64,000 nt of DNA from Frigidibacter mobilis. Its GTDB lineage: Bacteria; Pseudomonadota; Alphaproteobacteria; Rhodobacterales; Rhodobacteraceae. The position numbers were made by a program, and so were the translations under genes. Each line of letters begins with the position of its first letter. Within the stretch, counting starts at the first letter, position 1. This document shows positions 1 through 64,000 of the stretch, one piece after another. The DNA lies in the NCBI RefSeq assembly GCF_001620265.1, contig NZ_CP012661.1, positions 2,046,001 to 2,110,000 of the forward strand, in the 5' to 3' direction. The notes beneath the pieces are model-generated. The model was not told where the DNA came from. It saw only the letters and a program-made list of their open reading frames with translations, and did no database searches.

Positions 1-182
1 CCTGGGTGGGGGCGCAGGAGCGGCCCGAGTTCCGCCGCCAGTCGGCGCTGATCGCCAATGCCTGGGCCGGGTTCGACACCGAGACCAGGCTTGTCGAGGC
101 GCCCGGCCGCCACCATTTCGACGTGATCGCGGATCTGGCGCTGCCCGGCAGCGACCTGACACGCGCCTTCGCGGGGGCGTGA
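1..182 (+). CDS. alpha/beta hydrolase, C-terminal part (arylformamidase-like)
   Basis: Only the last 59 codons are present, and the reading frame enters from the left edge. The fragment has the pattern VGA.ERPEF.RQS early, an aromatic AWAGF stretch, and a GRHHFDVI motif about 20 residues before the stop. In kynurenine-formamidase-like alpha/beta hydrolases this last motif carries the catalytic histidine. The family hydrolyses small ester or amide substrates in the cytoplasm. With the nucleophile region missing, substrate and full family assignment are inference. It is followed by a 313-bp gap and then an ABC-transporter operon on the same strand. Confidence 0.6.
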   Translation, partial: WVGAQERPEFRRQSALIANAWAGFDTETRLVEAPGRHHFDVIADLALPGSDLTRAFAGA

Positions 183-495
183 CGGGCGGCGCCGTCAGAC
201 TCGGACCCGATTCGCCCGCGGCGCGCCGTCGCCCGCGGGTCGCATCCGCGCATTCCCCGCGTGCAGGATCGGCGCCAAGTCCTTGCTCTGGCGCGTCTTC
301 TGCCCGGAATAGTGGCAGATCGCGGGCACGGTTCCGCTTTCGTTTGCCTGCGAACGAGACTGTTGCCAGATCGCGTGCGAACCGCTTAGCTGCTGTCACA
401 TGATTGACGTATCGAAGGGATAGGCGTCCGGGCATCGGACCGCCGGACCATGTCGGCGGGCCTGTTCCATTCAACGGACCAATAGGGAGTCTGAG
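183..495 (+). promoter_or_regulatory. intergenic region with candidate promoter and operator for the first ABC operon
   Basis: This 313-bp gap holds no convincing gene. Reading toward the binding-protein gene, TTGCCA at 363-368 lies 17 bp from TTAGCT at 386-391, a plausible sigma-70 promoter. Just upstream, 341-356 (CGTTTGCCTGCGAACG) is an imperfect 7-2-7 inverted repeat that could be an operator. A good ribosome-binding site (AGGGAG) precedes the ATG at 496. The promoter and operator calls are pattern-based only. Confidence 0.35.
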
Positions 496-1602
496 ATGAA
501 ATCGACCGTGAAAGCGTCGGGCGCCATTGCCCTCGCCGCGCTGCTGGCCTCGACCGCGATGGTCCAGGCCCAGTCGCTGGCCGAGCTTGAAGCCGCCGCC
601 AAAGCCGAAGGCATGCTGACCACCATCGCCCTGCCGCATGACTGGTGCGGCTATGGCTCCGTGATCGAGGGCTTCAAGGCGAAGTATCCGGAAATCACCG
701 TGAACGAGCTGAACCCCGACGCGGGTTCCGCGGATGAACTGGAAGCCATCCGCGCCAACAAGGACAACACCGGCCCGCAGGCGCCGGACGTTATCGACGT
801 GGGCCTGGCATTCGGTCCGCAGGCGCAGGCCGAAGGGCTGCTGATGCCTTACAAGGTCTCGACCTGGGACGAGATCCCGGCCGAAGTGAAAGATGCCGAT
901 GGCCACTGGTATGGCGACTATTACGGCGTGATGTCGTTCATGGTGAACAAGGATCTGGTCCCCAACACCCCGACCGACTGGGCCGACCTTCTGAAGCCGG
1001 AATACGCCAACTCGGTCGCGCTGGCGGGTGATCCGCGGGCCTCGAACCAGGCGATCCTTGCGGTTCTGGCCGCCGGCATGTCGACCGGCGCCGAAGCCGG
1101 CACCGCCTCGGGCGGAGCCGGGCTGACCTACTTTGCCGAAATGAACAAGGCGGGCAACTTCGTTCCCGTCATCGGCAAGGCCGGCACCCTGGCCCAGGGC
1201 GCGACGCCGATCGTCGTGATGTGGGACTACAACGCGCTGGCCGCCCGTGACACGCTGGCCGGCAACCCGCCGGTCGACGTCGTGGTTCCGGCCACCGGCG
1301 TTCTGGCCGGTGTCTATGTGCAGGGGATCAGCGCCTATGCGCCGCACCCGAATGCCGCGAAACTGTGGATGGAATACCTCTATTCGGATGAAGGTCAGCT
1401 TGGCTGGCTGAAAGGCTACTGCCACCCGGCCCGCTTCAACGCGATGGCCGCCGACGGCAAGATCCCGCAAGACCTGTTGGACGCGCTGCCGCCGGCGGAA
1501 TCCTACGAGGCCGCCTACTTCCCGACGCTTGCCGAGCAGGACGCGAACAAGTCCGCCGTCACCGCCGGGTGGGACAGCGTTGTCGGTGCCAACGTCCAGT
1601 AA
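496..1602 (+). CDS. ABC transporter periplasmic substrate-binding protein (family 1, Fe3+/polyamine type)
   Basis: This 368-residue periplasmic solute receptor has a clear Sec signal peptide: a lysine-containing start, a hydrophobic stretch, and cleavage after the VQA at residue 25. The mature protein follows the type-2 periplasmic-binding-protein pattern of the spermidine/putrescine, Fe3+ and AfuA group, with an IEGFKAKYPEI strand and a PDVIDVG segment. Two permeases and an ATPase follow on the same strand, so this is the recognition component of a complete importer. The ligand could be a metal, a polyamine or a sugar phosphate. An intrinsic terminator directly downstream probably makes the receptor more abundant than the membrane parts, as is common in such operons. 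Confidence 0.88.
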   Translation: MKSTVKASGAIALAALLASTAMVQAQSLAELEAAAKAEGMLTTIALPHDWCGYGSVIEGFKAKYPEITVNELNPDAGSADELEAIRANKDNTGPQAPDVIDVGLAFGPQAQAEGLLMPYKVSTWDEIPAEVKDADGHWYGDYYGVMSFMVNKDLVPNTPTDWADLLKPEYANSVALAGDPRASNQAILAVLAAGMSTGAEAGTASGGAGLTYFAEMNKAGNFVPVIGKAGTLAQGATPIVVMWDYNALAARDTLAGNPPVDVVVPATGVLAGVYVQGISAYAPHPNAAKLWMEYLYSDEGQLGWLKGYCHPARFNAMAADGKIPQDLLDALPPAESYEAAYFPTLAEQDANKSAVTAGWDSVVGANVQ

Positions 1603-1617
1603 CGGCTGAAAGCCGCC

Positions 1618-1652
1618 GCCCGCTCCGCGCCGATGCGCGGGGCGGGCTTTTT
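1618..1652 (+). terminator. intrinsic terminator/attenuator after the binding-protein gene
   Basis: A 13-bp stem (1618-1630 with 1635-1647, one G-T pair) closes the tetraloop CGAT and is followed by five T residues. It lies 16 bp after the stop codon and about 100 bp before the first permease gene. It should reduce read-through into the transporter genes rather than end the operon. Confidence 0.85.
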
Positions 1653-1750
1653 GTACCAAGTCCGGGGCAGGCTGTCCCCTGCAGGCCGCCTCCGCCTTCG
1701 CAGATTCTTCGTGCAGACCCCTCCCTTCAGCCCCCTTTCACAGGCACCGG

Positions 1751-2629
1751 ATGACCGATACCTCGCCCGCCAAAGGCCCCCGCCGGCGTAGCCCGCCCTA
1801 CTGGCTGGGCCTGTTGCCGTTCACGGCCTTTGCGCTGCTGTTCCTGATCCTGCCGACGATGCAGATCGTGTTCGGCGCGTTCCAGACACCGGAAGGCAGG
1901 CTGACGCTGGCCAACCTGCGCGGCCTGAACGACCCCTCTATCCTGTCGGCCTACTGGACCTCGATCAAGCTGGGGCTCGTCACCGCCGCCATTGGCTGCC
2001 TCATCGGCTTTTCGGTGGCGGCAGCCGTGGTTCTGGGCGGGTTGCCCCGCTGGATCCGCGGCCCGCTACTGACCTTCTCGGGCGTTGCCTCCAACTTCGC
2101 CGGGGTGCCGCTGGCCTTTGCCTTTCTGGCGACCATCGGGCCCGTCGGCCTGATAACCGTGTTCCTGCGCACCAACCTTGGCGTCGATCTGCGGACGCTT
2201 GGCTTCAATCTGCTGTCGTTCAACGGACTGGTGCTGACCTATCTGTTCTTCCAGATCCCGCTGATGATCCTCATCATCACCCCGGCGCTGGATGGGCTGA
2301 AGCGCGAATGGCGCGAGGCGGCAAGCATGCTGGGGGCCTCGGGCCTGCAATACTGGCGCATGGTGGCGCTGCCGATCCTGTTTCCGTCGCTGCTGGGCAC
2401 CTTCGCACTGCTGTTCGCCAATTCCTTCGGCGCCATCGCAACCGCCTTCGCGCTGACCGGCCCGCAACTGAACATCGTGCCGATCAAGCTGTTCGCGCAG
2501 ATCCGCGGCGATGTTCTGGGCAACCCGCATCTGGGCTATGCGCTGGCCTTCGGCATGATCGTCATCACCGGCGTGGCCAACGGGCTCTACATCTGGCTTC
2601 GGGTGCGCAGCGAAAGGTGGCTGAAATGA
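1751..2629 (+). CDS. ABC transporter permease, first subunit
   Basis: This 292-residue inner-membrane permease of the spermidine/Fe3+ class starts with a cytoplasmic basic N-terminus (residues 1-15) and then has about six hydrophobic segments. The conserved EAA loop that docks on the ATPase reads EAASMLGASGLQYWRMVALP, near residues 195-215. It lies between the binding-protein gene and the second permease, whose ATG overlaps its TGA. It should form a heterodimeric channel with that second permease. Length and topology are normal for the family. Confidence 0.88.
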   Translation: MTDTSPAKGPRRRSPPYWLGLLPFTAFALLFLILPTMQIVFGAFQTPEGRLTLANLRGLNDPSILSAYWTSIKLGLVTAAIGCLIGFSVAAAVVLGGLPRWIRGPLLTFSGVASNFAGVPLAFAFLATIGPVGLITVFLRTNLGVDLRTLGFNLLSFNGLVLTYLFFQIPLMILIITPALDGLKREWREAASMLGASGLQYWRMVALPILFPSLLGTFALLFANSFGAIATAFALTGPQLNIVPIKLFAQIRGDVLGNPHLGYALAFGMIVITGVANGLYIWLRVRSERWLK

Positions 2630-3407
2630 AGCGTCTCTGGGCATGGGTCGCGCTTGGCGTCGGCCTGCTGTACTTCTTCCTGCCGCTGCTGGGGATGACC
2701 GAATTCTCGCTGAAGATGCGGCGCGGCGAATACTCGTTCGACGCCTATGCCAAGGTGCTGGCGGATCCGCGGTTTCAGGAAACCTTCAGCTATTCGGTGA
2801 TGATGGCGCTGTTCACCATCGTGTTCGGCGTGCTGCTGGTGGTGCCGACCGCCTATTGGGTGCGCCTGAAGCTGCCCTGGGCGCGGCCCTATATCGAGTT
2901 CGTCACCCTGCTGCCGCTGGTCATCCCGGCCATCGTGATCGTGTTCGGCTATATCCGGCTTTACAACACCTCCAGCTGGCTGCCGCTGACCGGCACCGCC
3001 ACCGGCACCAATGTGCTGCTGATGTTCGGCTATGCCACGCTGGCGCTGCCCTACATGTACCGGGCGGTGGACACCGGGCTGCGCACCATCGACATCGCCA
3101 CCCTGACCGAGGCCGCGCAAAGCCTGGGGGCAAGCTGGACGACGATCATGGCGCGGGTGATCCTGCCCAATGTGCTGGTCGCGGTGCTGTCGGGGGCTTT
3201 CCTGACCTTCGCCATCGTCATCGGCGAGTTCACGATGGCGGCGCTGCTGAACCGTCCGGCCTTCGGCCCCTACATGCAGATCCTCGGCGCCAACCGTGCC
3301 TATGAACCTGCCGCGCTGGCGGTGATCGCCTTTGCCATAACCTGGGCCTGCATGGGCCTGATCCAGCTGGTCACCCGGCTTTCCAAACACACGAGGGCGC
3401 AACGCTG

Positions 3408-3408
<1 letters not shown>
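2626..3408 (+). CDS. ABC transporter permease, second subunit
   Basis: This 260-residue permease has six predicted membrane segments and an EAA loop reading EAAQSLGASWTTIMARVILP, typical of PotC-like subunits. I use the ATG at 2626, which overlaps the upstream stop (ATGA). The same frame stays open far upstream, but that part lies inside the first permease and is a shadow. The stop codon at 3408 touches the ATG of the ATPase gene, so the three genes are translationally coupled. The protein pairs with the first permease in the inner membrane. Confidence 0.88.
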
Positions 3409-4457
<1,049 letters not shown>

Positions 4458-4466
4458 GACGGAACC

Positions 4467-4513
4467 GCGCCCCTTGCCCCGCGTTGCTGCGGCAGAGCAG
4501 GGAAAAGGGGCGC
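4467..4513 (+). promoter_or_regulatory. long-range inverted repeat covering the ribosome-binding site of the next gene
   Basis: GCGCCCCTT at 4467-4475 is a perfect complement of AAGGGGCGC at 4505-4513, 29 nt later. The 3' arm contains the G-rich ribosome-binding site of the gene starting at 4520. If folded in the mRNA, the arm pairing would hide that site. No regulator or ligand is suggested by the sequence. Confidence 0.3.
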
Positions 4514-4519
4514 AGATCC

Positions 4520-5062
4520 ATGACCAAGACACTCATTATCCCGGGCCGCAGCGGCGCGGTGGCGGGCCATTGGCAGCATTGGTGGGCGATGCGCGACCCC
4601 GCCGCACTGCTGGTGGCGCAAGAGCCCTGGGCCGCCACCGCCCCGGACGCCTGGGAGATGCAGGTGGCGGGCGCGATCCTGGCGCATCCGGGGTCGATCC
4701 TGGTGGGACATGGCTATGGCGCGGTCGTGGCGGCGCGGCTGCTGACCCATTGGCCACAACTGCAGGTCGCGGGGGCGCTGCTGGTCGCGCCGGCTGGCCC
4801 CGAGGCCAGCCCCCTGCCCGAAGGCCGCATCACCGTGCCGGCGCTGCTGGTCGCCAGCCGCAACGATCCGCACCTGCCCTTTGCCGCAGCGATGCGTCAG
4901 GCGCGGCTCTGGGGCGCGGAGCCGGTGGATATCGGCCCTGCCGGCCATGTCGATGCAGAGGCCGGCTATGGCCCCTGGCCCGAGGGGATCGAGCTCCGCG
5001 ACGGGCTGCTGGCCGGCCTGGCCGTCAACGCGCGGGGCCTGCGCACCCGGCTTGTACCCTGA
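4520..5062 (+). CDS. YdeN/RBBP9-like alpha/beta hydrolase with altered nucleophile elbow
   Basis: This 180-residue cytoplasmic protein of the RBBP9/YdeN family starts with the family pattern IIPGRSG..GHWQHWW and ends with a GHVDAEAGYGPWPEG segment, where the family has its catalytic histidine. The nucleophile elbow, normally GHSLG, reads GHGYG (ILVGHGYGAVVAA). The catalytic serine is therefore replaced by glycine, and hydrolase activity is doubtful. The ATG at 4520 was chosen because it has a nearby AGGGG site. The gene follows the ABC ATPase by 62 bp and may be co-transcribed. Its function is unknown; a binding or degenerate role is inference. Confidence 0.75.
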   Translation: MTKTLIIPGRSGAVAGHWQHWWAMRDPAALLVAQEPWAATAPDAWEMQVAGAILAHPGSILVGHGYGAVVAARLLTHWPQLQVAGALLVAPAGPEASPLPEGRITVPALLVASRNDPHLPFAAAMRQARLWGAEPVDIGPAGHVDAEAGYGPWPEGIELRDGLLAGLAVNARGLRTRLVP

Positions 5063-5070
5063 CACGGCAA

Positions 5071-5092
5071 GGGGCGCCATCGCTGGCGCCCC
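5071..5092. terminator. hairpin between convergent genes
   Basis: GGGGCGCCA at 5071-5079 pairs perfectly with TGGCGCCCC at 5084-5092 around a TCGC loop. It lies between the stop codons of the hydrolase (plus strand) and the TRAP receptor (minus strand). There is no T tract, so bidirectional termination is likely but not certain. Confidence 0.5.
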
Positions 5093-5115
5093 CCGTCCGG
5101 CCTGCGCCGATCCGC

Positions 5116-6204
5116 TCAGCGGTAGGGGTAGCCCGCCTTCTCCATCGTCGCGGCATAGCGCTTGAAGGCATCCACCACCTTGGCCGAACGCGGGCTCTCC
5201 GCCGCGATCTCGTCCCAGAACGAGGTGGAATCGGAAATCACCTGCTGCCATTCGTCATCGGGCAGCTGGGTCAGTTCCATCTTCTCGCCCTCGACCCGCA
5301 GCTTGGCCTCGCCGCCCCAGTACCACACGTTCCGGTAATAATGCGACTGGTCGATGGTCGAGCGGAACAGTTGCTGCAGATGCGGCGGCACCTTGGCCCA
5401 GCTTTCGGTATTGGCGAAATAGCTGCCGCACCAGGCGCCGGTGACAGAGTTGGTGAGGGCATAGTTGCAGATATCGGCCCAGCCGACCTCATAGGCCTCG
5501 GTGAAGCCACACCAGGCCACGCCGTCCAGCTCGCCGGTCTGCAGCGCCACCTCGACATCATCCCACGGCACCGTCACCGGGATCAGGCCGTAACGCGACA
5601 GGAAGCGCCCCGCGGTCGGCACGCCGAACACCCGCTTGCCGTTCATGTCGGCCAGGCTGCGGATCGGGTCGATGGTGAAGATGTGCAGCGGGTCCCAGGC
5701 GCCCGAGGACAGCCAGGTGACGTTGTTGACCTCGCCATAGGCCTCTTCCCAGATCTCGTTCAGCCCGTAATAGGCAAACATCGCCGGCAGATCGAGGCTG
5801 AAGCGGGTGTTGAACGGGAAGTAGCCGCCGAAGACCGAGATATCGACCGGCGAGGCCATCGTGGCATCGTCGGATTGTACGGCGTCGATGGTGCCGTTCT
5901 GCATGGCGCGGAACAGCTCCGAGGTCGGCACCAGCTGATCGGCGTAATACAGCTCGATCTCCATCTCGCCATTGGCGGCCGCGTTGAAGGCGTCGATCTG
6001 CGGCTTGATGACATGGGCCCCCAGCGGCGCGCCCGAATAGGTCTGCAGCCGCCACTTGATCGGCGCGGACTGAGCGTTGACATAGGGCGTGGCCAGCGGC
6101 GAGGCGGCAAGCGCGGCGCCGCCAAGCCCGGCGCGCTGCAGGAACTTGCGCCGGCTGGCAAGGATCACCTCGGAGGGCGACTGCGTCTTCGGGGTCTCTG
6201 TCAT
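5116..6204 (-). CDS. TRAP transporter substrate-binding protein (DctP family), Tat-exported
   Basis: This 362-residue periplasmic receptor starts with a twin-arginine signal (SRRKFLQRAGLGG, residues 17-29) followed by an alanine-rich stretch ending near YVNAQSA. It has the DctP pattern: a LADMNGKRVFG strand, and WDDVEVALQTGELDGVAW followed by WADICNYA. TRAP receptors bind organic acids for a DctQ/DctM membrane pair. No such membrane genes are adjacent, so it is an orphan here. Two ATGs are possible; the one at 6204 has the better spacing (7 nt) to AAGGAG. The gene follows the DeoR regulator by about 60 bp on the same strand and is probably co-transcribed with it. Confidence 0.85.
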   Translation of the reverse strand: MTETPKTQSPSEVILASRRKFLQRAGLGGAALAASPLATPYVNAQSAPIKWRLQTYSGAPLGAHVIKPQIDAFNAAANGEMEIELYYADQLVPTSELFRAMQNGTIDAVQSDDATMASPVDISVFGGYFPFNTRFSLDLPAMFAYYGLNEIWEEAYGEVNNVTWLSSGAWDPLHIFTIDPIRSLADMNGKRVFGVPTAGRFLSRYGLIPVTVPWDDVEVALQTGELDGVAWCGFTEAYEVGWADICNYALTNSVTGAWCGSYFANTESWAKVPPHLQQLFRSTIDQSHYYRNVWYWGGEAKLRVEGEKMELTQLPDDEWQQVISDSTSFWDEIAAESPRSAKVVDAFKRYAATMEKAGYPYR

Positions 6205-6262
6205 CATGTCTCTCCTTGTTGTTGCATGTCTCGCGGTCCTCTGGCGGGCCGCTTGTCGGGTA

Positions 6263-7018
6263 TCAGCGCCAGGCAACTTCCGCCGCGCGCAGCCTGGCCT
6301 GCAATGCAGGGTCGGGCGTGTCCTCGGTCACCAGCAGATCCACCCGCCGCGCCGGGCAGACCCGGAACGCGGCCTTGCGGCCGATCTTGGAGCCATCGAC
6401 CAGCAGGATCACCTGGTCCGAATTCTCTATCATCGCACGGGCCACCTGTGATTCGTCGAAATCGGCGTCGGTCGCGCCGGCGAGGACATCGAAACCCGCC
6501 ACCGTCAGCAATGCGTGATCGGCCTGAAACGCGGCGATCTGCGCCAGCGCCACCGGCCCCACCGTCTGATCGTTGCCGGAATTGAAGCCGCCGCCAAGAA
6601 GAAACACCCGGTTGCCGCGATCGGCCCTGGCAAAGATCTGCGCGATGCGCAGCGAATTGGTGATGACGGTGAAACCGCCCACCGGCGCCAGCACATCGGC
6701 GGCGATCACCGTGGTCGATCCGGTGTCGATGAACAGGGTGTCCCCCGGCTCCACCAGCTCCAGGAGCTTCTCGGCGATGATGCGCTTGGCCGCGGCGTTC
6801 TGGGTCATCCGCTCCTGAAAGCTGCCCTCGGACAACAGCCGCAGCCGCTTGGCGCCGCCATGCACCTTCTGCACCAGCCCGCCCTCGGCCAATTGCGCAA
6901 GATCGCGGCGGATGGTTTCGGCGGAAACGCCGAAGCGGTCGGCCAGTGCCTCGACCGACATCTGGCCTTCCTGGCCAATGGCCTCCGCGATCCCTGCCTG
7001 GCGTGCCTTGGGTTTCAT
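6263..7018 (-). CDS. DeoR/GlpR-family transcriptional regulator
   Basis: This 251-residue repressor-type protein has an N-terminal winged helix (VEALADRFGVSAETIRRDL, about residues 22-40) carrying the DeoR signature. It is followed by the sugar-phosphate-sensing DeoR C-terminal domain (DTGSTT, ITNSLRIAQ, LLGGGFNSG). Members usually respond to a phosphorylated sugar or polyol. The gene is divergent from the GlpA-like/FGGY kinase operon at 7205 and upstream of the TRAP receptor. The simplest reading is that it controls both sides from the shared 186-bp gap. It has a strong ribosome-binding site (AGGAGG). Confidence 0.88.
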   Translation of the reverse strand: MKPKARQAGIAEAIGQEGQMSVEALADRFGVSAETIRRDLAQLAEGGLVQKVHGGAKRLRLLSEGSFQERMTQNAAAKRIIAEKLLELVEPGDTLFIDTGSTTVIAADVLAPVGGFTVITNSLRIAQIFARADRGNRVFLLGGGFNSGNDQTVGPVALAQIAAFQADHALLTVAGFDVLAGATDADFDESQVARAMIENSDQVILLVDGSKIGRKAAFRVCPARRVDLLVTEDTPDPALQARLRAAEVAWR

Positions 7019-7037
7019 GCAGCCTCCTGCTTAAGGC

Positions 7038-7066
7038 AGCGAACCGAACGCGGCTGCTCGTGTCAA
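7038..7066 (-). promoter_or_regulatory. candidate promoter of the DeoR regulator gene
   Basis: On the minus strand TTGACA (7066-7061) is followed after 17 bp by TTCGCT (7043-7038). The -35 element is perfect and the -10 is weak. Transcription would start about 15 bp before the ATG at 7018. The element lies in the divergent gap, where a DeoR operator is expected. Confidence 0.35.
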
Positions 7067-7204
7067 CGTTTTTCGGAAGAATTATGGCAATGAAACTGAC
7101 CGAATCTTGTGGAATTGTTGACTGAACGGGCAACTCGTGGCAAATCCGGTGGTATGATCGCCCTCCCAAAGGCGAGACCCGCGCCTCACGAAAGGACGCG
7201 CCAG

Positions 7205-8643
7205 ATGTTTCCGCGAGCCACCCCTTCCGCCAGCGCTCCCGACCCTGCCCCAAATCCACCTGATAACCGCCGCGATGGCCGTTTCGACGTGGCGGTGATC
7301 GGCGCCGGCATCGTCGGCTGCGCGCTTGCCCGGCGGCTGGCGCTGGACGGGGCGCGGGTGGTGGTGCTGGAGAAGGCCGCCGAGGTGCTGGACGGCGCCT
7401 CCAAGGGCAACAGCGGCATCCTGCATACCGGCTTCGACGCGCCCGAAGGCTCGCTGGAGCTCGACTGTATCAAGGCCGGCCATGCCGAATATCTCGAAAT
7501 CCGCGAGCGGCTGAACCTGCCGCTGGTCCGCTCTGCCGCGCTGGTGCTGGCCTGGACCGGGGAAGAGGCGGTGGCCCTGCCCGGCCTGATGCAGCAGGCG
7601 CTGGCGAATGGCGTGACCGATGTAGAGCCGCTGGAGCGCGCGGCGCTGCTGGCGCTGGAGCCGGGGCTGGCGCCCACGGTCCGGGCCGGGTTCCGGGTGC
7701 CGGGCGAGGCGATCATCGACCCTTGGTCCGCTGCCCATGCCTATCTGCTGCAGGCGCTGGAGAACGGCGCGCTGCTGCTGCGCGGTGCCGAGGTGACGGG
7801 CGGCAGCCATGACGGCACGGACTGGCAGCTCGACACGCCGCGCGGAAAGGTCACCGCCGGGCTGGTCATCAACGCCGCCGGCAATTACGGCGACATCGTC
7901 GATGACCGGCTGATCGGCCGGCGCGACTTCACCTTGCGCCCGCGCAAGGGGCAGTTCGTGGTCTATGACAAGCCGGCGGCGGCGCTGGCCGGGCATATCC
8001 TGCTGCCGGTGCCGACGAAGATCACCAAGGGCGTCGTCGTGTGCCGCACGATCTGGGGCAACCTGCTGGTCGGCCCCACCGCCGAGGATCAGGACGAGCG
8101 CGCCACCGCAACGCTGGTGCCGGAGGCACTGGCGGCGCTGAAGGCGCGGGCGAGGCGATCCTGCCCGGGCTGGCGCGCCAGCAGGTCAGCGCCGTCTATG
8201 CCGGGCTGCGCCCCGCGACCGAGTTCAAGGATTACCAGATCCGCCGGCACCCGCAGGCCTATGTCACCGTGGGCGGCATCCGCTCCACCGGCCTCAGCGC
8301 CGCGCTTGGCATTGCCCGCCACGTCGCGGCGCTGATCGGGGGCGCCTGGCAGCCGCTGGCGCAGCCGGTCTGGCCCCGGATGCCGATGCTGGCCGAGGAC
8401 GGCCCGCGCGACTGGCAATGCCCCGGCAATGGCGGGATCCTGTGCCATTGCGAAAAGGTCACGCGGCGCGAGGTGGAGGCGGCCTTGACCGGGCCGCTGG
8501 CAGCGCAGACCCTGGCAGGGCTGAAGCGCCGCACCCGGGTGACGATGGGGCGCTGCCAGGGATTCTACTGCACCGCCGAGTTGGCCGAGCTGACGCGCGG
8601 GCGACTGGTCCAGCCAATGATGGGGCATGACGATGGCGCTTGA
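7205..8643 (+). CDS. GlpA-like FAD-dependent glycerol-3-phosphate dehydrogenase, frame broken near 8149
   Basis: This is an FAD-dependent dehydrogenase of the anaerobic glycerol-3-phosphate dehydrogenase A group. The N-terminus has a dinucleotide-binding GAGIVGCALARRLAL motif after a short leader. The C-terminus has a BFD-like iron-sulfur region with CHCEKV and RCQGFYC. The first frame runs to about 8148, then the protein continues in the +1 frame (ILPGLARQQVSAVYAGLRP). One extra G in the GGG at 8148-8150 restores a continuous protein of about 479 residues, a normal length. The start ATG at 7205 has an AAAGGA site. It is the first gene of an operon with a second oxidoreductase, a small protein and an FGGY kinase. 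The substrate may be glycerol-3-phosphate or another polyol phosphate. Confidence 0.8.
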
Positions 8644-9642
8644 CCTGCCGGCAGATTGCGACGTGGCCATCATCGGCGCCGGCCCCGCCGGGCTGGCCGC
8701 CGCGGCCGAGATGCGCGCCTGCGGCGCCGGGCGGGTGATCGTGCTCGACCGCGAGCCGGAGGCCGGCGGCATCCCCCGCCATTGCAACCACCCGCCCTAT
8801 GGCCTGCGTGAGTTCCACCGCCTGATGCGCGGCCCCGCCTATGCCGCGCGGCTGGTGCAGGCAGCCTGGGACGCGGGGCGCTGATCCTCCCGGGCGCCAC
8901 CGTCACCGCGCTGCACCCCGGTCCGCGGCTGACCGTCTCTACCGCCGCGGGCGTGCAGGAGATCGTGGCACGGCGGGTGCTGATCGCCACCGGCGTGCGC
9001 GAGAGCAGCCGGGCCGAGCGGCTGATCGGCGGCACCCGGCCGGGCGGGGTTCTGTCCACCGGGGCGCTGCAGGGGCTGGTGCATCTCAAGCGGATGCAGC
9101 CGTTCCGGCGCCCGCTGCTGCTGGGAACCGAGCTGGTCGCCTTCTCGGCACTGCTGACCTGCCGCCATGCCGGGATCCGCCCGGTGGCGATGGTGGAGCC
9201 CGGGCCGCGAGCCATCGCGCGCTGGCCCGCGCCGCTGCTGCCGCGGATGTTGGGCATCCCGCTGAAGCTGAACACCGATCTGGTTGCGATTCTGGGCGAG
9301 GATCGGGTGCGCGAGGTGGTCCTGCGTGGCCCGGACGGGGCCGAGCGCAACCTGGCCGTGGACGGCGTCATCGTCTCGGGCCGCTTCGTGCCCGAGGCGA
9401 CGCTGCTGCGCATGGGGCATCTGGAGGTGGATCCGCAGAGCGGCGGGCCGGTGGTGGACCAGTTCGGCCGCTGTTCCGACCCGGCCTATTTCGCTGCGGG
9501 CAACCTGCTGCGCCCGGTGGAAACTGCGGGCTGGAGCTGGGAGGAAGGCCGCCGCGCCGGGCGTGCCATCACCGCCAGCCTGCGAGGCGCCCTGCCCGCC
9601 CCCGGCGGCGGACTGCAGGTGCTCGCCGGGATGACGCCCTGA
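8627..9642 (+). CDS. NAD(P)/FAD-dependent oxidoreductase, frame broken near 8877
   Basis: This flavoprotein carries a GAGPAGLAAAAEM dinucleotide-binding motif near residue 16 and, further on, RVLIATGVRE and a second nucleotide-binding half. Its C-terminal YFAAGNLLRPVETAG pattern is typical of pyridine-nucleotide oxidoreductases found next to GlpA-like proteins. The frame stops at 8882-8884, but the continuation is in the next frame (LILPGATVTAL). One extra G in the GGGG at 8875-8878 gives about 338 residues. It overlaps the end of the GlpA-like gene. A GlpA-GlpB-like pair passing electrons to quinone or NAD is a reasonable inference. Confidence 0.75.
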
Positions 9643-9701
9643 AATACGTGCTGCCGCAACGGCTCGTGGCGCGCGGCTGCGGCGCGGGAGCGGCTGACCT
9701 C

Positions 9702-9881
9702 ATGCAATTGCGGGTGACGCGCCCGGTAAGCGGCCGGCTGGTGGTGACGCGGGACGGGGCCGAGGTCTGGTCCGGCCGGATCAACGCCCGCCCCGAACGC
9801 CGGCTGACCGTGCCGATCGCGGCGCTGCCGGTCGGCGAGACCGGAACGCTGAGCGTCAGCATCGAGGAACTGCGGCGATGA
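9702..9881 (+). CDS. small hypothetical protein in the FGGY-kinase operon
   Basis: This 59-residue frame starts at the ATG at 9702 and its stop overlaps the kinase start (ATGA). It could begin earlier at the GTG at 9648, which would add 18 residues. It is rich in R, V and T with alternating strand-like segments (LRVTRPVSGRLVV) and a VETGTLSV-like end, suggesting a small beta protein. Clusters of this kind often carry a small cysteine-containing DUF1667 protein at this position. The 59-residue form has no cysteine, so I do not assign it to that family. Confidence 0.5.
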   Translation: MQLRVTRPVSGRLVVTRDGAEVWSGRINARPERRLTVPIAALPVGETGTLSVSIEELRR

Positions 9882-11302
9882 TCCTCGCACTCGACCAGGG
9901 CACCACCAGCACCCGCGCGCTGATCGTCGATGCGGGTGGGCGCGCCCGGGCCTTGCTGTCGCGCCCTCACCGGCAGATCCTGCCGCGCCCCGGCTGGGTG
10001 GAGCATGACCCCGAAGAGCTGACCGCCAACCTGCTGGCCTGCATCGACGCGGCCGCGCCCGAGGCGCCGCTGGCCGCCGGGCTCGCCAATCAGGGCGAAA
10101 GCTGCCTGGCCTGGGAGGCGGGCACTGGCCGGCCCGTCAGCCCGGTGATCGTCTGGCAGGATGCGCGCACCGCAGAGCTCTGCGCCCGGCTGCGCGCCGA
10201 AGGGGCCGAGGCGCTGACTCTGGCCGCGGCAGGCCTGCCGCTCGACCCCTATTTCTCGGCCTCCAAGCTGGGTTGGCTGCTGCGCGAGAACCCCGAGGCG
10301 CGGGCGCTCGCGGCCGCGGGGCGGCTGCGGCTGGGAACCACCGATGCGTTCTTCCTGGAGCGGCTGACCGGGCGCTTCGTGACCGACATCACCACCGCCT
10401 CCCGCACCTCGCTGATGAACCTTGAACGGGGCGAATGGGACGCGGAGCTTTGCGCCCTGTTCGGCGTGCCGGTGGAGTGCCTGCCGCAGATCGTCCCCAG
10501 CCTTGGCGCGTTCGGCACCCTGCCGGGTGGCCTGCCGCTGACCGCGAGCCTTGTCGACCAGCAGGCAGCGCTTTACGGCCACGGCTGCCGCGCGCCGGGG
10601 GATGCCAAGATCACCTTCGGCACCGGCGCCTTTGCGCTGGCGGTGACTGGGGCGCTGCTGCGGCCTGCCGCGGGCGGTCCGCTGCCCACGGTCGCATGGC
10701 AAAAGGCCGGTGCCCATCCGGTCCATGCTCTGGAGGGCGGCGTCTACTGCGCCTCCTCGGCGGTGAACTGGGCGCGGGGGCTCGGCTTGTTTTCCGACTT
10801 TCAGGAAATTGCGGATTTCATCGCCCCGCCCGCCATCGACCGCGGCCTGGCCTTCGTGCCGGCGCTGACCGGCCTTGCCTGTCCGCACTGGGACCGCGCC
10901 GCGCGGGGCGCCTGGCTGGGGCTGTCGCTGGACAGCTCCCCTGCCGACATGATGCAGGCGCTGCTGGAGGGCGTGGCGCTGCGCGCGGCCGAGGTGATCG
11001 CGGCGATGGACAAGGTGCAGCCGGTGGGCGCGCCGGTGTCGATTGATGGCGGGATGAGTGCCAATGGCTATTTCTGCCAGATCCTGGCCGATGTGCTGAA
11101 CCGCGAACTGCTGGTGTCGGACGAGCCGGAGCTGACCGCCCTCGGCATCGCCGCGCTGGCGGCAGAGGCGGCAGGCACGCTGTTCCCGCTGCGCCGCCCG
11201 GGCCGCAGGATCAGCCCCCGCCCCGATGCCGCCACGCGGCTCCCGGCCCGCCTCGCCCGCTTCGCCGCCGCCCGCGCCGCGGTCGAAGGCTACGCGCTCT
11301 AG
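9878..11302 (+). CDS. FGGY-family carbohydrate kinase (glycerol-kinase-like)
   Basis: This 474-residue kinase has the FGGY fold. ALDQGTTSTRALI near the N-terminus binds phosphate, VIVWQDARTAELC resembles the glycerol-kinase substrate loop, and a FGTGAFALAVTG phosphate loop and a DGGMSANGYFCQILADVL adenosine motif follow. The closest familiar family is glycerol kinase, but the usual WQDRRT and NQRETT motifs read WQDART and NQGESC, and the protein is some 20 residues short. Glycerol, erythritol or another polyol is therefore possible. It is the last gene of the DeoR-linked operon and would supply the phosphorylated substrate for the GlpA-like enzyme. Confidence 0.82.
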   Translation: MILALDQGTTSTRALIVDAGGRARALLSRPHRQILPRPGWVEHDPEELTANLLACIDAAAPEAPLAAGLANQGESCLAWEAGTGRPVSPVIVWQDARTAELCARLRAEGAEALTLAAAGLPLDPYFSASKLGWLLRENPEARALAAAGRLRLGTTDAFFLERLTGRFVTDITTASRTSLMNLERGEWDAELCALFGVPVECLPQIVPSLGAFGTLPGGLPLTASLVDQQAALYGHGCRAPGDAKITFGTGAFALAVTGALLRPAAGGPLPTVAWQKAGAHPVHALEGGVYCASSAVNWARGLGLFSDFQEIADFIAPPAIDRGLAFVPALTGLACPHWDRAARGAWLGLSLDSSPADMMQALLEGVALRAAEVIAAMDKVQPVGAPVSIDGGMSANGYFCQILADVLNRELLVSDEPELTALGIAALAAEAAGTLFPLRRPGRRISPRPDAATRLPARLARFAAARAAVEGYAL

Positions 11303-13032
11303 CTCCGCCAGGGCAGCGTACCCGGCGGCAACCGCCCCGCCAGCCGGTCCAGCGTCAGCGCCAGCAGCAGCACCAGGCCGACCGAGGCCGCCGACAGCGC
11401 CGCAGCGCCGGTGGAGTTGCCCTCGTATTGCAGCGAGAACACCATCACCCCCACCGTCTCCACCCCGCTCGACCACAGCAGCGCCGACAGCGTCAGTTCG
11501 TTGAACGCGGTCAGGAACACCAGCACCGCCCCCGCCACCAGCGAGGGCGCGGCCATCGGCGCGGTGATGCGGCCGATGCGGGCCAGAAGCCCGGCGCCGA
11601 CGATCCGCGCCGCCTCGTCCAGCGCCGGTTCCGTGCCCGCCATCGCCACCGTGGCGGGGCCAAGCACCAGCGGAAGGAACCGCGCGAGATAGGCCAGCAG
11701 CAGGATGGTGGAGGTGCCGTAGATCGAGACGCCCAGACCGGGCAGCGGCGGCAGGAATACCAGGATATAGGCCAGCGCCAGCACCGTGCCCGGCACCACG
11801 AAGGGCGCGTCGGTCAGCCACAGCAGCCGCCGCGCCAGCCCGTGCCGCCGCTGCGCCGCCATGTAGCCGAGCCCGAGCGCCACCGTGGCCGAGATCACTG
11901 CCGCTGCCAGCGACAAGCCGGCCGAATTGGCAAAGGCGCGGCGGATGGTGGCGTTGCTCCAGAGGGTTTGCGTGAAGTTGTCAAACGTCAGCGTCTCCGG
12001 CGTCAGCGGCACCCCGAGCGCCGGGACCAGCGCCGTTCCCAGCAGCGCCAGCATCGGCAGCACCGCCATCACCATCAGTGCCAGCCACAGGCCCGCCTCC
12101 ACCGGCAATTGCCAGCGCCCCAGCTCCAGCGGCTGCAGCGCCCGCCCGCCCCGGTCAACCGGCACCGCACGCCGCACCAGCACCGCGCGCAGCAGCAGCG
12201 CCGCGCCGGCCAGCGCCACCAGCAACAGTGCCAGCACCGCCACCTGCCCGATCACTGCCGGGCCAAAGCCGTTCAGCCGCTGATAGATCAGCGTGGTCAG
12301 CATCGGGAACCGCCCCGGGATCCCCAGCAACGCCGGCACCCCGAAATTCCCCACCGCCGCCGCAAAGGCCAGGATCGCGCCCGAGGCCGCGGCGGGCGCC
12401 ACAAGCGGCAGCACCACCCGGACCAGGATGCGCCCGCGCCCCGCCCCGGCGATGCGCGCCGCCTCGACCAGATCCTCGGGCAGCGCCGCCAGCGCCGCGC
12501 GCACCGCCAGGAACACCAGCGGCATATGCTCGATCCCCATCAACGCGATGATGCCACCCGCAGAATACATCGGGTTGGTCTGGCCCGGACCCGGCGCGAG
12601 GCCGAGCGGGCCAAGGATCGGCGAGGACGACCCCATCAACTCGATCCAGGCCAGCGCCATGATCTGCGAGGGGATCAGCAGCGGCGCCAGAATCAGGAAG
12701 GTCATCGCCACCCGGCCCCGCAGCCGCAGCATCCCCATCGCCAGGGCCAGCGCCACGCCAAGCACCGCCGACACCACGACCGACCCGGCCGCGGCATAGA
12801 CGGTGTTGCCAAGCGCGCGGCCAGTGGCGCGGGCGGCGAGCCCGTCGCGGATCAGCCCGAGGGGCTCGCCCGCGTCATTGGCCCCGAACGCCTCGGCGAA
12901 CAGCCGCAGCAGCGGCCAGAGCCCAAGGGCGAGCACGTAAAGCGCCAGCAGGGCGACAAGCAGATGCTCGCCGCCCCGACCGGAAAGCAGGGGCCGGGCG
13001 CTGCGCCCGGCCGGAAGGCTCGTGTCAGCCAC
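11299..13032 (-). CDS. ABC transporter permease, fused two-domain type
   Basis: This permease of about 577 residues contains two complete halves, each with about six membrane segments and its own EAA loop (EAARIAGAGRGRILVRVVLP in the first, EAARIVGAGLLARIGRITAP in the second). Such fused permeases occur in Fe3+, 2-aminoethylphosphonate and hexose-phosphate (AfuB) importers. I use the GTG at 13032, which overlaps the stop of the binding-protein gene; a TTG at 13047 is the alternative. The 3' end overlaps the end of the FGGY kinase gene on the opposite strand by 4 bp. Confidence 0.85.
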   Translation of the reverse strand: MADTSLPAGRSARPLLSGRGGEHLLVALLALYVLALGLWPLLRLFAEAFGANDAGEPLGLIRDGLAARATGRALGNTVYAAAGSVVVSAVLGVALALAMGMLRLRGRVAMTFLILAPLLIPSQIMALAWIELMGSSSPILGPLGLAPGPGQTNPMYSAGGIIALMGIEHMPLVFLAVRAALAALPEDLVEAARIAGAGRGRILVRVVLPLVAPAAASGAILAFAAAVGNFGVPALLGIPGRFPMLTTLIYQRLNGFGPAVIGQVAVLALLLVALAGAALLLRAVLVRRAVPVDRGGRALQPLELGRWQLPVEAGLWLALMVMAVLPMLALLGTALVPALGVPLTPETLTFDNFTQTLWSNATIRRAFANSAGLSLAAAVISATVALGLGYMAAQRRHGLARRLLWLTDAPFVVPGTVLALAYILVFLPPLPGLGVSIYGTSTILLLAYLARFLPLVLGPATVAMAGTEPALDEAARIVGAGLLARIGRITAPMAAPSLVAGAVLVFLTAFNELTLSALLWSSGVETVGVMVFSLQYEGNSTGAAALSAASVGLVLLLALTLDRLAGRLPPGTLPWRS

Positions 13033-14014
13033 CGAACAGATCCGCAAAGGCCTGCTTGGTCTTCTGATCCTCGGACAGCATCACGCTCGCATCGGCGGGC
13101 AGGATCTTCAACGCCTCTACCGGCGGATAGCCCGCGGGCTGCGCCACACCGGCCAGGATCGGGAAATAGCCCTGCGCCACCGACTGTTCCTGCGCGGCCT
13201 TCGACAGCTGCCAGTCGACGAACACCTTCGCCGCCTCGGGGTTGTCGCTGTCCTTGAGGATCGCCACCGGCTGGGTGATCGAGGACACGCCCTCGGCCGG
13301 GAACACGAACTCCACCGGCGAGCCCTTGGCCTTGGCGTTCATCGCCATGTATTCGATGATGATCCCGTAAGCCTTCTCGCCGCGCGCCACCGCCTCGATC
13401 ACGGTGCCATTGCCCTGCCCGGCCACGGCGCCATTATCGGCCAGCGTTTCATAATACTTCCAGCCAAATTCCGGCTGCTGCACCATCGTGCCGACATGGA
13501 TCACCGCCGCGCCGGAATAGAGCGGGCTCGGCATGATGAGCGAGGCGGCGGCTTCCGGCGCGGTCAGATCGGCCCAGGAGGTCGGGGCATGATCCACCAT
13601 CGTGGTGTTGTAGACGATGCCGGTGGTGATGAGCTTGGTGCCGAAGAAGGTCATGTCCGGGTCGATCAGCGCGGCGGGAATACCCTCGACCGGCGCATCG
13701 GCATAGGCCAGCAGCCGGTCATCGTTCTTCAACTGGGTCATCGCCACGGCATCGGCGATCAGCATCACGTCGGCGGGGGTCGATCCGGCGGCGAATTCCG
13801 CCTGCAGCTTGGTCATCAGCTCGGTCGTGCCGGTGCGGAACACCTCGACCGTGATCTCGGGATGGTCCTTGTTGAAGGCCTCGACCACCAGCGCCATCTG
13901 GTCATTGGGCTGCGAGGTGTAGACGGTGATGGTGCCTGCAGCCTGCGCGAAGGCGGGGTCGGTCAGCGCGGTGCCGGCAAGAAGCGCAAGCGCCAGAGAG
14001 GTGCGGAGGGTCAT
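13025..14014 (-). CDS. ABC transporter substrate-binding protein (Fe3+/phosphonate/AfuA type)
   Basis: This 329-residue periplasmic receptor has a Sec signal peptide (MTLRTSLALALLAGTALTDP, ending FAQA near residue 24) and the core pattern ITVYTSQPNDQMALVVEAFNK, typical of the Fe3+/AfuA receptor family. ATG 14014 was chosen because AAGGA lies just upstream and the signal peptide begins there. The family includes receptors for ferric ions, 2-aminoethylphosphonate and hexose phosphates. The two phosphate-related hydrolase genes upstream favour a phosphorylated ligand, which is inference. Confidence 0.87.
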   Translation of the reverse strand: MTLRTSLALALLAGTALTDPAFAQAAGTITVYTSQPNDQMALVVEAFNKDHPEITVEVFRTGTTELMTKLQAEFAAGSTPADVMLIADAVAMTQLKNDDRLLAYADAPVEGIPAALIDPDMTFFGTKLITTGIVYNTTMVDHAPTSWADLTAPEAAASLIMPSPLYSGAAVIHVGTMVQQPEFGWKYYETLADNGAVAGQGNGTVIEAVARGEKAYGIIIEYMAMNAKAKGSPVEFVFPAEGVSSITQPVAILKDSDNPEAAKVFVDWQLSKAAQEQSVAQGYFPILAGVAQPAGYPPVEALKILPADASVMLSEDQKTKQAFADLFGG

Positions 14015-14125
14015 TTCCTTAGCCTTTTCATCAAGGATGTCTGGCCGCTTGGTAGACCTCTGGCTTGACAGTGCTGTGACAATCGGCCGGGAAAGGCGCA
14101 TCCCCGGGTCACATTTGCGACGGGA

Positions 14126-14731
14126 TCATGGCTGGGCGCGCGCGGCCGCCACCAGCGGGTCTGCCAGATCCGAGGCGCCCAGAACCCGCAAGGACCAGTC
14201 GGGGGCATGGCCCACATCCTCCTCGCGCTGCCACAGCACCGGCACGGCATTGGCAAAGCGCGGCAGCACCACGCCGGGGCAGAGCAGCGCCCCCAGCACC
14301 CGGGCAGTGCCGGAATGGCCGACGATCAGCGCCGGAAACGGCGACGTCACCTGCGCCAGCGCGGCGGTCACCCGTGTCTGGAAGGCGCCCGGCCCCTCGC
14401 CGCCGCCGGGCGGTACCATCTCGCGCACCAGCACGCCGTAAGGCTGGCCCTCCCATGCGCCCCAGTTGCGCTCTGCCAGGCCCGGCAGCACCCGCAGCGG
14501 CAGACCCAGCCGCGCCGCCACTGTCTCGGCCGTCACCCGCGCGCGGATCAAGGGCGAGCACCAGATCGCCGCGATCCCCGCTTCGGCCAGCAGTTCCGCC
14601 GCCATCTCGGCCTGCGCCAGCCCCGCGGCGTTCAGCGGCACATCGGTGGCGCCGGCGATGATCCCGGCGCGGTTATGCGCGGTCTCGCCGTGGCGCAGGA
14701 ACAGAAAGGACTGGCTGAAAAGCGGGATCAC
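14126..14731 (-). CDS. histidine phosphatase family protein
   Basis: This 201-residue member of the phosphoglycerate-mutase-like (branch 1) phosphatases has the catalytic motif FLFLRHGETAHNRAG close to the N-terminus and the second active-site histidine in IVGHSGTARVLG. Both are intact, so it should remove phosphate from a small molecule. It starts at a GTG (14731) that overlaps the stop of the MBL-fold gene. The binding-protein gene of the ABC importer follows after about 110 bp. The embedding suggests that it dephosphorylates the imported compound. The alpha-ribazole phosphatase family is a look-alike, but no cobalamin genes are near. Confidence 0.8.
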   Translation of the reverse strand: MIPLFSQSFLFLRHGETAHNRAGIIAGATDVPLNAAGLAQAEMAAELLAEAGIAAIWCSPLIRARVTAETVAARLGLPLRVLPGLAERNWGAWEGQPYGVLVREMVPPGGGEGPGAFQTRVTAALAQVTSPFPALIVGHSGTARVLGALLCPGVVLPRFANAVPVLWQREEDVGHAPDWSLRVLGASDLADPLVAAARAQP

Positions 14732-15822
14732 CAGCGCAGCTCCGGCGCCCCTACCAGCGGCAGATCCGGCAGTGCGGCGGCCAGATCGGCGGCGCGCGCC
14801 GGTTCGACAAAGGCCGCCATCGCCAGCCGCGGTTGCACATGGCCCGCCAGCGCCGCGAGGCCGCTCAGGCGTGGATGCACGTTCCAGCGCGCAAAGCGCG
14901 CCCTGCCCGAGGCGACCAGCTCCGCCGCGGGCTTGCCCGCCGCCAGATGGCCGGTGAAGACGATTTCCGCCTCCCCCGTCTGCGCAAAGCGCGCGATCAG
15001 ATCGACCGCCAGCCCGGCATCGCCATTGGGCTTGGCGGCGATCATCACGCCCACCGCCGCGCTGTCTGCGCTCAGCGCCGCCGTGCCCGCCAGCATCCCC
15101 GCCAGCGCCTCGTCCCCGCCCGGCACCAGTGCGCCCGGATGCTCCAGCAACAGGGCTGCCACCTGCCGATGCGCCGGGCACCGCGACACCGGCAGCCCCT
15201 CGGCGGCGAAGGCAATCGCCATCTCCAGCCCGCGCCCGCCCGCTGGGGCCGGCAGCAGCAGCGGGCGCGTGGCGGCAAGCGCCAGCAGATGCGCGACCTG
15301 GTCCGCCAGCGGGTCATCGGCGGCACCATAGGAGGCATCGAAGACCAGCGCCGCGGCAGGAGGGGGCGGCGCGCAGGGATAAAGCGTGCTCTCGGCGCTC
15401 ATGTCGCCGGTATAGAGCAGCCCGCCCGCGCCACCGATCCGCATCCAGACCGCGCCGGGGGCATGGCCCGCCATCCCGGTTTCCACCGCCAGCCCCGCGA
15501 CCTGCACCTGCCCGCACAAGGGCAGGTCCTGCGCATGGGCCAGCCGCGGGTCGTCGGTCAGCGCCCGCACCGGCGCGGTGGCATGGACCGGCGGGCCGCC
15601 CAGGCCCGGCGCCAGATCCAGCGCGCCGATATGGTCGGGATGACCGTGGCTGATGAGGATCGCATCCACCGGGCCCACCCCTGCCAGATCGGGGCGCATC
15701 CCGGCATCGGGCCCCTCGCCCAGATCGAGGATCAGCCGCGCGCCACCCGCCTCCAGCAGGAAACAGGCCGGGCCCTTGACGCCGAAACCGGAGATCGCGC
15801 GCAGATGAAAGCCGGTCGTCAT
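14728..15822 (-). CDS. MBL-fold metallo-hydrolase
   Basis: This 364-residue metallo-beta-lactamase-fold protein has the zinc motif SHGHPDHIGALDL near residue 60, a further histidine in GMAGHAPGAVWM and an aspartate in LLYTGDMSAES. The second half (VFTGHLAAGKPAAELVASG followed by a histidine) resembles the beta-CASP-like insert of exonuclease-type members, so a phosphodiester substrate is plausible. The start is the ATG at 15822, in a TGATG overlap with the ATPase gene; a GTG one codon upstream is possible. It lies in the ABC operon between the ATPase and the histidine phosphatase. Confidence 0.8.
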   Translation of the reverse strand: MTTGFHLRAISGFGVKGPACFLLEAGGARLILDLGEGPDAGMRPDLAGVGPVDAILISHGHPDHIGALDLAPGLGGPPVHATAPVRALTDDPRLAHAQDLPLCGQVQVAGLAVETGMAGHAPGAVWMRIGGAGGLLYTGDMSAESTLYPCAPPPPAAALVFDASYGAADDPLADQVAHLLALAATRPLLLPAPAGGRGLEMAIAFAAEGLPVSRCPAHRQVAALLLEHPGALVPGGDEALAGMLAGTAALSADSAAVGVMIAAKPNGDAGLAVDLIARFAQTGEAEIVFTGHLAAGKPAAELVASGRARFARWNVHPRLSGLAALAGHVQPRLAMAAFVEPARAADLAAALPDLPLVGAPELRW

Positions 15823-16934
15823 CACGCCACCTCATATGCCGGTTGCAGGGCCATCGGCGCCAAACCCTCGCGTGCCAAACCCTCGCGTGGCAGCACCCAG
15901 CCACCAGACAGGCCGACCGAGACCTCGGCCCCCGGCGCCACCGGCACCATGCTGGGCACTTCGACCAGATCGGCCCCGGAACCCTCCAGATCCACCGACA
16001 GCATGTAGTCCCCGCCCTCGAAGCGCAGGTCACTGACGCGGCCCGCCAACCGCGGCTGGCCCGGCGCAGGCTCCAGCGTCAGGTCGCGGGCGCGCAGGCA
16101 CAGCCAGCCGGGGCCCGCAGGCGCCGCCCCCGGCAGCACCAGATCGCGGCCCATCAGCCGCACCCGGACCAGGCCGCCCTCGGTCCCCAGCACCTCGACC
16201 GGCACTGTCCGCCCCTGCCCCACGAAGCGCGCCACCATTGCCGAGGCTGGGCGCGCGAACAGCTCTTGCGGCGGGGCGATCTGCTGCATCCGGCCCCTGT
16301 CCATCACCGCGACCAGATCCGCCAGCGCCATCGCCTCGTTCTGGTCATGGGTGACGAACACGAAGGTGGTGCGCGCCTGGCGGTGGATGCGGCGGAACTC
16401 TGCCAGCATCGCCTGGCGCAGATGCGCATCGAGATTGGCCAAGGGTTCGTCGAGCAGGATCAGCGCGGGCCGCATCGCCAGGCTGCGCGCAAGCGCCACC
16501 CGCTGCCGCTGCCCGCCCGACAGCTGATGCGGGCGGCGATCCGCCTGCCCCTCCAGCCCGACCAGTGCCAGCGCCTCGGCGGTGCGCGCCCACTGCTCGG
16601 CGTGGCTCAGCCCGCGCAAGCCGAGGCCAAAGGCGATGTTGCCGGCGACGGTCATGTGCGGCCAGAGCGCATAGGACTGGAACACCATCCCCAGATCGCG
16701 CTGCCCCGGTTCGACAAAGCGCCCCGCCCCGGCGACAATGCGCCCGTCCAGCGAGATGGTCCCGGCATCGGGCCGCTCCAGCCCCGCGATCAGGCGCAGC
16801 ACCGTTGTCTTGCCACAGCCCGAGGGGCCGACCAGCGCGAAGAACGCCCCCGAGGGCACGGTGAAGCTGACCGCCGCCACGGCGGTGGTGGCGGCGAAAT
16901 TTCGGGTGACGGACTGGAATGCGATCTCGGCCAT
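15822..16934 (-). CDS. ABC transporter ATP-binding protein
   Basis: This 370-residue ATPase is the first gene of the second importer operon. It has Walker [15 protein letters not shown]-loop [10 protein letters not shown], signature [15 protein letters not shown], Walker B LILLDEP and switch histidine FVTHDQNEA, all intact, followed by a C-terminal TOBE-like domain. It should energise the fused permease and the receptor encoded downstream. The last 25 or so residues contain an in-frame duplication (REGLA twice) caused by a 15-bp tandem repeat. Confidence 0.9.
15859..15888. repeat. 15-bp perfect tandem duplication in the ATPase C-terminus
   Basis: GCCAAACCCTCGCGT occurs twice head to tail (15859-15873 and 15874-15888). 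It stays in frame and adds five residues near the C-terminal end of the ATPase. Slippage-type duplication is the likely origin. Confidence 0.85.
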
Positions 16935-17047
16935 TGGCTCCGCTCTCTGGGGCCTTCGCGTTAGCCCGCGGACATGACGGTTTCATGACGGATGCCTTAC
17001 CGGCACGGCGCGACGAGCGACAGAGATGGCGTGATTCCAAGAGTCAA

Positions 17048-17071
17048 ATGACCGGCCAAGCGGCCGGTCAT
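17048..17071. terminator. perfect hairpin downstream of the small exported-protein gene
   Basis: ATGACCGGCC (17048-17057) and GGCCGGTCAT (17062-17071) pair perfectly around AAGC. On the minus strand the stem follows the stop of the 17129-17377 gene by about 60 bp and is followed by TTTGAC. Its T tract is weak. It also lies upstream of the ABC ATPase gene, so an operator role is possible. Confidence 0.45.
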
Positions 17072-17128
17072 CTGCAGTTCGATATCTCGTCGACATCATC
17101 CGCCTACCCCCTAAGGGGCGGGACACCC

Positions 17129-17377
17129 TCAGTTGGTCGAGGTGGTCGCGGTGGTCGAGGTGGTGCCATCCTGCGCGCTGGCAAGGGCCGCAGTCGCGGT
17201 CACCAGAACGCCGCCAACGATCAGAAGGTTGGTAGCCGGAAGGGTCGTACCGGCTACGGTGCTCGGCAGGCCGGTCTCGGGCGTCACGGTGGGGGCCGGC
17301 GGTGCATCTTGCGCGACGGCCGGAACGACACAAGCCGCGGAAATTGCGAGGGCGGAAGCGATAATCTTGAAGGTCAT
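17129..17377 (-). CDS. small exported protein of unknown function
   Basis: This 82-residue protein has a typical Sec signal (MTFKIIASALAISAACVVPA, cleavage after AVA at about residue 22). After that comes a Pro/Thr/Val-rich stretch, one hydrophobic segment (LLIVGGVLVTATAALA), and a Ser/Thr-rich end (TTSTTATTSTN). The hydrophobic segment could be a membrane anchor. The ATG at 17377 has an AGGAG site. I do not recognise the family. It stands alone between the ABC operon and the RND operon, on the minus strand like both. Confidence 0.6.
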   Translation of the reverse strand: MTFKIIASALAISAACVVPAVAQDAPPAPTVTPETGLPSTVAGTTLPATNLLIVGGVLVTATAALASAQDGTTSTTATTSTN

Positions 17378-17666
17378 GAGGCAAACTCCTGCTGCGGGGT
17401 ATCTTATGGATAGCACATTCTGCTATGCAGCACAGCGGCAATTCGGTCCACATCGTGCATAAATTAACGGCGACGCGCGGGATCCCGCCTGCTCTGATGG
17501 CCTTGAGCCCCCCAGAACCCCGCAAAACCTGCCCTCACGGCAGCGCAGAGAATCACGCGAACTGCCAGACAGACAGGGATAGCCCGCAAATCGGCGCGCC
17601 AGCGCGCCCGATGTCGCCAACCACGCCGCGGGGCGGGTTGCAAGCCCGTCATTCCCCGGTCACGTC

Positions 17667-20600
17667 CTATTCCCCCGGCACCCGCCCCACCCGCGCCGCC
17701 TCGGCCAGTTCCTTGTGCAGCCGCGCCTCCTCTGCCGCCTTGGGCTTCGACAGGCCCGCCAGCAGCAGATAGGCCACCGGCGTGAGGTAGAGCGTGGCAA
17801 CCGTCGCCAGCCCCAGCCCGCCGACGATGATCCAGCCCAGAACCTCGCGTGCCTCGGCCCCGGCGCCGAAGGCAAAGACCAGCGGCAGCCCGCCCAGGAC
17901 CGTTGCAACCATCGTCATCATCACCGGGCGCAGGCGCACGGTCGAGGCTTCCTCGATCGCGGCCCGCACCGAATGGCCCTCATCGCGCAACTGGTTGGCG
18001 AATTCCACGATCAAGATCCCGTTCTTGGCCATGATCCCCACCAGCAGCACCAGCCCGATCTGGCTGTAGACGTTGAGGCTGCCCCCCGTCACCACCATCG
18101 CCACCACCGCGCAGGCAAGCCCCAGCGGCACAGTCGCCATCACGATGAAGGCCGACACGAAGCTTTCGAACTGCGCGGCCAGCACCAGAAGCACGATCAG
18201 GATCGCCATGCCAAAGGTAATCAGCAGCCCGCCCGAGGTTTCCCCCAGCGTCGCCGCCTCGGCCAGCGGCACCAGCCGCGCAGTCTCGGGCAGCACCTCG
18301 GCGGCCAGCGCCTGCACCTGCGTCCAGGCATCCCCCAGCCCCATCTCGTCCGTCAGGCCCGCGCTGATCGGCACCGACCGCATCTGCCCCTCCCGCCCCA
18401 GTTCCGGGGCCACCGCGCGTTCCTCCAGCGTCACGAAGGTGGAAACCGGGATCATCTGCCCGCCCGCCGCGCTGCCGGCACCGGACTTCACGAAGATCCG
18501 CTCCAGATCGCCGGGGTCGTCCACCGGGTTCGCGGTCGAGACCATCTTCACGTCATAGCTCTTGTCGTCGAGGAAAACCGTCGCCACGGTGCGCCCGTCC
18601 AGCACCGCCTGCAGCGCCTCGCCCAGGCCGTCGATATCCACCCCGAGATCCGAGGCGCGAGCGCGGTCCACCTCGATGAACAGCTGCGGCTGGGTGGTGT
18701 CATAGTCGATGCGCACCTGCCCGAAGGCCGGGGTCTCCTCCATCCGCGCCACCAAGGCGTTGGCCACCTCGGCAAGCCTGTCATAGCTGTCGCCGACCAC
18801 CGCGAAGGACAGGCCCTGCCCCGCGCCGCGGATCCCCAGCGAGTTGGACTGGATCGCAAACACCCGCACCCCGATCACCTGGCGCAGCCGCTGGTTGATC
18901 TCGGCGACGATCTCTTGCTGGCTGCGCTCCCGCTCGGCCCAGTCGGCCAGGCTCAGCACCATGAAGCCGCGATTGTCGCGCCCGCCCATGCCGACATTGG
19001 CAAAGACGCTGACAACCTCGCCCGAGCTGCGCAGCGGCGTCAGCAGATCCTCGATCTGCCGCACCTTGCCGTCGGTATAGTCCAGCGCCACGCCCTGCGG
19101 TGCGGTGATGCTCAGCAGCACCAGCGCCCGGTCTTCGGGCGGGGTCAGCTCCTGGCGCAGCGTGGTGAACAGCATCGCCGCGGTCAGGGCGAACAGCGCC
19201 GCCACCGCCAGCACCACCATCGGCGCGCCAAGCGCCCACCGCAGCGAGCGGGCATAGAGCCCCGACAGCCACGCCCCAAGCCGGCCAAGCCCCCCATGCG
19301 GCGCGGCGCCCTCGGCCTCCTGCCCTTTCAGCAGCCGGCTCGCCAGCACCGGGCAAAGCGTCAGAGCCGTGATCGAGGACAGCAGCACCGCGATGGCAAG
19401 AGTAAAGCCGAACTCGCGGAACAGCCCGCCGGTCTGGCCCGGCAGGAACGACAGCGGGATGAACACCGCCGCCAGCGTGGTCGTGGTGGCGATCACCGCG
19501 AAGAACACCTGCTTCGTGCCCAGAACTGCCGCCGCCCGCGCGCCCATGCCCTGGCTTCGGCGGCGCACGATGTTTTCCAGCACGACAATGGCATCGTCCA
19601 CCACCATCCCCGTCGCCAGCACCAGCGCCAGCAGCGTCAGGATGTTGATGGAAAACCCCACCAGCCACAGCGCCGCCAGCGTGCCGATCAACGAGACCGG
19701 CATGGCGATCACCGGGATCAGCGTCGCGCGCAGATCGCGCAGGAACAGGAAGATGATCGCGGTCACGATCAGCACCGACAGGCCAAGCGCGATCTCGACC
19801 TCGTGGATCGCGCCGTTGATGAAGGTGGCGGTGTCCGAGGTGATGAAGATCTGCACGTCGGGCGGCAGGATCGCCTGCACCTCCTGCACCACCTGCGTGA
19901 CCGCGGCAGAGATATCCAGCGTATTGCTTTGCGCCTGCCGCAAGATGCCAAGGCCAATGCCGGTCTGGCCATTGGCGCGCAGCATGGTCTCGCCCGGATC
20001 GGGGCCAAGCGTCACCTGCGCGACCTCGCCCAGCCTGACATTGGGGGTCACCTCCAGCGCCTCGAACTCGGCTCCGGTGCTGACAGGGGCCGTGGCGCGG
20101 ACCACAAGGCTCTGCCGCTGCGAGCTGAGCGAACCGGCCGGAGCATCGAAGGCGACATTGGCCAGCGTGCCCCGAATATCGGCCAGCGTCAGGCCGCGGC
20201 TGGCCAGCTGCGCCATGTCGATATCGACGCGGAACACCTGCTCGCGGTCGCCGTAGATCTGCAGGTCGGCCACGCCGGGCGCCGACAGCAGCCGGTCCTC
20301 GACCAGATCCTCCACCAGCTCGGTCAGCTCCTGCGGCGAGCGGGTGGCCGAGGTGACGGCGATGCGCATCACCGCCTCGGCATTGGCATCGGCCTTGACC
20401 ACGCGCGGGTCGTCGGCATCGTCCGGCAGGCTGTTGCGGAGGCGCGCAACCGCATCGCGCAGGTCGGTCGCGGCCACATCCAGATCCACATCATCGCGGA
20501 ACTCCACCGTGACCCGGCTCGACCCGAAGCGCGAGGTGGAGGAGATGGATTTCACCCCCGCCACCCGCCCCGCCGCGCCTTCGACGGCGGCGGTGATCTC

Positions 20601-20861
20601 GCGGTCGATGGTCTCGGGGGCTGCACCGTCGAAGTCGGTATTGATGCTGACCACCGGACGGTCAACGTCGGGCAGCTCACGCACCTCGGCGCCCATCAGC
20701 GCGCCAAGCCCGGCCAGCACGATCAGCGCGTTCAGCACGAAGGCCAGGATCGGCCGGCGCACCAGCAGCGCGGTGCCCGACCGCGCGAGCGCCGCCGCCT
20801 CCAGCGCCTCGTCTGCCTCGGTGCGGGCGTCGGTTTGCCTGTCCTGATCCGCGCCGATCAT
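17667..20861 (-). CDS. RND multidrug efflux pump, inner-membrane transporter
   Basis: This 1064-residue AcrB/MexF-class transporter sits in the inner membrane and expels hydrophobic compounds using the proton gradient. After about 35 cytoplasmic residues the first membrane helix begins at PILAFVLNALIVL. A large periplasmic loop, the helix block with GMVVDDAIVVLEN (proton-relay aspartates), the second periplasmic loop and the final helices (GIMAKNGILIVEFANQLRDEG) follow in order. The start is ATG 20861, in an ATGA overlap with the adaptor gene. Its length is normal. No outer-membrane TolC-type gene is adjacent, so the channel must come from elsewhere. Confidence 0.92.
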   Translation of the reverse strand: MIGADQDRQTDARTEADEALEAAALARSGTALLVRRPILAFVLNALIVLAGLGALMGAEVRELPDVDRPVVSINTDFDGAAPETIDREITAAVEGAAGRVAGVKSISSTSRFGSSRVTVEFRDDVDLDVAATDLRDAVARLRNSLPDDADDPRVVKADANAEAVMRIAVTSATRSPQELTELVEDLVEDRLLSAPGVADLQIYGDREQVFRVDIDMAQLASRGLTLADIRGTLANVAFDAPAGSLSSQRQSLVVRATAPVSTGAEFEALEVTPNVRLGEVAQVTLGPDPGETMLRANGQTGIGLGILRQAQSNTLDISAAVTQVVQEVQAILPPDVQIFITSDTATFINGAIHEVEIALGLSVLIVTAIIFLFLRDLRATLIPVIAMPVSLIGTLAALWLVGFSINILTLLALVLATGMVVDDAIVVLENIVRRRSQGMGARAAAVLGTKQVFFAVIATTTTLAAVFIPLSFLPGQTGGLFREFGFTLAIAVLLSSITALTLCPVLASRLLKGQEAEGAAPHGGLGRLGAWLSGLYARSLRWALGAPMVVLAVAALFALTAAMLFTTLRQELTPPEDRALVLLSITAPQGVALDYTDGKVRQIEDLLTPLRSSGEVVSVFANVGMGGRDNRGFMVLSLADWAERERSQQEIVAEINQRLRQVIGVRVFAIQSNSLGIRGAGQGLSFAVVGDSYDRLAEVANALVARMEETPAFGQVRIDYDTTQPQLFIEVDRARASDLGVDIDGLGEALQAVLDGRTVATVFLDDKSYDVKMVSTANPVDDPGDLERIFVKSGAGSAAGGQMIPVSTFVTLEERAVAPELGREGQMRSVPISAGLTDEMGLGDAWTQVQALAAEVLPETARLVPLAEAATLGETSGGLLITFGMAILIVLLVLAAQFESFVSAFIVMATVPLGLACAVVAMVVTGGSLNVYSQIGLVLLVGIMAKNGILIVEFANQLRDEGHSVRAAIEEASTVRLRPVMMTMVATVLGGLPLVFAFGAGAEAREVLGWIIVGGLGLATVATLYLTPVAYLLLAGLSKPKAAEEARLHKELAEAARVGRVPGE

Positions 20862-21991
20862 GTCTCGGGCCCCGGAACCACGGTGACGGGCGCGCCGGGC
20901 CGCAGCACCTGCACGCCTTCCGTCACCACCAGATCGCCCGGTTCCAGTGCCGCGTCGATCAGCACCGCCTCGGCGCTGCGCTGCAGGATGCGGATGTCCA
21001 GCCGCAGCGCCTTGCCCGCGCGCACCACCCAGACAAAGGCGCCCTCGGCGCTCCACTGGATCGCCAGCGGGTCCACCGCCGGATGCGCCTCGCCGGTAAA
21101 GGCCAGCTCGATCCAGATCGCCATGCCCGCCCGCAGCCGGTCGCCGGCATTCTCGATCGCCGCCTGCACCCGCAGGCTGCGGCTGGTCTGGTCCACCCGG
21201 TTGTCAAGCGCGGTGATCCGCCCGTCCAGCCGTGCCCCCGGATCGGCCAGCGGCGCGGCAAAGACCGCATCCCCGGCCGCCAGCCGGCTGACCACCCGCT
21301 CGGGCACCCGGAATTCCACCAGCAGGCTGGAGCGATCCTCGATCCGGGTAATCTCGGTCCCCGAGGTGACCAAGTCGCCGATTTCCGCCTCGATGAGCCC
21401 GACCCAGCCCGAAATCGGCGCGGTGATGGCATGGCGCCGCAGGTCGAACTCGGCCTGGCGCCTCTCCAGCTCGGCACTGCGCAGCGCAAGCTCTGCCTCC
21501 TGGACCTGCAACTCGGTGCCGGACCCGCTTTGCCGCAATTGGGTCAGCCGGTCGAAATCGGTCCGCGCATCGCGCAGCAGCAGGTCCGCGCGGTCGAGCG
21601 CGATGCGGGCGGCCTCGCTGTCCAGCTCCGCCAGCACCGCACCCTGTTCGACATGGTCGCCCGAGGCAACGTTCAGCACCACCAGCCGCCCCGGAACCTC
21701 GGCCGCCAGCACGGCAGAGCGCACGCCGCGCGCGGTGCCGATGGCGGTGACGACATCCGTCATCTCGCGCAGCTCGGGCGCAACCGCCACCACTTTCGGA
21801 GCGAGCCCCGAGGCCGCGCCACCCGCCTCGTCCTCCGGGCCCGGCGCCGAGATCAGCCCGATCCGCTGCATCGGCTCCAGCATCCCCAGCCCGGTCAGCA
21901 AGGGCCGCGCCGCCGGCACGAACAACGCCCACAGCACAAAGGCCGCCACAACCACGGCGCCTGTCATCAGGGCCTGTTTCCAAAGGGGCAT
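20858..21991 (-). CDS. RND efflux periplasmic adaptor (membrane fusion protein)
   Basis: This 377-residue adaptor links the RND pump to an outer-membrane channel. It has one N-terminal membrane anchor (ALMTGAVVVAAFVLWALFVP), then a lipoyl/barrel-sandwich half (VPGRLVVLNVASGDHVEQG), a coiled-coil hairpin (about residues 130-190, rich in E, L, R and A), the other lipoyl half (ITAPISGWVGLIEAEIGD), and C-terminal beta domains. The start is ATG 21991, with GGAG seven bases away. It is the first gene of the two-gene operon. No regulator gene is adjacent; upstream lies the divergent pqi operon. Confidence 0.88.
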   Translation of the reverse strand: MPLWKQALMTGAVVVAAFVLWALFVPAARPLLTGLGMLEPMQRIGLISAPGPEDEAGGAASGLAPKVVAVAPELREMTDVVTAIGTARGVRSAVLAAEVPGRLVVLNVASGDHVEQGAVLAELDSEAARIALDRADLLLRDARTDFDRLTQLRQSGSGTELQVQEAELALRSAELERRQAEFDLRRHAITAPISGWVGLIEAEIGDLVTSGTEITRIEDRSSLLVEFRVPERVVSRLAAGDAVFAAPLADPGARLDGRITALDNRVDQTSRSLRVQAAIENAGDRLRAGMAIWIELAFTGEAHPAVDPLAIQWSAEGAFVWVVRAGKALRLDIRILQRSAEAVLIDAALEPGDLVVTEGVQVLRPGAPVTVVPGPET

Positions 21992-22300
21992 CGTCGTCTC
22001 CGGTCTGGCTGGTCCCGTCATGAAACGCGGGATGGCGGGATTTCTGTCGGCGGCCGACAGGTCGTGATGGCCGGGAGTAGGCTGAAAACCCGGCCGTCGT
22101 GCAAGTCTCGATGATGCGGGCGATGCCGCAAGTGCAGCAAGTGAGGCAAGCGGGGCACGCGGCAACCGCGGCCCGGGTCAACACTGCGTGAGCCGCCGTG
22201 GCAACGAGCAGCCGCGCCGATGCCGGGCCTTGCAGCCTCGGCACTGGACCCGGCGCCGATTGGCATTAAGTTGAGCAGGCAGACAGGGGTTAGGGGGCGA

Positions 22301-23008
22301 GTGCAGGAAAGTGCGCATCAACAAGGCGAGACCATCGCATCCGGGCCCGGCCCGGCGGCGCTGGAGCGGCTGCGCGCCTGCCCGCATTGCGACGCGCTCT
22401 ACCAGATGGCGCCGGTCGCCCCGCGCGAGCGGGCAGTCTGCACCCGCTGCGGCGCGGTGTTGATCGCGCCCCGCGCGCGCGCCTTCAGCCGCATCATCGC
22501 GCTGGCCGTCACCGCACTGATCCTGATGGGCGCGGCGATCTTCCTGCCGTTTCTCGACCTCTCGGCCTCGGGTATGCACAGCCGCGCCTCGGTGCTGGAT
22601 GCGGTGCTGGCCTTCTCGCAGGGGATGATGTTGCCGCTCTCGGTGGCGGTGGGGGCGCTGATCGTGGTGATCCCGGCGCTGCGCCTGTCGCTGATCCTCT
22701 ACACGCTGGCACCGATGATGCGCGGCGGCCCGGCCCTGCCGCGCGCGGGCCAGGCCTTCCGGCTGGCCGATGCGCTCAAGCCCTGGTCGATGGCCGAGAT
22801 CTTCCTGATCGGGGTGGCCGTCGCGCTGGTCAAGGTCGCCGGCATCGCCACCGTCACCCCCGGCCCCGCCTTCTGGGCCTTTTGCGGGCTGGTGGTGGTC
22901 ACGGTGCTGCATGATGATGTGATGGATGCAGAATCGGTCTGGCAGGCGATCGAGCGGCGCGAGAGCGCGAGGCGCAACGCCCCCGAGCCTGCGGCAAGCC
23001 GCACATGA
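22301..23008 (+). CDS. pqiA: paraquat-inducible protein A family membrane protein (first copy)
   Basis: This PqiA protein of about 235 residues has an N-terminal zinc-ribbon-like pair (ACPHCDALYQ, CTRCGAVL) and four membrane segments beginning at ALAVTALILMGAAIFLPFLDL. PqiA forms the inner-membrane part of the Pqi lipid-transport system together with the MCE protein PqiB. The start is the GTG at 22301, with AGGGGG just upstream; longer starts run into poor-quality sequence. The stop overlaps the second pqiA gene. E. coli PqiA is one protein with two such halves; here the halves are separate genes. Confidence 0.85.
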   Translation: MQESAHQQGETIASGPGPAALERLRACPHCDALYQMAPVAPRERAVCTRCGAVLIAPRARAFSRIIALAVTALILMGAAIFLPFLDLSASGMHSRASVLDAVLAFSQGMMLPLSVAVGALIVVIPALRLSLILYTLAPMMRGGPALPRAGQAFRLADALKPWSMAEIFLIGVAVALVKVAGIATVTPGPAFWAFCGLVVVTVLHDDVMDAESVWQAIERRESARRNAPEPAASRT

Positions 23009-23610
23009 CCGCCGCCCGAATCCCCACCGCACGCTCTGCCGGGCTGATCGGCTGCACCCGCTGCGGCCGCGTCTTTGCCCCCGGAACCGAAATCTGCGCC
23101 CGCTGCGGCGCGCCGCTGTCCAGCCGCGATCCGCGGGCGCTGCAACGGGTCTGGGCCTGGTGGCTGGCGGGGCTCGTGGTCTATATCCCCGCCAATATCT
23201 ACCCGATGCTCATCACCCGCACCCTTACCTATTCCGGCGAGGGCACGATCCTTGGCGGGGTGATGGAACTGCTCGGCCACGGCGACTACCTCGTGGCCTT
23301 CGTGATCTTCTTCGCCAGCATCCTGATCCCGGTCGGCAAGTTCATCGCCATCGCCTTCCTCGCGCTCTCGATCCGCAACCACCGCTTCATGGCCGAGCAC
23401 GCGCAGCACCGCCTTCACGCCGTGGTGGAGTTCATCGGCCGCTGGTCAATGATCGACGTGTTCGTGGTGGCGATCCTGGCCTCGCTGGTGCGCTTCGATG
23501 CGGTGGCCACCATCAACCCCGGCCTTGCCGCGATCAGTTTCGCGCTGTCGGTTGCCTTCACCATGCTCTCCGCGCAAAGCTTTGACCCCAGGCAGATCTG
23601 GGACGAATGA
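23005..23610 (+). CDS. pqiA: paraquat-inducible protein A family membrane protein (second copy)
   Basis: This 201-residue protein is the second PqiA half. It has a zinc-ribbon-like N-terminus (GCTRCGRVF, CARCGAPL) and four hydrophobic segments, with NIYPMLITRTLTYSGEGTILGGV and RWSMIDVFVVAILASLV typical of the family. The ATG at 23005 overlaps the previous gene. The downstream PqiB starts 13 bp after the stop. The complex should span the inner membrane and hand lipids to PqiB in the periplasm. Confidence 0.87.
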   Translation: MTAARIPTARSAGLIGCTRCGRVFAPGTEICARCGAPLSSRDPRALQRVWAWWLAGLVVYIPANIYPMLITRTLTYSGEGTILGGVMELLGHGDYLVAFVIFFASILIPVGKFIAIAFLALSIRNHRFMAEHAQHRLHAVVEFIGRWSMIDVFVVAILASLVRFDAVATINPGLAAISFALSVAFTMLSAQSFDPRQIWDE

Positions 23611-23623
23611 GGCGATACCCACA

Positions 23624-25714
23624 GTGACCGACCCCGAACTCCCGCAGATGGAGGTGCGCCCGGCGCGCAAGCGCTGGTGGCACCAGCTCTCCCCCGTGTG
23701 GCTGGTGCCGCTGGTGGCGCTGACCGTGGCGCTTGGCGTCGCCTGGCAAAGCTATGCCGGGCGCGGCGAGCTGATAACCATCAGCTTCCAGAACGCCTCG
23801 GGGATCGAGGCCGGGCAGACGCCGCTGAAATTCCGCGACGTGACCATCGGCGTCGTCGAGCAGGTGAATTTCGGCGAGGGCCTGTCCGAGGTGCTGGTCA
23901 ATGTGCGGGTCTCCAGGGACGTGGCGCCCTATATCGACCGGGATGCCGAATTCTGGGTGGTGCGCCCCGAGGTCAGCGTCCGCGGCGTGACCGGGCTTGA
24001 TACCGTTCTGTCGGGGGCTTTCATCGCCGGGCGGTGGGATTCCGAATCCACCGGCGCGCACACCCGCTTCACCGGGCTTGAAGTGCCGCCGATGCTGGGC
24101 GGGCCCGATGCCAACGGCATGGTGGTGGTGCTGAAGCTACGCGACGGAAACCAGATCTCGGCTGGCGCGCCGATCCTCTATCGCGGCATCGAGGTTGGCG
24201 CGGTCGGCGCGCCGCGGCTGTCGGAAGATGGCGAGCACGTGCTGATAAACGCCTTCATCCAGGCACCCTATACCGAACGCCTCACTTCCGCCTCGCGGTT
24301 CTGGGATGCGTCGGGCTTCGATGTGTCCATCAGCGCCTCGGGGGTAGAGCTGGACGTGAAAAGCCTCGCCTCGCTGATCGAGGGCGGCATCAGCTTTGAT
24401 ACCGTGGTGTCGGGCGGCGATCCGGTCGATCCCGGCGCCAGTTTCGAGGTTTATCCCGACGAACGCTCGGCCCGCGACAGCGTGTTCACCTCGGCCAACG
24501 ATGCGATGCTGCCGGTTTCGGTGGTGTTCGACGGCTCGGTCTCGGGCCTGACGGTGGGCGCCGAGGTGCGCTTCCGCGGGCTGAAGGTCGGCCAGGTCAC
24601 CGACCTTGGCGCCTTTGTCGAGGGGACGGGCGCGGCACGCCGCGTGCGCCTGCGCGCCAATCTGGAACTGCAGATCGGCAAGCTGGGCCTCGGGGAGGAC
24701 GCGACCGAGCAGCAGGCGCTGGACCTGCTGGCAACCTTCGTCGAGACGAGCGGCCTGCGCGCGCGGCTGGCCACCGCCAGCATCCTCACCGGCGGGCTGC
24801 TGGTCGATCTGGTGGAACTTCCCGATGCCGCCCCCGCCACGATCCGGCTGGACGCGGAGCCCTACCCCGAACTGCCCACGTCCGAAGCCGCCCTTTCGGA
24901 TTTCGCCGCCACCTCGCAGGGGGTGTTCGAGCGTATCAACGCGCTGCCGGTCGAGGAGCTGATGCAATCGGCCATCGACGCCCTGGACAGCTTCCGCGCC
25001 CTCGCCGCCGACCCCGACACCCGCCGGGTGCCCGGGGCCGCGGCGGGCCTGCTGGAGGATACCCGCGCGCTCGTCACCTCGGACGACGTGGCGGCGATCC
25101 CGGCCGAGCTGCGCGCCGTCGCCGCCAGCGCCCGCGCCATCCTGGACAGGATCGAGGAGGGCCAGGCGGTCGAGAACCTGATCGCCGCCATCGGCCGCGC
25201 CGACCGGGCGCTGGCCAACCTCGAGACGGCCTCGGCCGACTTCCCCGCCATCACCGCCGAGGTCCGCTCCATCGCCGAAAAGGTCGACGGGCTGGCGATG
25301 GAAGAGCTGGTGGCCTCGGCGGACCGGCTGCTGACCAGCGCCGATGCGCTGATCGGCACCGAAGAGGCCCGTGCCCTGCCCGCCGCCTTCACCGGCGCGC
25401 TGGAAGAGATGACGGTGTTCCTGGCGCAGATCCGCGCCGGGGGCGCCATCGAACGCGCCAACTCTGCGATCAGCGCCGCCGAGGCCGCTGCCAATTCGAT
25501 CAACGAGGCCGCACAATCGCTGCCCTCCCTGTCGGAGCGGATGTCGGGGCTGGTGGTCAGCGCCGACGGGGTGATCGCCAGCTATGGCGAGCGGTCGCGC
25601 TTCAACACGGAACTGATGTCGGTGCTGCGCGATATCCGTTCGGCAGCCGATGCCGTCACCGCGCTGGCGCGGACGATCGAACGCAATCCGAATTCGCTGA
25701 TCCTGGGACGCTGA
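23624..25714 (+). CDS. pqiB: PqiB/MlaD-family MCE protein, extended
   Basis: This 696-residue periplasmic MCE protein has a single N-terminal membrane anchor (VWLVPLVALTVALGVAW). Three MCE repeats follow, beginning near ITISFQNASGIEAGQTPLKF, VVVLKLRDGNQISAGAPILY and VSVVFDGSVSGLTVGAEVRF. Stacked MCE rings plus the C-terminal needle form a tunnel for phospholipid movement. The C-terminal part (about 280 residues, ADRALANLETASADF type, Ala/Glu/Ile-rich) is probably a long helical needle. The protein is longer than E. coli PqiB (about 546). The start is the GTG at 23624. Confidence 0.87.
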   Translation: MTDPELPQMEVRPARKRWWHQLSPVWLVPLVALTVALGVAWQSYAGRGELITISFQNASGIEAGQTPLKFRDVTIGVVEQVNFGEGLSEVLVNVRVSRDVAPYIDRDAEFWVVRPEVSVRGVTGLDTVLSGAFIAGRWDSESTGAHTRFTGLEVPPMLGGPDANGMVVVLKLRDGNQISAGAPILYRGIEVGAVGAPRLSEDGEHVLINAFIQAPYTERLTSASRFWDASGFDVSISASGVELDVKSLASLIEGGISFDTVVSGGDPVDPGASFEVYPDERSARDSVFTSANDAMLPVSVVFDGSVSGLTVGAEVRFRGLKVGQVTDLGAFVEGTGAARRVRLRANLELQIGKLGLGEDATEQQALDLLATFVETSGLRARLATASILTGGLLVDLVELPDAAPATIRLDAEPYPELPTSEAALSDFAATSQGVFERINALPVEELMQSAIDALDSFRALAADPDTRRVPGAAAGLLEDTRALVTSDDVAAIPAELRAVAASARAILDRIEEGQAVENLIAAIGRADRALANLETASADFPAITAEVRSIAEKVDGLAMEELVASADRLLTSADALIGTEEARALPAAFTGALEEMTVFLAQIRAGGAIERANSAISAAEAAANSINEAAQSLPSLSERMSGLVVSADGVIASYGERSRFNTELMSVLRDIRSAADAVTALARTIERNPNSLILGR

Positions 25715-25717
25715 CAC

Positions 25718-26286
25718 ATGATGGCCAAACCGTTTACGCTGCTGACCTTGGGCCTGGCGCTGGCGCTTGCCGCCTGCGGGGGCAACGCGCCGCGCTACCT
25801 GATCGACCCGCCGGCGCCGCAGATCCGCCTGACCAGCCCGCGCGCACCATCATGCTGCGCGACGTGTCGCTGCCGGAATATGCCGCCGCCTCCGAGATCG
25901 CGGTACAGGACGCGGATGGCGCGGTGAAGAAGGCGCGCCGCGCGCTCTGGGCCGACCAGCCAGAGCGCAGCGTGACCCTGGCGCTGGCCCGGCAGCTCGA
26001 TGCCGCGCTCACGGCAACGGTGGCCGCCGAGCCCTGGCCGCTGACGGGCCTGCCCGACGCGGAAATCGAGGTGCGGGTGGAACAGAGCCTCGCCGGCGCC
26101 GACAGCATGTTCCGGCTGCAGGGCCAGTACTACGTCCGCGCCGACGAGGTGACGATCCGCCCCGCCTCGGCCCCCTTCGCCATCGCCGTGCCGATGGCCG
26201 GAACCGAGCCGCAGGACATCGCCGCGGCGCAATCGGCGGCGCTGGCGGAACTGGCCACGATCATCGCACGCGGCGTGGGGCGCTGA
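25718..26286 (+). CDS. pqiC: PqiC-type lipoprotein, frame broken near 25840
   Basis: This is the outer-membrane lipoprotein of the Pqi system (ABC-type transport auxiliary lipoprotein family). The N-terminus is a lipoprotein signal with a lipobox LALAAC. The first frame leaves the gene after about 41 codons (near 25840). The rest (MLRDVSLPEYAAASEIAV, then RALWADQPERSVTLALA) is in the next frame. One additional base, probably G in CCCGCGC at 25838-25843, gives 189 residues, a normal size. It starts 4 bp after pqiB and completes the operon. It ends just before tRNA-Val. Confidence 0.75.
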
Positions 26287-26297
26287 AGGTTCGGGGA

Positions 26298-26373
26298 TGG
26301 TGGGTGATGAGAGACTCGAACTCCCGACATCCTCGGTGTAAACGAGGCGCTCTACCAACTGAGCTAATCACCC
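26298..26373 (-). tRNA. tRNA-Val (anticodon TAC)
   Basis: On the minus strand a 76-nt cloverleaf starts GGGTGATTAGCTCAGTTGG. The anticodon stem CCTCG/CGAGG encloses TTTACAC, with anticodon TAC. The T arm contains GTTCGAGTC, and the 3' acceptor ATCACCC pairs fully with the 5' GGGTGAT. The terminal ACCA is encoded. No other tRNA is present nearby. Confidence 0.95.
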
Positions 26374-26446
26374 TTGCGCCGTGAGGCCCGCCCTGTCTAG
26401 CGGCGCGTGAGCCGGCGGGCAAGAGGGGGCGTATGGGTTTGCATGG

Positions 26447-27211
26447 CTAGCGCGTCTCGGCCCGGTAGCGCGCCATCCACTCCAGGCTGACCGCATCGGC
26501 CAGCTTCGCCACGCCGGGCGTCAGCCCGGCCGGAGGCGGCGATTGCACGCCAAGGGCCTCGCATATCTGCGCCACCGCCCGGCCCGGATCCTGGGCAAGA
26601 TCCTCATACCGGATCGCCAGGGGGGTGATCCGCTGCGCCGCAAACCAGGCCAGCCAGGCGGCATCCTGCGCCTCCAGCTCGGCCAGCCTTGTGGCAATCC
26701 GGTCGAAATCATACGAGGGCGCACGCGGCGGCGACAGGCGTTCCAGCTCGGTGCCATCCGGACCGACATGCCACAGGCCGGTCTGGTCCGCCTTCACCCT
26801 CGACACCGCCTGCGCCAGCTTGTCCTCGCGCGCGAGGTGGATGCAGAGCACGCGCCCGAAGGCCGCCTGCAGCCGGTCCCTGTCCGACGGAAGGCCGGGA
26901 TGCACCCGCCCGATCAGCTCCGACAGTCCGCCAAGGTCCTCGCGCATGATCCGCAGGCCGAACACCCCGGTCTGGCCCCTGCCCGCGGTGATGGCGGCCC
27001 GGAGGTAGGCGGCGGCATGGTCCGCCGTGCCGTGCCCCTCACGCGAGGGCAGCCCCCATCGCCCGGCCCAGACCGGATCGACCTCGGCCATGAAGAAGGA
27101 ATCGGGATCGCCCGCCACCCCCGTCGCGGCGAGCAGGTTGCACAGCAAGGTGCTTCCGCTGCGCGGCGTGGCGCAAAGCATGTAGCTGTCGAATCGCGGC
27201 GATGGCGGCAT
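26447..27211 (-). CDS. Stf0-family sulfotransferase
   Basis: This 254-residue cytoplasmic enzyme begins with the PAPS-binding 5'-phosphosulfate loop CATPRSGSTLLCNLLAATGV (about residues 12-31). It carries further Stf0 features: FGLRIMREDL, a CIHLAREDKLAQAVSRVKA region and IRYEDLAQDP near the C-terminus. Stf0 proteins sulfate trehalose or other glycans and lipids; the acceptor here cannot be told. It stands alone between tRNA-Val and the DUF475 gene. Confidence 0.82.
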   Translation of the reverse strand: MPPSPRFDSYMLCATPRSGSTLLCNLLAATGVAGDPDSFFMAEVDPVWAGRWGLPSREGHGTADHAAAYLRAAITAGRGQTGVFGLRIMREDLGGLSELIGRVHPGLPSDRDRLQAAFGRVLCIHLAREDKLAQAVSRVKADQTGLWHVGPDGTELERLSPPRAPSYDFDRIATRLAELEAQDAAWLAWFAAQRITPLAIRYEDLAQDPGRAVAQICEALGVQSPPPAGLTPGVAKLADAVSLEWMARYRAETR

Positions 27212-27404
27212 CCGTGGGGCCCTCGGTCAGATATCGGAACGATAGCCTCGGGACAGGAGCGCGGCCATCCGTTTGCCGGCCCGGGGCGGCAGGGGCGATG
27301 CTTTCCGGCCGGCAGGCAGGCACGCCGGGGTGAACAGGCATATGGCCGCCCGGGGTGGGGGCGGCCATTGCGACGCGTTCAGACCTGCGCCCGCAGGAGG
27401 GCCA

Positions 27405-28475
27405 TCAACCCTCGGTGTCGCCGGGGTTCGCCCGGTTCCAGCGGATCGAGGACCATAGCGCGATGCCGATCAGCGCAGCGCCGCCAAGGCCGGTAATCAC
27501 CTCGGGCACATGGAAGATCGTCTGCACATACATGATGACCGACAGGATCAGGATCGCGTAGAAGGCCCCATGCTCCAGATAGCGGTACTGGGCCAGCGTG
27601 CCCTTTTCCACCAGCATGATGGTCATCGAGCGCACATACATCGCGCCGATACCCAGGCCGATGGCGATGATGAACAGGTTCTGCGTCAGCGCAAAGGCCC
27701 CGATCACCCCGTCGAACGAGAACGAGGCGTCCAGCACTTCCAGATACAGGAAGGCGCCAAGCCCGCCACGCGCCGCGCCCGCCATCGCCTCTTCGTTCTT
27801 GTCCAGGATCCCGCCCAGAACCTCGACCAGCAGGAAGGTCAAGAGGCCCCAGATCGCCGCGCTGACGAAGACACTCGCATCGGCCGGTGCCACAAGCCGC
27901 GAGAAGACCAACATGATGACCAGCACCACCGCGATCTCGATGCCGCGGATCGAGGAATAGCGCGAGGCCCAGTCCTCCAGCGACCGGACCCAGTGGATGT
28001 CCTTCTCGTGGTCGAAGAAGAAGTTCAGTGCCACCATCATCAGGAAGGTGCCGCCAAAGGCTGCGATCGGCAGATGCGCGTCATGCATGATCGCCGCATA
28101 TTGCTCGGGCTGCGAGGCGGCCAGCACGATGGCCTGCCAGGGACCGATTTTCGCGGCGATCACGACGATCAGCACCGGGAACAGCACGCGCATCCCGAAG
28201 ACCGCGATCAAGATGCCCCAGGTCAGGAAGCGCTGCTGCCACTTGGGCGTCATTTCCTTGAGCTTGTTGGCGTTGACGATGGCATTGTCGAAGGACAGCG
28301 AGATTTCCAGCACCGCCAGCACGCAGACGATGAAGAACACCTTCATCGCGCCGCCAATGGTATGCGCGGAGGAAAAGCCCAGCCACAGGCCAAGCCCGAG
28401 ACCCACCACCGTGACGACAAAGGCCCATTTGAAATAGCCGAGGGTGGAGCTGTGCGAGATGGGTTGAACGGTCAT
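27405..28475 (-). CDS. DUF475/TerC-like integral membrane protein
   Basis: This 356-residue protein has about nine hydrophobic segments. The acidic membrane motifs ISLSFDNAIVNANKL and ASFSFDGVIGAFALT are diagnostic of DUF475, a TerC-superfamily group thought to handle metal ions. The start chosen is ATG 28475, which begins the conserved part. The nearby ribosome-binding site is weak, and a TTG at 28502 is less likely. The gene is monocistronic and preceded by a TTGAC-N4-GTCAA palindrome about 210 bp upstream. Confidence 0.82.
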   Translation of the reverse strand: MTVQPISHSSTLGYFKWAFVVTVVGLGLGLWLGFSSAHTIGGAMKVFFIVCVLAVLEISLSFDNAIVNANKLKEMTPKWQQRFLTWGILIAVFGMRVLFPVLIVVIAAKIGPWQAIVLAASQPEQYAAIMHDAHLPIAAFGGTFLMMVALNFFFDHEKDIHWVRSLEDWASRYSSIRGIEIAVVLVIMLVFSRLVAPADASVFVSAAIWGLLTFLLVEVLGGILDKNEEAMAGAARGGLGAFLYLEVLDASFSFDGVIGAFALTQNLFIIAIGLGIGAMYVRSMTIMLVEKGTLAQYRYLEHGAFYAILILSVIMYVQTIFHVPEVITGLGGAALIGIALWSSIRWNRANPGDTEG

Positions 28476-28685
28476 GCCGGCCACCGCATCGACGCTATGC
28501 AAACGCTACGCGCAGTCCTGCGCGGGTCACGCGGAGAAATCAGTATCATGAAACAGGGTTCCGTCGGCTTTGCATCATAGGTGGCGCCGACATCACGAGA
28601 GCGCCGCAAACTCTCGCCAGAGGGGCCCGGTCACCGATACACGCCCCTGCCCTTACAGGAAGCGTGCGCTGCATCTAACGCAAAT

Positions 28686-28699
28686 TTGACCGCAGTCAA
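28686..28699 (-). promoter_or_regulatory. CRP/FNR-family-like palindrome TTGAC-N4-GTCAA upstream of the DUF475 gene
   Basis: The 14 bp TTGACCGCAGTCAA is a perfect 5-4-5 inverted repeat and close to the FNR/NNR-type boxes of this clade. Read toward the DUF475 gene, the right half also supplies a TTGACT -35-like hexamer (28699-28694). A TTAGAT follows after a short 15-bp spacer. Confidence 0.4.
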
Positions 28700-28712
28700 C
28701 CGTGCGCATTAC

Positions 28713-28735
28713 AGGCCCCGCACATGGCGGGGCCT
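28713..28735 (-). terminator. hairpin after hflX
   Basis: AGGCCCCGC (28713-28721) pairs perfectly with GCGGGGCCT (28727-28735) around ACATG. On the minus strand it lies about 33 bp past the hflX stop and is followed by GTAAT, so it lacks a long T tract. Confidence 0.6.
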
Positions 28736-28767
28736 TGCGACGGTTTTGCAACGGCGATGCGCGGCAT

Positions 28768-30009
28768 TCAGCCCGGGATCGCCTCATAGGCAGCGCGCTG
28801 CCGCGCGGTCCAGCGCACATGGATGCGGTGACCGGTCTCCAGCTCTGCCTCTTCCAGCACCACGTTCTCGCGGTGCAGATAGGCGCGGGCGCGGCCCTCT
28901 TCGAAGCCCAGATGCAGCACCGCCTCGGTGCGCTCCTCATCGAGCACGGACCCGATCGCGGCCAGCAGCGTCTCCAGCCCGTCGCCGGTCAGCGCCGACA
29001 CCGCATGAACCCCGGGCGTGCGCGCATCGGTGGCGAGCAAGGCGGCGCGGGTGTCGGGGCCGAGCATGTCGATCTTGTTCCAGACCTCGAACATCGGCAC
29101 ATCCTCGTCCACCCCGAGGCTTTCCAGGATCTCGCCGACATCGGCAGCCTGCTCTTCCGTCTCGGGATGGGCGATGTCGCGGACATGCAGGATCAGGTCC
29201 GCCTCCAGCACCTCTTCCAGAGTGGCGCGGAACGCCGCCACCAGTTGCGTCGGCAGGTCGCTGATGAAGCCCACCGTGTCGGACAGGATCACCTTCTTGC
29301 CGGACGGCAGCACCAGCCCGCGCATCGTGGGATCGAGTGTGGCGAACAGCATGTCCTTGGCCATCACCTCGGCGCCGGTCATCTTGTTGAACAGCGTCGA
29401 CTTGCCGGCGTTGGTATAGCCGACCAGCGCCACCACCGGGAACGGCACCTTGCGGCGCGCGGCGCGGTGCAGCTCGCGCGTGCGCACCACCTTGCCAAGC
29501 TGGCGGCGGATCTTCACGACTTCCTCGTCGATGGCGCGGCGGTCGGCCTCGATCTGGGTCTCGCCGGGGCCGCCGACAAAGCCAAGCCCGCCACGCTGGC
29601 GTTCAAGGTGGGTCCAGGCGCGCACAAGCCGCGTGCGCTGATAGTTCAGCGCGGCCAGTTCCACCTGCAGCACGCCTTCCCGGGTGCGGGCGCGGTCGGC
29701 AAAGATTTCCAGGATCAGCCCGGTCCGGTCCAGCAGCTTGACCTTCCAGGCCTTTTCCAGGTTGCGCTGCTGCACGGGGCTGACCGGGCCATCGACCAGC
29801 ACCAGGTCAACCTCGGCTTCGGCCATCCGCGCCTTCAGCTCGTCAACCTTGCCGGTGCCGAACAGCAGGCCCGGCTGTGCCCGCGGCAGGCGCACGACCT
29901 CGGAGCCGACCACCTCGAGGTCGGGCAGCGCGATGGCCAGCGCAACGGCCTCGGCCAGTGCCAGGTCCGGCTCGCGCCGGGACCGCACATGGCCGGGACC
30001 CGACTTCAT
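28768..30009 (-). CDS. hflX: GTPase HflX
   Basis: This ribosome-associated GTPase splits stalled ribosomes. The N-terminal HflX domain (LLFGTGKVDELKARM, RTRLVRAWTHLERQ, GGPGETQIEADRR) is followed by the G domain with G1 GYTNAGKSTLFN, G3 DTVGF and G4 NKID. I give 413 residues from ATG 30009. However, homology-like sequence continues upstream in frame (TRAFVLHPD, a typical HflX start), with no ATG, GTG or TTG before an in-frame TGA inside hfq. The true start may be an unusual codon between 30010 and about 30060. The gene follows hfq directly, the classical arrangement. Confidence 0.9.
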   Translation of the reverse strand: MKSGPGHVRSRREPDLALAEAVALAIALPDLEVVGSEVVRLPRAQPGLLFGTGKVDELKARMAEAEVDLVLVDGPVSPVQQRNLEKAWKVKLLDRTGLILEIFADRARTREGVLQVELAALNYQRTRLVRAWTHLERQRGGLGFVGGPGETQIEADRRAIDEEVVKIRRQLGKVVRTRELHRAARRKVPFPVVALVGYTNAGKSTLFNKMTGAEVMAKDMLFATLDPTMRGLVLPSGKKVILSDTVGFISDLPTQLVAAFRATLEEVLEADLILHVRDIAHPETEEQAADVGEILESLGVDEDVPMFEVWNKIDMLGPDTRAALLATDARTPGVHAVSALTGDGLETLLAAIGSVLDEERTEAVLHLGFEEGRARAYLHRENVVLEEAELETGHRIHVRWTARQRAAYEAIPG

Positions 30010-30065
30010 GTCCGGGTGAAGGACAAAGGCCCGTGTGGGCCGGTCCTTGACGATGTTTGGATCGG

Positions 30066-30299
30066 TCAGTCTTCACCCTCGTACAACGAGATCGCCTGGC
30101 CCGGCATGATCGTGGAAATGGCGTGTTTGTAGACCAGCTGCGACTGGCCATCCCGGCGCAGGAGCACGCAGAAATTGTCGAACCAGGTGATGACTCCCTG
30201 CAGCTTGACACCGTTGATGAGAAAGATCGTCACCGGAACCTTGGTCTTGCGAACATGGTTAAGGAAGGCGTCCTGCAGGTTCTGTTTGTCGGCGGCCAT
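30066..30299 (-). CDS. hfq: RNA chaperone Hfq
   Basis: This 77-residue Sm-like protein forms a hexameric ring that pairs small RNAs with mRNAs. The Sm1 segment ([20 protein letters not shown], residues 7-26), the [15 protein letters not shown] strand and the Sm2 motif ([11 protein letters not shown]) are all standard. The length is usual for alphaproteobacteria. It lies between trkH and hflX as in Rhodobacter, with a 203-bp gap from trkH that can hold its own promoter. Confidence 0.96.
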
Positions 30300-30502
30300 T
30301 CTTGTTTTGCCTTTTTTGCCTTGGGTTTCAGTCGCGCGTCTTGCCCCCCAGAGCTGCGGCAGCACGGACGCAAGCCTGGATGAGGTAAAGTATGATGCGG
30401 CTTTCCGGCAGTTTCCACCCGAAAATGTCCCGATGTGGCCAACATGCCGCAGATGCAGTATTTGATGCTGCTTCTGCGCCGCAGTTTGCACCGCGCAGGC
30501 CG

Positions 30503-32074
30503 TCAGCCGCGCCACATCTCGGGGTTGAGCAGCGCGATGATCGCCAGGGTCTCCAACCGCCCCAGCACCATCGCCGCCGCCAGGATCACCTTGGCGGCCT
30601 CGCCAAGCGCCGACCAGGCCAGCGGCGCCTCGGCGGCAACGGCTGCCAGCGGGCCGGTATTGGACAGCGCGGCGATGGTCAGCACCGTCGCGGGCGAGAA
30701 GCCAAGCCCGGTCAGCGTCAGCGCCAGCATCGTCACCGCGATCGACATGGCGAACAGCGCGAAGAACACCCAGGCCACCTGCGCGCCCTGCCGGCGCATC
30801 CGCCGCGCCGCGGCCCCGCCGCCCCCGATCGAATTGGGATGCACCAGCTTTTGCAGCTCGCGCTCGCCGTGGCGGTAGAGCGCATAGACCCGCAGCAGCT
30901 TGACCCCCCCTGCCGTGGTGGCAACGCCGCCGCCGATGATCGCCAGCCCGGCCAGCACCAGCCCCGGTGTCGGCAGGCCGGACCAGAACCGCGCATCGAC
31001 CCAGCCGGCGGATTCGAAGCCGGTGGTGGTCAGGAACGACAGCACCGTGAAGACCGCGCCCCAGGCAGCTGCCGCCGCGGCGGGGATATCCTCGACATCG
31101 TTCACCTCGACCGCGCCGATCCAGTGGCGCAAGAACAGCACTGTCGGCACCGCAACCATCAGCGCGAGGCCCATCCCGAGCTCGGGATCGCGGACCAGCG
31201 GCGCAGGGCTCCAGCGGTTGCCGACCGCGGGCATCATGTGCCGCGACAGGGCGAAGAGCAGGAACATGAAGATCAGGGCCTCGCCCGCAAAGCCGGAGCT
31301 GTCCCCGGCCAGCCCGCCCACCGGCGAGATGCCCGAGGTGGACATCACCGCCATCGCATGACAGGCCGCCACCAGCGCCGAATCCCCGGCGATCAGCAGC
31401 GCCGACCACAGCGCCAGCGTCAGCGAGCCATAGACCGGCATCAGCGCCAGCGTGTGCCGCACCAGCCGGTCGCCGGTCTGGCTCGACCGCAGCGCCCGGC
31501 CCGGCCGGCGCACGGCAGGCCCCGGCTGGCCGCGTCCCGCGGTGCGCGCCGATCCGCCCCCCGGTGCCGCCGCCCCGGCGATGCCGCCATCGCCCGTCAC
31601 CTCGAAGCCGCCAAGGTTCATCGGCGCCAGCACCGCCACTCCCGCCACCAGCATGAAGAAACCGCCAAGCCAGCCTACCAGCGCCCGCCACAGATGCACC
31701 GAAGGCGGCAGCCGCCCGGGGTCGAACAATGTGGCGCCGGTTGTGGTCAGCGAGGACACCATCTCCCACCAGGCACTGAAATAGCCGGTATCGCGCACCG
31801 CCTCGTTCAGCGGCACCGCCAGCATCAGCGGCAGCAGCACGAAGGTGCCCAGCATCGCCAGCAGGTGGCTGCGCGCCGGATTTTCCGGGCGCCGCGCCGC
31901 CGAGGCGATGCCGATCAGCGCCGTCAGCACCAGGAACAGCACCGCGGGGAACAGGAAGGCCCGCGCCACATGCCAGTCGCGGATCGCCCAGGCATGCAGC
32001 GCAGGCACCAGCATCGCCAGCGCCGCCACCCCCATCAGGATCACCAGCAGCGGCAGTTCCAGGATCTTGCCCAT
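30503..32074 (-). CDS. trkH: TrkH-type potassium uptake channel subunit
   Basis: This 523-residue K+ channel of the inner membrane is built from four M1-P-M2 repeats. Selectivity-filter-like loops are visible at [36 protein letters not shown] and [12 protein letters not shown]. It works with the cytoplasmic gating ring TrkA, encoded just upstream (9 bp gap). An unusual low-complexity Gly/Ala/Arg stretch (about residues 165-205) sits between membrane segments. Its length is normal. Confidence 0.92.
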
Positions 32075-32083
32075 CAGGCGGCC

Positions 32084-33460
32084 CTAGAAGAAGTCGATCG
32101 AGACTTGCAGCAACCGCTCGACCTCCGGCACGTCGCCCGCCATCACGAACAGCAAGATCACATTGCCCTCTTCGACCTTGGTATCGCCAAGCGGCTTCAC
32201 CACCTTGTCGCCCTTCAGCAGCGCGCCGACCAGCACACCTTCCGGAAACTCGATATCGCGGATCAGCCGGCCCGAGATCGGCGAGGTCGACAGCACCTGC
32301 GCCTCGATCACCTCGGCCTCGGCATCGCCGATGGAATAGATCTCGCGCACCCGCCCATGCCGGATATGGCGCAGGATCGAGGACACGGTGGTGGCACGCG
32401 GATTGATATAGGCGTCGATGTCCAAGGGCCCCATCAGCGGCACCAGCGTCGGGTCATTGACCAGCGCAATCGCCATCGGACAACCGGCCTGCTTGGCGCG
32501 CACCGCGGCCAGGATGTTGGTCTTGTCGTCATCGGTGACGACCAGCACGGCATCGGCCCGGTCGATATTGGCCTCCTGCAGGATGTCCATGTCCATCCCG
32601 TCGCCGTTCAGCACGATGGTCCGCTCCAGCGCATCCGCTGCGCGCTCGGCCTGGGCCCGGTCGCGCTCGATCACCTTCGCGCGCACCCGGTCGGTGCGCC
32701 GCTCCAGTGCCCGCGCCACCGCCAGCCCGACATTGCCGCCGCCGATGATGACGATCCGCTCCTGCTTCTTGGTGGACTTTCCGAAGATCTCCAGCGTGCG
32801 GTTCACGTCCTCGATATGCGAGAACACATAGACCTGATCGCCGGCATAAAGCTGGTCCTCGGCCTCGGGCGCGAACAGCCGGCCGTCGCGGCGTACCCCG
32901 GCCACGATGGCGCGCAGGGTGGAAAACAGGTCGGTCAACTGCCGCAGCGAGGTGTTCAGGACCGGGCAATCCTCGTCCAGCGCGATACCCAGAAGCTGCA
33001 CCCGCCCGCCCATGAAGCTCTCGGTATCAAAGGTCGCGGGCGCCGCCAGCCGCTGCAGCGCCGCCTCGGCCACCTCGCGCTCGGGCGAGATCACCACGTC
33101 GATGGGCAGGTGGTCGGTGCGGTAGAGGTCGGAATAGATCGCATCGAGATAGCTTTGCGCCCGCACCCGCGCGATCTTGCGGGTGATGCCGAATACCGAA
33201 TGGGCCACCTGGCAGGTGACCATGTTCACCTCGTCGGAATGGGTGGCGGCGATGATGAGGTCGGCGTCGCGCGCCCCTGCCCGCTCCAGCACGTCGGGGT
33301 ACGAGGCGAAGCCCGCCACCCCCTGCACATCGAGCGTATCGGCCGCGCGGCGCACCAGCTCGGGATTGCTGTCCACCACCGTTACGTCGTTCTTCTCGCC
33401 CGACAGGTGCCGCGCGATCTGCCAGCCGACCTGGCCCGCGCCGCAGATGATGATCTTCAT
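32084..33460 (-). CDS. trkA: Trk system potassium uptake protein TrkA
   Basis: This 458-residue cytoplasmic regulator has two RCK modules. The first NAD-binding motif is [16 protein letters not shown] at residues 3-18, and the second is [16 protein letters not shown] around residue 235. A TrkA-C domain follows each module (second: [20 protein letters not shown]). NAD(H) or ATP binding gates the TrkH channel. It precedes trkH and follows ntrX after a 234-bp gap. The trkA-next-to-ntrYX order is typical of Rhodobacter relatives. Confidence 0.95.
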
Positions 33461-33650
33461 GTGACGCTCACTCCTGCCGCCTGCAGCTGGCGGCCTGTCT
33501 CACTTGATGGCGCGAGGCCCCGGAAAGGTCAACCGCGACGGGGTGGCGACGATGCGCTGCAAAAGGGGATCTTCAGAATTTGGAACCGTCAGTCCAGGCC
33601 GCACCCTCTGTTTGCCCTGCGGTCCCACACCTTCGGACAAACGGCGCGGT

Positions 33651-33671
33651 CGGCTTGCCACTGGCAAGCCG
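33651..33671 (-). terminator. hairpin after ntrX
   Basis: CGGCTTGCCA and TGGCAAGCCG (33651-33660 and 33662-33671) form a near-perfect stem 24 bp past the ntrX stop. It has no T tract. It may separate ntrYX from trkAH or stabilise the message. Confidence 0.4.
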
Positions 33672-33694
33672 CCTGCTCGCGCTGGAAGAAAGGC

Positions 33695-35140
33695 CTACTC
33701 GCCGGCGGCCTCGTCCTCATCCTCGTCCAGGTGCGCGATGCGCCCGCCAGACTTGGAGGTGGTGACCACCCCCAGCGACTTCAGCTTGCGGTGCAGGGCA
33801 GAGCGCTCCATCCCGACAAAGCTGGCGGTGCGGCTGATATTGCCGCCGAAGCGGTTGATCTGGGTCAGCAGGTATTCCCGTTCGAACAGCTCGCGCGCCT
33901 CGCGCAGCGGCAGCGTCGCCAACGCGCCGGCCAGCACCACCCGCCCCTCCTCGCTGCCCGGATCGGGGGCATGGCCGGGCAGTTCGCGCGCCTCGATCGG
34001 ACCGTTCCCCTCGCCCAGGATCAGCGCCCGCTCGATCACGTTGCGCAGCTGGCGCACGTTGCCGGGCCAGTGCATCGTCTGCATCAGCGCCTCGGCCTCC
34101 TCCGACAGCGCCCGCAGCGGCAGGCCCTGGCTGCGGTTGAACATGGCGATGAAATGCCGGGCCAGCTCGGGGATATCCTCGCGCCGCTCGCTCAGCGGCG
34201 GCACCGGGATCGGCACCACGTTCAGGCGGTCGTAGAGCTCCTGCCGAAAGCGGCCCGCGGCAATTTCCGCCGGCAGGTCGCGCGTGGTCGAGGAGATCAC
34301 CCGCAGATCGACGCGCACCTTGTCGGACCCGCCGACCCGGGTGAATTGCTGCTCCACCAGGACCCGCAGGATCTTGGACTGGGTGCCGGGCGGCATGTCG
34401 GCCACCTCGTCGAAATATACGATGCCGCCATGCGCCTGTTCCAGCAGGCCCTTTTCCACGCCACGCTCGGGGCTTTCGCGGCCGAACAGCACATCCTCCA
34501 TCCGCTCGGGTTCCACCGATGCGGAGGAGACCGACACGAACGGCCCGCTGGCCCGGTTGGAGTTGACGTGGATATAGCGCGCCGCAACCTCCTTGCCTGA
34601 CCCCGGCTGCCCGGTCAGCATCACCCGCCCGTTCGACCGCGTAACCTTGTCGAGCTGCGCCTTGAGGCCGCGGAAGGCCGGCGAGGAGCCGATCATCTCG
34701 GACGAGGTCACATCGCGGCGGCGCAGGCTGACATTCTCGCGCCGCAGCCGGCTCGTCTCCATCGCGCGGGTGATGACCACCATCAGCTGGTCGATATTGA
34801 AGGGCTTTTCGATGAAGTCATAGGCGCCCTGCTTGATCGCGGCGACCGCGATCTCGATGTTGCCATGCCCCGAGATGATGACGACCGGCACGTCGGGATT
34901 GTCACGCTTGACCGATTTGAGGATGTCGATCCCGTCCATCCGGCTGTCCTTCAGCCAGATGTCGAGGATCATCAACGCCGGGGGTTCGGCATTGATCTGG
35001 GCCATGCACTCGTCGGAATTGGCGGCCAGGCGGGTGGTGAAGCCCTCGTCGCGCAGAATGCCCGAGATCAGCTCGCGGATGTCGCGCTCGTCATCCACGA
35101 TCAGGATATCGCCCATCTTGCTGTCGCGGTTCGGGGTCAT
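33695..35140 (-). CDS. ntrX: NtrX response regulator (GAFTGA-less)
   Basis: This 481-residue regulator is phosphorylated by NtrY and involved in nitrogen and redox control. The receiver domain (LIVDDERDIRELISGIL, acceptor D in MILDIWLKDSRMDG) is followed by an AAA+ domain with GQPGSGKEVAARY and FDEVADMPPGTQSKILRVL. A C-terminal Fis-type helix-turn-helix (INRFGGNISRTASFVGMERS) ends the protein. The sigma-54 contact loop GAFTGA is missing; the corresponding stretch reads SPERGVEKGL after VLFGRE. The start overlaps the ntrY stop (ATGA). Confidence 0.94.
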   Translation of the reverse strand: MTPNRDSKMGDILIVDDERDIRELISGILRDEGFTTRLAANSDECMAQINAEPPALMILDIWLKDSRMDGIDILKSVKRDNPDVPVVIISGHGNIEIAVAAIKQGAYDFIEKPFNIDQLMVVITRAMETSRLRRENVSLRRRDVTSSEMIGSSPAFRGLKAQLDKVTRSNGRVMLTGQPGSGKEVAARYIHVNSNRASGPFVSVSSASVEPERMEDVLFGRESPERGVEKGLLEQAHGGIVYFDEVADMPPGTQSKILRVLVEQQFTRVGGSDKVRVDLRVISSTTRDLPAEIAAGRFRQELYDRLNVVPIPVPPLSERREDIPELARHFIAMFNRSQGLPLRALSEEAEALMQTMHWPGNVRQLRNVIERALILGEGNGPIEARELPGHAPDPGSEEGRVVLAGALATLPLREARELFEREYLLTQINRFGGNISRTASFVGMERSALHRKLKSLGVVTTSKSGGRIAHLDEDEDEAAGE

Positions 35141-37536
35141 GATTGCCTCTCCGGTTCTGTGGCTGGAGTGTCGGGTGCGAATTGCGGGTCTTGCGGGGAT
35201 GGCCCCTCGCCGCGCACGCCACCGCGGCTGGCGCGGGCGCGGGGCAACCGGATCTCGGCCAGGGCCCCCCGATGGGCGCCGGGGGCAAAGGCGGGCGCGT
35301 CGGTCAGCGTCAGGCTGCCGCCATGTTCCTCGACGATCTTCTTGACGATGGGAAGCCCCAGCCCGGTGCCCTTGGCGCGTGTCGTGACGTAAGGCTCGAA
35401 CAGCCGCGCGCGGTCGGCGGGCAAGCCGGCGCCATTGTCCATGATGCGGATGGTGATCTGTTGAGGGGTCTCGGCCATGCTGACCCGGACCTCGGGCTCA
35501 TAGCCGGGGGGTGCACCGTTTTCCACAAGTGTTTCAACGGCTTCTCCGGCGTTCTTTACAAGGTTCGTCACCGCCTGCCCGATCATCGTTGCATCCAGTT
35601 CCACCACCACCGGCCCAGCGGGCAGATCGGCCACCAGCCGGGCGCCATGTAGCGCACCTTCCTGCAGCGCCACAGCATCGCGCATCAACTTCGCAAGATC
35701 GTGATCGCGGCGGTCAGGTTCGGGCATCCGGGCAAAGCGGCTGAACTCGTCGACGATGCGGCGCAGATCGCCGGTCTGGCGCACGATCACGTCGACCATC
35801 TGGTCGAGCGCATCTGCATCCTCTTCCGACATCGCCCGCCCGAACTTGCGGCGGATGCGTTCCGCCGAGAGCTGGATCGGGGTCAGCGGGTTCTTGATCT
35901 CATGCGCGATCCGCCGCGCCACATCGCCCCAGGCCGCCATCCGCTGCGCGCTGACCAGCTCGGTCACGTCGTCGAAGGCAACCACATAGCCCTCCAGCCG
36001 CCCGTCGGCGCCCCGGCGCATGGCCATGCGCACCAGCAGGCTTTCCAGCCGGCCCTCGCGGCTGAGCCGGATTTCCTCCTGTACGGTCTCGCCCCGGCCC
36101 TCGCGCAGCCGCGCCAGCAGACCCTCGAACTCGGGCACCATATCCCCCAGCGGGCCTTCATGCGGCTGCCCCGGATCCAGCGCCAGCAGCCGGATCGCCG
36201 AGCGGTTCAGGAAGTCGATCCGCCCCTCCGCATCCAGCCCGATCACACCCGAGGTGACAGACCCCAGCACCGAATCGAACAGCCGGCGGCGTTCCTCGGT
36301 CTGGTGGTGGCTGGCGACCAGCGCTCCGCGCTGGCCCTTCAGCTGACGCGTCATCTGGTTGAAGATCCGCCCCAGCATGGCGATCTCGTCATCGCCGCGC
36401 TCTTCGATCACCTGCACATCGAGATTCCCGGCGCCGATCTGCTGCGCCGCACCCGCCAGCCGCCCGACCGGGCGTGACAGCCGCTCAGCGAACCACAGGC
36501 CCAGCCATACGGCGGCCAGGATCAGGATCAGCGCGAAGGCCAGATACAGCAGCGAGAATTCGAACAACACCCGGCCTCGGTCCGCCTCGAGTTGGCGGTA
36601 GAGTTGCACGGTCTTGCGGGTCTCGTCCAACAGGCTGAGGATCTGGCCATCGACATTGCGCGACACATAGAGATAGCGGTCGGCATAGGCCTCGAGCCGC
36701 ACCAGGGCGCGGAACTCGTTGCGGTCCCAGTCCTGGATCACCACCGTCTCGCCGGTGGCGGCGCGGGTCAGGTCGGCTGCGGCGGGCAGTTCGTAGTCGA
36801 ACAGATAGCTGCGCTCGCCCCGCGCCCGGATCTCGCCGCCGCCGTCGATCACATAGGCCTCGCGCAGCCCGCGCTGGATCTGCGCCTGGCCTTGCGTCAG
36901 CAGCTGGCGCAGGTCGCTGTCGGCCAGGAAGAACGCCGCCTGCCGCGCGACATTGAGATAGCCCGCCAGCGCCTCGGCATCGGTCACAAGATCGGTGCGG
37001 TGTTCGGCCTCATAGGCCTCGGCCGCGGCAAGGGAGGAGCCAAGCACCTGCCGCACCCGGTCGGAGAACCAGCCCTCCAGCCCGATATTCACCGTCAGCC
37101 CGGCAAAGACCGCGACAAGGATGGTCGGCACCAGCGCCATGCCGGCGAACACCCCCGTCAACCGCAGGTGCAACCGCGATCCGGCGGAATGGGCGCGGCG
37201 GGCGGCGACCATGCGGGCCAGCCGCGCAAAGACCAGTCCGGCAACCAGCAGGATATAAACGAGGTCGGCCAGGATGACGGCGCGCAGCCCCAGCGAGGAG
37301 GCGCCCTGATCGAAGGGCCCAAGCGCCATGAAGGTGCCGAAGGCCAGCAGCGGACCAAGGATCACCAGGCCCAGCGTGGCCAGGTTCTGCACCCGCTTCA
37401 GCCGGCGCAGCCGCACCAGCCGGTCCCAGGAGGGGCGCATGCCGGCCCTGCCGAATGCTGCGGGCTTGCGCGCCCCGGAGCCCGCAGTCGGCGCCGAGGG
37501 GGCTGCGCCTGCGCCAGACAGGTCCTTGTCCGTCAC
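35137..37536 (-). CDS. ntrY: NtrY sensor histidine kinase
   Basis: This 799-residue membrane kinase is the partner of NtrX. It has N-terminal membrane helices (ATLGLVILGPLLAFGTFMALG and two more before residue 150), a periplasmic-type sensor region, and a further helix (LAFALILILAAVWLGLWFAE). HAMP (LAGAAQQIGAGNLDVQVIEE), PAS, HisKA (RRIAHEIKNPLTPIQLSAER) and an ATPase domain (DNGAGLPADRARLFEPYVT, GTGLGLPIVKKI) follow. The start is the GTG at 37536. It follows ntrC after a 132-bp gap and overlaps ntrX. Confidence 0.94.
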   Translation of the reverse strand: MTDKDLSGAGAAPSAPTAGSGARKPAAFGRAGMRPSWDRLVRLRRLKRVQNLATLGLVILGPLLAFGTFMALGPFDQGASSLGLRAVILADLVYILLVAGLVFARLARMVAARRAHSAGSRLHLRLTGVFAGMALVPTILVAVFAGLTVNIGLEGWFSDRVRQVLGSSLAAAEAYEAEHRTDLVTDAEALAGYLNVARQAAFFLADSDLRQLLTQGQAQIQRGLREAYVIDGGGEIRARGERSYLFDYELPAAADLTRAATGETVVIQDWDRNEFRALVRLEAYADRYLYVSRNVDGQILSLLDETRKTVQLYRQLEADRGRVLFEFSLLYLAFALILILAAVWLGLWFAERLSRPVGRLAGAAQQIGAGNLDVQVIEERGDDEIAMLGRIFNQMTRQLKGQRGALVASHHQTEERRRLFDSVLGSVTSGVIGLDAEGRIDFLNRSAIRLLALDPGQPHEGPLGDMVPEFEGLLARLREGRGETVQEEIRLSREGRLESLLVRMAMRRGADGRLEGYVVAFDDVTELVSAQRMAAWGDVARRIAHEIKNPLTPIQLSAERIRRKFGRAMSEEDADALDQMVDVIVRQTGDLRRIVDEFSRFARMPEPDRRDHDLAKLMRDAVALQEGALHGARLVADLPAGPVVVELDATMIGQAVTNLVKNAGEAVETLVENGAPPGYEPEVRVSMAETPQQITIRIMDNGAGLPADRARLFEPYVTTRAKGTGLGLPIVKKIVEEHGGSLTLTDAPAFAPGAHRGALAEIRLPRARASRGGVRGEGPSPQDPQFAPDTPATEPERQS

Positions 37537-37668
37537 GCTGTTGCCGTCATGATCTTGCCGCCACGATCTGTTCCGCGCCTCTGCTCTGCGCCCTGTACGG
37601 GCGCGGCCGCAGCCCTGCCGGAATGGCGGCGCCCTTGGCGCCTGCGGGCCACAGATGCTGTGGCGCTT

Positions 37669-39038
37669 TTACATCAACTTGCGGCGGCGTGTCACGCGGA
37701 TATCCAGCTCGGTGATCTTCTTGCGCAAGGTATTGCGGTTGATCCCCAGCAGATCGGCACATTTGGCCTGATTTCCGGCAGTGGCATCCAGCGCAATCTC
37801 GATCAGCGGCATTTCCACCTCGCGCAGGATGCGTCCATAGAGCCCCGGCGGCGGCAGCGCGCCGCCATGCAGGTCGAAATAGCGCTTGAGGTGCTTGGCG
37901 ACCGAGGCCGACAGCCGGTCTCCCTCGCCGCCGCCCTTCATCGGCTCCATCGCCGGCTGGTTACCCAGGATCGCCTCGACCTCGGATCGGCCGATCTCTT
38001 CCTCGGGCGAGGTGACCAGCAGGCGGCGGACGGTGTTTTCCAGCTGGCGCACGTTGCCGGGCCAGCTATAGGCGCGGATCAGTTCCATCGCCTCGGCATT
38101 CAGCCGGCGCAGGGCAAAGCCCTCGCGCTCGCCCCGGGTCAGGAAATGCTCGGCCAGCGCCGGGATGTCATCGACCCGCTCGCGCAGCGAGGGCACGGCA
38201 AGCGTCACGCCGCCAAGCCGATAGAACAGGTCCTGGCGGAAGCCGCCCCCCTCCATCCGCCGGCCAAGGTCGACCTGGCTGGTGGCCATGATCCGCGGCG
38301 CGTTGCTGCCAAGCGTGTCCAGCAGCCGCACGATGCGGCCCTGCGCCTCGTCGTCGAAATCGCCGACCTCGTCGAACACCAGGCTGCCGCCCCGCGCCCG
38401 GGCGATCAGCGCCGAGGGGCCGTCGGCGCCCTGCAGGTCCTGCGCCTGCGCCACCACGAAAGGCAGGGTCCGCCGGTCGGAAAAGTCGTGGATCGCGCGG
38501 GCGATCAGCGATTTGCCGGTGCCACTCTCGCCGGTGATGAGCACCGCAAGGTCGGTGTTCATCACCCGCGCCACCAGCCGGTACAGCGCCTGCATCGCCG
38601 GGGTGCGACCGACCAGCGGCAGATCGTCCCCGGCTCGGCCCGCGGCTCGGCAGGCTTGGCGGGCACGGCGCGGCGCTTTTGCTCCAGCGCGCGGGCGGCG
38701 CGCTTCATCAGGTCGGGCAGATCGAAGGGCTTGGGCAGGTAGTCATAGGCCTCGGCCTCGGCGGCCTGGATCGCGGTCATGATCGTGTTCTGCGCCGAGA
38801 TCACGATCACCGGCAGGCCCGGCCGCTCCTTGGCGATCCGCGGCAGCGCCTCCAGCCCGTTGCCATCGGGCATGATGACGTCGGAGATGACCAGATCGCC
38901 CTTCCCCTCCTCGACCCAACGCATCAGCGTCATCAGCGACGAGGTCGCATGCACCTTGCAACCGGCGCGGGTCAGCGCCTGGGTCAGCACGGTGCGGATC
39001 GTGCGGTCGTCATCTGCGACAAGAACGGTGCCGTCCAT
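37669..39038 (-). CDS. ntrC: NtrC nitrogen regulator, frame broken near 38630, GAFTGA-less
   Basis: This is the response regulator for nitrogen limitation, paired with NtrB. The receiver ([18 protein letters not shown], phospho-acceptor in [17 protein letters not shown]) is in one frame. The AAA+ part ([40 protein letters not shown]) and Fis helix-turn-helix ([20 protein letters not shown]) are in the next. One more base in the C run 38628-38631 (G on the coding strand) joins them into 456 residues. The GAFTGA loop is deleted, as known for Rhodobacter capsulatus NtrC, which works with the housekeeping sigma factor. It follows ntrB by 13 bp. Confidence 0.88.
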
Positions 39039-39051
39039 TGGTCAGTCTCTC

Positions 39052-40164
39052 CTACGGGGTCTCTGCGCCATCCCCATCGGTGCCTTTTGGCGCGATGGGC
39101 AGCGAAATGCGGAAAACGGTCTTGCCGGGGACGGAATCGACACTGATCCAGCCGCCGTGGTCGGAAATGATCTTCGACACCAGCGCGAGGCCGAGGCCGG
39201 TGCCATTCTCGCGCCCCGACACGAAGGGCTCGAAGATCTCCGAGGCGATGTCGGGCGCGATGCCGGGGCCGTTGTCGATGATCTCGACCTGCAGCGGCAC
39301 CGCGCGCCCCGTGCCATCGCGCCGGCGCAGGCGCAGCGACAGGTCATAGAAGGTGTGGATGCGGATCACCCCGGGATTGCCCTTCGACGCCTCGGCGGCA
39401 TTTTTAAGAAGGTTCAGGAAAACCTGAAGCAACTGGTCGCCATCGCCAAGCGTGGGCGGCAGCGAGGGGTCGTAATCCTCGACGATCTGCATATGCGCGG
39501 CGAAGCCGACCAGCGACGAGCGGCGGGCGCGGTCCAGCACGTCATGGATATTGACGGCGCGCTGCTCGGGCGGGCGCAGGTTGCCGAACTGCTCCACCTG
39601 TTCCAGCAGCTTCACGATCCGCCGGGTTTCCTCAACGATCAGGTCGGTCAGCTCGCGGTCTTCGGCGCTGGCGTTCATGGAGATCAGCTGCGCCGCGCCG
39701 GAAATCCCGGCCAGCGGGTTCTTGATCTCATGTGCCAGCATCTCGGCCATGCCGATCGCCGATTTCGCCGCCGATTTCACGTTCTGCGACCGGCCAAGCC
39801 GGTCCGCCAGCTCGCGCGGGGCGATGGTCAGCAGCAGCGTGTCGGGATCGTCGTTCAGCGGCGCCACCTGCAGATTGCACACCACCGGGGCGCGCTCGCC
39901 GGTGCCGACATCGACATCGTTCAGGAACAGCGCCGACTGGTTGGCCCGGGCGCGGGCGAAGACCTCTTCCAGCGGCGCATCGATGGCCAGCTTGTCCAGC
40001 ACCGGCTGGCCCTGCATCGAGCGGGTGGAGAGGTTCAGGAACGCCTCGGCCGCGGGGTTGATGGCGATCACCCGGTCAAGCCCGTCCAGCAGCAGCGCCG
40101 GCGTGGGCAGCGAGGCCCAGATCGAGCCGGGCGCGGGCAGATAGGGGGCGGGGCGCTTGGTCAT
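39052..40164 (-). CDS. ntrB: NtrB nitrogen sensor histidine kinase
   Basis: This 370-residue soluble kinase/phosphatase controls NtrC and in the family is itself controlled by PII. The PAS domain (LPTPALLLDGLDRVIAINPA) starts near residue 15. HisKA (MLAHEIKNPLAGISGAAQLI) follows, then an ATPase domain with DNGPGIAPDIASEIFEPFVS and GTGLGLALVSKI. The start ATG 40164 lies in an ATGA overlap with dusB. The C-terminus (KGTDGDGAETP) is short, as normal. Confidence 0.94.
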   Translation of the reverse strand: MTKRPAPYLPAPGSIWASLPTPALLLDGLDRVIAINPAAEAFLNLSTRSMQGQPVLDKLAIDAPLEEVFARARANQSALFLNDVDVGTGERAPVVCNLQVAPLNDDPDTLLLTIAPRELADRLGRSQNVKSAAKSAIGMAEMLAHEIKNPLAGISGAAQLISMNASAEDRELTDLIVEETRRIVKLLEQVEQFGNLRPPEQRAVNIHDVLDRARRSSLVGFAAHMQIVEDYDPSLPPTLGDGDQLLQVFLNLLKNAAEASKGNPGVIRIHTFYDLSLRLRRRDGTGRAVPLQVEIIDNGPGIAPDIASEIFEPFVSGRENGTGLGLALVSKIISDHGGWISVDSVPGKTVFRISLPIAPKGTDGDGAETP

Positions 40165-41201
40165 GCGGCGGCCCTTTCGGCATCGGCTTCGGCCCGGGCT
40201 TCGGCCAGCGCCTCGCTTTGGGCATCGGTCGCCGCGAATCCGCTGCGGATCAGCGCCAGCGCCGCCGCGGGATCGGGCGCCACCATCAGCGCGGGGCGCA
40301 GGCCGGGCTCCGCCCCCGCCACATCGGCATACCAGCCCAGATGCTTGCGTGCGATGCGCAGGCCAAGATCGCGGCCGTAAAAGCCCAGCATCGCCTCGTA
40401 ATGCTCGGCCACCAGATCGGCGCGGGCAGCCCCGTAGGGCACCGCCGGCGCCGGGGTGCCGTGCAGCGCATGGGCGATCTCGGCCAGCCTCCAGGGCGCG
40501 CCCTGCGCCCCACGCCCGACCATCACCCCCGCCGCACCCGACTGCGCCAGCGCCTGCCGCGCCGCCGCAACACTGGCAATGTCGCCATTCGCCACCACCG
40601 GGATCGTCACCGCCCCGCGCACCGCGGCAATCGCCGCCCAATCGGCGCGGCCCTTGTAGAACTGCATCCGGGTGCGGCCATGCACCACCACCATCCGCAC
40701 GCCCGCCGCCGCGGCCCGGCGCGCCAGATCGGCGGCATTCAGGCAATCGCTGTCCCAGCCAAGCCGCATCTTCAGCGTCACCGGCACCGAAACCGCGCCC
40801 ACCACCGCCTCGATCAGCCGCAGCGCATGGTCCGGTACCCGCATCAGCGCCGAACCGGACAGCCCGCCCGTTACCTTCTTGGCGGGGCAGCCCATGTTGA
40901 TGTCGATGATCTGTGCGCCAAGGCCTGCGACCAGCCGCGCCGCCTCGGCCATCGGCCCCGGCTCGCGCCCCGCCAGCTGCACCGAAGTCAGCCCCGCCGA
41001 GCCGAGCCCGAGGTCGACCCGGGCCCTGGCCTGCACCGAGGGACGGGCGGTGACCATCTCGCCGCTCGCCACCATTTCCGACACGACAAGCCCCGCGCCA
41101 AAGCGCGCCACCAGCCGCCGGAACGGCAGATCGGTGATGCCGGCCATCGGGGCCAGCATCACCGGCGGGTCGAGCGAGAGGTTTGCCACCTGAATGGACA
41201 A
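40161..41201 (-). CDS. dusB: tRNA-dihydrouridine synthase DusB (NifR3)
   Basis: This flavoenzyme of about 346 residues reduces uridines in tRNA. The FMN-barrel pattern is clear: LAPMAGITDLPFRRLVARFG near residue 17, DINMGCPAKKVTGGLSGSAL with the catalytic cysteine, KMRLGWDSD, VHGRTRMQFYKG and VVANGDI. The conserved protein begins at a TTG (41201), with AGGATTAGG upstream. ATG codons further upstream fall in the divergent promoter region and are less likely. It leads the nifR3-ntrBC operon, as in Rhodobacter. Confidence 0.92.
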   Translation of the reverse strand: MSIQVANLSLDPPVMLAPMAGITDLPFRRLVARFGAGLVVSEMVASGEMVTARPSVQARARVDLGLGSAGLTSVQLAGREPGPMAEAARLVAGLGAQIIDINMGCPAKKVTGGLSGSALMRVPDHALRLIEAVVGAVSVPVTLKMRLGWDSDCLNAADLARRAAAAGVRMVVVHGRTRMQFYKGRADWAAIAAVRGAVTIPVVANGDIASVAAARQALAQSGAAGVMVGRGAQGAPWRLAEIAHALHGTPAPAVPYGAARADLVAEHYEAMLGFYGRDLGLRIARKHLGWYADVAGAEPGLRPALMVAPDPAAALALIRSGFAATDAQSEALAEARAEADAERAAA

Positions 41202-41421
41202 TTGCCTAATCCTTGTGCGGTCGGTTTGAGCTACTGCCTTACCCGGGGAATCGCAATCTCTGGCCGGCCCGGGCGCGGCCAAAATTATCATATGCACATT
41301 TTTTAGGCCGATATGCACAGTCCCTCATCATCGGCTGCCGCCGGGCGACGTGTGACACCCCGCCGCGCCGCTTGCCCGGCCTCCGAGGCTCCGTTACAGC
41401 AGGGCCCCGGAGGACGGCAAT
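41202..41421. promoter_or_regulatory. divergent promoter region of dusB-ntrBC and ispDF with repeated TATGCACA
   Basis: This 220-bp gap between divergent genes contains an AT-rich core near 41280-41320. TATGCACA occurs twice as direct repeats (41291-41298 and 41312-41319), 21 bp apart, about two helical turns. On the minus strand TATGATAAT (41292-41284) resembles a -10 box for dusB. A strong GGAGG ribosome-binding site precedes ispDF at 41422. Confidence 0.4.
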
Positions 41422-42563
41422 ATGACAACCGCGGCAATCATCGTGGCGGCAGGGCGCGGCACCCGCGCGGGCGGCCCCGAACCCAAGCAATGGCAGCGCC
41501 TCGCCGGAGTGCCGTTGCTGCGGCATACCGTCGAGGCCTTCGCCGGGATCGGCCGCACCGTGCTGGTGCTGCACCCGAGGACATGGCCCGCGGCATTGCC
41601 GAATTTGCAGGCGAGGTGGTGCTGGTTGCCGGCGGCGCCACCCGCAGCGCCAGCGTGAGGGCGGCGCTGGATCTGCTGGAGGGCTCGGGCGTGACGCGCG
41701 TGCTGATCCAGGACGGCGCCCGCCCGCTGACCAGCCCCGCCCTGATCGCCCGCGTGCTGGCGGCGCTGGACCATGCCCCCGGTGCCGCCCCGGCGCTGCC
41801 GGTAACCGATGCGCTCTGGACCGGGACCGCGGGCCTTGTCTCGGGCACCCGCGACCGCGACGGCCTGTTTCGCGCCCAGACCCCGCAGGGCTTCGACCTG
41901 GCCGCGATCATCGCCGCCTATCGCTCCGGCCCGCCCGAGGCGCTTGACGACGTGGCCATCGCCCGCGCCGCCGGGCTTGACGTGGCCATCGTCGAGGGCG
42001 AGGAGGAGAACCTCAAGATCACCTATCCGGGCGATTTCGTCCGGGCCGAGGCGATCCTGCGCAACCGGAAAGGGGCACCGCATATGGATGTCAGGTTGGG
42101 AAACGGCTTTGACGTGCACGCCTTCTGCGAAGGCGACCATGTCATGCTCTGCGGTGTGAAGGTGCCGCATGGCCGCGGCCTTCTGGGCCATTCCGATGCC
42201 GATGTCGGCATGCACGCGCTGACCGACGCGATCTATGGCGCGCTGGCGGCCGGCGATATCGGCCGGCATTTCCCCCCCTCCGAGCCGGAATGGAAGGGTG
42301 CGGCCAGCGAGATCTTCCTGGCCCATGCCGCCGCGCTGGCACGGGATCGCGGCTATGCGATCGGCAATGTCGACGTGACACTGATCTGCGAGCGGCCCAA
42401 GGTGGGGCCCCATGCCGCAGCGATGAGCGCGGAACTGGCGCGCATCCTGGGGATTGCCGAGGATAGGGTATCGGTCAAGGCCACCACCTCCGAACGGCTG
42501 GGCTTCACCGGCCGCGAGGAAGGCATCGCCGCCATTGCCACCGCGACCCTGGTCGCAGGCTGA
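41422..42563 (+). CDS. ispDF: bifunctional IspD-IspF (isoprenoid MEP pathway), frame broken near 41578
   Basis: This fused enzyme makes CDP-methylerythritol (IspD half) and the cyclodiphosphate (IspF half). IspD starts [15 protein letters not shown] and includes [13 protein letters not shown] and [11 protein letters not shown]. IspF starts about codon 221 with [11 protein letters not shown] and has [20 protein letters not shown] and the [18 protein letters not shown] end. The frame breaks in CACCCGAGGAC (about 41576-41580); one extra G (HPEDMARGI) gives 380 residues. The pathway is normally essential, so a real null is unlikely. It leads the pgpA-pncC operon. Confidence 0.9.
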
Positions 42564-42575
42564 GAGGAACTGCGC

Positions 42576-43139
42576 ATGGAACGTGAGACGCTGGAAGAAC
42601 GGCTGGACCCGAACCCGCCGAAAAAGCTGCGCCGCGGACACTGGACGCCGGCGCTGGCCGTGGCGACGGTGGGGGGCCTTGGCTACCTGCGCCCTGCCCC
42701 CGGCACCTGGGCCTCGGCCGTCGCCATCGGCGCGGGGATCGTGCTGCACGGGTTCGGCCATGTCTGGCTGCTGCTGGCGGCGACGCTGCTGGCGACCGCC
42801 GCGGGCTTCTGGGCCTGCGGGCGGGTGCTGGCGGACCGGCCGGGCGAGGACCCCTCGGAAGTGGTGATCGACGAGGTGGCGGGGCAATGGATCGCGCTGC
42901 TGTTTCCCTCGGCCGGGTTCTGGCTGATGGGGCTGGATAGCTGGCACTTCCCCTATCCGGGCTGGGTCGCCGCCTTCCTGTTCTTCCGACTGTTCGACAT
43001 CTGGAAACCCTGGATCATCGGCCGCGCGGATCGGCGCGCCGACGGGCCGGGGATCATGCTCGACGACATCCTTGCCGGGCTCTTCGCAGGCATCGCCACG
43101 ATGATCGCCGCCGGCATCTCGCACGGGCTGCTGATGTGA
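42576..43139 (+). CDS. pgpA: phosphatidylglycerophosphatase A
   Basis: This 187-residue inner-membrane phosphatase converts phosphatidylglycerol phosphate to phosphatidylglycerol. Visible family motifs are [28 protein letters not shown] and [20 protein letters not shown], with three or four membrane segments between them. It lies 12 bp after ispDF and its stop overlaps the pncC start, so the three are one operon. Length and motifs are normal. Confidence 0.9.
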
Positions 43140-43606
43140 GCCGCGCCGCCAGCCTTCTTGCCGCCGCCCGCGCCGCCGGCCTGACCATCGCCACCGCCGA
43201 AAGCTGCACCGGCGGGCTGATCTCGGGCGCGATCACCGAGGTGGCGGGCTCGTCGGACATCTTCGACCGCGGCTTCGTCACCTATTCCAACGCCGCCAAG
43301 CAGGCGATGCTGGGCGTGCGCGCCGAGACCCTGGCCGAACATGGCGCGGTCAGCGAGGCGGTGGCGCTGGAAATGGCGGTGGGCGCGCTGATCGGATCGA
43401 CGGCGGACCTCGCCGTCTCCGTCACCGGCATCGCCGGGCCCGGCGGGTCGGAGCACAAGCCCGAGGGCCGCGTCTGCTTCGGCCTCGCCCGCCGCGGCGG
43501 CGAGACCCATGTGGAAACCGTGGAATTCGGCGCCCTCGGCCGCGGCGCGGTGCGCGCGGCCACTGTCGATCATGCGCTGGACCTGCTGATCGGCGCCGCC
43601 GGATAG
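43136..43606 (+). CDS. pncC: CinA-family nicotinamide-nucleotide amidohydrolase
   Basis: This 156-residue protein matches the C-terminal CinA (PncC) domain. [20 protein letters not shown] lies near residue 18, with [15 protein letters not shown] and [19 protein letters not shown] after it. The enzyme deamidates NMN to nicotinate mononucleotide in the pyridine nucleotide cycle. The N-terminal MoCF-like half of full CinA is absent, which is common. It ends the ispDF operon and is followed by a strong hairpin. Confidence 0.88.
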
Positions 43607-43611
43607 CAAGA

Positions 43612-43628
43612 GGGGGGCGCTGCCCCCC
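43612..43628. terminator. GC hairpin between convergent pncC and lipA
   Basis: GGGGGGC (43612-43618) pairs perfectly with GCCCCCC (43622-43628) around GCT. It is placed between the two convergent stop codons (43606 and 43654). It has no T tract. Confidence 0.5.
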
Positions 43629-43653
43629 GTCCTGCGGACTCCCCCCTTCGCCC

Positions 43654-44613
43654 TCAGGCCCCCGCGCCCAGCCTTTCCAGCCGCGCCGCGCGCATCCGCG
43701 CGAAATCGTCGCCCGCGTGGTAGGAGGAGCGGGTCAACGGCGTGGCCGAGACCATCAGGAAGCCCTTGCCATAGGCAGCCTTCTCATAGGCGGCGAATTC
43801 CTCGGGCGGCACGAAGCGGGCGACGCGGTGATGCTTGGGCGTAGGCTGCAGATACTGGCCGATGGTCAGGAAATCCACATCGGCGGCGCGCATGTCATCC
43901 ATCACCTGCCGCACCGCCGGGCCCTCTTCGCCAAGGCCAACCATGATCCCCGATTTGGTGAACATGGTCGGATCGAGTTCCTTCACCCGCTGCAGCAGCC
44001 GCAACGAGTGGAAATAGCGCGCGCCGGGGCGTACCTCGGGGTAGAGGCCAGGCACGGTTTCAAGGTTGTGGTTGAACACGTCAGGCCGCGCCGCCACCAC
44101 GGTTTCCAGCGCCGAGGGCGCGCATTTCAGGAAATCGGGTACCAGCACCTCGATGGTGGTGCCGGGGGCGCGGTGGCGCACGGCGCGGATGGTCTGGGCG
44201 AAGTGGTCGGCGCCGCCATCCTCCAGATCGTCGCGGTCGACCGAGGTGATGACCACATGCTTCAGCCCCAGCGTGGCGACGGCATGGGCGACTCGCCCCG
44301 GCTCGAAGGCATCCAGCGTCTGCGGCTTGCCGGTGGCGACGTTGCAGAAGGTGCAGCCGCGGGTGCAGATCTCGCCCATGATCATCATGGTGGCGTGGCC
44401 CTGACTCCAGCATTCGCCCACGTTCGGGCAGCCGGCCTCTTCGCAGACCGTGACCAGCCGGTTCGCCTTCAGGATGTCGCGCGTATCCTTGTAGCCCTGC
44501 GAGACCGGCGCCTTGACGCGGATCCATGCGGGCTTCTTGGGCTGCTCCTGATCGGGGCGGTGCGCCTTTTCGGGGTGGCGCTGGTCGGGAATGGTCAGAT
44601 CGCGGGGGGACAT
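43654..44613 (-). CDS. lipA: lipoyl synthase
   Basis: This 319-residue radical-SAM enzyme inserts two sulfurs into protein-bound octanoyl groups. The auxiliary cluster motif [12 protein letters not shown] uses C57, C62 and C68. The SAM cluster motif CTRGCTFC uses C83, C87 and C90. A conserved RSSYH near the C-terminus supplies the last serine ligand. ATG 44613 has an AGGAG site 8 bases away. It is monocistronic and divergent from the peroxiredoxin gene. Confidence 0.95.
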
Positions 44614-44818
44614 GGGCTTTCTCCTGCCGTTGCACCGGCAATAGCAAATCGCAACGCGAATGGCAAAGCCGCTGCGGGGCCTGCAAGGCGGCCATGCGCC
44701 CTGCATCTTGCTGCCAGCGCATTGCGGCATCGCGGCATCGGAGTTACATTGATTCTAAGGGGAGGATCGCGGGGCCAGCCGGCTCGTCGCACCATCACAT
44801 GCAAACAGGAGAGACCCG

Positions 44819-45367
44819 ATGCAACCCGGAGCCAAGCTTCCCGATGTCACCTTCCGCACCCGCGTGCGCGACGAGTCCATCGGCGGCCCAAACCCCTATC
44901 GCTGGGAAGAACTGACCACCGCCGACTACTTCGCCGGCAAGCGCGCGGTGCTGTTCGCGCTGCCCGGCGCCTTCACCCCCACCTGCTCGACCTTCCAGTT
45001 GCCGGGCTTCGAGAACGGCTTTGCCGAGTTCCAGGCGCAGGGGATCGACGCGATCTATTGCCTGTCGGTGAACGATGCCTTCGTGATGAACCAGTGGGCG
45101 AAGGCGCAGGGCCTGGCCAATGTGCAGGTGATCCCCGACGGCTCGGGCGAGTTCACCCGCCGCGTGGGGATGCTGGTGCGCAAGGACAACCTCGGTTTCG
45201 GCCTGCGCAGCTGGCGCTATGCCGCGGTCATCAACGATGGCCGCGTCGAGGCGTGGTTCGAGGAACCGGGGCTGTGCGACAACCACGGCGAGGACCCTTA
45301 CGGCGTGTCGAGCCCGGAATCGGTGCTGGCTTGGCTGCGCGATTCGGCGCAGGAGCAGGCGGCGTAA
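44819..45367 (+). CDS. Prx5-type peroxiredoxin
   Basis: This 182-residue thiol peroxidase of the Prx5 class reduces hydrogen and alkyl peroxides. The peroxidatic cysteine C56 is in the signature PGAFTPTCS. The substrate-pocket region (IYCLSVNDAFVMNQWAK) and a C-terminal SPESVLAWL follow. A further cysteine in EEPGLCDNHGEDPYGV could be the resolving one. It has a strong AGGAG site. The neighbourhood (OxyR and catalase downstream) supports a peroxide-defence role. Confidence 0.88.
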   Translation: MQPGAKLPDVTFRTRVRDESIGGPNPYRWEELTTADYFAGKRAVLFALPGAFTPTCSTFQLPGFENGFAEFQAQGIDAIYCLSVNDAFVMNQWAKAQGLANVQVIPDGSGEFTRRVGMLVRKDNLGFGLRSWRYAAVINDGRVEAWFEEPGLCDNHGEDPYGVSSPESVLAWLRDSAQEQAA

Positions 45368-45449
45368 GCGAGCGCCCCCTTCGGCACCTCGCTGCCCTTG
45401 GCGAAGGCCACCGCCTTCGCCATGCTGTGCCATAACCGTTTGCACCGGA

Positions 45450-45499
45450 CGGCCCCCAAAGGGGCCGACCAGCGCCCGCCCCGCCTCTGGCGGGCGCTG
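45450..45499. terminator. two hairpins between the convergent peroxiredoxin and oxyR genes
   Basis: CGGCCCC/GGGGCCG (45450-45456 with 45461-45467, loop CAAA) is followed at once by the perfect 11-bp stem CAGCGCCCGCC/GGCGGGCGCTG (45470-45480 with 45489-45499). Both stand between the stops at 45367 and 45602. There is no T tract. The rest of the 234-bp gap shows no gene. Confidence 0.5.
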
Positions 45500-45601
45500 T
45501 CCTCAGTCGGTCTCTCGCTGCCAGCGATTCTGGGTGAGCGGTCCCGCACGGGCGGGGCGAGGCAGTGCCTCGCCTTTGTCCGCCCGAACTGAGCGACCCC
45601 C

Positions 45602-46561
45602 TCACCCTCGCGGCACCAGCCGCTGCGCCTCCCCCAGCAGCCCCGCCCCCGCCCCCGCCAGGAGCCGTGCCAGGGCCGGAACCCAGGGCTCCTCGCCGAT
45701 CGCGGCGCGGCGGACCAGCCGCACCTGGCGGGACGGCTCTGGTGCGGCAAAACGCATCAGCGCCATCTGCGGAGCAGCGGCGGATTCGGCTCGCGCTGCC
45801 GCCTCTGGCACGAAGGTCAGCCCCATCCCTGCCGCGACCAGCCCGCACAGCGTGGCCAGCGACGAGGCGCCCAGGTCGATCCGCGCCCGCCCTGCCCCCG
45901 GGCCGCCCCCCATCCGCCGCCGGTCCAGCGCGCAGACCTCCAGCGCCTGATCGGCAAGGCAATGCCCCTCGTCCAACAGCAGAAGCTGGTCTGGGTCGAG
46001 CGACACGGGGCGCAGCGCCTCGGCCTGCCCGGCCAGCGCCGCCAGCCGGGCGGCGGTGCCGGCCAGCAGGAAACGGTCCTCGAACAGCGGCAGCTCGATC
46101 ATTCCCGGCCCCGGCGGCGTGGCGATCACCGCCGCATCCAGCGTACCATCCGACAATTCGCGCAGCAGCGTTTCGGTTTCCGCCTCTCGCAGCCGCAGAT
46201 CCTGCGGCAGGTCCGCCGTGCCACGCAGCGCCGCCAGCGCTGGCGGCACCAGATAGGGCGCCAACGTCGGGATCACTCCCAGCGTGACCACGCCGCCAAG
46301 CGCCCCGCGCCGGGCCGCCGCCTCCATCTCGCGCACTTCCGCCAGGATTCGCCCCGCCCGCGCCAGCACCTCATGCCCCGCCCGCGTCAGCCGCACCCCG
46401 CGCGGCAGCCGGTCCACCAGCACCAGGCCAAGCGCCCCCTCCAGCTCTCGGATCTGCATCGACAGCGCCGGCTGGGTCACATGCACCCGCGCTGCGGCGC
46501 GGCCGAAATGCGCCTCTTCGGCGAGGGCGGTGAGGTAGGTGAGTTGGCGGAGGGTAATCAT
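45602..46561 (-). CDS. oxyR: OxyR-type LysR regulator
   Basis: This 319-residue LysR-family activator has an N-terminal winged helix (ALAEEAHFGRAAARVHVTQP, about 12-31). Its effector domain carries the pair C201 and C210 in GHCLADQALEVC. This matches the spacing of the redox-active pair of OxyR (C199/C208 in E. coli), so it should sense hydrogen peroxide by disulfide formation. It is divergent from the catalase gene, which is the expected target. Confidence 0.88.
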   Translation of the reverse strand: MITLRQLTYLTALAEEAHFGRAAARVHVTQPALSMQIRELEGALGLVLVDRLPRGVRLTRAGHEVLARAGRILAEVREMEAAARRGALGGVVTLGVIPTLAPYLVPPALAALRGTADLPQDLRLREAETETLLRELSDGTLDAAVIATPPGPGMIELPLFEDRFLLAGTAARLAALAGQAEALRPVSLDPDQLLLLDEGHCLADQALEVCALDRRRMGGGPGAGRARIDLGASSLATLCGLVAAGMGLTFVPEAAARAESAAAPQMALMRFAAPEPSRQVRLVRRAAIGEEPWVPALARLLAGAGAGLLGEAQRLVPRG

Positions 46562-46660
46562 CAGTCTTTCTTATCGAAATGCTAATAAAATGCAATTTCC
46601 AATTATTCCAGACAGCCCGCATAGTTCGCTGAGCAGAAAAGCCAAGGGAGAGGACAGCCC
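46562..46660. promoter_or_regulatory. oxyR-katA divergent promoter/operator region
   Basis: This 99-bp gap is noticeably AT-rich for the window. TATCGAAATGCTAATA (46572-46587) has TAT/ATA ends and a T-N11-A core, the LysR-type pattern. Overlapping AT-rich elements follow to about 46608. The ribosome-binding site AGGGAGAGGA precedes katA. The exact OxyR site is not certain. Confidence 0.4.
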
Positions 46661-48127
46661 ATGACCCAGCGACTGACAACCACCGCCGGCGCCCCCGTTG
46701 CCAACAACCAGAACAGCGAGACCGCAGGCCCGCGCGGCCCGGTGCTGATGCAGGACTATCACCTGATGGAGAAGCTCGCCCATCAGAACCGCGAGCGGAT
46801 CCCCGAGCGGGTGGTGCACGCCAAGGGCTGGGGCGCCTTCGGCACCTTCACCGTGACCCATGACATCACCCGCTTCACCCGCGCCGCGATCTTCGGCGCG
46901 GTCGGCAAGCAGACCGACATGCTGGCGCGCTTTTCCACCGTGGCGGGCGAGGCCGGCGCCGCCGACCACGAACGCGACGTGCGCGGCTTTGCGCTGAAGT
47001 TCTACACCGAGGAAGGCAACTGGGATCTGGTCGGCAACAACACCCCGGTGTTCTTCATCCGCGATCCGCTGAAGTTCCCCGACTTCATCCACACGCAAAA
47101 GCGCCACCCGCGCAGCAACCTGCGCTCCAACACCGCCGCCTGGGATTTCTGGAGCCTGGTGCCGGAATCGCTGCATCAGGTCAGCATCCTGATGTCGGAC
47201 CGGGGCCTGCCGATCAGCCCGATGCACATGAACGGCTATGGCAGCCACACCTATTCATTCTGGAACCGCGACGGCGAACGCTTCTGGGTGAAGTTCCACT
47301 TCAAGACCCAGCAGGGCGTGAAGACCGTGACCAATGACGAGGCGGCAACCATCGTAGGCCAGACCCGCGAAGGATATCAGGAGGCGCTGTTCGGCGGCAT
47401 CGAGGCGGGCAATTTCCCGCGCTGGACGCTGTTCGTGCAGGTGATGCCCGAGGCCGATGCGGACAGTACCCCCTATGACCCCTTCGACCTGACGAAGGTC
47501 TGGCCGCATTCCGACTATCCGCTGATCGAGGTCGGCGTGATGGAGCTGAACCGCAACGCCGACAACTACTTCACCCAGATCGAGCAGGCCGCCTTCAGCC
47601 CCTCGAACAAGGTGCCGGGGATCGGCTACAGCCCCGACAAGATGCTGCAGGCGCGGGTGTTCAGCTATGCCGACGCGCATCGCTACCGCCTTGGCACGCA
47701 TTACGAGGCGCTGCCGGTCAACCAGCCCAAATGCCCGGTCCACCATTACCATGCGGCCGGGAACATGAACTTCATCGGGCTGCGCAGCGGTGCTGGGGAT
47801 GCCTACTATGAACCCAACAGCATGGGCGGCGTCGGCGAGGATCCCACCGTGGCTGAACCGCCGCTGGCGCTCTCGGGCATGGCCGCGCGCCAGCCGCACC
47901 AGCAGCAGATCGACGACTACACCCAGCCCCGCGCCCTGCATGACGAGGTGCTGTCCGAGGCGGAACGCGGCCGGCTCTACGGCAACATCGCCGCCTCGAT
48001 GGATGGGGTTCCGGCCGGCATCATCGACCGCGCATTGATGCATTTCGAGCGGATCTCGCCGGCCTATGCCGCAGGCATCCGCGCCGCCCTGCTCGCCCGG
48101 AGCGGCCTGGTCGCCGCCGCCGAATGA
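46661..48127 (+). CDS. katA: catalase (heme, small-subunit clade)
   Basis: This 488-residue monofunctional heme catalase breaks down hydrogen peroxide. The active-site histidine is in [19 protein letters not shown]. The NADPH/heme region [25 protein letters not shown] [first 20 residues: [20 protein letters not shown]] and the heme-ligand tyrosine motif [14 protein letters not shown] are intact. No signal peptide is seen. It is divergent from oxyR and convergent with the 7TM kinase gene. Confidence 0.95.
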
Positions 48128-48133
48128 CACCGC

Positions 48134-48158
48134 GCCCGCCCGAAGATCCCGGGCGGGC
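48134..48158. terminator. hairpin between convergent katA and the kinase gene
   Basis: GCCCGCCCG (48134-48142) and CGGGCGGGC (48150-48158) are perfect complements around AAGATCC. They begin 7 bp after the katA stop. Probably bidirectional, without a T tract. Confidence 0.55.
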
Positions 48159-48172
48159 CACTTCGCCGCAGG

Positions 48173-50008
48173 TCAGGCCAACACCACTGCCGGCTCTGGC
48201 GCCAGCGGCAGGTCGATGAAGAAGGTCGTGCCCTCGCCCAGGCGGCTTTCATAGCTGATCTGGCCTCCCATCTCATCCAGGATCCGTCGTGCGATGTGCA
48301 GCCCGACGCCGGATCCGCCCACGCGCCGCGTGCCCGAACTGTCCAGCTGCGAGAACTGTCCGAACACCGCTTCATCCGCCCCGGCGGGAATACCCGGCCC
48401 GCTGTCCTTGACCCGCACCCGCATCCGACCCGGCTCGCACAGCACCGACACCTCGACCCGCGCGCCGCGGCCCGAGAACTTGCAGGCATTGGACAGCACG
48501 TTGCCGATCACCTGCGCCAGCCGCTTGGGATCGCCCTCGACCATTGCCGGGCCCGCGGCCTCGGCCAGCACCAGCGTCACACCAAGGCTGCGGGCCTGGT
48601 CGGCCGCCACCACCACCGCCTCTTGTACCAGCGCACCCATGTCGAGCCGCCGCCGCTCCACGCTCAACGTACCCTGCTCGATCTGCTGCAGGTCCAGCAG
48701 ATCCTCGATCAGCGTCGTCAGCCGGGCACTGTTGCTAGCGGCGATCTGCACGATTCGCCGCGCGCGTTCGGGTAATTCTCCGGTGACCTCGTTGTTCAGC
48801 AGATCGAGCGCGCCCTTGATCGAGGTCAGCGGCGTGCGCAATTCGTGGCTGACCACCGACAGGAACTGCGACTTTGCCAGCTCCGCCGCCCGGGCATTTT
48901 CCGCCGCAAGCCGCAGGGCCGCCGCCTCCTGCTGCTGCGCGGTGATATCCACCAGCGAGATCACCCAGCCAAGCGCCGAGCGCCCGGTCCTGACCGGCCG
49001 GTGCAGCACGCCCGCCCGCGGATCGAAACTGCGCCCGCCGCGCAAGATCGGCGGCTCGTCATGCAGATGGCCGCCGCTCTGCAGCCGCGCCAGCAGCGGC
49101 GCAAGATCGGGCAGCGCGCTCAGCGGCTCTCCGGGTCTTGGCAGCGCCGCCCCGAACACCCGCCGTGCCTCTGGGTTCACCGCCTCCAGCCGGCCCTCGG
49201 CATCGACGATCAGAACCGGATCCGCCGCCTTGTAGAACAGCATGTCGCGGGCGATCAGGTTGATGTCCATCAGCCGGTTGTTGGCCAGCATCCAGCCGAA
49301 CACCACCAGCACAAGCGCAAAGCTGAACGGCGTCGGGTCAAAGCCGAACAGAGTGAACCCGGACAGCACATAGGCAAGGTTGCCCACCACCGGCACAAGC
49401 GTGATCGCCAGCAAGGTCAGCAAGAAGCCCCGAAAGCTCCAAGGCGCGCGCAGGATCGCCAGCCCCACGATGGCGATCGAGGCCAGCATGAAACCATAGA
49501 CATAATAGGCCGACAGATAGAACAACGGCCCGTGATCGTAGATCACCGAACTGCGACCGTCGATCTCGGCCAGCCGCGTTCCGGGACCGTAGAAGGCAGT
49601 GTGCCAGCCGTTGCTCAGCGCCAGCAGGGTCACCGCCAGCGGCGCACCGATCAGCGCGAGCGAGCGCAGACGCCACCAAAGCGGATGCCGCCCAAGGGCA
49701 TAGTCCAGCAAGAACAACGTCCAGGCCGTCGGCACCAGCACGATGCCCGGCCAGGCCAGCTTGGCCCAGAGCATCTTGCAGGGCAGCCCCTGCACCGACA
49801 GTTCCATCATCGACGAGAGCAGCCACCACAGCATCGCGCAATGGGCGAGCACGAAATAAGGGCGGCCTGGAAAACGGTGGATCTGCCAGACCCGGAGCAT
49901 GACCAAAAGCACCCCGGCCAGCACCGCCGCGGTGATCCCCACTGCCAGATCCAAACTCTGCGGGTGCAGGCAGCCGGTCACTGCGCCCGACCCGGTGTCA
50001 CAGAACAC
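48173..50008 (-). CDS. 7TM-sensor histidine kinase with PAS domain
   Basis: This 611-residue membrane kinase has seven hydrophobic segments between residues 20 and 245, matching the N-terminal 7TM histidine-kinase sensor type. A PAS domain (ADPVLIVDAEGRLEAVNPEA, from about 262) comes next. The HisKA box SQFLSVVSHELRTPLTSIKG holds the phospho-acceptor H388. The ATPase domain has N-box NVLSNACKFSG, DSGPGIPAG and GGSGVGLHIARRI. The start is a GTG. No response regulator lies next to it, so its partner is unknown. Confidence 0.87.
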   Translation of the reverse strand: MFCDTGSGAVTGCLHPQSLDLAVGITAAVLAGVLLVMLRVWQIHRFPGRPYFVLAHCAMLWWLLSSMMELSVQGLPCKMLWAKLAWPGIVLVPTAWTLFLLDYALGRHPLWWRLRSLALIGAPLAVTLLALSNGWHTAFYGPGTRLAEIDGRSSVIYDHGPLFYLSAYYVYGFMLASIAIVGLAILRAPWSFRGFLLTLLAITLVPVVGNLAYVLSGFTLFGFDPTPFSFALVLVVFGWMLANNRLMDINLIARDMLFYKAADPVLIVDAEGRLEAVNPEARRVFGAALPRPGEPLSALPDLAPLLARLQSGGHLHDEPPILRGGRSFDPRAGVLHRPVRTGRSALGWVISLVDITAQQQEAAALRLAAENARAAELAKSQFLSVVSHELRTPLTSIKGALDLLNNEVTGELPERARRIVQIAASNSARLTTLIEDLLDLQQIEQGTLSVERRRLDMGALVQEAVVVAADQARSLGVTLVLAEAAGPAMVEGDPKRLAQVIGNVLSNACKFSGRGARVEVSVLCEPGRMRVRVKDSGPGIPAGADEAVFGQFSQLDSSGTRRVGGSGVGLHIARRILDEMGGQISYESRLGEGTTFFIDLPLAPEPAVVLA

Positions 50009-50366
50009 CTGCGGTGGTTGCCAGCTCGGTCTGGGGCAGCGTGCGCGCCACTGCAGGGGCGGAACAGGGCGCGAGAGCGGGGGACAGGGCTGCGAATGGC
50101 CGACACTGAAAACGCCTTCCGGGTAAAATCCGTCTTATCGTACGTAGCGGTCGAACCGCGCAGAAAGATAGGCCTGACACTACAGATGCGCCCAGGATCT
50201 GACCAGCCGCACCGCCCCCGCGTGCCCGCCGTTCCAGCCTTGCGCCCCGGAACTCTACCCGAAGACGCCGCGCGCGCAACAGCGAGCCCTGCGCCGCCGC
50301 CCGATCCCGGGCCAGCATCCCGGCAGAAATCCGCTTTTGCCTCGCTCGCCCTGAGGCCGCGGCAGA
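50009..50366. other. 358-bp gap upstream of the kinase gene
   Basis: No convincing gene is present. GCGGTCGAACCGC (a 5-3-5 palindrome, about 50147-50159) is the only short inverted repeat that stands out and could be an operator. Otherwise I see nothing in this stretch. Confidence 0.4.
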
Positions 50367-51149
50367 TCAGCCGCGCTTGCGCAGGATCTGACGCAACATG
50401 CCGTGGAAGGTCTGCACCTCGGCGCGCGTCAGGGTCATGCGCCCCCACAGCGCGCGCAGGTTCTGCTTCATCCCGGCGGCCTTGGTGTCCGGAAAGAAGA
50501 ACCCCGCCGCCTCCAGCTCTGCCTCATAGTGATCGGCCAGCTTCTCGACCTCGATCCGTGTCGCATATTCGCTGCGCCCGAACTCCATGCGCTCGGCAGG
50601 AGCCGCCACGTTGTGCCGGCGCCATTCATAGGCGGTCAGCAGCACCGCCTGGCCCAGGTTCAGCGAGGGGAAACCGGGATTGACCGGGATCGAGATCAGC
50701 GCATTGGCCCGCACCACATCGTCATTCTCGAGCCCGGTGCGCTCGGGCCCGAACAGCACCGCGACGCGCCGCCCCTCGGCGGCCATCGCGCGGGCCTGCT
50801 CCATCGCGCGCTCGGCGCTCACCACGGGCCGCGTCAGCTCGCGGTCGCGCGCGGTGGTGGCGAAGACATAGTCGCAATCGCCCACTGCCTGTGCCACATC
50901 CGCAAACACGCCCGCATGATCCAGCACCCGCCCCGCCGCACCCGAGGCCATCGCCACCGCCCGCGGATTCGGCCAGACATCGCGCGGATCCACCAGCCGC
51001 AGCCGCTCCAGCCCGAAATTCAGCATCGCCCGGGCCGCGGCCCCGATATTCTCGCCCATCTGCGGGCGCACCAGCACGAAGACCGGCTGCAGCGCCGGAT
51101 CGGTGCCGGGGGTGTCTTCCGGGGGAGTTCGGGGCTGGTCGGCGGTCAT
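50367..51149 (-). CDS. RNA methyltransferase, TrmJ/TrmH (SpoU) family
   Basis: This 260-residue SPOUT-fold methyltransferase probably 2'-O-methylates tRNA nucleotide 32. The three knot motifs are present: VRPQMGENIGAAARAMLNFG, VAVLFGPERTGLENDDV and PSLNLGQAVLLTAYEW. A C-terminal helical extension includes LRALWGRMTLTRAEVQTFHG, typical for TrmJ. Of two ATGs, 51149 is preferred: the AAGGA site abuts the other ATG (51158) but lies 9 bases from this one. It is monocistronic. Confidence 0.87.
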   Translation of the reverse strand: MTADQPRTPPEDTPGTDPALQPVFVLVRPQMGENIGAAARAMLNFGLERLRLVDPRDVWPNPRAVAMASGAAGRVLDHAGVFADVAQAVGDCDYVFATTARDRELTRPVVSAERAMEQARAMAAEGRRVAVLFGPERTGLENDDVVRANALISIPVNPGFPSLNLGQAVLLTAYEWRRHNVAAPAERMEFGRSEYATRIEVEKLADHYEAELEAAGFFFPDTKAAGMKQNLRALWGRMTLTRAEVQTFHGMLRQILRKRG

Positions 51150-51270
51150 GGGGCGCATTCCTTCGGGCTGCGGCCTGATACGCTGCCGCGCCCGGCAGTT
51201 CAAGGAAGCGCTGCGGCGGCCGGGGAAGGGGGGCCGTCTGCCCCCCTCTTGGCGCGTGCCGCGCCAATTC

Positions 51271-51301
51271 ACCCCCCGAGGATATTTCTCCAAGGCAAAG
51301 G
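51271..51301 (-). repeat. dispersed intergenic repeat, copy A (inverted)
   Basis: On the minus strand this reads CCTTTGCCTTGG, then AAATATCCTCGGGGGGT. This is the same core as copies B and C, but in reverse orientation. It faces copy B, about 20 bp away, in the trmJ-thiE gap. Confidence 0.65.
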
Positions 51302-51321
51302 ACAAGACCGCACGCCGCTGG

Positions 51322-51380
51322 CTTTGCCTTGTTCCAAATATCCTCCGGGGGTCCGGGGGTGGAAAACCCCCGGCGCCGGC
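51322..51380 (+). repeat. dispersed intergenic repeat, copy B
   Basis: The core CTTTGCCTTGTTCCAAATAT continues as CCTCCGGGGGTCCGGGGGT, then a GGGGGT...ACCCCC hairpin. Copy C at 56046 shares nearly all of it. It lies between two divergent genes. Confidence 0.65.
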
Positions 51381-51471
51381 CCCCCGCTCTGCCCGTAGCC
51401 ATTGGCGCGAAACTGCGCTAAGGGGGCCGTCAGACGCGCCCCGCGCGCGCACGACCTTGCAAGGAACGATC

Positions 51472-52092
51472 ATGGCCGCCGAAGACCGCCCGCAGATCTA
51501 TCTCGTCACGCCGCCCGCCTTCGACGCCGAGCTCTTCCCCGACCGGCTGGCCCGGGTGCTCGATGCGGTCCCGATCGCCTGCCTGCGGCTGGCGCTGGCC
51601 ACCCGCGACGAGGATGCCCTGCTGCGCGCCGCCGATGCCTGCCGCATGGTGGCGCATGAGCGCGACGTGCCCATCGTGATCGAGACCCATGTGATGCTGG
51701 TGCCGCGGCTGGGGCTGGACGGGGTGCACCTGCTCGACGGCGCCCGCACCGTGCGCCATGCCCGCAAGGAGCTGGGGCAGGACGCCATCGTCGGCGCCTT
51801 CTGCGGCACCTCGCGCCATGAGGGGCTGAATGCCGGCGAGGCAGGGGCCGATTACGTCGCCTTCGGCCCGGTCGGCGCCACCCCGCTTGGCACCGGCGAC
51901 AGCGTCGATCCCGAGCTGCTGGCCTGGTGGTCCGAGGTGATCGAGATCCCGGTCGTCGCCGAAGGCGCGCTGACCGAGGCGCTGATCCGCGATCTGGCCC
52001 CGGTCACCGATTTCTTCGGCATCGGCGAGGAGATCTGGACCACCGAGGACCCGGCTGCGGCGCTGATGCGGCTTGTGGCGGCGATGGGGTAA
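51472..52092 (+). CDS. thiamine-phosphate synthase family protein (ThiE-like)
   Basis: This 206-residue TIM-barrel protein has the ThiE order. IYLVTPPAF is at the start, DVPIVIETHVMLVPRLGLDGVHL resembles the substrate-binding strand, GAFCGTSRHE follows, and GADYVAFGPVGATPLGTGDS corresponds to the usual GADYVGVGP...TPTK phosphate loop. The enzyme joins the thiazole and pyrimidine parts of thiamine, but the deviating motifs and lack of other thi genes leave room for a paralogous role. The ATG at 51472 has an AAGGA site. Confidence 0.75.
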   Translation: MAAEDRPQIYLVTPPAFDAELFPDRLARVLDAVPIACLRLALATRDEDALLRAADACRMVAHERDVPIVIETHVMLVPRLGLDGVHLLDGARTVRHARKELGQDAIVGAFCGTSRHEGLNAGEAGADYVAFGPVGATPLGTGDSVDPELLAWWSEVIEIPVVAEGALTEALIRDLAPVTDFFGIGEEIWTTEDPAAALMRLVAAMG

Positions 52093-52224
52093 GGGACGGC
52101 CTGCACGGCCGGGGCCCCGCGGGCCAGGAGGCTCGGGCAGGCAAGCCGAAACTTCCCAAGAGCCCTCGACAGCCGCCCGCTGCCGCGCCAGACTGGCGGC
52201 ATCGCCCCTGACCCTGGCCCGCCG

Positions 52225-52539
52225 ATGCACCCCGCCTCGCTCGTGATCGCCACCGCCGCCCTTGCCCTGCTGGCCGCGCTCTCGCTGGCGGCCAACCGCC
52301 GCCTGCGGCATCTCGGGCGGCTGCCGATGCACTGGGGCCTGGCCGGGCAGGTCACCTGGACCGCCCCGCGCCCTCTGGCGCTGGCCCTTGTCCCGATCCT
52401 TGCCGCCATCATGCTGCTGGCCTCGGCGCTGTCCGGCGCCCCGCCGCTGATGACCGCGCTGATGGCGCTGGCGCTGATCGCCGCGCATCTGGCCCATCTC
52501 TGGCTGATCCGCCGCACCGCCTTGCGCGGCACCCCATGA
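52225..52539 (+). CDS. small membrane protein, DUF1648-like
   Basis: This 104-residue protein has three hydrophobic segments (residues 5-22, 50-70, 75-95). Between the first two, the pattern LGRLPMHWGLAGQVTWTAPR resembles the LP.HWG motif of DUF1648/SdpI-like proteins. Its function is unknown. The stop overlaps the next gene (ATGA), so the two are co-translated. It is too short to be a full SdpI immunity protein. Confidence 0.6.
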   Translation: MHPASLVIATAALALLAALSLAANRRLRHLGRLPMHWGLAGQVTWTAPRPLALALVPILAAIMLLASALSGAPPLMTALMALALIAAHLAHLWLIRRTALRGTP

Positions 52540-52910
52540 CCGCCCCTGCCCTGCTGGCCCTTCACCATGTGCAGCTGGCGATGCCCGCGGGCGGCGAGGC
52601 GCAGGCGCGCGCCTTCTACGGCGCCCTCCTCGGCCTGACCGAAGTGCCCAAGCCCGCCCCGCTGCAAGGCCGCGGCGGCCTCTGGTTCGAGCGGGGCAGC
52701 CTGCGCCTGCATCTGGGGGTGGAGGCGCCCTTCACCCCCGCCCGCAAGGCGCATCCCGCCTTCGCGGTGCAGGGCCTTGCCGCCCTTGCCGACCGCCTGC
52801 AAGAGGCCGGCCACCCGACACGGGCCGAGATCGACCTGCCCGGCATGGACCGGCTCTATGTCGATGACCCCTTCGGCAACCGGCTAGAACTGCTGGAGAT
52901 CACTGGCTGA
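52536..52910 (+). CDS. VOC-superfamily (glyoxalase/bleomycin-resistance-like) protein
   Basis: This 124-residue VOC-fold protein starts with the metal-binding histidine strand LALHHVQLAM. An ARAFYGALLGLTEVPK helix follows, and it ends with LYVDDPFGNRLELLEITG, the standard last strand with its metal-binding glutamate. Members are small metalloenzymes or binding proteins; the substrate is unknown. It overlaps the small membrane gene by 4 bp, and its last bases overlap the convergent gene at 52900. Confidence 0.8.
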   Translation: MTAPALLALHHVQLAMPAGGEAQARAFYGALLGLTEVPKPAPLQGRGGLWFERGSLRLHLGVEAPFTPARKAHPAFAVQGLAALADRLQEAGHPTRAEIDLPGMDRLYVDDPFGNRLELLEITG

Positions 52911-53184
52911 CCCGCCCCGCGCGCCCGCCCCGTCGCCGCGGCGGGGCCGCCCCGGTCAGGCCCGCGCGCAGCACCGCCGTCATCGGATGGCCCGGCGCGC
53001 CCTCGCCATAGCGCACCAGCAGCACCCGCATCGCCTCGGCCGGCTCCACCCCGGCGGCAAGACTCAGCGCCCAGTCGAGAAACACCGACCGGCATTCCCC
53101 CGGGGTGATGCCCTCGATCGCGTAGCTCTCGCGCACCAACCCTTTCGGGTCCGCCCGGTCCAGATCCATCAGCGCCCTCGCCAT
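52900..53184 (-). CDS. hypothetical protein (94 aa)
   Basis: This is a short cytoplasmic protein with mostly helical character. It has a GLVRESYAIEGITPGECRSV start region, an EAMRVLLVRYGEGAPGHPMT middle and a basic tail rich in R and G. I believe related proteins exist in Rhodobacteraceae, often next to glnE, but I do not recognise a function. It ends within the convergent VOC gene and begins 18 bp after glnE, so it may be in the glnE transcript. Confidence 0.6.
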   Translation of the reverse strand: MARALMDLDRADPKGLVRESYAIEGITPGECRSVFLDWALSLAAGVEPAEAMRVLLVRYGEGAPGHPMTAVLRAGLTGAAPPRRRGGRAGRVSQ

Positions 53185-53202
53185 TGTTGTTCCCGCGCCC
53201 GG

Positions 53203-55995
53203 CTACCCGGTCCCCGCAAGCACCCCGTCCACAATCGCAGCCACCCGCGCCGTTGCCGCGTCCAGCCGCGACGCCAGCGCGGCCAGATCCGCCATTCCGG
53301 TCTCGCGCAGCAAAAAGGCGCGGGCGCCCTCGCCGATCTGATCCATGTCCAGCGGCCGGTCGGTCAGCAGCCGCCCCCCCGCCTGCAGCCGCCACAGGAA
53401 GCGGTAGGCCTCCTGCAGCGCCGCCTCCTCGGACTTGCCAAGGCAGCCGCTGCGCAGCCCGGCACGCAGCTGCGCCTCCACCCGCCGCGCCGGATCGGCG
53501 GCGCGCAGCGCGCAGGACTGCGCCAGCAGTTCGATATCCTGCAACCGGCCCGGGCCGATCTTCGCCTCCCACACCCCATCCGGCGCCTTGGCCGCAAAGA
53601 TCCGCCGCCGCATGTCGGCGACATCGGCCAGCACCGTCTCGCCGCCCGCCTTCGCGGCCAGCACCTCGCGCCGCAGCGCCTCGACCTCGGCGGCAAGCCC
53701 CGCATCCCCGACAATGGCCCGCGCCCGGGTCAGCGCCAGATGCTCCCAGGTCCAGGCCTCGCTCCTCTGGTAGCTGCGGAACCGCTCCAGCGCCGTCGCC
53801 ACCGGGCCCTGCTTGCCCGAGGGGCGCAGCCGCATATCCACCTCGTAAAGCCGCCCCTCGGCCATCGGCGCCGACAGCGCGGTGACCAGTGCCTGCGTCA
53901 GCCGCGCGTAATAGGTGCGCGTCGGCAAGGGACGCTTGCCCTCCGACGCCTCCACCCCGGCATCGTCATAGATCACGATCAGGTCGAGGTCCGAGGCCGC
54001 ATTCAGCCGCTCCGCGCCAAGGCTGCCCATCCCCAGCACCACCGCGCCGCGCCCGGGCAGCGGGCCGTGCTTTGACGTGAATTCGGCGCAGCAGGGCTCC
54101 CAGACCGCCGCCACGCAGGCGCCCGCAAGGTCTGCATACATCCGCCCCGCCTCGGCCGCGTCCACCAGCCCGCGCAGGTGATGCACGCCGATGCGGAAAT
54201 GCCATTCGCGCGCCCACCGCCGCGCGGCATCGAGCTTCCTCTCGTAGTCGGGCAGCGCCGCCAGCTGCCCGGCCAGCGCCGCGCGCAGCGGCCCCGTCCC
54301 CGGCCAGGGCGCGAAGAAATCCCCGCCGATCACCGCATCCAGCACCGAGGAATGCCGCGACAGGTGCCGCGCGAGGCCCGGCGCCGTGGCGCAGATATCG
54401 ACGATCAGCTCCACCAGTTGCGGGTTCGCGTCGAACAGCGAGAACAGTTGCACCCCCGCCGGCAACCCGCGCAGGAAGCCGTCGAACTGGCGCAGCGCCT
54501 CATCCGGGTTCGCCGCGCGCAGCAGCCCGCGCAGGATGCCGGGCTTGACGCGGCGGAAGATCTCGGCGGCGCGGGCGGATCGCAGCGCCGGATAGGCGCG
54601 CCAGCCCTCGACAAGCACGCGCGAGGCATCGGGCAGGTCCGGCATTTCGCCCGACGTCTCGCCGGGGGCAAAGAACTCCTCGGTCAGCGCCGCCACCCGC
54701 TCCAGCCGCCCGCGCAGCCCGGCGCGCATCGCAGCCGTGTCGGCCTCGCCCATCATCCGCGCCAGCCGGTCAAAGCCCTCGGCGCTGACAGGCAGCGCAT
54801 GGGTCTGGGCATCGGCGGCCATCTGCAGGCGGTGCTCCACCTCGCGGTGCGCGCGGTAGAGCGTGGTCAGCTCGGCCGCCACCCCGTCCGGCACCCAGCC
54901 CTTGGCCGCCAGCGCCGCGAGGCTGCCGACGGTGCTGCGCCCGCGCAGGTCCGCATCGCGCCCGCCGGCGATCAGCTGCCGTGTCTGGGTAAAGAACTCG
55001 ATCTCGCGGATGCCGCCCACCCCCAGCTTCATGTCATGGCCCTCCAGCACCACCGGCCCATGCAGGCCCTTGTGGTCGCGGATCTTCAGCCGCATGTCAT
55101 GGGCATCCTGGATGGCGGCGAAATCGAGATGCTTGCGCCAGACAAAGGGCACCAGCCGCTTCAGGAACCGCTCGCCCGCCGCAATGTCACCGCCGCAGGC
55201 CCGCGCCTTGATATAGGCCGCGCGCTCCCAGGTGCGGCCCTGGCCCTCGTAATACTGCTCCGCCGCCGCCATTGCGATGCAGACCGGGGTGACGCTGGCA
55301 TCGGGGCGCAGGCGCAGGTCGGTGCGGAACACATAGCCCTCGGCAGTATTGTCGCCGATCCAGGAGGCCATCTTGCGGGTCACGCGGATGAAGGCGGCGC
55401 GGGCCTCGTGATAGTCGTCGGGCGCATAGCGCTCCTCGTCGAACAGGCAGATCAGGTCGATGTCAGAGGAGTAGTTCAACTCGCCAGCCCCCATCTTGCC
55501 CATCGCCAGCACCACCATGCCGCCGGCGGTTCGCGCATCCTCGGGCGCGGCGCCGGGCAGCTTGCCGCGGCGGATCTCCTCGCCGACCAGCGCCTTCAGC
55601 GACAGGTCCACCGCCCGGTCCGCCAGCGCGGTCAGCGCCCCGGTCACCGCCTCCAGCGGCCAGACCCCGCCCAGATCGGCCAGTCCCGCCAGCAGCGCGA
55701 CCCGGCGCTTGGCGATGCGCAAGGCGGTCGGCAGGCTGGCAGGGGTCTCGGCTTCCAGCCCCGCCAGCACCGCTGCCAGCGCGGGTTCCGGCGCGCCCTG
55801 CAATGCCTCCTCCAGCCAGCCCGCCTCATGCGCCATCAGCCCGGCCAGGTAGGGGCTGCAGCCCGCCGCCCCCGCCAGCAGCGCCCGCAGCTCGGGCGCC
55901 AGCGCGGCAAGGCGCGCCGCGGCATCGGCACCGCGGGCGGCATCGAAGGGGATCGGGCAGCGGGTCAGCCTCGCGGCGAAGGGGGCATGGGTCAT
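53203..55995 (-). CDS. glnE: bifunctional glutamine synthetase adenylyltransferase/deadenylase
   Basis: This 930-residue enzyme switches glutamine synthetase off by adenylylation and on by removal, under PII control. Two nucleotidyltransferase halves are visible. The first has GELNYSSDIDLICLFDEE (near residue 172) and the second GAERLNAASDLDLIVIYDD (near residue 660). GlnD-linker-type helical segments follow each. Length and motifs are normal. It complements the ntrBC genes 12 kb away in nitrogen control. A copy of the intergenic repeat lies upstream. Confidence 0.95.
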   Translation of the reverse strand: MTHAPFAARLTRCPIPFDAARGADAAARLAALAPELRALLAGAAGCSPYLAGLMAHEAGWLEEALQGAPEPALAAVLAGLEAETPASLPTALRIAKRRVALLAGLADLGGVWPLEAVTGALTALADRAVDLSLKALVGEEIRRGKLPGAAPEDARTAGGMVVLAMGKMGAGELNYSSDIDLICLFDEERYAPDDYHEARAAFIRVTRKMASWIGDNTAEGYVFRTDLRLRPDASVTPVCIAMAAAEQYYEGQGRTWERAAYIKARACGGDIAAGERFLKRLVPFVWRKHLDFAAIQDAHDMRLKIRDHKGLHGPVVLEGHDMKLGVGGIREIEFFTQTRQLIAGGRDADLRGRSTVGSLAALAAKGWVPDGVAAELTTLYRAHREVEHRLQMAADAQTHALPVSAEGFDRLARMMGEADTAAMRAGLRGRLERVAALTEEFFAPGETSGEMPDLPDASRVLVEGWRAYPALRSARAAEIFRRVKPGILRGLLRAANPDEALRQFDGFLRGLPAGVQLFSLFDANPQLVELIVDICATAPGLARHLSRHSSVLDAVIGGDFFAPWPGTGPLRAALAGQLAALPDYERKLDAARRWAREWHFRIGVHHLRGLVDAAEAGRMYADLAGACVAAVWEPCCAEFTSKHGPLPGRGAVVLGMGSLGAERLNAASDLDLIVIYDDAGVEASEGKRPLPTRTYYARLTQALVTALSAPMAEGRLYEVDMRLRPSGKQGPVATALERFRSYQRSEAWTWEHLALTRARAIVGDAGLAAEVEALRREVLAAKAGGETVLADVADMRRRIFAAKAPDGVWEAKIGPGRLQDIELLAQSCALRAADPARRVEAQLRAGLRSGCLGKSEEAALQEAYRFLWRLQAGGRLLTDRPLDMDQIGEGARAFLLRETGMADLAALASRLDAATARVAAIVDGVLAGTG

Positions 55996-56045
55996 CGTGC
56001 CACCCTACCGGGCCAAGCGGCGCGGTCAACAAAGTGCTTTTCCGC

Positions 56046-56101
56046 CTTTGCCTTGTTGCAAATATCCTCGGGGGGTGCGGGGGGCAGACGGCCCCCCGCG
56101 G
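56046..56101 (+). repeat. dispersed intergenic repeat, copy C
   Basis: CTTTGCCTTGTTGCAAATAT, then CCTCGGGGGGTGCGGGGG, matches copy B with few differences. It ends in a hairpin (GCGGGGGGC, loop, GGCCCCCCGC). Confidence 0.65.
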
Positions 56102-56195
56102 CCGGGCACGGGCGCGTCCTGGGATTTCAAGAGGATACGTGGCGATCTTCATCCAGACTGTGAAGATCGCCCTGCAACCCATTGTTTTTCTGTCA

Positions 56196-56214
56196 ATGTG
56201 AATTTCCTTTACAT
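56196..56214. promoter_or_regulatory. candidate operator, first palindrome upstream of the DUF2852 gene
   Basis: ATGTGAA-TTTCC-TTTACAT is a 7-5-7 inverted repeat with one mismatch. It is 90 bp upstream of the start codon at 56304 and 58 bp (centre to centre) from a perfect second copy. Confidence 0.5.
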
Positions 56215-56253
56215 CACCTCTTGAACGCCCCCTCGCCGGGGCCATATCCCATA

Positions 56254-56272
56254 ATGTGAAAGGCATTCACAT
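56254..56272. promoter_or_regulatory. candidate operator, second palindrome upstream of the DUF2852 gene
   Basis: ATGTGAA-AGGCA-TTCACAT is a perfect 7-5-7 inverted repeat, 31 bp before the ATG at 56304. Its half sites resemble CRP, but the spacer is one base longer than the CRP consensus. Confidence 0.55.
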
Positions 56273-56303
56273 CAACCGACCCAAGCCCAACCCGGAGGAC
56301 CTG

Positions 56304-56789
56304 ATGACCCACACTGACACACTTCCCCGCCAATCCTGGCTGGGCCGCGCCGAAGCCTGGCTCGATGACCGAGGCAAGGGCGCCTGGATCGCGCTGATGG
56401 TGCTGTCCTTCGTCTTCGTCTGGCCGCTCGGCCTGGCCGTCCTCGCCTATATGATCTGGAGCAAACGCATGTTCGGAAGCTGTTCTTCGCGCCGCCGCGG
56501 CGGCAATGACTTCACCCGCGACTTCCCCCGCGGCATGGGGCGCGGCCACCGCTTCGGCTCGCAGCACTTCGGCTCGTCAGGCAACACCGCCTTTGACGCC
56601 TACAAGGCCGACACCCTGGCCCGGCTGGAGCGCGAGCAGGAAGAGTTCGAATCCTTCCTGCGCCGCCTGCGCGAGAGCAAGGACAAGTCCGAGTTCGACC
56701 AGTACATGACCGAGCGGGCCCGCGAAGCGGCCAACCCGCGGCCCGAGACCCCGCCGCAGCCGCAGGCCGGCGAGAGCGACCGGGCCTGA
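56304..56789 (+). CDS. DUF2852 domain-containing membrane protein
   Basis: This 161-residue protein has one membrane segment (WIALMVLSFVFVWPLGLAVL, about residues 30-50). A Ser/Arg/Gly-rich linker follows, then a charged helical segment (LARLEREQEEFESFLRRLRE) and a Pro/Glu tail. This matches DUF2852, common in Rhodobacterales and of unknown role. The start ATG 56304 has a GGAGG site. A GTG at 56256 would run through the palindrome and is unlikely. Confidence 0.8.
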   Translation: MTHTDTLPRQSWLGRAEAWLDDRGKGAWIALMVLSFVFVWPLGLAVLAYMIWSKRMFGSCSSRRRGGNDFTRDFPRGMGRGHRFGSQHFGSSGNTAFDAYKADTLARLEREQEEFESFLRRLRESKDKSEFDQYMTERAREAANPRPETPPQPQAGESDRA

Positions 56790-56939
56790 CCTCTGCCGCA
56801 AGGCCATATCACGGCATCGGGGCGCCGCGCGCCCCGAGCTTTTCCGCCACGCGCTTCCAGCCCCCTGTTCCTGACAGACCCCGATTTTCCCGACAGATAA
56901 CGCTGCCCCGCCCTTTGCACCCCGTCCCGGAGTTCCCAT

Positions 56940-57422
56940 ATGCCCCGCATGACAGATCCATATTCCCCCCGGTTCGACGACCGTGACAGGCTTTGGGGCC
57001 TGCCCGATCCCGACATCCAGCCCGGCTTCTATGCCGGCGTGCCGTTCAAGCGGCTGGTCGCCTGGCTGGTCGATTTCGTGCTGGTCGCCATCCTGACCGC
57101 GATCGTGGTGCCCTTCACCGCCTTCACCGCGCTGTTCTTCCTGCCGCTGCTGTATTTCACTCTGGACCTGGTCTATCGCTGGTCGACCATCGCCAATGGC
57201 TCCTCGACCTGGGGGATGCGGCTGATGGGGATCGAGCTGCGCACCCGCGCCGGGCACAAGCTGGACAGCGGCCTGGCGCTGGTGCACACGCTGGGGTTCA
57301 TCGTGACCTCGGCGATGATGATCCCGCAACTGCTGTCGGCGGGGATGATGCTGACGCTGCCGCGCGGCCAGGGCCTTACCGACGTGGTTCTGGGCACGAC
57401 CGCCATCAACCGCGCTGCCTGA
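56940..57422 (+). CDS. RDD-family membrane protein
   Basis: This 160-residue membrane protein has the RDD pattern. FKRLVAWLVDFVLVAILTAI has the usual R..A..D spacing in the first segment. Further hydrophobic segments follow (ALFFLPLLYFTLDLVYRW, FIVTSAMMIPQLLSAG), and TWGMRLMGIEL and GLTDVVLGTTAI are family motifs. Function is unknown, possibly ion or solute transport. It is separated from DUF2852 by 150 bp and has a GGAG site 8 bases before the ATG. A hairpin follows the stop. Confidence 0.8.
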   Translation: MPRMTDPYSPRFDDRDRLWGLPDPDIQPGFYAGVPFKRLVAWLVDFVLVAILTAIVVPFTAFTALFFLPLLYFTLDLVYRWSTIANGSSTWGMRLMGIELRTRAGHKLDSGLALVHTLGFIVTSAMMIPQLLSAGMMLTLPRGQGLTDVVLGTTAINRAA

Positions 57423-57452
57423 ACGGCGCCCGCAGGCAATGGGCCGCACGAA

Positions 57453-57487
57453 CAGCCCCCGGACGGCAATTGGCCGGCCGGGGGCTG
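57453..57487 (+). terminator. hairpin after the RDD gene
   Basis: CAGCCCCCGG (57453-57462) pairs perfectly with CCGGGGGCTG (57478-57487) across a 15-nt loop that can itself pair. There is no T tract. It lies 30 bp past the RDD stop. Confidence 0.55.
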
Positions 57488-57502
57488 CGGCATAAATCGG
57501 GC

Positions 57503-57531
57503 TTGGCGGATCTGTGACTGCTTGGTAACGT
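57503..57531 (+). promoter_or_regulatory. candidate promoter of bpt
   Basis: TTGGCG (57503-57508) and TAACGT (57526-57531) are separated by exactly 17 bp. They are about 70 bp upstream of the bpt start and just after the hairpin that ends the RDD transcript. Confidence 0.4.
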
Positions 57532-57602
57532 CGCCGTATCTGCAAGCCCTTCCCGCCCGCATCCCGCCTGCCGTCCCGCCCTTCGAGAGCTGTTGCCCGA
57601 CC

Positions 57603-58439
57603 ATGCGCCACACTCTGCCCATCGCGCCGCAGTTCTACGTGACGGCTCCGCAGGCCTGCCCCTATCTGGAGGCCCGGGCCGAGCGGAAACTGTTCACCGC
57701 CCTGCAGGGCGAGGGCGCGGGCCGGCTGAATGACGCGCTGTCCAAGCAGGGCTTCCGCCGCTCGCAGAACGTGCTCTACCGCCCCTCCTGCGCCGATTGC
57801 TCGGCCTGCATGTCGGCACGGATCCGGGTCGCGGATTTCGTTCCCAGCCGCACGCAGCGCCGGGTGCTGCGCCGCAACGAGGATCTGAAGCGCGAGGCGA
57901 CCAGCCCCTGGGCGACCGAGGACCAGTATACGCTGTTCCGCCGCTATCTGGACAGCCGCCACGCCGATGGCGGCATGGCCGACATGGACATCTTCGAATT
58001 CGCGGCGATGATCGAGGAAACCCCGGTCAAGACCCGCGTGATCGAATACACCACCACCCCCGAGCCCGGCAGCCGCAAGCGGCCGCTGACGGCGGTCTGC
58101 CTGACCGACGTGCTCGATGACGGGCTGAGCATGGTCTACAGCTTCTACGAGCCGGCGCGGATCGAAGACAGCCTTGGCACCTATATCATCCTCGACCATG
58201 TGGAGCTGGCCCGGCAGGTGAGCCTGCCCTATGTCTACCTGGGCTATTGGGTGCCCGGCAGCCGCAAGATGGGCTACAAGGCCAACTTCTCGGCGCTGGA
58301 GATCTACAAGGGCGGCGCCTGGCAGCCGATCGGCGACCCCTGCGCCCATTCCGCCGAGACGCATCCGCTGTCGGTGGACCCGATTGCCGAGCAGGTGGCG
58401 CGGATCTCGTTGCCCGATACCAAGCCCGTGCGCGGATAG
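57603..58439 (+). CDS. bpt: arginyl-/leucyl-tRNA-protein transferase (Bpt/Ate family)
   Basis: This 278-residue enzyme attaches Leu (Bpt) or Arg (Ate) from tRNA to N-terminal acidic residues of proteins for N-end-rule degradation. The N-terminal region has [16 protein letters not shown] with clustered cysteines. The C-terminal GNAT-like part has [27 protein letters not shown] and [18 protein letters not shown]. Length is that of bacterial Bpt. Starting at ATG 57603 keeps the conserved [10 protein letters not shown] start. The stop falls within the 30-bp repeats described separately. Confidence 0.92.
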
Positions 58440-58510
58440 CGCATAGCGGTTCATCCCGTGCGCGGATAGCGCACAGCGGCTTGACCATGCGCGGCTAGCG
58501 CAGGGCGGGT
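58425..58510 (+). repeat. 30-bp imperfect tandem repeats spanning the bpt stop codon
   Basis: Copy 1 is 58425-58454 and copy 2 is 58455-58484, nearly identical. A degenerate third copy is 58485-58510. Each unit has a small hairpin (GTGCGC-GGATA-GCGCAC type). Copy 1 includes the stop codon and copies 2-3 are past it. Confidence 0.8.
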
Positions 58511-58627
58511 TGCCTCCTGCGCCGCCGGGGCTGCCGCAAGAATCCGCCCGGCATCTGCGCCCGGCCGCTTGAATAGCCGGCGCCGCACCCCACTTGGTGA
58601 CGGGACCTTGCTCCGGGAACCCCTTCT

Positions 58628-59551
58628 GTGACCTATCTTTTTCTTGTGATCGGCTTTGCCGGACTGTTCATCGGCGGCGAGCTTCTGGTACGGGGCGCCG
58701 TCGGCATTGCCCGCAAGTTCGGCCTCTCGCCGCTGGTGATCGGGTTGACGGTGGTGGGCTTTGGCACCTCGATGCCGGAACTGCTGGTCTCGGTGCAGGC
58801 GGCGCTTGGCGGCACACCGGCAATTGCGATGGGCAATGTCGTCGGATCGAACATCGCCAATGTCCTGCTGATCCTGGGTGCGGCGGCGGTGATCGCGCCG
58901 GTCGGCATCGCCTTCGGCCCGCTGCGCCGCGACCTTGCGGTGATGCTGGCGGCGACGCTGGCGCTGTGGGGGATGATCCTGGGCGGCTATCTGGGCCGGA
59001 TCGAGGGGCTGATCCTGTTCGGCGGGCTGCTGGCCTTTCTCTGGGCGGCGCTGCGCAGCGGCACGGTCGAGGCCAATGACAAGCTGCTGACGCTGGATCC
59101 GCCGCCGCTGTGGCGGTCCGGGCTGATCGCGGTGGCGGGGCTGGTGGGGCTGCTGATCTCGGCCCGGCTGCTGATCGACAGCGCGACCGAGATTGCCCGC
59201 GCCTTCGGCATTTCCGAGGCGGTGATCGGCCTGACCATCGTTGCCATCGGCACCTCGCTGCCCGAGCTGGCAACCTCGGTGGTGGCGGCGATGCGGCGGC
59301 AGGCGGATATCGCGGTCGGCAATGTGGTCGGGTCCAATATCTTCAACATCCTTGCGATCCTGGGGCTGACGGCGCTGATCGCGCCGATCCCGGTCGATGC
59401 GCGCTTTGCCGGGATCGACATGGCGCTGGCCTTTGCGGCGGCGGCGGGGCTGGCCTTCGCGTCGTGGAAATGGGGGCGGCTGGGGCGGCCGGCGGGGGCG
59501 GCGCTGCTGCTGGTCTATGGCGGATATGTCGCGGCGATGGCGGTGATCTGA
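58628..59551 (+). CDS. calcium/sodium antiporter (CaCA family)
   Basis: This 307-residue exchanger in the inner membrane has ten hydrophobic segments in two inverted halves. The ion-binding alpha repeats are GFGTSMPELLVSVQAAL (half 1) and AIGTSLPELATSVVAAM (half 2). Each is followed by GNVVGSNIANVLLILG or GNVVGSNIFNILAILG. It exports Ca2+ or similar ions in exchange for Na+ or H+. The start is a GTG at 58628. It is transcribed alone between bpt and the ilv operon. Confidence 0.92.
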   Translation: MTYLFLVIGFAGLFIGGELLVRGAVGIARKFGLSPLVIGLTVVGFGTSMPELLVSVQAALGGTPAIAMGNVVGSNIANVLLILGAAAVIAPVGIAFGPLRRDLAVMLAATLALWGMILGGYLGRIEGLILFGGLLAFLWAALRSGTVEANDKLLTLDPPPLWRSGLIAVAGLVGLLISARLLIDSATEIARAFGISEAVIGLTIVAIGTSLPELATSVVAAMRRQADIAVGNVVGSNIFNILAILGLTALIAPIPVDARFAGIDMALAFAAAAGLAFASWKWGRLGRPAGAALLLVYGGYVAAMAVI

Positions 59552-59668
59552 CGCAAGGCGGTGCAGCGCGGCCCCGAATTTCGCCAATATGTCGGCGGGA
59601 GCCGTGCCCGCGCAACAAACAGAATGCCGGATGCGGCATTCACGACACATTATGCGCGATTCTCGGGG

Positions 59669-59697
59669 TTGACGCCCCTTGCCCCCGCTCCTAATGA
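59669..59697 (+). promoter_or_regulatory. candidate promoter of the ilvIH leader
   Basis: TTGACG (59669-59674) and TAATGA (59692-59697) are 17 bp apart and lie 35 bp before the leader-peptide start. The -35 is good. The -10 is weak (TAATGAT). Confidence 0.4.
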
Positions 59698-59731
59698 TAC
59701 CGCCGACGGCAACGCAAAGGGCCCCGCGCAG

Positions 59732-59779
59732 ATGGCACGGATTCTGGTACTCGTAAGGATATGGCGCATGGGCCGGTAA
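59732..59779 (+). CDS. ilv leader peptide (MARILVLVRIWRMGR)
   Basis: This 15-codon frame starts ATG at 59732 and stops TAA at 59777-59779. Residues 4-7 are I-L-V-L, then V8 and I10, so six of 15 codons are branched-chain. It is followed by an antiterminator and a true intrinsic terminator before ilvI. This is the arrangement of a ribosome-controlled attenuator: shortage of charged Ile/Leu/Val tRNA would stall the ribosome on these codons. Confidence 0.8.
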   Translation: MARILVLVRIWRMGR

Positions 59780-59808
59780 CGGTTGACCATAACGGTTCCC
59801 CATGCGCC
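59763..59808 (+). promoter_or_regulatory. antiterminator arms of the ilv attenuator
   Basis: GGCGCATGGG (59763-59772, within the last leader codons) pairs perfectly with CCCATGCGCC (59799-59808). The second arm overlaps the 5' arm of the terminator (59806-59812), so the two structures exclude each other. A ribosome stalled on the early Ile/Leu/Val codons leaves the first arm free; a ribosome reaching the stop codon covers it. Confidence 0.75.
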
Positions 59809-59830
59809 CCCGCCGACACGGGGGCTTTTT
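59806..59830 (+). terminator. intrinsic terminator of the ilv attenuator
   Basis: GCCCCCG (59806-59812) pairs with CGGGGGC (59819-59825) around a 6-nt loop, followed directly by TTTTT. It is 28 bp before the ilvI ATG and 27 bp after the leader stop. Confidence 0.88.
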
Positions 59831-59857
59831 GTTGCGATTTTTGGCAGGAGACGGGCG

Positions 59858-61612
<1,755 letters not shown>

Positions 61613-61622
61613 GGCAGGATGC

Positions 61623-61650
61623 CGACATGAGCCGTCATTGGCTCATGTCG
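61623..61650 (+). promoter_or_regulatory. 11-bp hairpin across the start codons of the gene between ilvI and ilvH
   Basis: CGACATGAGCC (61623-61633) and GGCTCATGTCG (61640-61650) are perfect complements around GTCATT. The left arm contains the ATG at 61627 and the right arm the in-frame ATG at 61645. If formed in the mRNA, it hides both starts. Confidence 0.6.
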
Positions 61651-62154
61651 AGCCAGCGCGAACAGTCGCTGGAATACGTTCTGCTGGGCGCGCTTTGTCA
61701 GGAGATGTGGAAACGGGGCAGTCCGCTGGATATCCTGCGCTCTCACACCGACCAGTCGGGTTACGATCTGGTTCTCGATACGGGGAGCACCCTTCGCTTC
61801 GTGCAACTCAAGTCGAGCTATCTCGGGGCGACAACGGCCAGCCAGGGCGTCAATGTCGCCCTCGCCGGCAAACCCGGCGGGTGCATCATCTGGCTTCGGT
61901 TCGCCGAGGCGGACCTGAGCCTTGACCACTTCTTGTTTTTTGGCGCCGCCGAGCCGGGCGGACCGCTGCCCGACCTTGGCGAACGCGCCGTGAGGCATAC
62001 CAAGGGCAACGCCGAAGGGATAAAGGCAATCCGCCCGGGATTGCGCAGCCTTCCCCGCAACCGCTTTGAGCGGGTCGACAATATTCAGGCTTTGGCCGAC
62101 AGGCTGTTCGGCCGCCACCAGACAACCAACGAGGGATCGTCATGTCAGCACTGA
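61627..62154 (+). CDS. unknown protein with PD-(D/E)XK-like nuclease pattern, inserted between ilvI and ilvH
   Basis: This 175-residue protein is not a branched-chain enzyme. The pattern E16 in a helix (SLEYVLLGALCQEMW), D47 in SGYDLVLDTG, and Q60-x-K62 in RFVQLKSSYLG fits the E-D-QxK core of restriction-endonuclease-like folds; this is pattern recognition, not proof. The C-terminal half (KGNAEGIKAIRPGLRSLPRN, then FERVDNIQALADRLFG) is conserved-looking. A GTG at 61609 overlapping the ilvI stop or the ATG at 61645 are alternative starts. It overlaps the ilvH start by 13 bp, so it is embedded in the operon. A hairpin covers its start. Confidence 0.65.
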   Translation: MSRHWLMSSQREQSLEYVLLGALCQEMWKRGSPLDILRSHTDQSGYDLVLDTGSTLRFVQLKSSYLGATTASQGVNVALAGKPGGCIIWLRFAEADLSLDHFLFFGAAEPGGPLPDLGERAVRHTKGNAEGIKAIRPGLRSLPRNRFERVDNIQALADRLFGRHQTTNEGSSCQH

Positions 62155-62702
62155 ACATCAAGCAAGGCTCGACCAGCCATTCCGCCTATGAACTGCGCGA
62201 TCCCCATGCCGAGATCGTCGAGACGCATACGCTGGCGGTGATGGTCGATAACGAGGCCGGGGTGCTGGCCCGGGTCATCGGCCTGTTCTCGGGGCGCGGC
62301 TACAATATCGACAGCCTCACCGTGGCCGAGGTGGACCACAAGGGCCATCGCAGCCGCATCACCGTGGTGACGCGCGGCACGCCCGGAGTGATCGAGCAGA
62401 TCAAGGCGCAGCTTGGCCGGCTGGTGCCGGTGCATGAGGTGCATGACCTGACGGTCGAGGGCCGGGCGGTGGAGCGGGAACTGGCGCTGTTCAAGGTGGC
62501 CGGCACCGGCGAGCGCCGGGTCGAGGCGCTGCGGCTGGCCGATATCTTCCGCGCCAATGTGGTGGATTCGACGCTGGAAAGCTTCGTGTTCGAGATCACC
62601 GGCACCGTGGAGAAGATCGACGCCTTCGCCGACCTGATGCGGCCGCTGGGGCTGGTCGACGTGGCGCGCACCGGCGTTGCGGCGCTGTCGCGCGGGATCT
62701 GA
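62142..62702 (+). CDS. ilvH: acetolactate synthase small (regulatory) subunit
   Basis: This 186-residue ACT-domain subunit activates IlvI and gives valine feedback. The ACT fold is clear: HTLAVMVDNEAGVLARVIGL, then FSGRGYNIDSLTVAEVDHKG near residue 45. The C-terminal domain (KVAGTGERRVEALRLADIFR, FEITGTVEKIDAFADLMRPL) follows. GAGGGA precedes the ATG at 62142, inside the end of the preceding gene. A GLVDVARTGVAALSRG end is standard. Confidence 0.95.
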   Translation: MSALNIKQGSTSHSAYELRDPHAEIVETHTLAVMVDNEAGVLARVIGLFSGRGYNIDSLTVAEVDHKGHRSRITVVTRGTPGVIEQIKAQLGRLVPVHEVHDLTVEGRAVERELALFKVAGTGERRVEALRLADIFRANVVDSTLESFVFEITGTVEKIDAFADLMRPLGLVDVARTGVAALSRGI

Positions 62703-62707
62703 GGCGC

Positions 62708-63238
62708 TCAGCCGCGGCCGCGACGCGGCCATGTCAGCGCGGGGCCGGCACTGGCCGGGCCTGCTGCGTCGGGGCTTGCCGGATCAGCCAGCGGACTGGC
62801 AGGATCCGGGCCCTGGGCAGGCGGGTTCGCCACAGCACAGGGCGGCATCGGAGCTTGCCGGGCCGAGACCGGCGTGATGGAGCCCGGCGCATCCGGCCGC
62901 CACGGGGGCCACGGCGCGGGGGCGGGGTCCTCGCCAGCGCCCTGCGGTGCGGCAGCAATAAGCGATATCGGCAGCGCCGCCCCCCAGTCTGCCTCGACGA
63001 TCGAAAGATTATGCGCCCGCCGCAGTCCCCCGACAACGACAGTCTCCAGCATCACGAGGTCGCCAACGGCGGGCCATCGGGGCGGGGCAGGATCGGCTGA
63101 CAGGTAATCCGGTTGCTCGGCCAGGCCATCATAGCCCTTGAGATAGGCAATCGCGCCATGATCTTCGCACCAGATCACCGCGGCCTGGGTAGATTCCTTC
63201 GACCACACAACCACACCAAGCATCAACAAACCCATCAT
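62708..63238 (-). CDS. hypothetical exported protein, Pro/Ala-rich C-terminus
   Basis: This 176-residue protein starts at ATG 63238 with a hydrophobic leader (MMGLLMLGVVVWSKESTQAA), possibly a signal or anchor. A conserved-looking core (WCEDHGAIAYLKGYDGLAEQ) follows, then VGDLVMLETVVVGGLRRAHN. The last 80 residues are Pro/Ala/Gly/Ser-rich and probably unstructured. It is convergent with ilvH, 5 bp from its stop. I do not recognise the family. Confidence 0.55.
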   Translation of the reverse strand: MMGLLMLGVVVWSKESTQAAVIWCEDHGAIAYLKGYDGLAEQPDYLSADPAPPRWPAVGDLVMLETVVVGGLRRAHNLSIVEADWGAALPISLIAAAPQGAGEDPAPAPWPPWRPDAPGSITPVSARQAPMPPCAVANPPAQGPDPASPLADPASPDAAGPASAGPALTWPRRGRG

Positions 63239-63622
63239 GCCAACTTGGGTTATACCCCTGCGCCCTTTGCAGCGCAGGCCTCCCCATGCTTGCATACATC
63301 CGAATTCGTGGCGCTGGAAGTTGGACAGTTGCGAATGCGACTAATTCGTGATGCACAGTGGCGGCCGTGCCATCAAGGGCCGCTGCCACAGGCGGGCGGC
63401 GCGTCAAGGCCCGGCGGCAACGCGCTGCCCTGCGCTTGCAGGAAGCCGGGCGCTTGCAGGAAAATGGCCCGGTCTGCCGATTGCGGCGAACCAATCGGCA
63501 TGTGCCGCGTTGGACCGGCAGTGTGACGGCCTGACCTGCCAACGGGGTGAGACGGGCTGTGCCCGAACCCGCCCGCTCCACCCGCGCGCCCGCGGGTCTG
63601 CCCCTATCGCGCGAGAGGACAG
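63239..63622 (+). other. 384-bp gap upstream of the PRC-barrel gene, with a direct repeat
   Basis: No convincing gene. GCGCTTGCAGGAA occurs twice as a direct repeat (63432-63444 and 63450-63462, 18 bp apart). A GAGAGGA ribosome-binding site precedes the next gene. Otherwise nothing is recognised. Confidence 0.45.
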
Positions 63623-64000
63623 ATGATGACCCGATGGCAGCTGAGGATCGCGGCGCTGGCGATGCTGGGGGCTACGGCCGCGCTGGCCCAGATGGTTGCG
63701 CCTGTGTCGGCTCCGCGCGCCGATCAACCCGCCGGGGCAGCCGCAGCCGCCTCGCCCCCCCTCCCCCAGGCCCTGCACGCGGCGCAGCGCACAGGCCCGG
63801 TATTGCTGGGCACCGACACGCTGCGCCGGGCGCGTGTCCAGGATGCAGAGGGCGCCCCGTTGGGCGCGATCCGGGACTTCGTGCTGGTTCCGGGCGAGGG
63901 CGACGCCGGGCGGATCAGCCATGTGGTGATGGGGCTTGGCGGGGTGTTCGGACTGGGCCGCCATGCCGTCGCCGTGCCCTATTCCGAACTGCAGATCACC
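63623..64000 (+). CDS. exported PRC-barrel domain protein (5' part)
   Basis: The gene runs off the right edge; 126 codons are present. A Sec signal (IAALAMLGATAALAQ, about residues 9-23) is followed by an Ala/Pro linker. The PRC-barrel pattern then appears: LLGTDTLRRARVQDAEGAPLG [20 residues: LLGTDTLRRARVQDAEGAPL], a DFVLVPGEGDAGRISHVVMG strand and VAVPYSEL. Exported PRC-barrel proteins are common in this clade, with envelope or photosystem-related roles, but the function here is open. Of two adjacent ATGs, the one at 63626 has the better spacing. Confidence 0.75.
   Translation, partial: MMTRWQLRIAALAMLGATAALAQMVAPVSAPRADQPAGAAAAASPPLPQALHAAQRTGPVLLGTDTLRRARVQDAEGAPLGAIRDFVLVPGEGDAGRISHVVMGLGGVFGLGRHAVAVPYSELQIT

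What the first reader, a model, noticed from the sequence alone, without database searches (positions are those of the whole stretch)
59669..59860. Ribosome-controlled attenuator with branched-chain leader peptide in front of ilvI
A 15-residue leader peptide (MARILVLVRIWRMGR) with six Ile/Leu/Val codons ends 27 bp before an intrinsic terminator. Its last codons hold a 10-nt arm (59763-59772) exactly complementary to 59799-59808, which overlaps the terminator's 5' arm. This is the logic of ilv attenuation known from enterobacteria, but here it governs the ilvIH isozyme genes of an alphaproteobacterium. The sequence shows all the parts; the behaviour is inference.
Basis: partly seen in the sequence, partly recalled or inferred. 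Interest (0 to 1): 0.75.

Follow-up and report, generated by a model that had tools for sequence, protein, structure and literature searches.

The report
Branched-chain amino acid attenuator before ilvIH
A short leader gene full of isoleucine, leucine and valine codons sits beside a transcription stop signal in front of the genes that make these amino acids, so the cell can probably switch them on when it runs short; this kind of switch is well known, and this one is shared by many relatives and has an unusual folded RNA around the leader's stop codon.

Summary
In detail: leader MARILVLVRIWRMGR (59732-59779), arm 59763-59772 exactly complementary to 59799-59808, intrinsic terminator 59806-59830, ilvI at 59858. 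The same element stands before ilvI in 94 of 117 upstream regions of relatives (79 non-redundant). The five-codon Ile/Leu/Val block sits at a fixed place and is written in codons rare in ilvI itself (GTA, CTA, CTT, ATT; never TTA/TTG); the terminator covaries. Ribosome-mediated attenuation of ilvIH is very likely. It is not new in kind: Caulobacter ilvBN/ilvIH attenuation is in print, and alphaproteobacterial ilv leaders were predicted earlier. (1) The arm pair is the outer stem of a three-way junction; the leader's stop codon lies in the loop of a small inner hairpin, in 70 of 79 a GNRA tetraloop. (2) The supposed antiterminator shares only 2-3 nt with the terminator, and about a dozen divergent members share none in the predicted folds, so mutual exclusion is the weak link. 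A three-nucleotide switch has mutational support in Corynebacterium ilvBNC. Verdict: new member of a known kind with a testable geometry.

The parts
59669..59697 (+). promoter-like site TTGACG-N17-TAATGA; start of the leader RNA inferred near 59704
   Evidence: sequence; TTGAC followed by TAAT/TAAG/TAAA at the same 23-nt offset in 63 of 94 common-type regions, at any tested offset in 65 of 94; function inferred
59716..59721 (+). Shine-Dalgarno-like AAAGGG, 10 nt before the leader ATG
   Evidence: sequence; function inferred
59732..59779 (+). leader ORF MARILVLVRIWRMGR*, 15 codons
   Evidence: 15 codons in 68 of 79, 14-16 in all 79 (starts picked by script, ATG and a length near 15 preferred)
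59741..59755 (+). regulatory block Ile-Leu-Val-Leu-Val (codons -12 to -8 from the stop)
   Evidence: I/L/V in 95, 99, 99, 95 and 85% of 79 sequences; rare synonymous codons enriched
59763..59772 (+). P1 5' arm GGCGCAUGGG (putative antiterminator, outer stem of a three-way junction)
59773..59782 (+). P2 mini-hairpin CCG-GUAA-CGG with the stop codon UAA inside the tetraloop
   Evidence: fold; stem of 3 bp or more with the whole stop in its loop in 78 of 79, GNRA tetraloop in 70 of 79; 6 cells changed on both sides and 11 of 237 cells unpaired in A1
59785..59797 (+). P3 hairpin GACC-AUAAC-GGUU (variable in relatives)
   Evidence: fold; not well conserved by eye
59799..59808 (+). P1 3' arm CCCAUGCGCC; its last three nt (59806-59808) are shared with the terminator
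59806..59830 (+). intrinsic terminator GCCCCCG/CGGGGGC + U5
   Evidence: sequence; four of seven pairs changed on both sides (8 cells), 99.6% of cells paired in 79 sequences
59858..61612 (+). ilvI, acetolactate synthase large subunit (regulated gene)
   Evidence: NCBIfam and Pfam
62142..62702 (+). ilvH, acetolactate synthase small subunit
   Evidence: NCBIfam and Pfam

Best explanation
This is a ribosome-mediated transcription attenuator that senses charging of Ile/Leu/Val tRNAs and sets read-through into ilvI(-ilvH). Shown by sequence: leader ORF, fixed Ile/Leu/Val block in rare codons, terminator, P1 arms and the P2 stop-codon hairpin. Inferred: when the ribosome stalls in the block, its front edge stops about at the base of P1, the three-way junction P1/P2/P3 folds and holds the boundary nucleotides 59806-59808, so the last base pairs of the terminator next to the U tract cannot close and RNA polymerase reads on. 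When the ribosome runs to the stop codon it opens P2 and covers the P1 5' arm, the terminator closes and a leader RNA of about 127 nt is released. Competition over a boundary trinucleotide GCC is what mutational analysis supports for Corynebacterium glutamicum ilvBNC.
For: Element in 94 of 117 ilvI upstream regions; covariance model matches 172 of 199 genomes of the family, own included (I did not check that every match stands before ilvI). Block position fixed. Codon choice in the block: GTA 111 of 189 Val codons against 3.4% in 74 ilvI genes (some partial), CTA 28 and CTT 58 of 109 Leu codons against 0.8% and 10.5%, TTA+TTG 0 of 109 against 8.1%, ATT 44 of 75 Ile codons against 11.5%; this agrees with selective-charging theory, in which CUA suits a leu attenuator and UUA/UUG do not (PMC1183508, passages). 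Terminator covariation above both controls. P2 around the stop codon in 78 of 79 with compensatory changes. Three-way junction is the minimum-energy fold of 59763-59808, z -3.45. Whole-arm replacements of P1 with complementarity kept in divergent members. Three-nucleotide precedent with control codons CUU and GUA in C. glutamicum (PMC11857589, passages). Own genome has one model match.
Against: P1 and terminator share only 2 nt (38) or 3 nt (41) in 79 sequences. Enforcing one or the other, the full terminator is favoured by 1.3 kcal/mol on average (sd 0.9); the free minimum-energy fold equals the full-terminator fold in 66 of 79 and the full-P1 fold in 6. In 14 of 20 divergent members the predicted P1 ends 2 or more nt before the terminator (L065 and L203 doubtful), so shared nucleotides are not a general feature. 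In the common type P1 varies only by wobble changes and one double change, its outer pair is absent in 38 of 79, and the count of double changes for P1+P2 (7 cells) is not above the slid control (8 cells at +1), although paired cells are (94.8% against at most 59.4%). The whole leader 59704-59830 does not fold better than shuffles (z -0.13). The 11 Paracoccus loci lack the element, so it is dispensable. No expression data.
Confidence: 0.82

Rival explanations
1. P1 is not an antiterminator by shared bases. It is a bracket: by pairing the leader end with the RNA just before the terminator it brings a ribosome stalled in the Ile/Leu/Val block against RNA polymerase, and the ribosome itself keeps the terminator hairpin from closing. 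A ribosome at the stop codon opens the bracket and the terminator forms.
For: The start of the last Ile/Leu/Val codon lies 7-9 nt before P1 in 14 of 20 divergent members (the folded stretch began 6 nt after that codon's start, so shorter distances could not appear) and 10-11 nt before it in the common type if codon -8 is the last (and window coordinates). P1 ends 0-9 nt before the terminator there, and shared bases are absent in most divergent members. No other pairing partner of the terminator stood out.
Against: Three-nucleotide competition already has mutational support elsewhere. No structural or biochemical evidence. The nearest precedent, ribosome occlusion of a terminator in pyrBI, is recalled.
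Confidence: 0.14
2. The leader is mainly a source of a small RNA and/or peptide with a trans function, as described for the trp leader of Sinorhizobium meliloti, with attenuation secondary.
For: The last four residues RMGR and the P1/P2 sequence are nearly invariant across genera. Trans functions of a leader RNA and peptide are in print for S. meliloti (start of the abstract of PMC7298713 in the listing; passages of PMC10117765).
Against: Conservation of the peptide end is explained by P1 and P2; it changes when the arms change. Not tested.
Confidence: 0.05
3. Chance assembly of a short ORF next to an ordinary terminator of the upstream gene.
For: The upstream gene (58628-59551, calcium/sodium antiporter) lies on the same strand, so a terminator there would be unremarkable.
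Against: A promoter-like site lies between that gene and the leader and recurs in relatives; 94 of 117 conservation, codon bias and covariation.
Confidence: 0.01

Closest known systems
Caulobacter crescentus ilvBN/ilvIH attenuator with a leader CDS (Schrader 2014, PMC4117421, passages; it cites Tarleton 1994, which is not held)
   Same: Alphaproteobacterial acetolactate synthase operon, leader with tandem Ile and Val codons, rho-independent terminator, attenuation.
   Different: Its sequence was not compared here. One attenuator-like leader from another family of the class (L137) has unrelated arms and leader peptide.
Corynebacterium glutamicum ilvBNC attenuator (PMC11857589, passages)
   Same: Antiterminator and terminator adjacent, sharing one GCC trinucleotide complementary to GGC on both sides; control codons CUU and GUA.
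   Different: Actinobacterium; it has an anti-antiterminator hairpin H1; the words 'stop codon' do not occur in its main text, so no stop-codon hairpin is described there in those words.
Escherichia coli ilvGMEDA and ilvBN attenuators (PMC6123439, passages)
   Same: BCAA-rich leader peptide and terminator before a BCAA operon.
   Different: 32-residue leaders there, 15 here; that their alternative stems overlap extensively is recalled, not checked.
Alphaproteobacterial ilvB/ilvIH leaders of Vitreschak 2004 (not held; seen only as cited in PMC1273637 and PMC2573895, passages)
   Same: Attenuators described or predicted for the same genes in the same class.
   Different: Original not read; which genomes and structures it covers is unknown to me.
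uORFC-8-2 cysS attenuator of Rhodobacterales (PMC8632094, passages)
   Same: Ribosome-attenuation type upstream ORF in the same order.
   Different: Cysteine codons, cysS gene.

Membership tests
Ribosome-mediated amino-acid attenuators | Short leader ORF with clustered codons for the pathway's products | tested here: met
   translation itself not shown
Ribosome-mediated amino-acid attenuators | Intrinsic terminator between leader and first gene | tested here: met
Ribosome-mediated amino-acid attenuators | Alternative structure that excludes the terminator | tested here: inconclusive
   P1 conserved but shares only 2-3 nt with the terminator; no shared nt in most divergent members' predicted folds; three-nt precedent
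Ribosome-mediated amino-acid attenuators | Spacing: ribosome at control codons leaves the antiterminator free, ribosome at the stop covers it | tested here: met
   Geometry with a recalled ribosome footprint (about 12 nt ahead of the A-site codon start); a stall at the last block codon would touch the first 2-3 nt of P1
Ribosome-mediated amino-acid attenuators | Downstream genes belong to the pathway | tested here: met
   ilvI and ilvH by NCBIfam
Ribosome-mediated amino-acid attenuators | Starvation-dependent read-through | not testable with these tools
   No expression data
Rfam-described cis-regulatory RNAs (T-box, riboswitches, named leaders) | Match to a curated family | tested here: not met
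   window 58000-62500: two hits up to E 5, best E 1.1, both far below gathering score and elsewhere

The most novel reading that the evidence does not exclude
A family-wide attenuator architecture in which the leader's stop codon is displayed in the loop of an inner hairpin of a branched stem, and in which antitermination needs the stalled ribosome itself, held against RNA polymerase by that stem, rather than an alternative pairing of the terminator; the divergent members with no shared nucleotide would be its clearest form.
Probability: 0.13. Interest if true: 0.65.

Novelty: new member of a known kind. Interest (0 to 1): 0.36.

Why it matters
It turns a single-window guess into a conserved element with a model that can be searched for, shows codon-level selection that agrees with selective tRNA charging theory in a group far from enterobacteria, and exposes a mechanistic gap: how a stem that shares two or three nucleotides, or none, with the terminator controls it. 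One start-codon mutant in a reporter would separate the two explanations.

Tried and rejected
Rfam scan of 58000-62500: nothing relevant. A second, hidden antiterminator: duplex energies of the 5' UTR and of the ORF with either terminator arm against shuffles gave mean z -0.66, 0.03, 0.25 and 0.32 over 78 sequences (UTR-3' arm, UTR-5' arm, ORF-3' arm, ORF-5' arm); the -0.66 is partly what a purine-rich Shine-Dalgarno gives with a U tract, so it was not pursued. The full-leader minimum-energy fold pairs the 5' UTR with the terminator 3' arm, but its z is -0.13, so it was given no weight. P3 as a conserved helix: too variable in the alignment. Class-wide survey: ilvI found in 69 of 96 genomes; the printed upstream regions were cut in the output and I did not count attenuators outside the family; only L120 and L137 from there were folded. 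Of 27 divergent loci given to the script, 6 were dropped because it found no terminator or no Ile/Leu/Val leader (L010, L072, L137, L204, L209, L210); of the 21 left, L026 had no enclosing helix, so distances and gaps are out of 20. L188 to L190 were fetched but not put in the count of 117; L188 was used among the divergent members. Sampling: the 80 named loci are the best 80 of at least 597 candidates, so the 117 are weighted towards near relatives, and several are the same genome fetched twice; the 79 are non-redundant.

Literature: searches, in an open-access library. Searches (Rhodobacteraceae + ilvI + attenuator; stop codon + tetraloop + attenuator + leader peptide) returned no paper. Tarleton 1994 and Vitreschak 2004 are not held.

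Full report
What is there. A promoter-like TTGACG-N17-TAATGA (59669-59697) is followed by a Shine-Dalgarno-like AAAGGG, a 15-codon ORF MARILVLVRIWRMGR* (59732-59779) and an intrinsic terminator (59806-59830) that ends 27 nt before ilvI (59858-61612). NCBIfam names ilvI acetolactate synthase 3 large subunit and the gene at 62142-62702 the small subunit ilvH. The 10-nt arm 59763-59772 is the exact complement of 59799-59808. A scan for the whole architecture found this one place in the window and none in 40 single-strand scans of Markov-1 resamples; the criteria were written after seeing the element.

Conservation. A DNA search with 59590-59960 matched 47 of 61 genomes, own included; that query also holds the start of ilvI, and many of the matches cover only that coding part. 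I then took 117 ilvI upstream regions: 110. Of these 94, own included, carry the same element; 79 remain after removing near duplicates and were aligned as A1. Of the other 23, eleven are the eleven Paracoccus loci, in which no such leader with terminator was found; L022 also lacks one; L090 is cut by the contig end; L010 and L072 are unclear; and eight (L025, L026, L027, L029, L065, L067, L111, L185) have an Ile/Leu/Val leader with unrelated arms, L026 being the least clear. A covariance model built from A1 matches 172 of 199 genomes of the family at E up to 0.01, once in the window's own genome. Of 22 weaker or second matches that I read (L200-L221), 14 stand before an IlvI homologue, three before an efflux transporter (below), and five (L217-L221) before neither; those five look like chance matches to ordinary terminators.

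The leader. It is 15 codons in 68 of 79 and 14-16 in all (the script preferred ATG and a length near 15). Codons -12 to -8 before the stop are Ile, Leu or Val in 95, 99, 99, 95 and 85% of sequences. Their synonymous choice is striking: GTA is 111 of 189 Val codons in the block but 3.4% in 74 ilvI genes (some partial); CTA and CTT are 28 and 58 of 109 Leu codons against 0.8% and 10.5%; TTA and TTG, 8.1% together in ilvI, never occur; ATT is 44 of 75 Ile codons against 11.5%. Low G+C for an unstructured ribosome landing could contribute, but the absence of TTA/TTG argues for tRNA choice. Elf and Ehrenberg's theory (PMC1183508, passages) holds CUA most suitable and UUA/UUG less suitable for a leucine attenuator in E. 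coli. In C. glutamicum ilvBNC the conserved control codons are CUU and GUA (PMC11857589, passages).

The RNA. The leader's stop codon is in the P2 loop. A stem of at least 3 bp with the whole stop codon in its loop can be drawn in 78 of 79 sequences, and a 3-bp stem with a GNRA tetraloop in 70 of 79 (83 of 94). P2 has changes on both sides in 6 cells and is unpaired in 11 of 237 cells of A1. Its outer pair ranks fourth of all column pairs by corrected mutual information and first among pairs that are complementary in over 90% of sequences. The terminator stem is 99.6% paired, with four pairs changed on both sides, above both controls. P1 in the common type varies by wobble changes and one double change. 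For P1+P2 together the double changes (7 cells) exceed the shuffles (0 of 500) but not the slid control at +1 (8 cells), while paired cells do (94.8% against at most 59.4%); the weight for P1 therefore rests on divergent members, in which its arms are wholly replaced with pairing kept. In 21 divergent leaders that the script could parse (of 27 given), the stop codon lies wholly in a hairpin loop of the predicted fold in 9, against 1.56 expected for a random triplet of the same region (binomial P about 9e-6). In the 79 common-type sequences it does so in the predicted fold of the P1 region in 51, against 7.1 expected.

The weak link. P1 and the terminator share 2 nt in 38 and 3 nt in 41 of 79. 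The consensus fold and most single folds form both helices together, P1 giving up its lowest pairs. Enforcing one or the other, the full terminator is favoured by 1.3 kcal/mol on average. In 14 of 20 divergent members the predicted P1 ends 2 or more nt before the terminator, L065 and L203 among them being doubtful; in the other 6 the helices abut. So exclusion by alternative pairing, which defines the textbook mechanism, is not established. The same three-nucleotide arrangement, a boundary GCC contested by two GGC, is what the C. glutamicum authors infer from mutants; in the window these are GCC 59806-59808, GGC 59763-59765 and GGC 59823-59825. [quoted passage not shown] The alternative is that P1 positions the stalled ribosome against RNA polymerase. 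In the divergent members the last Ile/Leu/Val codon starts 7-9 nt before P1 in 14 of 20 (distances under 6 could not appear), which suits either model. An untranslated leader would separate them.

What is known. Caulobacter ilvBN/ilvIH attenuation through a leader CDS is in print (PMC4117421, passages, citing Tarleton 1994). PMC1273637 mentions an alphaproteobacterial ilvB leader peptide described by Vitreschak 2004 (passages), and PMC2573895 lists an ilvIH cis-regulatory element in Sinorhizobium with the same citation (passages). Neither original was held. The finding is thus a new member of a known kind. I did not find the stop-codon hairpin or the minimal overlap across this family described, in an incomplete library.

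Scores. Attenuation of ilvIH by Ile/Leu/Val supply: 0.82. Bracket model: about 0.13-0.14, within that. Interest 0.36: solid and well conserved, useful for testing mechanism, but expected biology.

Noticed in passing
L211 1501-1609, L205 1501-1604, L216 1501-1602 (minus strand): The covariance model also finds related leader-plus-terminator elements in front of an efflux MFS transporter gene (Bcr/CflA family by NCBIfam for L211 and L205; L216 by eye) in three genera (G005, G008, G188), with leader peptides ending in VVVVRRRVVR, MTTRFDIVGRQRMEP and MSFLNVVVSVRCVVR. Of 30 loci of homologous transporters scanned, 2 have it, the same two genomes G005 and G008, so it looks like a rare co-option; signal sensed unknown.
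   Followed up: partly
L075, L077, L079, L084, L085, L087, L088, L091, L107, L108, L110: All 11 Paracoccus loci lack the element before ilvI, while a TTGACC-type promoter-like site can be seen in the sequences read.
   Followed up: partly
window 61609-62154: An ORF of 181 aa with no Pfam match at E up to 1e-5 lies between ilvI and ilvH, overlapping them by 4 and 13 bases.
   Followed up: no
L187, L068, L074, L078: Exceptions to the tetraloop keep a stem around the stop codon: CCTC-TGACC-GAGG in L187 and five-base loops in L068, L074 and L078 (by eye).
   Followed up: partly
L137 (G040, another family of the class): Leader MTTQLVLIRQPLSGRD with arms CAGCCGCTG/CAGCGGCTG and a terminator-like hairpin without a clear T tract before ilvI.
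   Followed up: no
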